44,135 nt of DNA. It comes from Candidatus Omnitrophota bacterium. Its GTDB lineage: Bacteria > Omnitrophota > Gorgyraeia > B26-G9. Where the stretch lies: assembly GCA_016213925.1 (NCBI GenBank), contig JACQZH010000029.1:1-44135 (forward strand). Direction: 5' to 3'. This document shows, one piece after another, positions 1 to 44,135 of the stretch (the first letter of the stretch is position 1; each line of letters begins with the position of its first letter). A program made the position numbers and the translations under genes. The notes beneath the pieces were generated by a model that made no database searches, had not been told where the DNA came from, and saw only the letters and a list, made by a program, of their open reading frames with translations.

Positions 1-158
1 AACTGCTTAATGAAAATAAAGATAGTAAAATTTACTTAGATAATATCCCCCCTATGCTGGCAAATTTTGGAGTAAAAGTTGTGGAGAAAGACGGGAAATA
101 TTTTGCAGAAACAGCAATATCCGGCCTCAATGTAGAACAAAAACAAACAGGAAAATAA
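1..158 (+). CDS. C-terminal end of an unrecognised protein (5' partial)
   Basis: An open frame enters from the left edge (first full codon at base 3) and ends at TAA 156-158, giving about 51 residues with the ending GLNVEQKQTGK. The visible part is hydrophilic, with no membrane segment and no motif I recognise. The next 500 bases hold remnants of a PKD-type repeat protein in another frame, so this may be the tail of an intact upstream gene or itself part of that debris. Only the frame and the stop are supported. Confidence 0.4.
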   Translation, partial: LLNENKDSKIYLDNIPPMLANFGVKVVEKDGKYFAETAISGLNVEQKQTGK

Positions 159-169
159 AACCTGCCTAA

Positions 170-619
170 GAAATAAATTATAAATCAAAAAACAGCAAAG
201 CCAGCGGGCCGGGAAACGTAACCTTTTCCAGCCCGAACAGCGCGAATACCAATTTCTCCTCGGATACTTCGGAAATAATAACGGAAGAAACCGGTTTTAA
301 TAATAATTGGAGCGGGCCGATAGTTACAAGCGGAACCATAGAAGCAACAGCTATTTTTGGTGGGGCGCAGTTTGTCAAAACAATAAATGTTAGTGTGAAT
401 TCCAGGAACTGGGAAATGGCTGCTCCGCCTTCAGCCCAGGAAGTCGCTGCTCCGGCGTGGGATGGAAGGGTTGGGCATGGGGAGGGATTTTATAATGTTG
501 ATAACGAAATTCAAAGCGAACCAGGATACGTTGATTCCGGCCCGAATAAAGGATTTTATTATATCTTGGAAAGTAATTACTGGGAAGCAAAAACATTGAC
601 AAAGAAAAAAAGAAAATGA
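170..619 (+). pseudogene. Remnant of a PKD/Ig-like repeat surface protein
   Basis: A frame open from the TAA at 167-169 to the stop at 617-619 has no good start codon near its beginning. Its first part reads SGPGNVTFSSPNSANTNFSS, the typical strand pattern of PKD-like repeats from large secreted proteins. The same module recurs at 1734-1799. The later part (from 395) is an acidic, aromatic stretch ending in a Lys-rich tail, which does not look like a normal domain end. With no start and a related fragment on the far side of a transposase, I read it as a decayed segment of a once longer repeat protein. An expressed short ORF from ATG 395 is possible but unlikely. Confidence 0.4.
203..268 (+). 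repeat. 66-bp direct repeat, copy 1 (PKD-like module)
   Basis: These 66 bases match 1734-1799 except for about five substitutions clustered near 229-236. Both copies encode the PKD-like core SGPGNVTFS. They lie on either side of the transposase element, as expected for two modules of one repeat protein gene. Confidence 0.75.
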
Positions 620-642
620 TAAAATCTATTTGAAGTAGGGTA

Positions 643-665
643 GGGGACGTTCATCAAAACATCAA
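643..665 (+). repeat. Left terminal inverted repeat of the transposase element
   Basis: It is the exact reverse complement of 1681-1703 (23 of 23 bases) and begins GGGGACGTTC. Confidence 0.85.
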
Positions 666-696
666 CAAGTGGGAACGAATATGGTAAAGATAGGGT

Positions 697-1679
697 ATGC
701 CGCGTCAAGCAAGAATAGATTACCCCGGAGCTTTAAATCATACCATCGGCAGAGGGATAGAGCGGAAAGCGATATTCAAAGAAGAAGCCGATAAATCCGC
801 CTTTCTAAAGCGAATCAAAGACAATCTGAGCAAAAGCAGTATGCGTTGTTATGCCTGGTGCGTAATGGATAATCATTTTCATTTATTACTGGAAACCGGC
901 AAGACAGGCTTAGCGGAGTTTATGCGAAGATTGTTGACCAGTTACGCGGTTTATTATAATGTAAAGTATAACGCAGCGGCCATTTATTTCAAAACAGGTA
1001 TAAATCGATAATCTGCGATAAAGACAGATATTTGTTATTGCTGATAAGATATATTCATTTAAATCCGGTTAAAGCAAATGTTGTCAAAATTGAAGGATTG
1101 AATAAATATCAATGGACTGGGCATAAGGAACTAATAGGCAAGGGAGAAGAAGCGGAAAGCCTAATAGAACGGCAAGAAGTGCTTAAGTATTTTGGTGAAA
1201 AACAGAAGCAAGCACTAAAAGAATATGAAGAATTTATAATAGACGGGATAGGGGGAAGAGAAGATTACGAAGGAGGGGGATTGATCAGGAGCGCCGGAGG
1301 CCTAGATGAAGTGATCAAGCGGCGATATGATGAGCAGGAAATGTATGATGAGAGAATCTTAGGGGATGGATATTTTGTCGAGCAGGTGCACGCGCAGTTA
1401 GAAGCAGAGGAACAGGTAAAGGTAAAAGATTCGGACGAATTATTAAATAAGATAAGCCGATTTTATGGGCGGAAAAAAGAAGATATAATCGCAAGGCCGA
1501 CGAAAGAAGTGAGGGCAGCCAGGTGTGTGTATTTATATTTAGGGAATAAATATTTATCTAAAAGTTTGACGCAATTAGGCAGGCAGCTGGGGATAAAGCA
1601 GCCTGCGGCAAGCATGGGATTAGAAAAAGGCAAAGAAGAGATAAAGAGGTTAGGCGGAGAAATCAAGATATTAATATAA
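697..1679 (+). pseudogene. REP-associated tyrosine transposase (IS200-like Y1_Tnp), frameshifted
   Basis: HUH-type single-strand transposase of the TnpA_REP/RAYT group. The N-terminal part starts MPRQARIDYPGALNHTIGRG and contains the metal-binding HUH motif in MDNHFHLLLE (about residues 57-66). The frame breaks at about 971: one missing base turns the expected RSGHLFQNRYKS into a stop at 1009-1011. The continuation (LLLIRYIHLNPVKANVVK, then a long C-terminal extension ending in a helix-turn-helix-like segment) runs to 1679 in another frame. Y1 transposases of this group cut single-stranded DNA at REP hairpins. The frameshift would inactivate it unless it is an assembly error. Confidence 0.85.
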
Positions 1680-1680
1680 A

Positions 1681-1703
1681 TTGATGTTTTGATGAACGTC
1701 CCC
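1681..1703 (+). repeat. Right terminal inverted repeat of the transposase element
   Basis: It is the exact reverse complement of 643-665, followed by a run of C that lengthens the GGGG end of the left copy. Confidence 0.85.
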
Positions 1704-1710
1704 CCCCCTA

Positions 1711-1805
1711 CCTCTTACTCCTGGAGCAAGGTTAGCGGGCCGGGAAACGTAACCTTTTCCGCTTCTAACAGCGCGAATACCAATTTCTCCTCGGATACTC
1801 CGGGA
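1711..1805 (+). pseudogene. PKD-like module fragment right of the transposase
   Basis: It encodes TSYSWSKVSGPGNVTFSASN and continues to SSDTPG, the standard PKD-like Trp...SGPG...PG pattern, then loses similarity at about 1805. Bases 1734-1799 are the second copy of the 66-bp repeat at 203-268. The open frame continues to 2045 but overlaps the phoH gene antisense, so only this segment is meaningful. Confidence 0.5.
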
Positions 1806-1863
1806 ATTAATTTGACCCCACTTCTCTTAAGATTGGCATTAACCCAAATTTCGCTTGCACCTT

Positions 1864-3213
1864 TTAATCTATGGTGTGAGGGTAGAGCATGTCGCTTGCT
1901 AGTTCCGCCAGTTCCGAGCGTTCGCCTTTTTCAAGGTTCATGTGCGCGTAAAGGTTCTGGCCTTTCATCTTGTCTATTAGGTACGTTAGCCCGTTGGAAT
2001 AAGTGTTTAGATAAGGATGGTCAATCTGGAAAATATCTCCTGTAAAGACCATTTTTGTGTTTTCTCCGGCACGGGTGATTATTGTTTTTACTTCGTGCGG
2101 CGTAAGGTTTTGCGCTTCATCAACAATGAAAAAAATATCAACTAAGCTTCTGCCGCGGATATATGAAAGCGGAGAAATGACTAGTTTTTCCTCATCAAGC
2201 AGTTTTTGGATCTTACGCTGTTTAACCGCGGACTCAATTGATTTGTGTTTAATAACCCCCAGGTTATCATATAAAGGCTGCATGTAAGGCTCCAGTTTCG
2301 ACTGGATGTCTCCGGGTAAATAGCCGATATCTTTATTGCTTAAAGGGACTATAGGCCTGGCCATGTAAATCTGGTAATATTCTTTTTTATTGGCAAGGGC
2401 TCCGGCTAAAGCGAGCAATGTTTTTCCTGTTCCGGCCTTGCCTGAAATAGTAAGTAATTGGATTTTTGGATTCATTAAGGCGTCTAAGGCAAAGATCTGT
2501 TCTGCGTTACGCGGCATTATCCCGTAGGCGGCGAGCTTGTTTACGCGCTGGATTTTTTTTGTTTCGAAATCGAAACGCGCGAGCGCTGACTTTTTTCCGT
2601 TGCGCATGATGATATATTCGTTAGGAAGCAGCGGTTTTTCCTGCGAGATTTCCGAGCTGTCTAGTTCAAACGGTTCTTTATACATGAGGTTTATGACTGC
2701 ATCGCTTATGTTTTCGATAACACGGTAGCCCTTATAAAGCTCTGAAATATCTTTGACATGGTCAGAAGTGTAATCCTCGGCGATCAAACCGACTGCTTTT
2801 GCTTTCATGCGCAGGTTTACGTCTTTGCTTACCAGGATGATCTGTCTTTCCGGAAGCTCCTGTGACAGGCAGTAAGCGATGTTTAAGATATGGTGGTCAG
2901 GCCTGTTACTTGAAAAGTTAAGCGCGAGGTTTTCATGTATTGTGGTGCCTAACTTTATTATTATCTTGCTTCTGTCCGGCGCGATCCTTACTCCTTCGCC
3001 GAACATTTGGTCTCCGCTTAGGTCATCTAAGGTGCGCACGAATTCCCGTGCGTGAAAATTAAGAGTTTCATTTCCTTTTTTGAATTTATCAAGTTCTTCG
3101 AGAACCTGGATGGGGATAACAATATCATTGTCTTTAAATTGGTAAATACAAGAACTGTCGTGAAGAATAACATTAGTATCAAGGACAAATGTTTTTGTTT
3201 TTTTGGGGGGCAT
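1864..3213 (-). CDS. PIN domain-PhoH ATPase fusion (PhoH2/YlaK type)
   Basis: A 449-residue protein with an N-terminal PIN nuclease-like domain (FVLDTNVILHD with the first catalytic Asp at about residue 12, then further acidic residues to about 150) and a C-terminal PhoH P-loop ATPase. The Walker A GKAGTGKT lies near residue 257 and the Walker B IVDEAQ near 360. PIN-PhoH proteins are RNA helicase/nuclease-like factors, often linked to toxin-antitoxin descent and RNA turnover. Length is normal for the family. The start is fixed by AAAGGA seven bases before ATG. The gene stands alone, divergent from 3424, with a sigma-70-like promoter at 3282-3310. Confidence 0.92.
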   Translation of the reverse strand: MPPKKTKTFVLDTNVILHDSSCIYQFKDNDIVIPIQVLEELDKFKKGNETLNFHAREFVRTLDDLSGDQMFGEGVRIAPDRSKIIIKLGTTIHENLALNFSSNRPDHHILNIAYCLSQELPERQIILVSKDVNLRMKAKAVGLIAEDYTSDHVKDISELYKGYRVIENISDAVINLMYKEPFELDSSEISQEKPLLPNEYIIMRNGKKSALARFDFETKKIQRVNKLAAYGIMPRNAEQIFALDALMNPKIQLLTISGKAGTGKTLLALAGALANKKEYYQIYMARPIVPLSNKDIGYLPGDIQSKLEPYMQPLYDNLGVIKHKSIESAVKQRKIQKLLDEEKLVISPLSYIRGRSLVDIFFIVDEAQNLTPHEVKTIITRAGENTKMVFTGDIFQIDHPYLNTYSNGLTYLIDKMKGQNLYAHMNLEKGERSELAELASDMLYPHTID

Positions 3214-3281
3214 GGCAAATCCTTTTGTTAAAAGTTACGCTGGTTTTTAATCAGCCGGATTTCCGTATCCAGCTTATTTTA

Positions 3282-3310
3282 ATTATAATCAAAATAATTA
3301 ATTTAAGCAA
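3282..3310 (-). promoter_or_regulatory. Promoter for the PIN-PhoH gene
   Basis: On the minus strand TTGCTT (3305-3310) is followed after 17 bases by TATAAT (3282-3287). The transcript would begin with a 7-bp hairpin (3254-3273) with the loop ACGGAA. Confidence 0.65.
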
Positions 3311-3423
3311 TAATTTTATTGTTTACCCGGAAAAGCGTTGTTATACTATCAATAAAGGCTGCGTATAAAATATTAATCGCTAACTCTTATACACTGTAAC
3401 GCATAGTGGAGGAAAGGTAAAAT

Positions 3424-3945
3424 ATGGTCTACATTAATATTGTATATATAGTTTTAGGTATTCTTTTGCTTATGCTCGGCAGGCAATTGTTCTGGCTGTT
3501 TGTCGCGGGTATTGCTTTTATTGCCGGGCTCGAATACGTTTCTCTTTTATTGCCGAAAATTTCCTCTAACGGGATTTTGATTATAAGCCTGATCGCGGCG
3601 ATTTTCGGGTTAATCATGGCTTTTCTGGTGCAGCGCGTGGGCGTGCGCATTGCCGGTTTTATTTGCGGAGGATATATCGCTTTAAATATTATTAGAGAAT
3701 TCGGCTTAAAAACAGGCTGTCTGCCGTGGGTGATTTTTCTTCTTGGAGGCATAGCCGGATTGATCCTGGTGACAATGTTGTTTGACTGGGCATTAATTAT
3801 ATTGTCTTCGTTAAGCGGCGCGTTTTTTATTATCAGCAGGGCCGGTTTCAGCTTAGAGCTTTCAAAAATATTATTCGTTATTTTGGTGTTTATCGGCATA
3901 GCTGTGCAGGCAAGCCAGATAAAAGAAACAAAAAATCAAAATTAA
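3424..3945 (+). CDS. Multi-pass membrane protein of unknown function (173 aa)
   Basis: Nearly the whole protein is hydrophobic, with about six membrane segments, including a glycine-rich RIAGFICGGYIALNII and a short hydrophilic C-terminus. The overall look resembles DUF4203/TMEM198-like small membrane proteins, but I see no diagnostic motif and do not assign a function. The start has a strong Shine-Dalgarno site (GGAGGAAAGG, ending about 6 bases before ATG). It runs in the same direction as the small broken gene at 4009 and the outer-membrane protein at 4257. Confidence 0.7.
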   Translation: MVYINIVYIVLGILLLMLGRQLFWLFVAGIAFIAGLEYVSLLLPKISSNGILIISLIAAIFGLIMAFLVQRVGVRIAGFICGGYIALNIIREFGLKTGCLPWVIFLLGGIAGLILVTMLFDWALIILSSLSGAFFIISRAGFSLELSKILFVILVFIGIAVQASQIKETKNQN

Positions 3946-4008
3946 GCGGCTGTCTCTAAAACTTGATTAAACGAAAACTATTGAGGTCTTATTAAGGGGA
4001 GGAAGCCA

Positions 4009-4240
4009 ATGGCCGAAGATGTTGATGTAAAGGCGCAGGCAATACGCGGACAATCCTGAAAAAGGAAAAAGAAGTATGGTGGTTGGAGCCGGATTATTTT
4101 TTTTTGGGCTTATCATTACGATGGTTTTAGAAATAATGGCTATAAATAAAAGTGTGGGATATTATACGATTGCAATCGGCCCGATGCTTTTAGGGCTGGG
4201 AATCTTTATTAAGGGATTTATTGAATACCGGCTTCGATAA
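4009..4240 (+). pseudogene. Small two-span membrane protein, frameshifted near 4042
   Basis: A strong RBS (GGGGAGGAA) precedes ATG 4009, which starts MAEDVDVKAQA and would stop at 4057-4059. A one-base shift at about 4042 continues as YADNPEKGKRSMVVGAGLFF and runs to TAA 4238-4240 through two hydrophobic segments. The join gives a sensible 76-residue protein with a charged N-terminus and a hairpin of two helices, so I read this as one gene with an extra base. Alternatively the 54-residue part is translated alone from ATG 4076, preceded by AAAGGAAAAAG. No family was recognised. Confidence 0.55.
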
Positions 4241-4256
4241 CTAAGAAAAGGAGTGT

Positions 4257-5060
4257 ATGGCAAAAATAAAACTGATTCTTGCGGGATTGTTTATCTTTGG
4301 CAGTGTTTCTTGCGCCTTCGCCCAAAAGAACAGTTGGCAGGAATTGGAAATAGGAAGCGAATTTTCTTTTATCGCCTATAAAGAACCGGGAGTTATGGAA
4401 CAGCAGGGAGCAATGAGCGGATTTAGCGGTTCTCTTACCAACTACGGAGAGTACATATTCAGGGCCGAAGGAAAGATAGGTTACGCGAATATGGATTATC
4501 AATCTAGAAATACCGGGGACATGGATAATATAGATGATTACCTTCTTGAGGTCAGGGGTATTGCCGGAGGAGAACTTAAAGAAGTGGAAGAGATAAGGAT
4601 TATTCCGTATCTGGGAATCGGGTTCAGGTATTTGAGTGATGATTCCCAGGGTATGACAACTAACACGGGAGCGCTGGGCTATAAAAGAGAAGCGAATTAT
4701 TATTATATTCCCATAGGCCTGGAAATATCCTCATGGGAAGCAGGAGATAAAGGAATAAGGGTATTCCTGGAATTCGATTATTTTATAAAAGGAGTGCAGA
4801 AAAGTTATTTAAGCGGAGCGGTGCTTGCGTTTAATGATCCGGAAAATAGCCAGAATGAAGGATATGGATATAGGGCAAGCGTAAGGTTTAGGAAAAAAAC
4901 CGCGGATTTGGATTTTGTCTTTGAGCCGTTTTTTCGCTGCTGGAGAATTGAGCAGTCGGAATCAACTGATATAACGTATTCAGGGGTTATAATCGGGTTT
5001 GGATATGAGCCGAAGAATATCTCCACAGAATACGGCCTAAAAATGTCAATGGTATTTTAG
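4257..5060 (+). CDS. Exported outer-membrane beta-barrel-like protein
   Basis: The 267-residue protein begins with a signal peptide (MAKIKLILAGLFIFGSVSC, cleavage probably after AFA at about residue 22). The rest alternates short amphipathic strands rich in Tyr, Gly, Phe and charged residues, and it ends in a terminal Phe, as outer-membrane barrels usually do. This indicates an 8- to 12-strand barrel or porin-like protein in a Gram-negative envelope. The substrate is not apparent. GGAG lies five bases before ATG. Confidence 0.7.
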   Translation: MAKIKLILAGLFIFGSVSCAFAQKNSWQELEIGSEFSFIAYKEPGVMEQQGAMSGFSGSLTNYGEYIFRAEGKIGYANMDYQSRNTGDMDNIDDYLLEVRGIAGGELKEVEEIRIIPYLGIGFRYLSDDSQGMTTNTGALGYKREANYYYIPIGLEISSWEAGDKGIRVFLEFDYFIKGVQKSYLSGAVLAFNDPENSQNEGYGYRASVRFRKKTADLDFVFEPFFRCWRIEQSESTDITYSGVIIGFGYEPKNISTEYGLKMSMVF

Positions 5061-5245
5061 TAGATTTAACCCGCCTTCGCGGAATTCCCCATCTGTGAGG
5101 GTGGGGATGCCCGTTAACGCAGTTGACGAGGTCTCTCCGTAGGCGGAAATAGCGAAATGAATTCCGCTTCGGCGAGGTTTACGCTTCGACGAAGTGAAGA
5201 GAGAGACTCGCTTCGCTTGACGCAAGTCGAAGCGGGTAAGCCCGT
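5061..5245. repeat. GC-rich palindromic intergenic element
   Basis: This non-coding stretch is richer in GC than its neighbours and built of inverted repeats. CGCTTCGAC (about 5182) pairs with GTCGAAGCG (about 5227), enclosing an inner AAGTGAAG/CTTCGCTT stem. A second imperfect pair joins GCGGAATTC (5077-5085) to GAATTCCGC (about 5160). It resembles a REP/MITE-like element lying between the outer-membrane gene and the SixA-type gene. No convincing ORF is present. Confidence 0.5.
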
Positions 5246-5265
5246 GGAGCTTCAAGGAGTTTGGG

Positions 5266-5763
5266 ATGAAACATCTTTATCTGCTCAGGCACGCAAAATC
5301 AAACTGGGATAACCCAAAGCTGGATGATTTTGACCGGCCTTTGAATACAAAAGGAAAAAAAGATGCTCCGCGGGTAGGTAAATTTTTAAAAAAACAGGAG
5401 CTTATTCCTGATGTGATTATTTCAAGCCCGGCAAAAAGGGCGATAGAAACAGCCGAAATTATCGCGAAAAGCGTTAAATACCCTTTCTCCAAGATAATCC
5501 AAGACAATAATATTTATAACGCGCAAATGAAAACCCTGCTAAAAACAGTGAGGTCCATAAATGATAAAAATGAAAAAGCAATGCTTATCGGGCATAACCC
5601 CGGGATAACAGACCTTGCGAATTGCCTTAGTTCCTTTCAGGTAGAAAATATTCCGGCCTGCGGAATAGTTTGCCTTGATTTTGATGCGGATTCCTGGAAA
5701 AGCGCGGGCAAAGATAACGGGATTTTTATTTTATTTAATTTCCCTGAAAAACTTAAAAAATAA
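5266..5763 (+). CDS. sixA: SixA-type phosphohistidine phosphatase
   Basis: A 165-residue histidine-phosphatase superfamily protein. The catalytic RHA motif is at residues 8-10 (LYLLRHAKSNW), the substrate Arg region at SSPAKRAIETAEII, and the second catalytic His in LIGHNPGITDLA. SixA enzymes dephosphorylate phosphohistidine on phosphorelay or PTS proteins, and the short length and RHAKS form match that subgroup rather than phosphoglycerate mutase. The start is preceded by AAGGAG. No partner histidine kinase is nearby, so the substrate is unknown. Confidence 0.85.
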   Translation: MKHLYLLRHAKSNWDNPKLDDFDRPLNTKGKKDAPRVGKFLKKQELIPDVIISSPAKRAIETAEIIAKSVKYPFSKIIQDNNIYNAQMKTLLKTVRSINDKNEKAMLIGHNPGITDLANCLSSFQVENIPACGIVCLDFDADSWKSAGKDNGIFILFNFPEKLKK

Positions 5764-5861
5764 TATTTACACATACCGCAAGTTAAAATAAACAGATGCG
5801 CATGTGCGAAATTCGGGATAAATCAGTGGTATGGGTTATTAAATTAAAAACCAATTAAGCA

Positions 5862-7045
5862 ATGAAAAAAACAGAAGTCTTTTTAACAGCAGTATTTCTT
5901 TTGAGCATTAGCGGATGCAATGCTTCAAATATTAAAAATATTAATATAAAAGAAACCAATGATTTTACCGTTAAATATACTCTTGATAATGAAAATTTTG
6001 TAATTTTTACTTCGGGAGCCTTCCGAAGTTATGAAAAAAATAACCAGGATAATGAAGACGGTGAATTAGAAGAATTAATAACAGAGGCTGTGGTTAAACA
6101 AAAAAATCATCCTAGTTTTGATCCTGTTTATGCAATAAATCCGCTGGATTTTAAAAAGAGGGTTTTAGCCGATTACGAGAGTTACTATAGATTCCCGGAA
6201 AACCACTGCAAATATCAAAAAAAGATACCTCCGGAAGATTTAGATAAAATGATAAACGAATCCAAGTCAAAAGAGTTTTTCGAATCTAAATCAAAAAAGC
6301 TTGAATCAGGTAATTTTAAAAAGCTTATTATTGAGAAATTAAAAATAAAATATTTATTGGATGAGCTAAATAAAAAACCAGCTGAGGTTATTTGCGTTAA
6401 TATCGCTGATAAGCAAAATTATACGGAAAAAAAATTATTAGTTAAAGACCGGAATGTCGGATGTTTTGAAGTGCTTATGCTGCAGCCTAAGCAAAAAAAC
6501 CTCAAATATCCGGCAATTATATGCTTCCACGGGCATGGCCAATCCAATAAAGATTTTCCGCCGCAATATTTAGTTGAGGATTTAATAAGAGAAGGGTTTG
6601 TGCTAATCATCGCTTCTTTTCGGGCAATGGGATTAACGGAAGCGGAATACTTAATAAGCAAAAAATTGTTGTTAAATGGTTTTACTTTAATGGGCTTAGG
6701 GTTTATGAAACTATGCGGGTGGAACAATATCTAAGAAGCCTTAAATATATTGATTTCGGTAATATCGGCCTTATGGGGCATTCCGGCGGATGCAGCGTTG
6801 CATCTTTCATGTCAATTCTGTGCCCTTCGATAAAAACAAAGGTTGTTGATAGTGAAAGCAGCTTTATAAATATCAGCGGCCTTTACGGGATTTATGATGA
6901 AATACTGCCGGATTTAGCTGGCTATGCGCAATTAATTCATAACTGCAATTTTAATCCGGAGATTAAAAAATTAAAAGTTTCATACGGCTATGTCAATTCA
7001 GGGCAAGAAGTGGTAGAATTTTTTAAAAGGAATTTTAAATATTGA
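5862..7045 (+). pseudogene. Lipoprotein alpha/beta hydrolase (acetylxylan esterase-like), frameshifted
   Basis: It starts with a lipoprotein signal (MKKTEVFLTAVFLLSISGC, lipobox ISGC, Cys 19). The hydrolase core includes ICFHGHGQSNKD (oxyanion region) and, after the shift, the nucleophile elbow GLMGHSGG. One base is missing at about 6693-6695: the first frame ends at 6734 with GFMKLCGWNNI, while the correct continuation LRVYETMRVEQYLRSL is in the next frame and runs to 7045. The expected C-terminal segment with the catalytic His is not evident, so the protein may also be truncated. Members are dienelactone-hydrolase-like esterases acting on acylated carbohydrates. It is broken unless the missing base is an assembly error. 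Confidence 0.75.
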
Positions 7046-7172
7046 AACAGGAGACTTGCTGATTTTATGCCTGGAGTTTTTGCGGCAAGCAAGGGCATTG
7101 CCTGATGAAGTCATGGCAAAATGCTATAAGTGCTATCATAATAAATCAGATTTTTTGTTAAAGAGTAAGTAA
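7017..7172 (+). pseudogene. Possible coding remnant, 51 codons, no start
   Basis: A frame different from the preceding hydrolase stays open from 7017 to TAA 7170-7172 and reads like a natural protein end (LEFLRQARALPDEVMAKCY, then a short Lys-rich tail). It has no start codon of its own. It may be the real end of a further shifted hydrolase or a fragment of a lost gene. The family was not recognised. Confidence 0.25.
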
Positions 7173-7240
7173 AAAGATTTTTCTTTGCGGCCAAAAATTG
7201 AATTGTGTGTATTGGAAATAAGTTTCTGGAGATTGGGTTT

Positions 7241-8881
7241 ATGATATGCGCAGCAAGAGCAAGTATGACTAAAAAGCTTATGAATAGGTGTTTTTTGATT
7301 TATAAAAAATATGCTGTTGAGATATTGCTGTCAATGCTAATAGTTTTTCTTTTTTTGACCCACCTGTATTGGATATTTCATAACGACTTATTAATCTATG
7401 AAGTAAATCAGGAGCATACGCCGAAAGCGCTGTTTTATTATAAACACTTATCTGTTTCTTTAGAGGATTTTTTTAGAGCCTTTACCGATATCCGCAGTGA
7501 TAGTTCTTATTGGCCGCCTGTACGTTCCCCGTTGCTTTACATTATCACTGGTTTATTTGCCTGCCTTACAGGGTTTTCTGTTTACAAAGCGCAATTATCT
7601 TTTTTTATATTTTTTCTGCTGCTGATAATACCGACATATCTAATTGCCAGTAAAATTGCGGATAAAAAAACCGGGCTTCTAGCCGTAGTGTTTACTGCCC
7701 TCAATCCGTTGATATTTCATTATTCGCATATCTATAATCAGGATTTCCCCTTGGCGGCAATGGTATCTTTGGGGTTTTATTTTTTAATGTTTTGCGCGGA
7801 CTTTAGAAGTGCTAAATATAGTGTATTTCTGGGTATAATATTTGGATTAGGAGTTCTTACTAAGCCGATATTTATAGTTTATTTATTGATACCGTTATTG
7901 TTTTGTTTACGCAAATATTTAGCGGGATTTGACAAAAAACATTTATTAAAAGCGCAAAATGCCGGTTGTGAAACATCATTAAACATAGCGCTTTTTTTTG
8001 TTATCTTCGTTTCTTTAGCTTCGGCCTGGTACGGATATAAACTTAAATGGATATTGCCGAATTGCCACTATGAATTTTTTATCAATAAGATCAGTGGCGG
8101 GCATAAAAATAAAATACTTTTTTATGCCGTTGAATATTACGAGCAATGCGGGTTGTTAGCGGTTTTGATTTTTTGTTCTGCGGTTTTCGGGTTTTGCAAA
8201 TTTGCAAATAAATATAAGAAATTATTGCTTTCGTGGCTGATATTTTCACAGGTGTTTCTCATGATGATCTCTAATCAGCAAATACGTTTTGCTTTGCCTG
8301 TTATCCCTGCCATCGCGATTTTTTCCGCAATAGGAATAACTCAAGGGGGCAAACATCCCTTTAAAAAATATATTTATTCAATTATAATAGTTTTGTTGTT
8401 TTGCCAATTTATATATTTATCATTTTTTCCTAAAATCACAACCGGCTCTTTGGCAGGGATCAATAATTTCATATTTGCAAAATGGAATAGTCCGCCTTGC
8501 AGATATTGGAATACTGTTGAAGGGAAAAAATATATGGCTTTTTTTGATGAAATATTTAAAGAAAACGGCAGCAGGGGGGGTGTCTGTAAGGAAATCGCAG
8601 AATATCATAATTACTTAAGATATGTTATTATTAATGATAATTCAGGATGCAACAGCCCGTTTAAATCGTTTAAGGAAATATTTAAGCAATATTTATTATT
8701 TAAAAAACCGTATTTATTGACGCAGAGCCTTAGCGACCAGGAGCTTGCGCTTTTGTTTATTTCTTTTGAAAAAGATGAAAAAGAAATTATAAGCAGAGAA
8801 AGGCTGATTAATAGGCTTAGAATAGAAAAATTGCGTGACCTTCAATTGCTATGCGATTTTTCATTGAATTTAAAAGGATAA
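7241..8881 (+). CDS. Membrane glycosyltransferase of the GT39/PMT-like (ArnT) superfamily
   Basis: An integral membrane protein of about 546 residues with ten or more hydrophobic segments. Family marks are an early luminal loop after the first helix, then WPPVRSPLLYIITGL, NPLIFHYSHIYNQDFPLAA and GLGVLTKP, a typical signature of polyprenyl-phosphate-dependent glycosyltransferases. The C-terminal 150 residues are soluble. The enzyme probably moves a sugar from a lipid carrier to protein, lipid or polysaccharide outside the cytoplasm. I chose ATG 7241 (CTGGAG seven bases upstream); 7205 and 7265 are in frame. Target unknown. Confidence 0.75.
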   Translation: MICAARASMTKKLMNRCFLIYKKYAVEILLSMLIVFLFLTHLYWIFHNDLLIYEVNQEHTPKALFYYKHLSVSLEDFFRAFTDIRSDSSYWPPVRSPLLYIITGLFACLTGFSVYKAQLSFFIFFLLLIIPTYLIASKIADKKTGLLAVVFTALNPLIFHYSHIYNQDFPLAAMVSLGFYFLMFCADFRSAKYSVFLGIIFGLGVLTKPIFIVYLLIPLLFCLRKYLAGFDKKHLLKAQNAGCETSLNIALFFVIFVSLASAWYGYKLKWILPNCHYEFFINKISGGHKNKILFYAVEYYEQCGLLAVLIFCSAVFGFCKFANKYKKLLLSWLIFSQVFLMMISNQQIRFALPVIPAIAIFSAIGITQGGKHPFKKYIYSIIIVLLFCQFIYLSFFPKITTGSLAGINNFIFAKWNSPPCRYWNTVEGKKYMAFFDEIFKENGSRGGVCKEIAEYHNYLRYVIINDNSGCNSPFKSFKEIFKQYLLFKKPYLLTQSLSDQELALLFISFEKDEKEIISRERLINRLRIEKLRDLQLLCDFSLNLKG

Positions 8882-8980
8882 TTAAGATTCTTGATGACAA
8901 ATTCCGGTGTTTGCGTTATAAATATTAATAAGGAAAGAGGTAATAGCGATAAATCTTTTTAAGGGTAAAAAGGGTAAAAG

Positions 8981-9070
8981 ATGGTAGAATATTATCTCCT
9001 GGCTGCGATCTTGGCTATTACCGTTGCTTTGCTCGCGCATTTATTTATAGAGCATAGCCAGTCGATGTAA
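8981..9070 (+). CDS. Possible 29-residue single-span membrane peptide
   Basis: ATG 8981 opens a short frame to TAA 9068-9070 that is almost entirely one hydrophobic helix (YYLLAAILAITVALLAHLF) followed by a short polar tail. The upstream AAGGGTAAAAG is an acceptable RBS. It fills an otherwise empty 250-base gap. The composition is that of a genuine small membrane protein, but nothing else supports it. Confidence 0.35.
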   Translation: MVEYYLLAAILAITVALLAHLFIEHSQSM

Positions 9071-9132
9071 CTGGTTAATTGGCAGGGCCGGTAAGTTTGC
9101 TTTGAATTTAAAGCAGAAGGAGAGTTTTTTCT

Positions 9133-9465
9133 ATGCTTAAAAAAAGATCAGCTAACCTATTTGCGGAGATTCCGGAAACCTTTTCGCAAGAAATCAGCAG
9201 TACACTTCTTGAAAACAATAATTTTAAAATTGAACGCATAGTTTCCCTGGGGCATGCCACAGCCGGCGGTGAATGGCTTGAGGAGAGCGCCAATGAATGG
9301 GTAGTGCTTATTCAGGGCGGCGCTAAATTGTTGTTCGAAGGAGAAGAGAGGCCAAGGTATTTACAGCCTGGTGATTATGTTTTTATTCCTAAACATTGCC
9401 GGCACCGCGTTGAATGGACTGACCAGATGCAGAAAAGCGTGTGGCTGGCCATACATTGGGAATAG
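9133..9465 (+). CDS. Small cupin-domain protein
   Basis: A 110-residue single cupin barrel. GEWLEESANEWVVLIQGGA corresponds to the first cupin motif and YLQPGDYVFIPKHCRHRVEW to the second (PGD-x-FIP-x2-x-H-R-V). His and Glu residues at the metal positions look present, so it could bind a metal. The substrate cannot be read from sequence. AGAAGGAGAG lies about 8 bases before ATG. It ends 40 bases before thiE and may share its transcript. Confidence 0.8.
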   Translation: MLKKRSANLFAEIPETFSQEISSTLLENNNFKIERIVSLGHATAGGEWLEESANEWVVLIQGGAKLLFEGEERPRYLQPGDYVFIPKHCRHRVEWTDQMQKSVWLAIHWE

Positions 9466-9505
9466 AAATTGCGGGGAAAAAGTAAGTTTTACTAAAAGAT
9501 ATAAA

Positions 9506-10138
9506 ATGGCAATTGATATAAACGGGTTTTATTTTATAACTGATAGCGGATTGAGCGTTGACGGCAATGCCGTGGATGCGGCTGCCGCGGTTTGTGCCGG
9601 AGTTAGAGTAATCCAGTATAGGAATAAAGGCACAAAAGCCAGGCTGGCATATGAAGAGGCTTTAAAGATTAAGGCAGTTTTAAAAGGCGCCTTATTTTTG
9701 ATAAATGATAGAATTGATGTTGCTCAGGCAGTTGATGCCGATGGCGTGCATCTGGGTAAGGATGATATGCCTTATGAGGCGGCAAGAAAAATTCTCGGGC
9801 CTGAAAAAATAATAGGAATAACCGTAAGCAGCGTGGAGCAGGCCAAAGAAGCACAGGATAATGGAGCGGATTATATCGGGGTAGGGCCGATTTTTCAAAC
9901 GCGTACAAAACCTGATGCAGGGCAGCCTTTAGGCATAGAGACGCTAAAGGCCATAAGAAAAGCTGTTTCTATTCCTATTGCCGCTATAGGAGCGATTACG
10001 CTTGAGAACGCGCAGGAGGTTATTCTAGCCGGAGCGGACGCGGTATGCGCGTTATCCGCGGTGATTGGAAAAGCGGATGTTAGTACAGAGATTATGAAAT
10101 TTCAGAATATTTTTCAAAACTGCGGCAAAAATGTATAA
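9506..10138 (+). CDS. thiE: Thiamine-phosphate synthase
   Basis: A 210-residue TIM-barrel protein that couples HMP-pyrophosphate with the thiazole phosphate to give thiamine phosphate. Visible marks are VIQYRNKG (QxRxK substrate motif), LFLINDRIDVAQAVDADGVH, GITVSSVEQAKEAQDNGADY, GPIFQTRTKPDAG and the phosphate-binding PIAAIGAITLENA. The frame is open upstream to 9371, but ATG 9506 gives the family's usual length and start (INGFYFITD). No clear RBS is present. No other thi genes are in the window. Confidence 0.93.
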   Translation: MAIDINGFYFITDSGLSVDGNAVDAAAAVCAGVRVIQYRNKGTKARLAYEEALKIKAVLKGALFLINDRIDVAQAVDADGVHLGKDDMPYEAARKILGPEKIIGITVSSVEQAKEAQDNGADYIGVGPIFQTRTKPDAGQPLGIETLKAIRKAVSIPIAAIGAITLENAQEVILAGADAVCALSAVIGKADVSTEIMKFQNIFQNCGKNV

Positions 10139-10186
10139 TTATAATAAAAAAGAAAATGTTAAACACTCCGGTCAAAAAAGATATTA

Positions 10187-10215
10187 TTGCTTAAATATTA
10201 ATAATTAAATATAAT
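10187..10215 (+). promoter_or_regulatory. Promoter for the 10247 gene cluster
   Basis: TTGCTT (10187-10192), a 17-base spacer and TATAAT (10210-10215) lie 32 bases before the first start codon. The boxes are identical to those of the PIN-PhoH promoter. Confidence 0.65.
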
Positions 10216-10246
10216 AAATTGTACTAAAAAAACAGGAGAAATAATT

Positions 10247-10615
10247 ATGAAGAGCAAGTTATTGGCAACTGTTTTTATTATGATGGCGTTTATGTTTTTT
10301 ATTCATGAAGTTATTGCCAAGGACAGGCGTGATAACCCGCCGGCAAGGGCGCTTTCAGCAGAAGAAATACAAGCGCAAAAAGAAGCGCAAACTTTGCTTG
10401 AACAGCAGGGCCTGGAAGTTGAAACAATCCGGGTTCAGCTTGAACAGGAGAGGATAAAAGAAGAAACAACTTTGGAAGTATCCCGGATATCTGTGGAAGA
10501 GTATTTGGCGTTATCTGAAAAAGAGCGGGAGCGTGAAGAAATAAAGGCCCGGCAGGAAGCTATTTTTGAGCAAAAAGATAATTTAGAAAAGCCCGGCGCA
10601 GAGGGAAAACCATGA
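10247..10615 (+). CDS. Exported coiled-coil protein, paralogue A
   Basis: A 122-residue protein with a signal peptide (ATVFIMMAFMFFIHEVIAK, cleavage near residue 24) and then a Glu/Gln/Lys-rich helix likely to form a coiled coil. It shares the segment QEAQTLLEQQGLEVE with the next gene (QEASILLEQQALEVE), so the two are tandem paralogues. A strong RBS (AGGAGAAATAATT) is present. Its stop overlaps the next start by four bases (ATGA), indicating translational coupling. Function unknown; the position suggests a periplasmic role in the cluster that includes the DUF2207-like protein and the radical SAM enzyme. Confidence 0.7.
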   Translation: MKSKLLATVFIMMAFMFFIHEVIAKDRRDNPPARALSAEEIQAQKEAQTLLEQQGLEVETIRVQLEQERIKEETTLEVSRISVEEYLALSEKEREREEIKARQEAIFEQKDNLEKPGAEGKP

Positions 10616-11064
10616 GAAACATGTGTGCAACGGTTTATTTTTTGATGTTTGCGTTTATTGTTTTGGCGGGAAGTCCGGCTGTTGTTTTTGCCGAAAGGCA
10701 ATTGGATGCTAATGAGCAGGCAGCTTTACAGGAGGCATCGATTTTACTTGAGCAGCAGGCGCTGGAAGTTGAAAAAGCTCAGATAGAGATCGAGCAGATA
10801 AGAAAAAATAAGCAGGAAGAATCAATTCGTGCTAATGAGCAGGCAAGGGTAGGCACTGATGCGGTGCGAAAACAACTGGAAAAGGAATTGGAAACGCTTT
10901 GGAAGCAGGCCGAACAGGAAGAACAATTGCGCAGGAAACAGCTTGAAGAAGAAGAAGCCAAAGCCCTAAAACAATCTTTAGAGGAGTATGAAAACCAGTC
11001 GGTTCAGCTTGAAAACCAGATAAGGAATATTAAATTGAAACCGCGGCGTTTTAAGGGGCCTTAA
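10612..11064 (+). CDS. Exported coiled-coil protein, paralogue B
   Basis: A 150-residue protein with a signal peptide (FLMFAFIVLAGSPAVVFA, cleavage near residue 27) and a long Glu/Gln/Lys/Arg helix with heptad-like spacing, ending in a basic KPRRFKG tail. It is a tandem paralogue of the preceding gene, which it overlaps by four bases. No catalytic motif is visible. It may be a periplasmic scaffold or adaptor, which is inference from composition only. Confidence 0.7.
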   Translation: MRNMCATVYFLMFAFIVLAGSPAVVFAERQLDANEQAALQEASILLEQQALEVEKAQIEIEQIRKNKQEESIRANEQARVGTDAVRKQLEKELETLWKQAEQEEQLRRKQLEEEEAKALKQSLEEYENQSVQLENQIRNIKLKPRRFKGP

Positions 11065-11088
11065 TTTTTTTGAGCGGATTTTTTTACA

Positions 11089-11301
11089 GTGGACAATAAA
11101 TCAAGAAAACAGGAAGAAAGAAAAAAAGGACAATGGGAGATGATGGCGTTTATTATCGCCCTAGTCATAGGTTTTGTTTTACTGGTGTTTTTAGATAAAA
11201 AGTTTGCTAAAAAAATTGAGTACCGGCCTTTTGAGGGTGAAGTTAAAACATATGACGGTTCTTTAAACCGAAATTTGTCCAACCCGTTAGGCTTGGAGTG
11301 A
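11089..11301 (+). CDS. Small single-span membrane protein (GTG start)
   Basis: A 70-residue protein: a basic N-terminus (about 17 residues), one membrane helix (MMAFIIALVIGFVLLVFLD) and a polar C-terminus. GTG 11089 gives the full charged N-terminus, while ATG 11140 or 11143 inside the frame would start directly at the helix. No strong RBS precedes the GTG, so the start is uncertain. It sits between the coiled-coil pair and the DUF2207-like gene, in the same direction with short gaps, so it is probably in the same transcript. Confidence 0.6.
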   Translation: MDNKSRKQEERKKGQWEMMAFIIALVIGFVLLVFLDKKFAKKIEYRPFEGEVKTYDGSLNRNLSNPLGLE

Positions 11302-11323
11302 GCTGCTAATTTAAAGGATTAAA

Positions 11324-12988
11324 TTGCGGAAGAAATTAATTTTATTAATTATTAATCTGCTTTTGTATTGTCTTCTTTTCCCCTTTCCGGTTTTTGCCGA
11401 TGGATTTAAACTTGGGTTTGTGGAAGCAGATGTTGTGCTGGATAAAGAAGCCAAAGCCCAGGTTTCTTATACGGTCCAGTGGTCATGCCAAAATGCTGAT
11501 TTTCACGGGTTTTATTTTGAAGGTTTTAGCGAAGAGCCTGTGTTTGATTATAAGAGTGCGTATGCCGTAGACAATAACGGGGCCAGATATCCTTTAGATA
11601 TAAAAAAAATCTCTTCTCGCAAATATGATATTGTTCTTGGCAAAGGGCAGGCTTTTCATAATGGGCTGATAACATATTATTTTCGTTATGCGGCGAATTT
11701 AGAGGATAGCGGCAATCTTACACAGACGGACAGTAAATTCGGCAGGCTGGCTGTTTTAAACTGGGTGCCGGTGCAATGGAATGATGCCATGGGGCATCAG
11801 ACTCTAACCGTGCATTATCCGGTTACGCTTGAATCGGAAAAAGTTTTTCCCGGGGATTTGGAAAGGATTAATTTTTTAACGGAAAAATATGTAGATGAAC
11901 GTTATCTGATTGATTACAGTACGGTAAAGAATGCAGATCAGGAAAATATCTTTACGGTAAAATTTTACCGCCAGAACCTTCCTGTACGGTATCATTTTCA
12001 GATTCAAACATATCTAGATTCGCGATATTTTAATCTAAAAACAATTGCCAGTGTATTACCAGTAAAGGAAGAAGGGGTAACAAAAGCAAAAGAAAAATTT
12101 ATTTTGAACAGGCTTTTCCCTGGAAGCGTTATAGCGCAGCTTCCGTTGGATATTGCAGAAGTGATATTATTTGCTGTTTTTTTGGTATTGCTTTTCGGAG
12201 TATTTCCCTTATTTATCATGACCAGAAAACATTTGTCCATGCTTGTTGCTCAAGATGGCATATCTAAGATACGCTGGTCCGGAGAGGAATGGATACCTCC
12301 GAAAGTTCAGGTCGGCAGTTTCCGGCAAAAAGGTAAAGCCTGCAAAAACCTTAGCAGTCTTGAAGCTGGAGTGCTTCTGGATATTCCTCTTTCCAAATTG
12401 GTTAGTTTAATGCTTCAGAATATGCAGCGCAAAAACATGGTCAGGATAAAAACAGCAGAGCCTCTGAATGTAGAGGCAATATTGATTACTGTGAAAAGCA
12501 ATGACCCGTATGAAAATATTCTCTATGATGCGATTCGACAAGACGGCAGTATTGATATGGATCCGCTATACGGGATGTTTCACGAAATTGCTAAAGGTCT
12601 TGAGCAGAAAACCTGGGGCGCTGACTTGGAAGCGACAAAAGAGTATTACCGCAGCCGTTTGGAACAAATGATGAATGAAAAGCAGGACTCTGATGAAAGT
12701 TATTATTGGGGCGCTTATCATCACCACTATTATCACCGCGGCTATTATCATTTTAATAATTATTATGATAATAACGATAGTTTGAGTAAGCACTTTGCTG
12801 CCGGCAGCCCGCAGCTTAATGATAGTTTTTCAAATTTCAGAAATTCTCCGGTTTGTTATGAAGGCCCGTTTATGCAGAATGTCTGCCATGATGCGTGCCA
12901 TTCAGCATGCCATTCAGCGTGTCATTCGGCATGCCATTCAGCATGCCATGGGGCTTGTCATAGCGCATGTGTAAGCAGCGGGCACTAA
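11324..12988 (+). CDS. DUF2207-like membrane protein with Cys-His-x-Ala repeat tail
   Basis: 554 residues. It has a signal peptide (to about FADG, residue 26), an extracytoplasmic beta-rich domain (26-270), one membrane helix (about 277-299, VILFAVFLVLLFGVFPLF), a cytoplasmic domain with a winged-helix-like segment, a Tyr/His-rich stretch near 465-485 and a C-terminal array of seven C-H-x-A units (residues 521-548) followed by CVSSGH. The TTG start has AAAGGA five bases upstream. The layout matches DUF2207-type proteins, some of which end in Cys-rich tails. The next gene encodes a radical SAM/SPASM enzyme, making the cytoplasmic Cys tail a plausible substrate. Function otherwise unknown. Confidence 0.7.
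   Translation: MRKKLILLIINLLLYCLLFPFPVFADGFKLGFVEADVVLDKEAKAQVSYTVQWSCQNADFHGFYFEGFSEEPVFDYKSAYAVDNNGARYPLDIKKISSRKYDIVLGKGQAFHNGLITYYFRYAANLEDSGNLTQTDSKFGRLAVLNWVPVQWNDAMGHQTLTVHYPVTLESEKVFPGDLERINFLTEKYVDERYLIDYSTVKNADQENIFTVKFYRQNLPVRYHFQIQTYLDSRYFNLKTIASVLPVKEEGVTKAKEKFILNRLFPGSVIAQLPLDIAEVILFAVFLVLLFGVFPLFIMTRKHLSMLVAQDGISKIRWSGEEWIPPKVQVGSFRQKGKACKNLSSLEAGVLLDIPLSKLVSLMLQNMQRKNMVRIKTAEPLNVEAILITVKSNDPYENILYDAIRQDGSIDMDPLYGMFHEIAKGLEQKTWGADLEATKEYYRSRLEQMMNEKQDSDESYYWGAYHHHYYHRGYYHFNNYYDNNDSLSKHFAAGSPQLNDSFSNFRNSPVCYEGPFMQNVCHDACHSACHSACHSACHSACHGACHSACVSSGH
12884..12967 (+). repeat. Seven 12-bp units encoding Cys-His-x-Ala
   Basis: The array encodes CHDA, CHSA (four times), CHGA and CHSA. 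Synonymous third positions vary between units (TGC/TGT, TCA/TCG/AGC, GCA/GCG/GCT), which argues for selection on the peptide rather than recent slippage. Confidence 0.9.
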
Positions 12989-12990
12989 AG

Positions 12991-13025
12991 AAAAGTTAAA
13001 AGTTAAAAGTTAAAAGTTAAAAGTT
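12991..13025 (+). repeat. Heptamer tandem repeat AAAAGTT x5
   Basis: Five perfect 7-bp units lie directly downstream of the Cys-His tail gene. The same heptamer recurs at 40171-40230. The following 110 bases (to 13141) are T/A/G-rich with loose period-7 TTTAGGT/TTTAGAT motifs and no gene. Confidence 0.9.
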
Positions 13026-13141
13026 AAAAAAAGATCATAAAGGCAAGATTAGTATTTTAGTTTTTTGATTTTAGGTTTTAGATTTGTTTAGGATTTAGAG
13101 TTTAGTGCGTAGAGTTTAATTATTAGGTTTGGATAAGGTTT

Positions 13142-14473
13142 ATGGATTATTATACGCAATTAGCTTGGGTTGATGAATATATTAAGAATGTCGCGCCGTT
13201 TATTTATGTGCGCGACTACGATAATTTATTGATTAAGATACCTAATGAGGCGTACAAGTTAAATGAACAGGCATTAAAAATACTTAAATATCTTTTAGAG
13301 GGAGAAAGTGTTTATGGGATTGTTGACCAATATCAGCAGAAGGAAGAAATAGCGCGGGATATTCATAATTTCTTTTGTGATCTTCGCGCGGTATTGAAGG
13401 GATGTTTCCATGAACAGCAAGTCCGCAAGGCTATTGAAAAAGTTCCGTTTGGCTTGGAGTTTAATACGCTTCCTGTATTAAGCGAAATAGCTTTGACTTA
13501 TAAATGCAATCTTTCCTGTAAATTTTGTTATGCTTCCTGCGGATGTTCTAAAAATGAAAATTTTCCTGAACTTTCTACGGAACAAATAAAAAATATTATT
13601 TTGATTATAAAGAACGAAGTACAGGTTCCTTCGGTAAGTTTTACCGGAGGGGAGCCGACTTTGCGGGAGGATTTAGCCGCGCTTATCGCATATGCCAAAT
13701 CGCAAGGCATGTGGACGAACTTGATTACTAACGGAACTTTGATTACCACGGCTTGCGCGAAAAAGTTAAAAAGTGCCGGCCTTGATTCAGCGCAGGTAAG
13801 CCTTGAGGCAGGTACTCCCGGGTTGCATGATATTATCACAGGCAAGGTCGGAGCGTTTACATTGTCTTTGGAAGGATTAAAAGACCTTATGAATGAAGGT
13901 ATTCGCGTACACACAAATACAACGATTTCCGCGTTAAACAAAAAATATCTTTTAGCAATACTGGATCTGGTAAAAGAAATCGGGCTTGAAAAGTTTTCCA
14001 TGAACATGCTTATGCCGCAAGGCAGCGCTTTGGAGAATAAGGAACAGACCCTTATTAAATATGAAGAAATCGGAGATATTGTCCTGGAAGTGGCTGATTA
14101 TGCGCGTAAACTGAATTTAGAGTTTATGTGGTATTCTCCGACACCTGTCTGCATCTTTAACCCGATTGTCCATGGGCTTGGCAATAAAGGCTGTGCGGCG
14201 TGTGACGGGCTTTTGAGTATTGCCCCGGACGGCAACATCCTGCCTTGTTCAAGTTTTCCCAAGCCGATGGGGAATATTCTTAAGATGCAGGGAAAGTTTA
14301 AGGATATATGGCAGCAGGATGAATTCAAGTATTTTAAGCAGAAATTATTTGCGCACGCAAAATGCCGTGCTTGTGAGCACTTGGCTGTGTGCAATGGCGG
14401 ATGCCCTTTATACTTTGAACAAGTCGGTTACGATGAGATCCTTGAACAGGAATCTGAGGGGGTGCGGAGTTGA
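13142..14473 (+). CDS. Radical SAM/SPASM protein with PqqD-like N-terminal domain
   Basis: 443 residues. Residues 15-95 resemble the PqqD/RiPP-recognition fold (LNEQALKILKYLLEGESVYG, then paired helices). The radical SAM barrel follows with the cluster motif C122-x3-C126-x2-C129 (CNLSCKFC) and the SAM-binding SFTGGEPTLRED. The C-terminus is a SPASM domain (GCAACDGLLSIAPDGNILPC ... CRACEHLAVCNGGCPLY) holding auxiliary Fe-S clusters. PqqE-like enzymes of this build modify ribosomal peptides through thioether or C-C bonds. No short precursor peptide is evident; the neighbouring Cys-His tail protein is a candidate substrate. The following gene starts inside its last codons. Confidence 0.88.
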   Translation: MDYYTQLAWVDEYIKNVAPFIYVRDYDNLLIKIPNEAYKLNEQALKILKYLLEGESVYGIVDQYQQKEEIARDIHNFFCDLRAVLKGCFHEQQVRKAIEKVPFGLEFNTLPVLSEIALTYKCNLSCKFCYASCGCSKNENFPELSTEQIKNIILIIKNEVQVPSVSFTGGEPTLREDLAALIAYAKSQGMWTNLITNGTLITTACAKKLKSAGLDSAQVSLEAGTPGLHDIITGKVGAFTLSLEGLKDLMNEGIRVHTNTTISALNKKYLLAILDLVKEIGLEKFSMNMLMPQGSALENKEQTLIKYEEIGDIVLEVADYARKLNLEFMWYSPTPVCIFNPIVHGLGNKGCAACDGLLSIAPDGNILPCSSFPKPMGNILKMQGKFKDIWQQDEFKYFKQKLFAHAKCRACEHLAVCNGGCPLYFEQVGYDEILEQESEGVRS

Positions 14474-15417
14474 AAATATTGCCTGATATTGCAAGGTCTA
14501 GCGGTATAAAGTTTATTTTTGCCAAAAGCCTGCCTTATATGCTGCGCATAAAAATTATTGCTGTTTGCGTTATCCTGGGAATTGTAGTGGAACTATTTAT
14601 CCATTTTTGGTTAGGGCTTTTGCTCGTAATGGTTGGCACGCTGTTAAGCATTATAAAGGGCTATGCTGCGGTGCCGCAATTTAGCGGTGCTGAAGAATGG
14701 AACCAGGTTACTCCGGATGAGTATAAAAAAGTAAGGCTTAAACAGGAACAACTAAAACAGTGGGATATTGATGCTTTTGATATTACCAATCCGTTAGGGC
14801 TTGGGGTTTTTGCGGTTATTACGGTTTTGTGTGTGATTATCTATTTTATGCTTGAGTTCTATGGAGCAATGCGGTTTGCGGCTTGCTGGAAGTGGAACGC
14901 GTTGGTGATTTTCTTGCCGCACTGGTTTAGCGGTATCCGCGATTTTTTAAGGCAGGATAAACTTATTATTAAAATAAAGTTTCTGGAAAAAATAATAGAC
15001 AGGCTTTCAAGCCCGAGCGATATTCAGGTACTGCCGATGCTTGCGACAAAAAAAGCGAAAGAAGGAGGCAGGGTTCCTAATGACGCGCGGCTTTTAGTGC
15101 GTTTTCTTAATGCGCCTGACTATTTTCTTGGTATGCAAGTCCAGATATCCATAAATACGGTGCAGGGAAGTGATTATCCGTATCTTTATTGTGTTTTGAT
15201 CGCGAAAAAAGAAGCGAATTTTTTTATAAATAAGGCTAGTTTCCTAAAATATCCTCCGGGAAATGTTCTATTTGAGAAAACTAAATCAGCGGATGTCGAC
15301 GTGCTGGTTATCCGCCAATTGACCACAAAGACTTCCGGCTATCATACTCCGCCGGGTGTTGCCGCTGTCTTGGTGGAGCAAACCGTTGCTTTAGTTCGTA
15401 AGATGCTGTCCGATTAG
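14470..15417 (+). CDS. Membrane protein coupled to the radical SAM gene
   Basis: 315 residues from a TTG that overlaps the stop of the radical SAM gene by four bases, a strong sign of translational coupling; GAGGGGGTGCGG upstream provides the RBS. Two hydrophobic segments lie at about 28-58 (two close helices) and one at 112-135; the rest is soluble. The C-terminal half (from about 175) is a mixed alpha/beta domain with no recognised motif. Coupling suggests joint function with the radical SAM enzyme, for example export, anchoring or processing of a modified product. I do not recognise the family. Confidence 0.65.
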   Translation: MKILPDIARSSGIKFIFAKSLPYMLRIKIIAVCVILGIVVELFIHFWLGLLLVMVGTLLSIIKGYAAVPQFSGAEEWNQVTPDEYKKVRLKQEQLKQWDIDAFDITNPLGLGVFAVITVLCVIIYFMLEFYGAMRFAACWKWNALVIFLPHWFSGIRDFLRQDKLIIKIKFLEKIIDRLSSPSDIQVLPMLATKKAKEGGRVPNDARLLVRFLNAPDYFLGMQVQISINTVQGSDYPYLYCVLIAKKEANFFINKASFLKYPPGNVLFEKTKSADVDVLVIRQLTTKTSGYHTPPGVAAVLVEQTVALVRKMLSD

Positions 15418-15467
15418 ATCAAAATAAGGGGCTGATTCTAAACTTTTTTCTTGAAATTTTTAAAAAA

Positions 15468-15496
15468 TTGGAATCGTTTGTGCAACGTGGTATTAT
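15468..15496 (+). promoter_or_regulatory. Promoter for nfnAB
   Basis: TTGGAA (15468-15473), a 17-base spacer and TATTAT (15491-15496) lie in the 190-base gap before nfnA. Confidence 0.5.
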
Positions 15497-15610
15497 GTAG
15501 TAACAGGCAAGGGCGTTATCCTGATTTAAAAACCAGGGAATGTCTTTTTTGTTTTCTGATGTTTGCATGCGAAGATTATCCCAAATTTTAGGATTATAGG
15601 TAAAAAAAAG

Positions 15611-16459
15611 ATGAAAATTATAGTAAAAGAACATATTGCTCAAGATTTAACTAAGTTTATTATTGAGTCACCGCTTATTGCGGAAAAAGCACTGCCGGGA
15701 CAGTTTATTATCCTGATGGTTAGGAAAGAAGGAGAGCGGATCCCTTTGACAATTGTGGATACAGATAAGGATAAAAAAACCATCACCATTATTTTTCAGG
15801 AAGTAGGTTTTACCACGAAATTGCTGGGTAAATTAAAAACTGGAGACTCATTATATTCTCTTGTCGGCCCTTTAGGCCACCCAACACCAATTAAAGATTA
15901 TGGTAAAGTTATTGTTTTAGGAGGCGGGGTTGGTATTGCCGAGCTTTTGCCTGTGGCGCATGCTCTAAAAGAAGCCGGATGTGCCGTGTCATCGATTTTG
16001 GGAGGCCGTACTGCTCAATTAGTAATTCTGCAGGAACAAATAAAAAAATACTCTGATCAATTATTTATTACTACTGATGACGGATCCCTGGGAGAAAAGG
16101 GGTTTGTAACTGCTCCTTTGAAACGTTTGCTTGAGAAAAATACCGATTACGGGTTAGTATTTTGCGTAGGGCCTTTGCCAATGATGAAAGCAGCCGCAGA
16201 TGTTACCCGGCTTTTTAATATAAAAACTTTAGTTTGCCTTAATTCGATAATGATTGACGGAACAGGGATGTGCGGAGGATGCCGGGTTACAATTAACGGA
16301 AAAACTAAATTTACCTGTGTTGATGGGCCTGACTTTGACGGGCATGAGGTTGATTTTGACGAGCTTTTGTTTAGACAGAAACGGTTTATTTCACATGAAA
16401 AACATGCATTGTGTAAGCTGGATAATAAAATAAAGAACGAGATGATTAAAGAAAAATAA
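15611..16459 (+). CDS. nfnA: NfnA/SudB: FAD and [2Fe-2S] subunit of ferredoxin-NADP transhydrogenase
   Basis: 282 residues. The flavin-reductase-like domain carries the FAD motif RIPLTIVD (about residues 51-58), the NAD-binding part VIVLGGGVGIAELLPVAHAL follows, and four cysteines for a [2Fe-2S] cluster lie at about C209, C221, C224 and C236. This is the build of NfnA and of dihydroorotate dehydrogenase electron-transfer subunits; pairing with the NfnB-type gene 55 bases downstream decides for NfnA/SudB. The complex bifurcates electrons between NADH, ferredoxin and NADP. ATG 15611 gives the usual family start; the frame is open further upstream. Confidence 0.88.
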   Translation: MKIIVKEHIAQDLTKFIIESPLIAEKALPGQFIILMVRKEGERIPLTIVDTDKDKKTITIIFQEVGFTTKLLGKLKTGDSLYSLVGPLGHPTPIKDYGKVIVLGGGVGIAELLPVAHALKEAGCAVSSILGGRTAQLVILQEQIKKYSDQLFITTDDGSLGEKGFVTAPLKRLLEKNTDYGLVFCVGPLPMMKAAADVTRLFNIKTLVCLNSIMIDGTGMCGGCRVTINGKTKFTCVDGPDFDGHEVDFDELLFRQKRFISHEKHALCKLDNKIKNEMIKEK

Positions 16460-16513
16460 TCGATATATCCGCGAGTAATAGTTTCTCTAATTAATAATAA
16501 GACCGGAGAAAAA

Positions 16514-17911
16514 ATGGCAAAAGTAAATCCAAAACAAATACCAATGAAAGAACAGCTGCCCAAAGAGCGGATTAAGAATTTTCAAGAAGTGCCTTATGGG
16601 TATTTTCAGGAAGAAGCGGTTGATGAGGCGAAAAGATGTTTGCAGTGCAAAAAACCGCTTTGCGTGCAGGGATGTCCTGTAGGTATAGATATTCCTGCTT
16701 TTATTGACTTGATTGCAAGAAAAGATTTTCGCGGCTCGCTAAAAAAAATGAAAGAAAAAAATGCACTTCCAGCTATATGCGGCAGGGTCTGCCCTCAAGA
16801 AGAACAATGTCAAAAATTATGCGTATTGTCTAAAATGGGCGAGCCGATAAGTATTGGAAGATTAGAACGTTTTATTGCGGATTGGGAATCTAAACAAAAG
16901 GAAATAGAGATTCCGGCAGTAAAAGCTCCTACCGGGAAAAAAGTAGCTTGTGTCGGCGGCGGGCCGGCAGGGCTTACGGTTGCCGGGGAGCTGGCAAAGC
17001 TTGGGCATGAGGTGACTATATTTGAAGCATTACACCAGATGGGAGGAGTTCTTGTGTATGGCATACCTGAATTCAGGCTGCCGAATTCTATAGTAGAAAG
17101 AGAAGTGGAATATATTCATCGTCTCGGGGTGAAAATCACAACGTCTTTTGTGGTGGGCAAAGTAAGAACGATCGATGAACTGCTTAAAGAATTTGATGCT
17201 GTATTTATTGGAACCGGCGCAGGGCTTCCTTGGTTTATGGACTTGCCTGGAGAAAATTATAATGGAATATATTCAGCCAATGAATACCTTACGAGAATAA
17301 ATCTAATGAGCGCATATAAATTCCCCGAAACAGATACTCCAATTGTACGAGGAAAACAAGTTGCCGTAATCGGCGGCGGCAATGTCGCTATGGACTCTGT
17401 TAGAACCGCAGTACGTTTGGGCGCTGAAAAAGCAATGATAATATACAGAAGATCAAAAGCTGAAATGCCGGCAAGAGCGGAAGAAATTCATCATGCAGAG
17501 GAAGAAGGCGTTATTTTTGAGTTCCTGACCTTACCTATTGCTTATCATGCGGATATCCAAGGCTGGGTAAAAGAGATGGAATGCTTAAGGATGGAATTAG
17601 GAGAAGCTGATACTTCCGGAAGAAGACGTCCGGTTGCTATAAAAGGGTCTAATTTTAAGATCCCTGTGGATGTAGTTGTTGTGGCTATAGGCAACAGCCC
17701 GAATCCTTTAGTTCCTTCTACTACACCAGGCCTTGAGGTAGGCGGTAAAGGTAATATTGGTATTGATGAAAGTACGGGAAAAACCAGTAAAAAGGGTGTA
17801 TTCGCCGGAGGAGATATTGCTACAGGCGCAGCTACGGTAATTTCTGCGATGGGCGCAGGAAAAAAGGCAGCGCGGGCAATAGATGCGTATTTAAGAAATA
17901 ATCGATGGTAA
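16514..17911 (+). CDS. nfnB: NfnB/SudA (GltD-like): FAD and [4Fe-4S] subunit of the transhydrogenase
   Basis: 465 residues, the family's usual length. The N-terminal Fer4_20 domain has the cysteine sets CLQCKKPLCVQGCP and CGRVCPQEEQCQKLC. Then come the FAD site (GGGPAGLTVAGELAKLGHEV) and the NADPH site (GGGNVAMDSVRTAVRLGAE) and the terminal FAD motif GVFAGGDIATGAATVISAMG. Such proteins are often annotated as glutamate synthase small subunit; adjacency to NfnA points to the bifurcating NADPH:ferredoxin complex. It provides NADPH that the downstream glutamate synthase could use. GACCGGAG lies seven bases before ATG. Confidence 0.9.
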   Translation: MAKVNPKQIPMKEQLPKERIKNFQEVPYGYFQEEAVDEAKRCLQCKKPLCVQGCPVGIDIPAFIDLIARKDFRGSLKKMKEKNALPAICGRVCPQEEQCQKLCVLSKMGEPISIGRLERFIADWESKQKEIEIPAVKAPTGKKVACVGGGPAGLTVAGELAKLGHEVTIFEALHQMGGVLVYGIPEFRLPNSIVEREVEYIHRLGVKITTSFVVGKVRTIDELLKEFDAVFIGTGAGLPWFMDLPGENYNGIYSANEYLTRINLMSAYKFPETDTPIVRGKQVAVIGGGNVAMDSVRTAVRLGAEKAMIIYRRSKAEMPARAEEIHHAEEEGVIFEFLTLPIAYHADIQGWVKEMECLRMELGEADTSGRRRPVAIKGSNFKIPVDVVVVAIGNSPNPLVPSTTPGLEVGGKGNIGIDESTGKTSKKGVFAGGDIATGAATVISAMGAGKKAARAIDAYLRNNRW

Positions 17912-17971
17912 TAGGATAAATAGGATTATTACGACCTGCGAATATAAAAGATAAAGGTTAAAGGTGAAAAC

Positions 17972-19180
17972 ATGTCGAAAGAACTGATTGAAAAGGCAAA
18001 AGAGAAATTTGGGATTATTATTGAAGAGCAGCTTAAGCGGGTTGAGGAAATGAAAAAACCAGTGGAGACTCCGGATTATGCGGCGTTACCGGAGATTATT
18101 ATTGGTATTTGCTGGGGTGATGGAATTGGTAAAATAATATCAAAACACGCGCAGACAGTTTTAGAACATGTTTTAAAAGACGAAGTTGCTAAAGGAAAGA
18201 TTAAATTTAAAGATATTCAAGGATTAACTATTGAGAATAGAGCAAAACATAAAAAGGCAATCCCTGACGATGTATTAGCAGAGATAAAATCCTGTCACGT
18301 GATTCTTAAAGGCCCGACAACCACTCCTCAGGCCGGAGATAAGTGGCCTAATATCGAGAGCGCGAATGTTGCTATACGCCGGTATCTTGATTTGTTTGCT
18401 AATGTTCGCCCTGTACGGATCCCTAAAGAGGGGATTGATTGGTGTTTCTTTCGTGAAAATACCGAAGGAGCTTATGTCTTAGGTTCAAGAGGATTCGATG
18501 TTTCAGATGACTTGAGCGTTGATTTTACGGTAACTACCGAACAAGGTTCGGAACGTATTATTCGCATGGCTTTTGAATATGCGAAAAATAATAACATTGA
18601 TAAAGTAACAGTAGTGACCAAATCCAATGTGGTAAAAACTACAGACGGCAGATTTTCTAAAGCAGCGGTTAGGATTGCCAAGGAATACCCTAAAATAAAA
18701 CTAGATGAGTGGTATATTGATATTATGACTGCGAAGCTGATTGATCCTGCCCGGCGTAAAGAATTTAAAGTCATGGTTTTACCGAATCTTTATGGAGATA
18801 TCCTTACTGATGAGGCAGCGCAGATGCAGGGCGGAGTAGGAACAGCCGGCAGTGCCAATATCGGAAAAAAATGGTCGATGTTTGAAGCAATACATGGAAG
18901 CGCCCCGCGTATGATTGAAGAAGGCCGTGATAAGTTTGCTGACCCTTGTTCGATGATCAGAGCGAGCGCGATGCTGTTAAGGCATATCGGTTTTAAAGAA
19001 CGTGCGGAAAAAATAGAAATGGCATTGGATATCTGCGGCCAGTTTGAAAAGAAAATGTTAATCACAGGAAGAGATACCGGTGTTAGCGGGGAAGAATACA
19101 CAACGTATTTGTTATCATGGGTGGATAATCCTAAGCTGAAAATTCAATGGGAAAAGTCGGTTAACGAGCCGTGTTATTAG
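17972..19180 (+). CDS. icd: Isocitrate dehydrogenase (NADP-type family)
   Basis: 402 residues of the isocitrate/isopropylmalate dehydrogenase superfamily. Marks are the N-terminal GICWGDGIGK, ESANVAIRRYLDLFANVRPV (substrate Arg residues), FFRENTEGAY, the metal-binding NLYGDILTDEAAQMQGG and EAIHGSAP near the cofactor site. Full length. It oxidises isocitrate to 2-oxoglutarate, the carbon skeleton used by the glutamate synthase encoded next. Cofactor choice cannot be settled by eye. The RBS is AAAGGTGA before ATG. Confidence 0.88.
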   Translation: MSKELIEKAKEKFGIIIEEQLKRVEEMKKPVETPDYAALPEIIIGICWGDGIGKIISKHAQTVLEHVLKDEVAKGKIKFKDIQGLTIENRAKHKKAIPDDVLAEIKSCHVILKGPTTTPQAGDKWPNIESANVAIRRYLDLFANVRPVRIPKEGIDWCFFRENTEGAYVLGSRGFDVSDDLSVDFTVTTEQGSERIIRMAFEYAKNNNIDKVTVVTKSNVVKTTDGRFSKAAVRIAKEYPKIKLDEWYIDIMTAKLIDPARRKEFKVMVLPNLYGDILTDEAAQMQGGVGTAGSANIGKKWSMFEAIHGSAPRMIEEGRDKFADPCSMIRASAMLLRHIGFKERAEKIEMALDICGQFEKKMLITGRDTGVSGEEYTTYLLSWVDNPKLKIQWEKSVNEPCY

Positions 19181-19197
19181 AGAAATTTTTTTTTTGC

Positions 19198-19226
19198 TTG
19201 ACAAAATAAGCGGGTTTTGCTATTTT
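19198..19226 (+). promoter_or_regulatory. Promoter of the glutamate synthase leader
   Basis: Consensus TTGACA (19198-19203), a 17-base spacer and TATTTT (19221-19226). Transcription would start near 19233, producing a leader that meets a terminator at 19271-19309 before the gene. Confidence 0.65.
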
Positions 19227-19263
19227 TGATTAAAGCAAAGTTTAATTAGTATAGACTAAGTAA

Positions 19264-19309
19264 AGAACAAAGGCGTTCTCTTTTAGGTTGGGGAACGCCT
19301 ATTTTTTTT
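19264..19309 (+). promoter_or_regulatory. ANTAR-type attenuator: hexaloop hairpin overlapping a terminator
   Basis: Hairpin AGAAC-[AAAGGC]-GTTCT (19264-19279) has a six-base loop with A in position 1 and G in position 4, the features of ANTAR-protein target loops. Its loop and 3' arm are also the 5' arm of the terminator at 19271-19309, so the two folds exclude each other. A possible first hairpin, TTAG-[TATAGA]-CTAA (19246-19259), lacks the A1/G4 pattern. The same hexaloop and overlap recur before carA. Confidence 0.65.
19271..19309 (+). terminator. Intrinsic terminator in the glutamate synthase leader
   Basis: A ten-pair stem AGGCGTTCTC/GGGAACGCCT (19271-19280 with 19291-19300) is followed by A and eight T. 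It lies 145 bases before the start codon and downstream of the promoter, so it acts as an attenuator. Bases 19310-19440 hold no gene. Confidence 0.85.
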
Positions 19310-19454
19310 GCCTTGATAGCGTAAAAATAAGGCAAAATATGCGTAAAAATACAGTGCTCCTTTGCGGTTTTGCCGGGGCAAAACAAAGCGTTAGGAGTTA
19401 ATTTGCCGTATTACTTAGCTGTTAAGTAATTGGCTTTTTGAGGAGGTGGATTGT

Positions 19455-20908
19455 ATGATTCAGTGGCCAAAGTCAAATGATGCACTGGGTACAGTTAATC
19501 GCGGTAATCCTTGCGAATCTACTTTGTGTACGTTGTGCCGTGCTGATTGCGCCGGAAAGTGTGAAACATGGCTTTCCAGCTTAAGAGGCAGAAAAATGTT
19601 ATATCCGAGAGATTTCGGATCAGTTACTGCCGGAAGCGCAAATACAACGGCTATTGGCGTAAACTACAATAGTTTACGTATTGACGGATATGTATACGGG
19701 GCAAATGCGTTGCCAAAAGGGCTTTCAAATTCTGAAGATGAATGCGTATTCCCGAATGTAAGCTTAGAAGGCGAATTCGGAACTAAGATTAAAACAAAAT
19801 TTAAAGTACCGATAATGACCGGAGCTTTAGGCTCAACATTTATTGCGGCAAAATACTGGGAATCTTTTGCTATCGGCGCTGCGCTAGTGGGATATCCTAT
19901 TGTAGTTGGTGAAAATGTTGTTGGTGTTGATAGAAGTTCGGAGATTAAAAACGGCAAAATAAGCAAAGCTCCTGAATTGGACAGAAGAATAGAAACATTT
20001 TTACGTTATTACGACGGATACGGCGCGATTATCGTGCAGATGAACGTTGAAGATACGCGCAATGGCGTTGCCGAATACATCATTGAAAAATACGGGGATA
20101 AGGTGATTCTTGAGCTTAAATGGGGACAGGGAGCTAAGGTTATAGGCGGAGAAATACAGGTTACCAGCCTTGATTACGCGATCTTCTTGAAGAAGAGAGG
20201 ATATGTTGTTGACCCAGACCCTGAGAATCCGCAGGTGCAGGAAGCTTTTAAACATGGCGCTGTTAAGTCAATAGCACGCCACAGCCGTCTTGGATATACC
20301 AGTCTTTCCTCACGCGATAAAGTAAAAACAAATTTTATGAACGCGGTGAAATACTTAAGAAAAATCGGCTATAAGAGACGAAGATCCTTGCCGATAGCGG
20401 CAAGCCGGTTGTAGATATGGCGTTTGCCGGCGGCTTAGCTAAAGAAGACCAGATATTCAAAGCGCTTGCTCTAGGCGCGCCTTTTACAAAGCTTGTGTGC
20501 ATGGGCAGGGCGTTGATGATACCGGCTTATTTAGGTTCTAACGTAGAAGGGGTAGTTAATCCGTCAGTAAAGGAAAAATTAAATGGAAATTGGGATAAAC
20601 TTCCTGCTTCTGTTACTGCTTTCGGAACTACGCCGGAAGAACTTTTTTCCGGCTACTATGATGTGCAGAAAAAAGTAGGTAAAAACGAAATGAAAAATAT
20701 TCCTTTAGGCGCGGTTGCCGCGTATACTTTGGCAGATAAATTAGCAGCCGGATTGCAGCAGCTTATGGCTGGGACAAGACATTTCTCTCTCAAGGGAATT
20801 TCCCGCGATGATATTTATGCAGCGAACAGAGAGACGGCAAAGGAGACAGGTATTACTTTTATCTCAGATAAAAGCGACTCGTTAGCAAAGAAAATTATGA
20901 AATCATAA
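19455..20908 (+). CDS. FMN-binding glutamate synthase domain protein (archaeal type), interrupted by a frameshift
   Basis: ATG 19455 has a perfect AGGAGG eight bases upstream. The Cys-rich start (ESTLCTLCRADCAGKCETWL) and the FMN barrel (IMTGALGSTFIAAKYWESFA, GENVVGVDRSSEI, ILELKWGQGAKVIGGEI) identify the stand-alone GltB synthase-domain family. One base is missing at about 20376-20378: the first frame stops at 20414, while ILADSGKPVVDMAFAGGLAK, the FMN phosphate site, continues in the next frame to 20908 (VKEKLNGNWDKLP and a C-terminal helical part). It lacks the amidotransferase domain. The role is glutamate formation with NfnB/NADPH nearby. The join restores a normal protein, so an assembly error is likely but unproven. 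Confidence 0.85.
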
Positions 20909-20934
20909 CTTTCTTTATTTTCCTGGTTAGGGTT

Positions 20935-20978
20935 AAAAGCGCCTCTGCATATTTTAAAGCAGGGGCGCTTTTGTTTTT
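20935..20978 (+). terminator. Terminator after the glutamate synthase gene
   Basis: A 14-pair stem AAAAGCGCCTCTGC/GCAGGGGCGCTTTT (one G-T pair), ten-base loop and a T-rich tail (TTGTTTTT). Confidence 0.9.
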
Positions 20979-21001
20979 AACGGAGAAGTGTATACTTTTC
21001 C

Positions 21002-21030
21002 TTGACAATATTTTAGCAGTATGTTAAGTT
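21002..21030 (+). promoter_or_regulatory. Promoter of the carA leader
   Basis: TTGACA (21002-21007), a 17-base spacer and a weak TAAGTT (21025-21030). It sits just before the second hexaloop attenuator, mirroring the glutamate synthase leader. Confidence 0.5.
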
Positions 21031-21042
21031 AAAAAAGATGCT

Positions 21043-21085
21043 GGAACAAAGGCGTTCCCCGTTAAACAGGGAGAATGCCTTTTTT
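21043..21085 (+). promoter_or_regulatory. ANTAR-type attenuator before carAB
   Basis: Hairpin GGAAC-[AAAGGC]-GTTCC (21043-21058) carries the same hexaloop as the leader at 19264, but its basal pair is G-C instead of A-T, a compensatory change that supports the fold. The terminator stem AGGCGTTCCCC/AGGGAGAATGCCT (21050-21060 with 21068-21080, one bulged A, one G-T) followed by six T overlaps it. No first hairpin is evident. carA starts 199 bases further on. The gap is AT-rich and contains a possible second promoter (TTGATT and TATAAA near 21165-21195). Confidence 0.65.
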
Positions 21086-21283
21086 ATATTCAGGTAAATA
21101 ATTTTTGATGTAACTTTTTAATATATTTATAGTTATGATGAAAGATTAAAAAAGGCTTTTTAATTGATTTAATTTGTAATATAATTATATAAAGTATATT
21201 TCCTGCATAAATTCTGGTTTCCTCATGAGGTCATAAAAAAACGAGATTTTTAGCGTATATTATTGCATGAAAAATGTTTTACA

Positions 21284-22384
21284 ATGACGAATACTAAAAG
21301 AAAAAAAGCAATAGTTGTTTTGGAAGACGGAATTAGTTTTACTGGTTTTTCATTTGGCGCAACTGGTACGGCATCCGGAGAAGTTGTCTTTAATACCAGC
21401 CTTTCGGGTTATCAGGAAATACTTACCGATCCTTCTTACAAGGGGCAGATTGTTACAATGACGTACCCGCTTATCGGTAATTACGGGGTTAATAAAGAAG
21501 ATGTTGAGTCAAGACGGCCTTTTGTCGAGGGTTTTATTGTAAAAGAATGTTCACGCATTGCCAGTAACTGGCGTTCTTGCGATACGCTGGATAATTATTT
21601 GAAAGAAAATAATATTATCGGTATAGAAGGCGTTGATACCCGAGCGATTACCCGCCATACAAGGCTTCAGGGAGCAATGAAAGCAGTGATTTCTTCAGAG
21701 GATTTGGATGTTGAAAATTTGCTTAAAAAAGTCAGGGCATCTAAAGGCTTAGTCGGTAAAGATCTGGTTAATGAAGTCAGCTGTAAAGAGATTTATCAAT
21801 GGAACAATGAAGGCGAGTATCATGTTGTTGTGATAGATTGCGGAGTAAAGCTGAATATTTTAAGGTCGCTTGCGCTGAATAACTGCCGGGTTAGCGTTGT
21901 CCCTGCGAATACTTCTTCAGTAGAAATTTTAAAATTAAATCCGGACGGTATAATGCTTTCCAACGGCCCGGGAGATCCTGAACCGCTGACATATGTCGTA
22001 AAAACAATACGGGAATTATTGGGAAAAATTCCGGTTTTCGGCATTTGCCTTGGACAGCAACTGCTTGGCTTAGCTTTAGGAGGAAGAACCTATAAACTGA
22101 AATTCGGGCATCACGGAGCAAACCAGCCGGTTAAGGATTTAAAAACCGGAAAAATCGATATTACCGCCCAGAATCACGGATTTTGTGTTGATATAGAATC
22201 GCTTAATAAAGATGAGGTTGAGATTACGCATATTAATCTTAATGATAATACGTTAGAAGGATTGCGGCATAGAAAACTGCCGGTTTTTTCCGTGCAATAT
22301 CATCCGGAAAGCTGCCCCGGCCCGCATGACGCGCAGTACCTGTTTAAAAATTTTATTGAAATGATAGAGGAAAATAAACACTAA
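21284..22384 (+). CDS. carA: Carbamoyl-phosphate synthase small (glutaminase) subunit
   Basis: 366 residues. The N-terminal CarA domain (KAIVVLEDGISFTGFSFGAT, FNTSLSGYQEILTDPSYKGQ, GIEGVDTRAITRHTR) is followed by a class I glutamine amidotransferase with nucleophile Cys255 in FGICLGQQLLGLALGG and the His-Glu pair in VQYHPESCPG. It releases ammonia from glutamine for CarB. ATG 21284 gives a normal family N-terminus; an in-frame TTG at 21263 is less likely. No strong RBS is seen. carB follows after 56 bases, so both form one operon controlled by the upstream attenuator. Confidence 0.95.
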   Translation: MTNTKRKKAIVVLEDGISFTGFSFGATGTASGEVVFNTSLSGYQEILTDPSYKGQIVTMTYPLIGNYGVNKEDVESRRPFVEGFIVKECSRIASNWRSCDTLDNYLKENNIIGIEGVDTRAITRHTRLQGAMKAVISSEDLDVENLLKKVRASKGLVGKDLVNEVSCKEIYQWNNEGEYHVVVIDCGVKLNILRSLALNNCRVSVVPANTSSVEILKLNPDGIMLSNGPGDPEPLTYVVKTIRELLGKIPVFGICLGQQLLGLALGGRTYKLKFGHHGANQPVKDLKTGKIDITAQNHGFCVDIESLNKDEVEITHINLNDNTLEGLRHRKLPVFSVQYHPESCPGPHDAQYLFKNFIEMIEENKH

Positions 22385-22440
22385 ATAAATATAAACCCAA
22401 ATCTTGGGATAAATGCGCAAATAATAAAGGAAAATGAAAC

Positions 22441-25400
22441 GTGCCAAAAAGGGTTGACATAAAAAAAATACTGATTATCGGCTCAGGCCCGATTATTATC
22501 GGACAGGCTTGTGAATTCGATTATTCCGGAACCCAGGCCTGTAAAGCGCTGAAAGAAGAAGGGTATGAAGTTGTGCTGATTAATTCCAATCCGGCAACGA
22601 TTATGACCGACCCGGAAATAGCGGACGCGACATATATTGAGCCGATTACTCCCGAGGTATTGGAGAAGATTATTGAAAGAGAACGCCCGGACGCGGTATT
22701 GCCGACTTTAGGCGGGCAGACCGGGCTTAATACTGCGGTTAAGGCTTCGGAAATGGGAATCTTTGATAAATATAATGTTAAGATGATCGGAGCAAATACC
22801 CAGGCGATTCATAAAGCTGAAGATAGAAAACTTTTTAAAGAAGCGATGAAAAAAATCGGGCTGGATGTTCCGCGCAGCGCTCTAGCTTATAACATGGAAG
22901 AAGCGCGTAAGGCTTGCAAGAAAATCGGGCTGCCTGTGATTATCAGGCCGAGCTTTACTTTAGGAGGCACAGGCGGAGGCATTGTAAATACGGAAGATGA
23001 GTTTGAAAAGATAGCGGAACTAGGGCTAAAAAGCAGTATGATTAGCGAGATTCTGGTTGAAGAATCCGTGCTCGGCTGGAAAGAATACGAGCTCGAAGTA
23101 ATGCGTGATATAAAGGATAATGTGGTTATTGTCTGCTCCATAGAAAATTTTGACCCAATGGGTATTCATACAGGCGATTCGATTACCGTGGCTCCGGCGC
23201 AGACCTTGACTGACGTGGAATATCAAAAGATGAGGGATGCTTCTATTTCGATTATCCGTGAAATTGGAGTGGAGACCGGCGGTTCTAATATCCAGTTCGC
23301 GGTTAATCCCGAGAACGGCCGGATGGTTGTTATTGAAATGAACCCGCGTGTATCCAGGAGTTCGGCATTAGCAAGTAAAGCCACCGGATTTCCAATCGCT
23401 AAATTTGCCGCTAAGCTTGCCGTGGGGTATACGCTGGATGAAATCCGCAACGACATTACTAAAGAGACTCCGGCTTCTTTTGAACCGACAATAGATTACT
23501 GTGTGGTGAAAATTCCGCGTTTTACTTTTGAAAAATTTCCCGAAGCGCAGGATATCCTGGGGATTTCCATGAAATCCGTCGGCGAAACAATGGCCATCGG
23601 CCGTACATTTAAAGAAGCTTTGCAAAAAGGCCTGCGCGGATTGGAAATCGGGCATAACGGCCTGGATAATAAAAAAAAGTATACCGAGATTGATGATGAA
23701 AAACTAAATCAGAGGCTCAAAGAGCCTAATGCTTCAAGGATATTTTATATAAAATACGCTTTGCAAAGGGGAATGAGCGTAGAAGAAATATGCCGGATGA
23801 CTAAAATCGATCCTTGGTTTATATTTAATATTAATGAGATTGTACTGCTGGAAAAAGAAATCATTCTTTCAAGCAGGAAAACCCGTGGAATGGGGTTTGA
23901 CAGCGGCCTTTTACTGCAGGCTAAACAATTTGGCTTCAGTGACAAGCAAATAGCCCAGCTTATAGAAACTGATGAATTGGCTGTGAGGAATTTCAGGCAA
24001 AAAAAAGGGGTGGAGCCGACCTATAAACTGGTTGATACCTGCGCGGCGGAATTCGAAGCTTATACGCCGTATTACTATTCAACATATGAGTCGGAGGATG
24101 AGACCAGAAGTTCGGATAAGAAAAAAATAATGATCTTGGGCGGCGGGCCGAACCGCATCGGCCAGGGGATTGAGTTTGATTATTGCTGCTGCCATGCCGC
24201 TTTTGCCTTAAAAGAACTCGGGTTTGAAACGATAATGGTCAATTCTAATCCTGAAACGGTTTCAACAGATTACGATACTTCGGATAAATTATACTTTGAG
24301 CCGCTTACTTTTGAAGACGTTATGAATATCGTGGACAAAGAAAAACCGGACGGGATTATTGTTCAGTTTGGCGGGCAAACGCCGCTTAATCTTGCGAAAA
24401 ATCTTGCCGATGCCGGAGCTCCGATAATCGGCACTTCCGTGGAAGCTATTGACCGCGCGGAAGACAGGGATAAATTTTCAAAAATTATTACAAAGCTTAA
24501 GATCAGCCAGCCTCCGAATGGTTCTGCTGTTTCGTGGGAGCAGGCGGTTAGTATTACCAAGGAGATTGGATATCCTGTGCTGGTCAGGCCTTCATATGTT
24601 TTGGGAGGCAGAGCAATGAGGATTGTCTATAATGAGGCGGATTTAAAGATCTTTATGAAAGAAGCTGTGGAGGCTTCGGAACAACGGCCTATTTTAATAG
24701 ATAAATTTTTGGAAGATGCAGTGGAAGTTGATGTTGATGCTGTTTCTGACGGAAATACTACGGTTATCGGCGGAATTATGGAACATATCGAAGAAGCCGG
24801 AGTGCATTCCGGAGATTCCGCCTGTGTTCTTCCTCCGCATACTTTGAGCGATGATATTATTGAGACAATACGCAAGCATACTTTTGCTTTATCAAAAGAA
24901 TTAGGAGTAATGGGATTGATTAACATCCAGTTTGCGGTGAAAAATGACGAAGTTTATATTTTGGAAGTTAATCCCCGCGCGTCACGCACTGTGCCTTTTG
25001 TCAGCAAGGCTACGGGAGTTCCTTTGGCTAAAATCGCCGCCAAAGTTATGGTTGGAAAAAAGTTAACAGAGCTTGGGGTAATAGATGAGAAAAAGATCGA
25101 GCATGTTTGCGTAAAAGAATCCGTGCTTCCGTTTTCCCGTTTTTCCGGCGTGGATATTATTCTTGGCCCTGAGATGAAATCAACAGGGGAGGTCATGGGC
25201 ATTGACACGTCATTCGGAATGGCTTTTTACAAATCACAGCTGGCTGCCGGGTCTTTGCTTCCGGAAAAAGGACAGGTGTTTATAAGCGTGAAAAATAGCG
25301 ATAAAAGGAACATAGTTTTTATCGCTAAAAAAATTTCCGATATGGGGCTGGAGATCATTGCCACAAAAGGGACGGCAAAGGTTTTAAAGTCGAATAACAT

Positions 25401-25665
25401 AAAGGTAAAAGTAGTCGGTAAAATCGGAGAGGGAGATAACGATATCCTTAAACTCATAGGAAAAGGGGAAATAAAGCTGGTTATCAATACTCCAAACGGA
25501 GCGCGCGGCCAGTCCGACATGAAACCGATGCGCAGCGCCGCTGTCATGCGTGGTATTACTTGTATTACAACGATACAAGGCGCCCAGGCTGCGGTTAATG
25601 GGATGGAAGCGCGTTATAAGGGTGATTTTTCCGTAAAATCGATTCAGGAATTTTTAAGCGTTTAA
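22441..25665 (+). CDS. carB: Carbamoyl-phosphate synthase large subunit
   Basis: 1074 residues, full length. Two homologous ATP-grasp halves are visible: [20 protein letters not shown] and later [20 protein letters not shown]; each has the glycine loop ([20 protein letters not shown]) and metal-binding ENPR-like strands ([24 protein letters not shown]). The C-terminal MGS-like regulatory domain (about 940-1074) ends [10 protein letters not shown]. It makes carbamoyl phosphate from bicarbonate, ammonia and two ATP, for pyrimidines and arginine. GTG start with AAAGGAAAAT upstream; a terminator at 25676 closes the operon. Confidence 0.97.
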
Positions 25666-25675
25666 TGAAGCTCAT

Positions 25676-25699
25676 CCGGGCTAAAGCCCGGGGTTTTTT
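25676..25699 (+). terminator. Terminator after carB
   Basis: Perfect CCGGGC-TAAA-GCCCGG hairpin followed by GGG and six T. Confidence 0.9.
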
Positions 25700-25733
25700 A
25701 AAGAATGCATGATAAAAAAAGGGACAAGTTACC

Positions 25734-28567
<2,834 letters not shown>

Positions 28568-28569
<2 letters not shown>

Positions 28570-28595
28570 AAACCAAAAACCAAAAACTAAAAACC
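28568..28595 (+). repeat. Heptamer tandem repeat AAAAACC x4
   Basis: Four 7-bp units (third is AAAAACT) fill the gap between pyrG and the GAF-ANTAR gene, directly before its start codon. Confidence 0.8.
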
Positions 28596-28599
28596 GGTT

Positions 28600-29301
28600 A
28601 TGAAGTCATACAAAGAATATATAGAAACATTAAATAAAATAAGTAAAGCAATAACCAGCGATCTTTACCTTGAAGATGTTTTAAAATTGATTGTTACCTT
28701 GACGGCCAATGTCATGAAAGCGAAGATCTGCGCGTTATGGCTGCTAGACGAAGAAAATAAAACACTGAAGATTAAAGCAACGCAGGCGTTGAGCAGTGAA
28801 TATTTAAAAGAGCGTAGTTTGAAATTAGGGGAGGGTATTGTCGGTTATGTTGCCAAAAGCAAAAAGCCGATGGTAATTGCGGATGTTTTACAGGACGAAC
28901 GCTATAAAGAAAAAACATTGGCAAAAAAAGAAAATCTTGTTTCAATGCTCAGCGTGCCGATGCTTGTCAAAAACAGAGTGATCGGAGTTATTAATTGCTA
29001 TACTACGGTTAGATATGATTTTGAAGAAAGTGATGTCCAGCTTTTAAGCACTGTCGCCAATCAGGCCGCAGTGGCGATCGAGAATACCGAGCTTATGGTT
29101 AAAACAAAAGTTGTCCAGGAAGAATTAGAGACTAGAAAAAAAGTAGAAAAAGCAAAAGGAATTTTAATGCGTGAGCAAAATTTAAATGAGGAAGACGCGT
29201 ATAATCTACTGCGCAAATCAAGCATGTCGAAACGCATGCATATGAAAGATATTGCCGGAGCGATAATTCTTTCCTATGAAATCAAACAGGGAAAACGTTA
29301 A
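28600..29301 (+). CDS. GAF-ANTAR transcription antiterminator
   Basis: 233 residues. A GAF sensor domain occupies about 20-165 (LGEGIVGYVAKSKKPMVIAD, LLSTVANQAAVAIENTELM), a helix links it to an ANTAR domain at about 175-228 with the signature KAKGILMREQNLNEEDAYNL, LRKSS and DIAGAIILS. ANTAR proteins bind pairs of hexaloop RNA hairpins and prevent intrinsic termination, often in nitrogen metabolism. The glutamate synthase and carA leaders in this window have such hairpins, so they are its likely targets. It has no receiver domain, hence GAF ligand binding is the probable input. The RBS is weak (ACCGG). Confidence 0.9.
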   Translation: MKSYKEYIETLNKISKAITSDLYLEDVLKLIVTLTANVMKAKICALWLLDEENKTLKIKATQALSSEYLKERSLKLGEGIVGYVAKSKKPMVIADVLQDERYKEKTLAKKENLVSMLSVPMLVKNRVIGVINCYTTVRYDFEESDVQLLSTVANQAAVAIENTELMVKTKVVQEELETRKKVEKAKGILMREQNLNEEDAYNLLRKSSMSKRMHMKDIAGAIILSYEIKQGKR

Positions 29302-29403
29302 GTTTTTTTTTGAAAAAGATTTTTCTCTCCGTTTTTAAAACCATAAAAAGCTTAAAATATTTCTAAAAATTCTTTTGAAAAAATATTTTTTTTATTTTTT
29401 TCT

Positions 29404-29432
29404 TGCTTTTTGCGAATATAATGTGTATATTA
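29404..29432 (+). promoter_or_regulatory. Promoter for the 29440-29855 transcript
   Basis: TTGCTT followed after 17 bases by TATATT, with an overlapping TATAAT. It lies before the Lys-rich peptide gene and the structured RNA candidate. Confidence 0.45.
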
Positions 29433-29564
29433 TAAATTGTAAATACAATAAGTAGCAAGAGCACATGTTGTATTTGCATAATTTGACAATCCAAGATATT
29501 GTAGGGGTTAGGGAAAACAAGGTTTAGGTTTATGTAAATTTTGTTAGGAAAGGGGGTGAATATT

Positions 29565-29624
29565 TTGGTAGTCAAAAAGAAAAAAGCAGCAAAGAAAACA
29601 GTGGCAAAGAAAAAGAAAAAATAA
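29565..29624 (+). CDS. 19-residue Lys/Ala-rich basic peptide
   Basis: TTG 29565, eight bases after the strong RBS AGGAAAGGGGG, opens a frame of 19 codons to TAA 29622-29624. Eleven of the residues are Lys and the rest are Ala, Val and Thr (pattern VKKKKAAKKTVAKK). The composition resembles the Lys-rich tails of histone H1-like or DNA-associated bacterial proteins. The RBS is better than for most genes here, which argues for translation. It could bind nucleic acid; no further evidence. Confidence 0.55.
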   Translation: MVVKKKKAAKKTVAKKKKK

Positions 29625-29639
29625 GGTAAGTAGTATGTA

Positions 29640-29855
29640 GTTGCTACTTCAGCTTTGATTTTAGATCGCGTGAGTTTAATAATCAGATCCCAATTTTTTC
29701 GATGAACAAGGATGTTGCGATAACTCAAGGGCGAGGATGCCAAAGGATGACAGCTTTCTCGCTCTTGAGGGGATCAAAAAACGTGGAAGTAAATATATCA
29801 GTAATAAGCAGAACTCTTCTTAACTGCATTCAGCTTGGGCAAGAAGGGTTTTTTA
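29640..29855 (+). ncRNA. Structured non-coding RNA candidate ending in a terminator
   Basis: No convincing gene lies here. GATCCC (29686-29691) pairs with GGGATC (29770-29775) and encloses a strong 12-pair stem, CTCAAGGGCGAG with CTCGCTCTTGAG (29724-29735, 29758-29769, one G-T). A small AAC-[AAGGAT]-GTT hairpin (29714-29725 region) lies between them. Upstream GTAG-TTG-CTAC forms another hairpin. The unit ends in an intrinsic terminator. I compared it by memory with c-di-GMP, 6S and other common RNAs and see no match. It may be a small RNA or the 3' part of the Lys-rich peptide transcript. Confidence 0.45.
29812..29854 (+). terminator. Terminator of the 29440-29855 transcript
   Basis: AACTCTTCTT (29812-29821) pairs with AAGAAGGGTT (29841-29850; one G-T), followed by a T-run. 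Confidence 0.8.
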
Positions 29856-29872
29856 TTTGCGTAAGTGTTTGC

Positions 29873-29902
29873 TTGACAAGAGTATTAGATTAGTTTTAGA
29901 AT
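29873..29902 (+). promoter_or_regulatory. Promoter for the PAS-HD-GYP gene
   Basis: TTGACA (29873-29878), an 18-base spacer and TAGAAT (29897-29902), 66 bases before the start codon. Confidence 0.6.
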
Positions 29903-29967
29903 AAGTATGTTTAACAAATAAGGCATAATTTTTTTAAAAATCAGGTTGGTTTTGATAAGGGATTTCT

Positions 29968-31170
29968 ATGGATCATAGTGAAAGTTCAAAAAAAAATCAA
30001 GGGGAAGGCATAGAAGGATCAGCCCAGAAAAACAGTGAAGCAGAGATTATTAAAGCACAACTTGAAGAGTTAAAACTTATAAGTAGAAAAGAAAAAACAT
30101 ACCTTGAAAACATTTTCCGCATAATTCCTACGGCAGTATTTTTAACAGACAGAAACCGCATTGTTATCGGGTGGAATAAGCGCGCGCAGGAAATAACCGG
30201 ATACGCGCCGGAAGAAATCATCGGCAAGAAATGTACATTTTTTGCCGAAGCCCCCTGTAGTGAAAAATGCGGCGCGTTCACTGATTCGGTTGTAAAACCG
30301 GTAATGAATAAAGAATGTACGATAAGAAGAAAAGACGGCAGGATGCTGGTGGTTTCCAAAAGTGTGGAGATAATAAAAGATGATCAAGGCATTACCGTAG
30401 CTGGCGTGGAGGTTTTTGAGGATATCACAGTCCGCAAACAAGCGGACCAAGCTTTGCAAAGTTCTCACCAAAACCTGGAAATGCAGATGCGTTACCGCAC
30501 TGAACAGCTTTCCAAAATAAATCAAATGCTTATAGTAGAGATAAGCGAAAGAGAAAAAGTCCAGGAAAGTATCAGGATGGGCAATGAAAAATTAAAACGT
30601 GTTTTGACGGAAACAATAAGCGCGCTTGCTTCGACAGTAGAAAAACGCGATCCTTATACTGCAGGGCATCAGGAACGCGTTGCGCAGCTGGTATTGGCAA
30701 TCGCAAAGGAATTAAATTTGCCGGAAGAGAAAATAGAAGGGGTTAAAACTGCGGCGATGATTCATGATATTGGAAAGATTTGTGTGCCTGCTGAAATCCT
30801 AAGTAAACCTTCCCGTTTGACCAGCCATGAATTTAGCCTGATTACTGAACATCCGCAGGTAGGCTATGATATTTTAAAAGGAATTGAATTTCCCTGGCCG
30901 GTTGCGAAAATAGTTGTGCAGCATCATGAACGATTGGATGGTTCCGGATATCCGAATAAATTAAAGGGTGATCAAATTTTGCTTGAGGCATGGATACTGA
31001 TTGTTTCCGACGTAGTCGAAGCGATGGCTTCGCATCGTCCTTATCGTCCGGCACTGGGTGTTGAAAGGGCTTTGGATGAAATCTTAAGCAAAAAAGGAAT
31101 ACTGTACCTGCCTTCGGTAGTAGATGCCTGTATAAATATTTTCCTTAGAAAAGGGTTTCAATTTAAATAA
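29968..31170 (+). CDS. PAS-HD-GYP protein (cyclic-di-GMP phosphodiesterase)
   Basis: 400 residues. A hydrophilic start and short coiled coil lead to a PAS domain (about 48-160: IIPTAVFLTDRNRIVIGWNK) with a three-Cys insertion (KKCTFFAEAPCSEKCG), then a coiled coil and an HD-GYP domain (about 205-400). HD is in MIHDIGKI near residue 266 and the GYP motif is HHERLDGSGYP near 319, so all catalytic residues appear present. HD-GYP proteins hydrolyse cyclic di-GMP. No membrane segment is visible, so the PAS domain senses a cytoplasmic cue, perhaps redox or metal through the cysteines (inference). Confidence 0.9.
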   Translation: MDHSESSKKNQGEGIEGSAQKNSEAEIIKAQLEELKLISRKEKTYLENIFRIIPTAVFLTDRNRIVIGWNKRAQEITGYAPEEIIGKKCTFFAEAPCSEKCGAFTDSVVKPVMNKECTIRRKDGRMLVVSKSVEIIKDDQGITVAGVEVFEDITVRKQADQALQSSHQNLEMQMRYRTEQLSKINQMLIVEISEREKVQESIRMGNEKLKRVLTETISALASTVEKRDPYTAGHQERVAQLVLAIAKELNLPEEKIEGVKTAAMIHDIGKICVPAEILSKPSRLTSHEFSLITEHPQVGYDILKGIEFPWPVAKIVVQHHERLDGSGYPNKLKGDQILLEAWILIVSDVVEAMASHRPYRPALGVERALDEILSKKGILYLPSVVDACINIFLRKGFQFK

Positions 31171-31245
31171 AAGCAGTGAAATTAAAACAGGCGCAAATCA
31201 TGGGGAAGCGATAAGTAAGTGAACGCAATACCGACGGAATTAATT

Positions 31246-31278
31246 AAACGGCTTAGAAATTTATTCTAGCCGTTTTTT
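31246..31278 (+). terminator. Terminator after the PAS-HD-GYP gene
   Basis: AAACGGC, a bulged T and TAGAA pair with TTCTA and GCCGTTT around a short loop, followed by T6. Confidence 0.85.
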
Positions 31279-31318
31279 ACTTCTTTTTCGAATAGAGTAT
31301 CTGAAAAAAGGGCGCAAA

Positions 31319-32029
31319 ATGGCGGGAAAAACACAACTTGAGATAATTTATGAAGACGATTACCTGGTATTGCTCAATAAACCGAGCAATTTGCTGGCGA
31401 CTTCTGCGCCTGGCGAGGCATGTAAAAATGCCGTATTTTTGCTGAACGAACAACTTACGCAGCGCGGAATTAACACAAAAGTTTATCCATGTCATAGGCT
31501 GGATAAGGAAACATCCGGGATAATGGTCTTTGCCAAGGGTAAAAAAATGCAAGAAGCGGTTATGGATGAATTCCGCCAAAAAAAGATATATAAGTCATAT
31601 ATAGCTTTTGCCCACGGGCGTATAACTTGCGATAAGGGTATGTTAAAAAGCTATCTTAAGGGTGCGTGGCCGTATAATCTTAAAGAAAAAGGAAAGCTTG
31701 CTGAAACAAGATTTCAGGTTATTTATAGGCATAATGATTTTACAGTGCTCAAAGTGGAACCGCTTACAGGTAGAACTAATCAGATCCGCATACAGTTTAG
31801 CGATTATAAGCATCCGCTTTTAGGAGAGCGGAGGTTTGCTTTAGCCAGGGAATGGGAGATAAAATTCAAAAGGACTGCTTTGCATGCTTCAGGTATTATG
31901 TTTATCCACCCTGTGCATAAGCGCCGGATCGCGTTGGATGTGCCGTTACCCGGGGATATGGAAAATTTCCTGAAAAAATACGGTATTTTTCTGAAAAATT
32001 ATCGTGAACTTGCGGTCGGCCATGGCTAG
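31319..32029 (+). CDS. RluA-family pseudouridine synthase
   Basis: 236 residues consisting of the catalytic domain only, with no S4 RNA-binding domain. The catalytic Asp is in PCHRLDKETSGIMVFAKG (about residues 58-75) and the C-terminal family motif is EPLTGRTNQIRIQF. It isomerises uridine in rRNA or tRNA; the target position cannot be read from sequence. The start has only a weak RBS (AAAGGGCG) but fits the family start (LEIIYEDDYLVLLNKPSNLL). Confidence 0.9.
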   Translation: MAGKTQLEIIYEDDYLVLLNKPSNLLATSAPGEACKNAVFLLNEQLTQRGINTKVYPCHRLDKETSGIMVFAKGKKMQEAVMDEFRQKKIYKSYIAFAHGRITCDKGMLKSYLKGAWPYNLKEKGKLAETRFQVIYRHNDFTVLKVEPLTGRTNQIRIQFSDYKHPLLGERRFALAREWEIKFKRTALHASGIMFIHPVHKRRIALDVPLPGDMENFLKKYGIFLKNYRELAVGHG

Positions 32030-32049
32030 ATATTAATAAAGTTCATATA

Positions 32050-32078
32050 TTGCCCAAGTAGGCGGCATATGTTACAAT
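32050..32078 (+). promoter_or_regulatory. Promoter for glgC
   Basis: TTGCCC (32050-32055), a 17-base spacer and TACAAT (32073-32078), 43 bases before the start codon. Confidence 0.55.
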
Positions 32079-32120
32079 AACTTTATTCTAAAATATTTTA
32101 AAACATAAAAAGGTTAAATC

Positions 32121-33377
32121 ATGAAAACATCGGAATGTATTGTATTGATTCTTGGCGGCGGAAAAGGGGAACGGCTTTTCCCTTTGACGTTAGAAAGAAG
32201 TAAGCCGGCAATTGGTTTTGCCGGAAAATACCGTTTAATAGATATTCCGGTTTCTAATTGCATAAATTCCGGGTTTAATAAAATTTTTGTGCTTACACAG
32301 TTTCTTTCAGCCAGCCTGCACGCGCATATTATGCATACATACCGTTTTGATAATTTTACAAGAGGATTCGTCGAAATCCTTTCCGCTGAACAGTCGCATA
32401 AAAGTTCAGAGTGGTTTCAGGGTACGGCAGACGCTGTACGCCATGTGCTTAGGCATTTGCGTAACATGCCTCAAGAGCTGGTATTGATTCTTTCAGGGGA
32501 TCATCTTTATAGGATGGATTACAGGGAATTGGTTAATTTCCATATTAAAAAGAAAGCAGAAGCGACTATTGCTTCAATTTTTATTGATGATGAAGAAGCT
32601 TCCAGGATGGGAATTCTTGATTATTCCGCGGACGGACAGGTAAAGAGAATCATTGAAAAGCCTTCTAATGTCAGCCGCCTGAAAATCCATTCAAAAAGCA
32701 GGGAAAATTCGGAGAAATCAAAAAAACAATTTTGCGCTTCAATGGGTATATATTTATTCAATAAAAACATACTCTTCGATATCCTTACTAAAACTAAAAC
32801 TGCTGATTTCGGCAAGCATATTTTGCCGTTTCTGCTTAAAAAAAAGCATAAGGTTTTTGCGTATGAGTTTAAGGGCTATTGGAGAGACATCGGTACTATC
32901 AAAAGCTATTATGAAGCAAGCATGGATTTACTGGAATCTAATCCTGAATTTGAACTTTATGATGAAAAGTTTCCTTTGCTTACGCGTGCCCGTTTATTGC
33001 CGCCGACTAAGGTTAATCATTCAACCGTAATAAATTCATTGATTGCCGACGGATGTGTTATCGGCAAATCAACGATTGAAAATTCTATTATCGGGCTGCG
33101 CAGCAGGATAATGGAGGATACTAAAATAAAGGATTCGATAATTGTCGGAAATGATTATTATCAAAACAAGCCGAGAGAACTGAAAATGTCTCCGTATATC
33201 GGTAAGGGCGTGATTATTGAACGGGCTATCGTTGATAAAAATGCTACTATATCTGATTTTTGCCATATTAGAGATAAAAAAAACTCGGCTAATAAAGATG
33301 GAGATTTATATTATATAAGGGATGGAATCACTGTTATCCGCCGCGGCGCGGTATTGCCTGCGCGTACAATAATTTAG
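32121..33377 (+). CDS. glgC: Glucose-1-phosphate adenylyltransferase
   Basis: 418 residues, full length. The nucleotide-binding loop is LGGGKGERLFPLT (about residues 11-23), followed by KPAIGFAGKYRLIDIPVSNC, EWFQGTADAVRH, ILSGDHLYRMDY and the sugar-phosphate loop IEKPSNV; the C-terminal left-handed helix repeats (NSLIADGCVIGKSTIENSII) carry the allosteric domain. It makes ADP-glucose for glycogen. No other glg genes are nearby. AAAGGTTAAATC precedes the ATG. Confidence 0.95.
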   Translation: MKTSECIVLILGGGKGERLFPLTLERSKPAIGFAGKYRLIDIPVSNCINSGFNKIFVLTQFLSASLHAHIMHTYRFDNFTRGFVEILSAEQSHKSSEWFQGTADAVRHVLRHLRNMPQELVLILSGDHLYRMDYRELVNFHIKKKAEATIASIFIDDEEASRMGILDYSADGQVKRIIEKPSNVSRLKIHSKSRENSEKSKKQFCASMGIYLFNKNILFDILTKTKTADFGKHILPFLLKKKHKVFAYEFKGYWRDIGTIKSYYEASMDLLESNPEFELYDEKFPLLTRARLLPPTKVNHSTVINSLIADGCVIGKSTIENSIIGLRSRIMEDTKIKDSIIVGNDYYQNKPRELKMSPYIGKGVIIERAIVDKNATISDFCHIRDKKNSANKDGDLYYIRDGITVIRRGAVLPARTII

Positions 33378-33521
33378 AGTAGAAGCAGATGATTTTTTCT
33401 ATAGAAAGGGGGATTAAGCTATTAGTAAAATGGCAACCTGAATAGAATTAAAACATTCCGTGTTTTTTAAGTTGAATAGCTTAAAAAGTTGAAAAAGTGG
33501 GATAAACAGGAGGGAAATGAA

Positions 33522-33869
33522 ATGCTGGAAATACTGGAAAAAATTATTTTAGCAGGCGTTGGTTTGGCAAATTTAACAAAAGAAAAAGCAGAAGCTTTGG
33601 TTGAAATATTAGTCGAGAAAGGCCAGGTTAAAGCAAAAGATAAAAAAGCTGTTTTAAGCAAACTTCTCAAAGGTACGGAACAGCTGGATAAACAGCTTGA
33701 AAAAAAGATCAAAGATATTTCCCTGAACGTTGTCCAGGGGTCCCAGAAGCAGATCGATATTTTAAACAAAAAGCTTGAAATAATGGCAAAAAATTTAAGC
33801 GCGGACATAAAAGCAGCGAAGCAAACAGCCAAAAACTATAAGGCAAAAGCAAGAACAAAGAAGAAGTAG
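33522..33869 (+). CDS. Phasin-like helical protein
   Basis: 115 residues from ATG 33522, chosen because AGGAGGG lies seven bases upstream; an in-frame start at 33489 is less likely. It is all helical and amphipathic: LEKIILAGVGLANLTKEKAE, a long coiled coil, and a Lys/Ala-rich C-terminus (AKARTKKK). This resembles the phasin/PHA-granule regulator-like proteins that often precede AarF/UbiB genes, as here (eight-base gap). No PHA synthase is in the window, so a granule role is not supported. Confidence 0.7.
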   Translation: MLEILEKIILAGVGLANLTKEKAEALVEILVEKGQVKAKDKKAVLSKLLKGTEQLDKQLEKKIKDISLNVVQGSQKQIDILNKKLEIMAKNLSADIKAAKQTAKNYKAKARTKKK

Positions 33870-33877
33870 AAAGGATA

Positions 33878-35566
33878 ATGTTCTATAAGTTCAGGTCAGT
33901 TGCCGGCGATATTAACCGGCTTAGAGTAATACTGCTGATCTTTTTTGAAGAAGGCTTCGGCTTTTTTATCGAACAGGTCAGGCTGTCTTATCTTTTGCCG
34001 TTTAAAGCAAGAGTTTTTCATTTTTTTTGGCGGCACGGGCATGCTGTTAAAGATAAGCAAGAAGTTATTCCGTTACCGAAAAGACTGCGGAGTGCGCTTG
34101 AACGTTTGGGCCCGACTTTTGTCAAGTTCGGGCAGCTTTTAAGTTTGCGTTCCGATATTGTTCCTGCCGAATATATTCAGGAGTTGAAAAGATTGCGGAC
34201 AGAAGTCGCGCCGTTTACTTTTAGCGAAGTTAAAAATATAATAAATGAAGAATTTGGTAAAGATATTAGAGAGATATTTAAAAAGTTTGATCAAAAACCG
34301 CTGGCCGCAGCAAGCTTGTCCCAGGTGCATAAAGCCCTCCTTAAAGATAATACCGAAGTTGCCGTAAAAGTTCAAAGGCCGAATATCCGCGAAGTAATCG
34401 AAAAGGACATACATATACTTTTTTTCCTCGCCTCATTAGCCGAGAAATACGTTAAAGAAATAGTTTGCCTTCAGCCGGTGCAGTTAATAAAAGAGTTTTC
34501 GGAATGGACGATGAGGGAGCTTGATTTTACTATAGAAGCAAGTAATGCCGAGCACTTTCACCGGCATTTCGGAGATGATCCTCGCTTTTATTTTCCCCAG
34601 ATTTATTGGGATTTCACAAGCAAACGCGTATTGACAATGGAGTTTCTGCATGGGGTTGAACTTACTGATGCGGCAAAAATAAAAAAAATTGGCGATGATC
34701 CTCATACCTTGGCTTTGTACGGAATGGAATTGGGATTACGCCAGTTGTTTGTACATGGTTTTTTTCAGGCCGACCCGCATCCAGGTAATTTTTTCGCTTT
34801 AAAGGATAACCGGCTTTGCCTGTATGATTTTGGCATGGTCGGGTATCTGGACAGGCATTTACGCGATAAATTAATCTCCGTATTCGTGTCGTTTGTAGAA
34901 AAAAACGTGGATTATTCCGTGGAAAAGATGCTTGAGCTTGCTCCGGAATATTCTTTGCAGGCACGTGAAAATTTTATTCAAAAAGCTTCGCCGATATTGG
35001 GAAACTGGTTTTATTCGAAAAGAAAAGATAAAAGTATCGCGAAAATGTTTTATGAGCTTGTGCTTGAGGGAGTTAAAAACGGGATTTATTTCCCGAGGAA
35101 TTTAATCCTTTGTTCGCGCGCATTACTAGTGATGGAAGCTACCGGTCTTTTGCTTGATCCGGAATTTCAGCTTTATGAAGAAATCACTCCGATGTTTGAA
35201 AAAGTTTTACGCGATAAATTTGATCCCGCGCGCGTGATCAAAGAGGTGGAAATGGGTATAGTCGAATACTTAAGCGTATTGGAACAGTTGCCGGAAAACA
35301 CGCTTAAGCTTATTGAAAAAATAGAAAAAGGCCAGGTGGATGTGCGTATAGACAAAAGCGAGATCATGGCCATAAAAAATGAAATGGAAAGGGTTAATAA
35401 TATCCGCTTATTATCGATAGTTATTGTTACGCTGATTGTTTCTTCGGCAATAATCTTAAGGCTTGAACAGAAGACGCTTATTTTCGGGTTTTCCGTGGCA
35501 AAAATAGAGCTGGTACTGGCATTTATTTTTGCTTGTTTTCTTATTGTGATGATTAGGAAGAAATAA
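33878..35566 (+). CDS. AarF/UbiB/ABC1 family kinase-like protein
   Basis: 562 residues. The family KxGQ-type motif is in LGPTFVKFGQLLSLRSDIVP, the Ala-rich loop is PLAAASLSQVHKA, the conserved Lys is in VAVKVQRPNI, the catalytic loop is QADPHPGNFF and the metal motif CLYDFGMVG. Two C-terminal membrane helices (SIVIVTLIVSSAIILRL and VLAFIFACFLIVMI) anchor it. UbiB-like proteins are ATPases that support isoprenoid lipid and quinone metabolism. Full length. It is probably co-transcribed with the phasin-like gene. Confidence 0.92.
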   Translation: MFYKFRSVAGDINRLRVILLIFFEEGFGFFIEQVRLSYLLPFKARVFHFFWRHGHAVKDKQEVIPLPKRLRSALERLGPTFVKFGQLLSLRSDIVPAEYIQELKRLRTEVAPFTFSEVKNIINEEFGKDIREIFKKFDQKPLAAASLSQVHKALLKDNTEVAVKVQRPNIREVIEKDIHILFFLASLAEKYVKEIVCLQPVQLIKEFSEWTMRELDFTIEASNAEHFHRHFGDDPRFYFPQIYWDFTSKRVLTMEFLHGVELTDAAKIKKIGDDPHTLALYGMELGLRQLFVHGFFQADPHPGNFFALKDNRLCLYDFGMVGYLDRHLRDKLISVFVSFVEKNVDYSVEKMLELAPEYSLQARENFIQKASPILGNWFYSKRKDKSIAKMFYELVLEGVKNGIYFPRNLILCSRALLVMEATGLLLDPEFQLYEEITPMFEKVLRDKFDPARVIKEVEMGIVEYLSVLEQLPENTLKLIEKIEKGQVDVRIDKSEIMAIKNEMERVNNIRLLSIVIVTLIVSSAIILRLEQKTLIFGFSVAKIELVLAFIFACFLIVMIRKK

Positions 35567-35595
35567 TAGTATACTTACAAAAAAGGAGTGTCTAT

Positions 35596-35817
35596 ATGAA
35601 GAAAAAAGTATTGAAAAAAATTTCTTCTAATAAGTTAAAGATATTTAAAATCGCAAACCGCCGGGGGTTTGCGGCAATTTGCCTGAATAATCTGACCGAA
35701 GGCTCAAGCGCTTATCAGGCATATCAGCGGATGGCCAAGGCATTAAAACGCGGAGGATGCGAGCTTCCTGTTGTAGAAGCAGATAAAATTAAGCGCTTTG
35801 TAACAGCTAACATCTAA
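35596..35817 (+). CDS. Small basic hypothetical protein (73 aa)
   Basis: AAAAAGGAGTG before ATG 35596 is a strong RBS. The sequence is Lys-rich at the start (MKKKVLKKISSNKLKIFKIA) and then forms a compact segment GFAAICLNNLTEGSSAYQAY with a helix (RMAKALKRGG). No known domain is recognised. It lies 30 bases after the AarF-like gene and may share its transcript. The following 100 bases to 35917 hold nothing obvious. Confidence 0.6.
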   Translation: MKKKVLKKISSNKLKIFKIANRRGFAAICLNNLTEGSSAYQAYQRMAKALKRGGCELPVVEADKIKRFVTANI

Positions 35818-35917
35818 GGAATGCAGGAAAAAGAAAATTTTTATAGTCATTTTTTAGTATTCAGGTTGCGCGGGTTATGATTTAATGTCCCAAGTCTCAA
35901 GATTTGACTTCGTAGTT

Positions 35918-36022
35918 TTATTTTAATTTCTTTTTCGAAAATACTTTTGCAAAGCAATAAATCAAAAGCCAAACAATTATTCCCCATGAAATTATTAAAA
36001 ATACCCATCCGTTTGTATTCAT
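35918..36022 (-). CDS. metS: MetS-like small subunit of the NSS transporter
   Basis: A 34-residue single-helix peptide: short N-terminus (MNTNGW), helix VFLIISWGIIVWLLIYCFAK and a Lys-rich tail. Its ATG overlaps the stop of the transporter gene by four bases (ATGA). Known MetP-type NSS transporters work with a MetS small subunit of just this form (GWVF...SWG, one helix, basic end), encoded right after the transporter. The peptide is too short for usual ORF calling. Confidence 0.75.
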   Translation of the reverse strand: MNTNGWVFLIISWGIIVWLLIYCFAKVFSKKKLK

Positions 36023-37581
36023 CGGTTATCCACTTTTGTTTTGTTTTTCCAGGCAATTTTAACCAGTACTCCTAATATCAAAAATGCCAAAATAAGCAGC
36101 ACTCTTGTGACAAGTATGAATGGACGGTCTGACAAAGAAATATTTTTCATTAAAATTATCGGGATCCACTCCTGCCAGAACCAGGAGACAAGAATAAAAA
36201 ACAAAAATAATGGAGTTATATATTTTATAATAAACTTATAAATTGCGGGGATTTTCATATCCGCGCCTTTATGAATTTCATCCCAGGCATTTTCCATCCC
36301 AAAGACAAAGACAAAAAGTATTACCTCAATAGTTGCGAATAAAACCAGAAAAAATGTTCCGCCCCAAAAATCCAGTTCATCAACTACCCCGTTTTTCAGA
36401 AAAAAAACTGCTCCTTGGCATAGAATAAACGTAAGAATACTAAAAATTAAAACAGCCTTTTTTCTGGAGAGATTAAATTCGTCTTCTAAAAAGGCTATAG
36501 CCGGCTGGGCAAGAGAAACCGAGGATGTAATCCCGGCCAGGAACAATAAGAAAAACCAGAAAAATCCAAATAATTGAGCAAAAGGTAATTTGTTTAAAAC
36601 TAAAGGCATCGTGACAAAACCTAAATTAAAAACACCGGATTGCGCGATAGCCCTGATATTGTTAGGGCCGAAAAAGATAAATGCCGTGGGAATTATTATG
36701 CTCCCGCCTAAGATTACCTCTGCGAATTCATTAGTCGCAGTAGCAGTCAACCCGGAGAGGACAACATCATCACCCTTAGATAAATAGCTGGCATAAGTCA
36801 GGATAACTCCAATGCCCACGCTTAAGGTGAAAAAAATCTGGCCGGCAGCTTCCAGCCAAACATGCGATGATTTTAGAGCGGAAAAATCCGGGTTCCATAA
36901 GAACCCGAACCCATTTGAAACATTCCAGTCAGGTTGAGCCGGATTAGGAGCGCCTAAGGTTACGACCCTGGCTAGGAGAATGCATCCAAAGACAAATAAA
37001 ACAGGCATGGCCCATTTACAAAACCGCTCTATCCCGCCTTTAATACCATGGAATATTATCCAGCTGTTTAAGATAAAAGTAATTAAAAAAAAGATATACG
37101 CGATGCTTAAGCCTTGAAAATATTGATTATTTTCTAATCCCTGAAATCCGCGCAAAAAATTTTGCATAGAAGCCTGGTCAGCTAATTTCCCGTATTTGCC
37201 GAATAAAGCAAAAAAACTGTAAGCTAATGTCCAGGATTCAATATAAACATAATAAATAAAAATGACTAAAGGCCCAAAAATTCCTATGATGCCGAAATAT
37301 TTGATAAAACGGTTTTTTCTCCATACGCTATGAAATATACCTGGAGCGGTTCCATGCCCGAATCCGCCGCCAAAGCGTCCGAGAGTCCATTCTATCCACA
37401 TCAGAGGCAAGCCTAATAGAAGCAAAGAGATAAAATAAGGAATCATAAACGCGCCGCCTCCGTTACAGACAGCCTTAGCCGGAAATCTCAAGAAATTTCC
37501 TAATCCTACGGCAGAACCTGCTACTGCCATAATAATACCCAGGCGCGATCCCCAAGTATTTCTTTTTTTTGAATTTTGCAT
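36019..37581 (-). CDS. metP: Sodium-dependent NSS/SNF family transporter (MetP-like)
   Basis: 520 residues with about 12 membrane helices. The first helix carries the sodium- and substrate-binding signature GSAVGLGNFLRFP, with the usual Trp replaced by Leu, and the following loop includes NGGGAFMIPYFISLLLLGLP. It imports an amino acid with sodium; pairing with a MetS-like peptide suggests methionine or alanine. A promoter is seen at 37639-37667. It is the only minus-strand unit in the right half of the window. Confidence 0.88.
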   Translation of the reverse strand: MQNSKKRNTWGSRLGIIMAVAGSAVGLGNFLRFPAKAVCNGGGAFMIPYFISLLLLGLPLMWIEWTLGRFGGGFGHGTAPGIFHSVWRKNRFIKYFGIIGIFGPLVIFIYYVYIESWTLAYSFFALFGKYGKLADQASMQNFLRGFQGLENNQYFQGLSIAYIFFLITFILNSWIIFHGIKGGIERFCKWAMPVLFVFGCILLARVVTLGAPNPAQPDWNVSNGFGFLWNPDFSALKSSHVWLEAAGQIFFTLSVGIGVILTYASYLSKGDDVVLSGLTATATNEFAEVILGGSIIIPTAFIFFGPNNIRAIAQSGVFNLGFVTMPLVLNKLPFAQLFGFFWFFLLFLAGITSSVSLAQPAIAFLEDEFNLSRKKAVLIFSILTFILCQGAVFFLKNGVVDELDFWGGTFFLVLFATIEVILFVFVFGMENAWDEIHKGADMKIPAIYKFIIKYITPLFLFFILVSWFWQEWIPIILMKNISLSDRPFILVTRVLLILAFLILGVLVKIAWKNKTKVDNR

Positions 37582-37638
37582 AGGGTTATTTTTAACTTGG
37601 CTTATTATTAGAAAAATATCTAGGTTTCTTTAGAAATT

Positions 37639-37667
37639 ATTATACAGACATCTTCATTTTTTAGCAA
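37639..37667 (-). promoter_or_regulatory. Promoter for the NSS transporter operon
   Basis: Minus strand: TTGCTA (37662-37667), a 17-base spacer and TATAAT (37639-37644). Confidence 0.6.
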
Positions 37668-37750
37668 CAATTTCATTATTTTATGGTAATATAAGCTTGC
37701 TATGATAGTGTAAGGTTTTTTATCCGCTTGAGCTGGTTTTAAAATAAAAG

Positions 37751-37880
37751 TTGTATAATACTTTGTTTATGTTTTATAATAGTTAATGATAAAATAAAGC
37801 AAAAGGATTTTTGCTTTATTCCCAAAATTCGGGGGTATAAATATAAAGGATTTTAGAACACACTTTTTGATAAAAGTGTT
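37751..37880 (+). promoter_or_regulatory. Promoter and hairpin-rich leader of the first receiver-HD-GYP gene
   Basis: TTGTAT (37751-37756), an 18-base spacer and TATAAT (37775-37780) are a possible promoter. Downstream lie three hairpins in 90 bases: a perfect 12-pair AATAAAGCAAAA-GGAT-TTTTGCTTTATT (37793-37820), a short CCC/GGG one (37821-37834), and ACACTTTT-TGAT-AAAAGTGT (37860-37879) ending just before the RBS. None has a T-run. I see no c-di-GMP riboswitch consensus. Confidence 0.4.
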
Positions 37881-37897
37881 TGACATGGAGGTTTATT

Positions 37898-38968
37898 ATG
37901 CTCGAGATTTTAGTTGTTGATGATGAGCAGGAAATTGCAAAAGCTTTACAGGATTTCTTCACGGAAAAAGGCTATAATGTGCGCATTGCTACAAACGGAA
38001 AAATAGCAATGGAAATAGTTAAGGAACATAGGCCTCACCTGGTTTTTCTCGATATTCGAATGCCCATGATGGATGGTTTAAGTGTATTGCGCAATATCCG
38101 CGAATTTGATAAATCAATAAAAGTTATTATGGTTACTGCCTTCGGAACAAAGGAAATTATGCTGGAGGCTAAACGCCTGGGCGCGGTTGATTTTATTAGA
38201 AAACCATTTACTCCAGCTTATTTAAAGCATGATGTTATTGATAAAGTGAATGTTCAGCTTTTTGGTGACCTGCGCGAAGAAATAGAAGAAAAGAACAAAC
38301 TTATTGATAAGCTCGAACATTTAAACGAAAAAATAACCCGTAATTTTTATCAAACCGTGATGTCGCTTGCCGCGGCGCTTGAATCCAGGGACCGCTATAC
38401 ACATGGCCATTCCGAACGGGTTGATATGTACAGCAGGATTATTGCTAAAGAGATGGCAAGTTTTGGATTGGAAATAGATAAGAAATTTCTGGATAATTTA
38501 CATATTGAGTCAAGGCTGCATGATATCGGTAAGATTGCGGTATCGGATATAGTCTTGAATAAGCCTGGAAAATTGACGGAATCGGAATTTATCGAAATAA
38601 GGAAACACCCAGGGGAGAGTGCAAAAATTCTTTCGCCTTTGGATAATATTCAGGAAAATATAGATGTGATCTATGCTCATCATGAACGTGTCGACGGCAA
38701 GGGGTACCCGGCTAGAAAAACAGAGAGCAGGATTCCTCTGCGGGCTAAAATTATTGCTGTTGCCGACGCATTTGACGCGATGACATCAGACCGGCCATAC
38801 CGCAAGGCGATCCCGGTTGAAACAGCTTTTAGAGAACTTGAAAAAAATAAAAATCTTCAATTTGACGGTAATGTAGTGGATTGTTTTATAAGCGCATATA
38901 ATAAAAAAAGAAAAGATTCAATGTCACGGAAAGTCCAAGTAGGCTCTGGCGCGCTTGAAAAGATTTAA
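37898..38968 (+). CDS. Response regulator with HD-GYP output, paralogue 1
   Basis: 356 residues from ATG 37898 (GGAGG eight bases upstream; a TTG at 37880 is in frame but unlikely). Receiver domain 1-120: acidic pocket VVDDEQE, phospho-acceptor Asp52 in HLVFLDIRMP, Thr in MVTAFG, Lys in FIRKPF. After a coiled coil comes HD-GYP with HD near residue 208 (RLHDIGKI) and HHERVDGKGYP near 260. It should hydrolyse cyclic di-GMP when phosphorylated. No histidine kinase is adjacent. It is a tandem paralogue of the next gene. Confidence 0.92.
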   Translation: MLEILVVDDEQEIAKALQDFFTEKGYNVRIATNGKIAMEIVKEHRPHLVFLDIRMPMMDGLSVLRNIREFDKSIKVIMVTAFGTKEIMLEAKRLGAVDFIRKPFTPAYLKHDVIDKVNVQLFGDLREEIEEKNKLIDKLEHLNEKITRNFYQTVMSLAAALESRDRYTHGHSERVDMYSRIIAKEMASFGLEIDKKFLDNLHIESRLHDIGKIAVSDIVLNKPGKLTESEFIEIRKHPGESAKILSPLDNIQENIDVIYAHHERVDGKGYPARKTESRIPLRAKIIAVADAFDAMTSDRPYRKAIPVETAFRELEKNKNLQFDGNVVDCFISAYNKKRKDSMSRKVQVGSGALEKI

Positions 38969-39119
38969 AAGAGCAAAAAATAAATTATCCCGAAGAAAAG
39001 CAGATTTTTCGGGGGACATAAATAGTGCCGGAAGAAGCAGGAATATTCAGGATAAATTAGTTGAAAAGAAAAAATATTTTGAGTTTTTTTATTGACTGTT
39101 AGCCGAAAAGGGAGGAGTA

Positions 39120-40172
39120 ATGCCAAAACTTCTGGTTGTTGATGATGAAATAGAGATAACCGCGCTTCTAAAAAATTTCTTTTCTCGAAAAAATTACGAT
39201 GTGTTTATAGCCAATAACGGAGAACAGGCGTTAGGGATTATAAAAGAGCAGCGGCCTCACCTGGTTTTTCTCGATATCCGCATGCCTATAATGGACGGGC
39301 TGACAGTACTGCGCCATATACGGCTGATTGATACTAGCATAAAAGTGATTATGGTAACAGCTTTGGAAGATGATGAAACGGTTAGCCAGGCTAAAGCTTT
39401 GGGAGCAGTGGATTTCATAAGCAAGCCGTTTAAGCTTGATTACCTTGAACGCAATGTCATTGAAAAAGTAAATGCCCAGCTTTTTGAGGATGTAAGACGG
39501 GAGCTTGATGAGAAAAATATTCTTATTGAACAGTTAGCTCATGAGGTAGAACGCAGTAATGAATTAAATAAAAAATTAAAACGTAATTTTTATCAGACGA
39601 TACTTTCTCTGGCAACGGCTCTGGAAGCAAGAGATAGGTATACTCACGGGCATTCCGAACGCGTGGACTTATATAGTAAGATAATTGCCGAAGAATTAAG
39701 GGATTCTTTTAGCTGGGAAGATATTGATGATGAGTTTATTGAATCATTGCATGTGGAATCGCGCTTGCATGATATCGGTAAGATTGCTATTCCTGATACA
39801 GTGTTGAACAAGCCGGGAAGCCTAACGGATGCGGAATTTGAAATAATTAAAAACCATCCGGTAAAGAGCGCGCATATCCTGGCTCCGCACGAAGATCTGC
39901 TTGCAAGTGTTGAAGTGATCAGGCATCATCATGAGCGTTATGACGGAAAAGGTTATCCAAGCGGGTTAAAAGCAGATGAAATTCCGGCAAGGGCAAGAAT
40001 AATCGCTGTTTCTGATTCTTTTGACGCGATGACTTCAGACCGGCCGTACCGGAAAGCAATGCCGATTGACCAGGCTATGCGAGAACTGGAAAAAAATAAG
40101 AATACACAATTTGATGCTATAGTTGTGGATGCGTTTGTTTCTTCTTATAAGAAAGGAAAGATACCAAACTAA
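39120..40172 (+). CDS. Response regulator with HD-GYP output, paralogue 2
   Basis: 350 residues, close paralogue of the preceding gene across the whole length (same HLVFLDIRMP with Asp52, same FYQT start of the HD-GYP part). Receiver residues LVVDDEIE, VMVTALE and FISKPF are intact, HD is at about 217 and HHERYDGKGYP near 270. AGGGAGGAG lies four bases before ATG. The 150-base gap between the two has one CCCGAA/TTCGGG hairpin (about 38991-39014) and no T-run, so both could be on one transcript. It arose by tandem duplication. Confidence 0.92.
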   Translation: MPKLLVVDDEIEITALLKNFFSRKNYDVFIANNGEQALGIIKEQRPHLVFLDIRMPIMDGLTVLRHIRLIDTSIKVIMVTALEDDETVSQAKALGAVDFISKPFKLDYLERNVIEKVNAQLFEDVRRELDEKNILIEQLAHEVERSNELNKKLKRNFYQTILSLATALEARDRYTHGHSERVDLYSKIIAEELRDSFSWEDIDDEFIESLHVESRLHDIGKIAIPDTVLNKPGSLTDAEFEIIKNHPVKSAHILAPHEDLLASVEVIRHHHERYDGKGYPSGLKADEIPARARIIAVSDSFDAMTSDRPYRKAMPIDQAMRELEKNKNTQFDAIVVDAFVSSYKKGKIPN

Positions 40173-40230
40173 AGTTAAAAGTTAAAAGTTAAAAGTTAAA
40201 AGCTAAAAGCTAAAAGCTAAAAGTTAAAAG
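40171..40230 (+). repeat. Heptamer tandem repeat AAAAGTT/AAAAGCT x8
   Basis: Eight 7-bp units; units five to seven read AAAAGCT. It begins at the stop codon of the receiver-HD-GYP gene. The same heptamer as at 12991-13025, 27 kb away. Confidence 0.9.
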
Positions 40231-40296
40231 AAATAAAGGCTGAAAACTCAAAAAATTTTATAAATTTTAAAGCAGAGTATTAGAAGAGGTGAAAGA

Positions 40297-41163
40297 ATGG
40301 ATAAGATAAAAATCGGGATAATTGGCGGAAGCGGGATTTACGATATCGAAGGAGTTACGGAAGTCAAGGCAGTTGAAGTTACTACGCCTTTTGGCCCCCC
40401 TTCTGATAAGATTATCATGGGTGCGCTTGAAGGAATAAAATTTGCGTTTTTACCGCGGCATGGACGCGGCCATAAAATATCTCCCACTGAACTTAACTTT
40501 CGCGCGAATATTTATGCGCTTAAAAAGCTTGGCGTAGAAAAAATAATTTCTATTTCTGCGGTTGGCAGTCTTAAAGAAGAACTTAAGCCCCGTGATTTTA
40601 TTATTCCGGATCAGCTTTTTGACCGCACTAAAAACAGAGTATCAACATTTTTTGCAGAGGGCATAGTTGCTCATATCGGATTTGCCGATCCTTTTTGCGG
40701 ATCTTTGCGCAAGATAGCGTATGATTCAGCTAAGGAATGCGGGATTAGAGTACATAAAGGCGGAACGTATGTTTGCATGGAAGGGCCTCAGTTTTCAACG
40801 CGCGCAGAATCTAATGTCTACCGGCAGCTTGGTTTTTCCATAATCGGTATGACTGCTCTTCCGGAAGCGAAGCTGGCCAGAGAAGCGGAGATGTGTTATG
40901 TTACAGTAGCCCTGGTTACTGATTATGATGTTTGGAAAGAGGATGAGGAAGTAACCTTGGAAAAAGTGCTGGCTAATCTTAAAGCAAACACGGAAAATGC
41001 GAAAGGATTTTTGAAAAAACTATTGCCTAAAATAGCTAAGCTCAAATCTGCTGATTGCGTATGCCAGAACGCTTTATCAACCGCGATTGTTACTGCTAAA
41101 GACGATATCCCGGAGCAAACCTTAAAAAAACTTGATTTGCTGATAAAAAAATATGTTAAATGA
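40297..41163 (+). CDS. mtnP: S-methyl-5'-thioadenosine phosphorylase
   Basis: 288 residues, full length. The phosphate and substrate motifs are IGIIGGSGIYDIEG, FLPRHGRGHKISPTELNFRA, ISAVGSLKEEL, DQLFDRT, CMEGPQFSTRAE and GMTALPEAKLAREAEMCY, with the purine-contacting Asp in TDYDVWK. It cleaves methylthioadenosine to adenine and methylthioribose-1-phosphate, linking polyamine or SAM use to methionine salvage. AGAGGTGAAAG precedes ATG. The PilZ gene overlaps its last 11 bases. Confidence 0.95.
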   Translation: MDKIKIGIIGGSGIYDIEGVTEVKAVEVTTPFGPPSDKIIMGALEGIKFAFLPRHGRGHKISPTELNFRANIYALKKLGVEKIISISAVGSLKEELKPRDFIIPDQLFDRTKNRVSTFFAEGIVAHIGFADPFCGSLRKIAYDSAKECGIRVHKGGTYVCMEGPQFSTRAESNVYRQLGFSIIGMTALPEAKLAREAEMCYVTVALVTDYDVWKEDEEVTLEKVLANLKANTENAKGFLKKLLPKIAKLKSADCVCQNALSTAIVTAKDDIPEQTLKKLDLLIKKYVK

Positions 41164-41506
41164 ATCGGATAAACGCCAGTATCATCGGACTCCTACAACA
41201 TATATCGTTAGATATCGGCTGCGTTGCGGCTTATCAAACTATGATGTTGTCCGCACTCAAAATGTGAGCCAGGGCGGCGCGCTGCTTATGACCAGCAGGC
41301 AGTTTAAGCAGGGCGATGAGCTGGAAATGCATATTCAGTTTCCGTTTGCGGGTGAAAAAGTTGAGGTTTCTGGAAGGGTTATAGCCAGCAATGAAAAAAT
41401 AAAAAATTCTATTTATGAAACACGGGTTGAGTTTATTGAGCTTAGCGATGCCGTGAAAAAAACTTTAGGGGAGGTAATTGAACGAAGAAAAAAGTTAGGC
41501 CACTAG
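41153..41506 (+). CDS. PilZ-domain cyclic-di-GMP receptor
   Basis: 117 residues made of one PilZ domain. The two c-di-GMP-binding motifs are intact: R8QYHR12 (RxxxR) and N37VSQGG (NxSxxG). It starts inside the end of mtnP in another frame, so translation is probably coupled. As a stand-alone receptor it would report the cyclic di-GMP level set by enzymes such as the three HD-GYP proteins in this window. The output partner is unknown. Confidence 0.9.
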   Translation: MLNESDKRQYHRTPTTYIVRYRLRCGLSNYDVVRTQNVSQGGALLMTSRQFKQGDELEMHIQFPFAGEKVEVSGRVIASNEKIKNSIYETRVEFIELSDAVKKTLGEVIERRKKLGH

Positions 41507-41556
41507 AATACTGTTTGCGCCTGCAGAAAAAACAAATTGAGTGCACATTTATTCAC

Positions 41557-41585
41557 TTGTCAATAGCATAGACATATGGTAAAAT
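41557..41585 (+). promoter_or_regulatory. Promoter for the 41706 gene
   Basis: TTGTCA (41557-41562), a 17-base spacer and TAAAAT (41580-41585). The rest of the 41507-41705 gap shows nothing else. Confidence 0.55.
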
Positions 41586-41705
41586 TTATTCAAATTTAAA
41601 TACCGTTCGAAAGAAAGAACCTTCCTTAAAAATAAAATAACAGGTGATTAATATAAAGTGCTGACTGAAGTTATTTCCGAAAATTAAGAGAAAAACAGGA
41701 TTGTT

Positions 41706-42356
41706 ATGCAGAAAAGTACCAGAGCTTTGGAGCGTATCGAGGCAAGTATGGCTGAAGTGGAAAAAGGAAGCCTGCGTTATATGATCCTTGAATGCGCTAA
41801 GAATTTTAAATCTTCCTGGATTAACCTCGGGCAGTATTTGATGTCGGTGAAAAGGGATAAAACTTTTAAAGAATGGGGATATCTTACATTTGAGGCTTAT
41901 TGTGCCAAGGAAATCGGCATACGAAAACAAACCGGGATGAAATTGCTTCGTTCCTATAGTTTTTTGGAGCAGGAGGAACCGGAATATATCAAGAAAGAGT
42001 ATTTGGATTCTGCCCAAATAAATAATATCCCCACTTATGAGGCGGTTAATACATTGCGCCAGGTTAAATCGAATAAAGACTTAGGGATAGCGGATTATGA
42101 ACGGATGAAACAGCAGATTTTTGAAGAGGGGCGGGAGGATAAGGAAGTTAAGGATTCTTACCAGTTGATGCTAAAAGCGGTCAAAGAAGCTGATCCTGAG
42201 CAAGCAAGGGCCGAGCGGCGGGTAAAGCATGTTAGGCGTATGCTCGGCGCTTTGAAATCAATAAAAAGAGAAATGGAAATTGATAAATTTTTGTCGGCTT
42301 CTACGATAAAAGAGCTGGAAAAAGTAATTTCTAAAGTAGAAAGCGAATTAGCATAA
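41706..42356 (+). CDS. Hypothetical helical protein, possible DNA-binding (216 aa)
   Basis: A soluble, mainly helical, charged protein. The segment SSWINLGQYLMSVKRDKTFK and EWGYLTFEAYCAKEIGIRKQ, followed by TGMKLLRSYSFLE, resembles the helix-turn-helix-like part of phage- and plasmid-borne DUF3102-type proteins (Trp-containing start, 'cellular differentiation' helices), but I cannot confirm membership. The C-terminal half is a coiled coil. It lies 24 bases before the Na/Pi cotransporter gene and probably shares its transcript. No function assigned. Confidence 0.6.
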   Translation: MQKSTRALERIEASMAEVEKGSLRYMILECAKNFKSSWINLGQYLMSVKRDKTFKEWGYLTFEAYCAKEIGIRKQTGMKLLRSYSFLEQEEPEYIKKEYLDSAQINNIPTYEAVNTLRQVKSNKDLGIADYERMKQQIFEEGREDKEVKDSYQLMLKAVKEADPEQARAERRVKHVRRMLGALKSIKREMEIDKFLSASTIKELEKVISKVESELA

Positions 42357-42380
42357 GTAATAGATCTTAACGGAGGAACA

Positions 42381-44021
42381 ATGGTTAAAGAATTGATATT
42401 CGGTTTGGCAGGCGGATTAGGCTTATTTATTTACGGTATTTATCTAATGGGAGAAGGATTGCAGAATACCGCCGGAGATAAAATGCGGCGCTGCCTAAAC
42501 GCCCTGACCAAGAACCCATTTTTTGGCATGATTACAGGAGCTTTTATAACAAGCATTGTCCAGAGTTCCTCGGCGATAACGGTTATGGTGGTGGGTTTTG
42601 TAAATGCCGGGCTTATGACTCTGGCCCAGGCAATCGGTGTTATTTTTGGGGTAAATATAGGCACGACAATAACCGCTCAGATAATAGCTTTTAAATTAAC
42701 AGAATATGCTTTACCGGCGGTCGCTATTGGCGCAGCTTTATATCTATTTGTAAACAAAAGGGCATGGAAGTATTTTGGGTTATTTGTTCTCGGATTCGGA
42801 GTGCTGTTTTTGGGTTTGAATATCATGACTGCGGCGATTAAGCCGATATCCGGAGATCCCGCGGTTCAGAATGCTTTTGTGAATTTTAGCCACAATCCAT
42901 TATTAGGAGTCTTGACAGGGTTAATTGTTACCGCAATACTTCAGAGTTCAAGTGTGACCACAGGTATGGTTATAGCGCTGGCTTCTACAGGGCTTTTTGA
43001 TTTAAGAGCCGCAATCCCGATGATTTTTGGCTGTAATATAGGAACCTGTATTACTGCTATAATAGCATCGGTAGGGACGACTATTTCAGCGCGGCGTACA
43101 GCCCTTGTGCATGTCCTGTTTAATGTTACCGGGACACTGATCTTCTTGCCGGCTTTGCCGTTTTTTTATAATTTCGTAGTTGTTACTTCAAATGATATTT
43201 CCCGTCAGATTGCAAACGCGCATACTTTATTTAATGTCCTAAATACCATAATCTTTATTCCCTTTACCGGAGTATTTGCTAAAGTAGTAACAAAGATACT
43301 GCCCGGTAAAGACACGCTTATTGATACCCGTCCCCAGTACCTGGAAAAACATTTACTGCATACTCCTGCTATCGCGCTTGAAGCTTCAATGAAAGAGGTT
43401 ATCCGGATGAACAATCTTGCCTGCGATATGATAAATGACGCTATGAAGGGGTTCAGGGATAACGATATAAAATCGCTGGAGCTGATCCCTAAGAAAGAGG
43501 TTGCAGTGGATAATCTCCAGGAAGCAATTACAAATTATCTTATGGAGCTGATGCAAAAAGAGCTTTCTCCGGAAGTTGCCAATAAGATTCCCTCCTTATT
43601 GCATAGTGTAAATGATATTGAAAGAATAGGGGATCATTCCGAGAATTTGATGGAGTTATCCGAAAGAAGGATTTCCTTATCGCTGCCTTTTACAAAAGAA
43701 GCTTTGCAAGAAATTGAAGAGATGTATTCCTTGATTATGAAAATGGGCAATGGGGTCGCAAAAGCTCTGGATTCAAATAATGCTGATGAGGCAAAGCTTG
43801 TGCTTGATATGGAAAAACAGGTAAACAAGTTTACCCAGCAATTAAAGGATAATCATATTGAACGGTTATCTAAAGGCAAATGCAAGGTGTTATCCGGGAT
43901 AATATTTCTTGATATGATAAGTAACTTTGAAAAAATCGGCGATCATTTGACAAATGTAGCCCAGGCGATAATCGGCAAACTGCGCTGGGCTTCAAGTATG
44001 CAGACAGATATGCTGCATTAA
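42381..44021 (+). CDS. Na/Pi cotransporter family protein with C-terminal PhoU-like domain
   Basis: 546 residues. Two inverted membrane repeats carry the paired QSSS motifs of Na/Pi cotransporters (IVQSSSAITVMVVGFVNAG near residue 60 and LQSSSVTTGMVIALASTG near 187), each followed by GVNIGTTITA or GCNIGTCITA. The soluble C-terminus (about 330-546) has two PhoU-like helical repeats (DIERIGDHSENLMEL; NFEKIGDHLTNVAQAI). It takes up phosphate with sodium, or regulates that uptake. Full length; GGAGG lies six bases before ATG. Confidence 0.92.
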   Translation: MVKELIFGLAGGLGLFIYGIYLMGEGLQNTAGDKMRRCLNALTKNPFFGMITGAFITSIVQSSSAITVMVVGFVNAGLMTLAQAIGVIFGVNIGTTITAQIIAFKLTEYALPAVAIGAALYLFVNKRAWKYFGLFVLGFGVLFLGLNIMTAAIKPISGDPAVQNAFVNFSHNPLLGVLTGLIVTAILQSSSVTTGMVIALASTGLFDLRAAIPMIFGCNIGTCITAIIASVGTTISARRTALVHVLFNVTGTLIFLPALPFFYNFVVVTSNDISRQIANAHTLFNVLNTIIFIPFTGVFAKVVTKILPGKDTLIDTRPQYLEKHLLHTPAIALEASMKEVIRMNNLACDMINDAMKGFRDNDIKSLELIPKKEVAVDNLQEAITNYLMELMQKELSPEVANKIPSLLHSVNDIERIGDHSENLMELSERRISLSLPFTKEALQEIEEMYSLIMKMGNGVAKALDSNNADEAKLVLDMEKQVNKFTQQLKDNHIERLSKGKCKVLSGIIFLDMISNFEKIGDHLTNVAQAIIGKLRWASSMQTDMLH

Positions 44022-44089
44022 TGAAACAGGCATATTTTTAAAGAAAATAAACAATAATATTTTTCGTTGATTTAACAAATCGGAATAAA

Positions 44090-44135
44090 ATGGGCAAAAA
44101 GAACAGTAAAAAAAAGATTAGCATGACTGCTTTGT
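44090..44135 (+). CDS. Start of a further gene (3' partial)
   Basis: ATG 44090 preceded by CGGAATAAA opens a frame through the window edge with a very basic start (MGKKNSKKKISMTAL). Only 15 codons are visible, so neither the family nor the reality of the gene can be judged. Confidence 0.35.
   Translation, partial: MGKKNSKKKISMTAL

Follow-up and report, generated by a model that had tools for sequence, protein, structure and literature searches.

Is the gltB-like glutamate synthase gene in this Candidatus Omnitrophota DNA governed by an ANTAR-type transcription attenuator, and, if so, by which protein and through how many hairpins? ANTAR-target RNAs are defined as dual hairpins, here called P1 and P2. 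A loop with A at position 1 and G at position 4 (A1/G4), closed by A-U and C-G pairs, is the ANTAR recognition rule (PMC3369931, PMC7496416). This kind of attenuator is already known: Ramesh et al. (2012, PMC3369931) describe ANTAR-target RNAs with overlapping terminators ahead of glutamate synthase genes in Desulfotomaculum reducens and ahead of other nitrogen genes in D. acetoxidans. The window analyzed here is the whole 44,135-nt stretch, and its source is an uncultivated Omnitrophota genome of 2.27 Mb that is 90% complete. The gltB leader is very probably an ANTAR-type attenuator run by a GAF-ANTAR protein encoded in the same window, as is a second leader before carA, and a single hairpin probably serves in both. 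New, as far as the literature searched shows, are a regulon of this kind in Omnitrophota and an architecture with one hairpin. No one-hairpin form of the ANTAR switch is described there, and a search for ANTAR in Omnitrophota gave only other-word matches, e.g., "Antarctic."

Leaders and genes of the window

The preliminary description named a promoter, a hairpin, and an overlapping terminator ahead of gltB, and all are present (Table 1). Transcription is predicted to start at about 19233. The terminator AGGCGTTCTCTTTTAGGTTGGGGAACGCCT (19271–19300) has 11 pairs, six of them GC. Since the loop and 3′ arm of P2 form its 5′ arm, the two folds are mutually exclusive, as had been proposed. The predicted default fold of the leader RNA is the terminator, at −22.1 kcal/mol with a z-score of −3.7, and 0 of 200 shuffles were equally stable. 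Across 60 dinucleotide-shuffled versions of the entire window, a hairpin of at least 5 bp with an A1/G4 hexaloop that overlaps a terminator with 10 or more pairs occurs 0.02 times on average, and the real window has two. A canonical A1/G4 P1 was looked for upstream of P2 and was not found, in agreement with the preliminary description. That region holds only non-canonical hairpins, TTAG-[TATAGA]-CTAA and the P1-like hairpin of Table 1, which is possibly a decayed first hairpin. Between the terminator and gltB (19310–19350), the window and relatives L048–L078 carry a TGCCT-N-AGGCA inverted repeat followed by TGCnTA/TGATTA, which may be an operator or RNA element in its own right.

Table 1. Features of the window that bear on the two leaders and their presumed regulator
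Feature	Position	Strand	Remarks
Degenerate leader GTAAC-[AGGCAAGGGC]-GTTAT plus terminator	15500..15551	+	Tentative; before NfnA-like gene at 15563; 12–14 bits
gltB leader promoter, sigma-70 type, TTGACA-N17-TATTTT	19198..19226	+	Predicted; extended −10 TG; TTGACA 19198–19203, TATTTT 19221–19226
gltB leader P1-like hairpin AGTTTA-[ATTAGTA]-TAGACT	19239..19257	+	Non-canonical; 7-nt loop, A1 kept, G at position 5
gltB leader P2 antiterminator hairpin AGAAC-[AAAGGC]-GTTCT	19264..19279	+	Arms 19264–19268 and 19275–19279, loop 19269–19274; A1/G4 loop, A-U/C-G closing pairs
gltB leader intrinsic terminator	19271..19309	+	Shares P2 loop and 3′ arm; hairpin followed by A, then T8 at 19302–19309
Glutamate-synthase-domain gene (gltB-like)	19446..20908	+	Presumed regulated gene; two frames in the MAG
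carA leader promoter TTGACA-N17-TAAGTT	21002..21030	+	Predicted; extended −10 TG
carA leader P2 GGAAC-[AAAGGC]-GTTCC	21043..21058	+	12 nt 3′ of the −10; loop 21048–21053
carA leader terminator	21049..21085	+	Overlaps P2; hairpin to 21081; z-score −4.1
carA	21263–22384	+	Presumed second target, with carB
carB	22441–25665	+	Presumed second target, with carA
GAF-ANTAR protein gene	28600..29301	+	Presumed RNA-binding antiterminator, from sequence; sole ANTAR protein detected in the genome, E 1.8e-18

Genes and leaders are arranged in the order NfnA-like, gltA, icd, leader, gltB, leader, carA, carB, purF, pyrG, ANTAR. The relatives of the gltB-like protein are mostly Candidatus Omnitrophota MAGs. 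This glutamate synthase is of the MIQWPK type; it falls below the Pfam cut-off when truncated, and a full-length relative matches PF01645 at 5.6e-16. Compared with relatives, about 63 residues (L050 residues 310–372) are missing at about 20379–20380, and the frame split may be a MAG assembly error or a real loss. In the 25734–28569 region, there is an in-frame TAG in purF at about 26370, and about 48 internal residues present in relatives are absent from pyrG; with gltB, this makes three damaged genes in one cluster. A separate terminator-like hairpin lies 3′ of carB, at about 25677–25699.

The carA leader and the ANTAR gene are both absent from the preliminary description. Searching the genome for exact matches to the full motif returned the gltB site only, and the carA site was recovered by a structural scan and a covariance model. 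Both window leaders have the AC/GU closing pairs. Because the carA promoter adjoins P2, this leader has no room for a P1. A tentative third leader precedes the NfnA-like gene, with a score that is not significant alone; NfnA-like genes are leader targets in nine relatives.

The GAF-ANTAR gene lies about 9 kb from the gltB leader, and its product scores 64.7 bits against PF03861, for which the Pfam gathering score is 27.3. Nine of the 11 RNA-contact residues of Enterococcus faecalis EutV (6wsh) are identical in it (R142, K143, K147, K149, E160, Y164, R168, M172, and R175), and the other two are changed (N173 to Ser and R177 to His). Contact residues are those of PMC8934654; by our own reading, the 6wsh chain numbering had to be shifted by two to agree with that paper.

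Conservation, targets, and co-occurrence

The preliminary description had made conservation of the AAAGGC loop a test of its reading, and invariant A1 and G4 are kept ahead of Omnitrophota gltB. Homologous leaders carry the loops AAAGGC, AAAGAC, AAGGGC, AACGAC, and AAAGGT, and the A1/G4 loop is also kept in leaders of nitrogen genes other than gltB. Where a terminator was found upstream of Omnitrophota gltB, the best one, picked without loop sequence as a criterion, starts in an A1/G4 loop in nearly every case. The exact motif pattern gave forward matches in 31 of 384 class genomes versus one for the reversed control. Among 111 covariance-model matches, A1/G4 is found in all, partly by selection, and AC precedes the loop in 109.

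Both helices covary in an alignment of 47 leaders. Because P2 pairing close to the loop was among the criteria for choosing its members, the two inner P2 pairs are no evidence of covariation. Six of the eight P2 pairs have changes on both sides. Covariation scores were 0.326 for P2 versus 0.198 in shuffles, and 0.452 for the terminator versus 0.247 (0 of 500 shuffles in each case). Alignment columns 17–18 covary with both the P2 5′ arm and the terminator 3′ arm, which is the expectation for two alternative folds.

With model R1, only two sites in the genome rose above noise, at E 1e-6 and 3e-5, and the next match had 0.38. Model R2, built without any window sequence, gave the gltB and carA sites E-values of 1.7e-5 and 1.3e-3 on the genome (next 0.55) and placed the gltB site at 3e-7 on the window. 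With the covariance model (E ≤0.01), leaders were detected in 214 of 384 class genomes, and ANTAR genes are present in 287. Both occur in 197 genomes, a leader only in 17, an ANTAR gene only in 90, and neither in 80 (odds ratio 10.3, p 6e-19, with genomes treated as independent and phylogeny ignored). Many of the 17 leader-bearing genomes in which no ANTAR gene was detected are incomplete MAGs.

Proteins encoded downstream of the leaders (109) include glutamate dehydrogenase (gdhA, 22), Amt (10), NfnA-like proteins (9), and CarA (up to 7, of which 5 have the CarA-specific domain). PyrG, glutamine synthetase (glnA), and CarB occur four times each, and P-II (glnB) and PurF three times each. The GltB class-II amidotransferase domain, type III glutamine synthetase, and ANTAR itself are each found twice, and NifH and a prismane-family protein once. 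Others among these downstream proteins are the MIQWPK-type glutamate synthase also seen in the window.

First hairpin and one-hairpin leaders

An A1/G4 hexaloop P1 with a short linker was found in neither window leader. The carA leader is of the P1-less type, and the gltB leader is long with a non-canonical P1-like hairpin. Canonical P1 hairpins do occur in the group. The same-family relative L048 has CAATAC-[AATGGT]-GTATTG, and long leaders hold 24 A1/G4 P1 hairpins versus 0.8 expected by chance. Among 16 strong hairpins with 6- or 7-nt loops, picked without regard to loop sequence, 14 have A1 and G4.

The −10 element stands 2–20 nt 5′ of P2 in about 44 of 94 non-redundant promoter-bearing leaders, and at that distance a P1 cannot fit. 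The other 50 are long; 56 further leaders with no recognizable promoter lie outside this count. TTGAC[AT] is sharply enriched 37–49 nt 5′ of the loop across relatives, so that P2 would lie at the transcript's 5′ end or close to it. By free energy, the P2 of P1-less leaders is the more stable in both sets (p 2e-5 and 6e-5, phylogeny ignored). Longer P2 stems in P1-less leaders were seen in the first set (p 5e-5), did not hold in the independent set (p 0.13), and were rejected as a feature. L059 and L061 come from genomes that each combine a gltB leader with P1, a second leader without it (carA, pyrG), and a single detected ANTAR gene.

Deletion of P1 abolishes eutP induction by EutV (PMC3369931), and NasR binds P2 alone at about 12 µM versus about 1 µM for both hairpins, about 12-fold more weakly (PMC7496416). 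As P1 is essential in the one system and raises affinity in the other, yet is missing here, the window leaders look like a single-hairpin variant. We lean towards a single-hairpin ANTAR attenuator in Omnitrophota with P2 at or close to the 5′ end of the transcript, and one ANTAR protein serving one- and two-hairpin leaders in the same cell. If so, P1 would be dispensable, contrary to the EutV rule.

Mechanism and alternatives

The proposed mechanism is as follows. Transcription would start near 19233, and by default the RNA would fold into the 19271–19300 terminator, with RNA polymerase stopping about 70–77 nt downstream. The active GAF-ANTAR protein would bind and stabilize the AAAGGC hexaloop hairpin P2; with P2 held, the terminator would be blocked and transcription would run on into the glutamate synthase gene. 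Control of carA would rest with the same protein, acting on the second leader. What the GAF domain senses is presumably a shortage of nitrogen. Since a canonical P1 is missing from both window leaders, action through one hairpin is probable. The ANTAR attenuator reading of the preliminary description thus gains from loop conservation, from the covariation of both helices, and from the presence in the window of the only ANTAR gene detected in the genome; the dual-hairpin definition does not fit these leaders.

The 19271–19300 hairpin could instead be merely the intrinsic terminator of icd (isocitrate dehydrogenase, 17972–19180), with the hexaloop hairpin as a by-product. It lies 90 nt 3′ of the icd stop codon, in the sort of gap that often holds an intrinsic terminator. 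However, a strong promoter stands between icd and the terminator, and the shared arm covaries with the P2 5′ arm, for which a plain terminator has no use. The loop recurs ahead of carA, and in relatives it stands before scores of nitrogen genes whose upstream neighbors are unrelated. The promoter and the covarying antiterminator arm lead us to reject this explanation, which is very improbable. Only a shade less improbable is an attenuator run by another factor, such as a small-molecule riboswitch, a leader peptide, or a different RNA-binding protein. We infer ANTAR binding to the leader, 17 leader-bearing genomes have no detected ANTAR gene, and canonical P1 hairpins are missing from the window leaders, all of which leave room for such a factor. 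Against it stand the A1/G4 loop with its A-U/C-G closing pairs, the pattern that ANTAR proteins recognize (PMC3369931, PMC7496416), the strong co-occurrence of leaders and ANTAR genes, and the full dual hairpins in leaders of the same family and class. Nor did any Rfam cis-regulatory family match at its curated score in the window or near the leader; sub-threshold matches (PyrR, P11, SR6, and others) are far below gathering scores and were dismissed as chance.

Granted an ANTAR attenuator, the gltB leader could still work with two hairpins, 19239–19257 serving as P1. This hairpin is in the P1 position with a suitable linker length, and relatives have 7-nt P1 loops (AATGTTA, AAGGTTA, and others). 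Those loops keep G4, whereas here the G is at position 5, and no P1 of any kind would fit in the carA leader; a two-hairpin gltB leader is therefore rather unlikely. The one-hairpin ANTAR attenuator is preferred.

Comparison with known ANTAR systems

The Omnitrophota leaders resemble those of Desulfotomaculum in the A1/G4 hexaloop, the overlap of P2 and terminator, nitrogen targets including glutamate synthase, and several leaders per genome. They differ from these dual-hairpin Firmicutes leaders in that the window leaders have no canonical P1 and in that class targets include carA, purF, pyrG, and gdhA. The E. faecalis EutV-eut system shares the A1/G4 loop, the A-U and C-G closing pairs, and a mutually exclusive terminator (PMC3369931, PMC8934654), besides nine of the 11 RNA-contact residues. 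EutV is a phosphorylated response regulator that needs P1 and a short linker, whereas the Omnitrophota protein has a GAF sensor and P1 is non-canonical or absent. Klebsiella oxytoca NasR-nasF is likewise a one-component ANTAR regulator that acts on a nitrogen operon by attenuation (PMC7496416), but it senses through a NIT domain instead of GAF, and both hairpins are present in the nasF leader.

These leaders extend ANTAR attenuation to a large uncultivated phylum. One regulator with scattered leaders (gdhA, amt, glnA, glnB, gltB, carAB, purF, and pyrG) looks like a main nitrogen-assimilation switch. Natural one-hairpin leaders also bear on the open question of P1, which is essential in E. faecalis; the EutV-RNA structure was read as successive binding, in which a dimer would be unable to hold both hairpins at the same time and P1 would only recruit (PMC8934654). 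Genomes that mix P1-less and P1-bearing leaders with one detected ANTAR gene make a direct test of the role of P1 possible.

Further upstream elements were seen among relatives. Leaders L005, L006, L008, L014, L023, L032, L068, L071, and L127 have in common an upstream GTTACCAAA...TTTTACTT element, which may be a promoter or activator site. The genes behind these leaders are glnB, amt, ANTAR, hcp, and glnA, and the leaders have no sigma-70 match. Upstream of non-Omnitrophota gltB (FCPU426, Goldiibacteriota, and Deltaproteobacteria) are GGCAA/TTGCC inverted repeats, not ANTAR leaders (L051, L052, L057, L058, L098, L100, and L101). Tandem attenuator pairs stand before one gene in L006, L008, L014, L023, L028, L031, L037, and L063.
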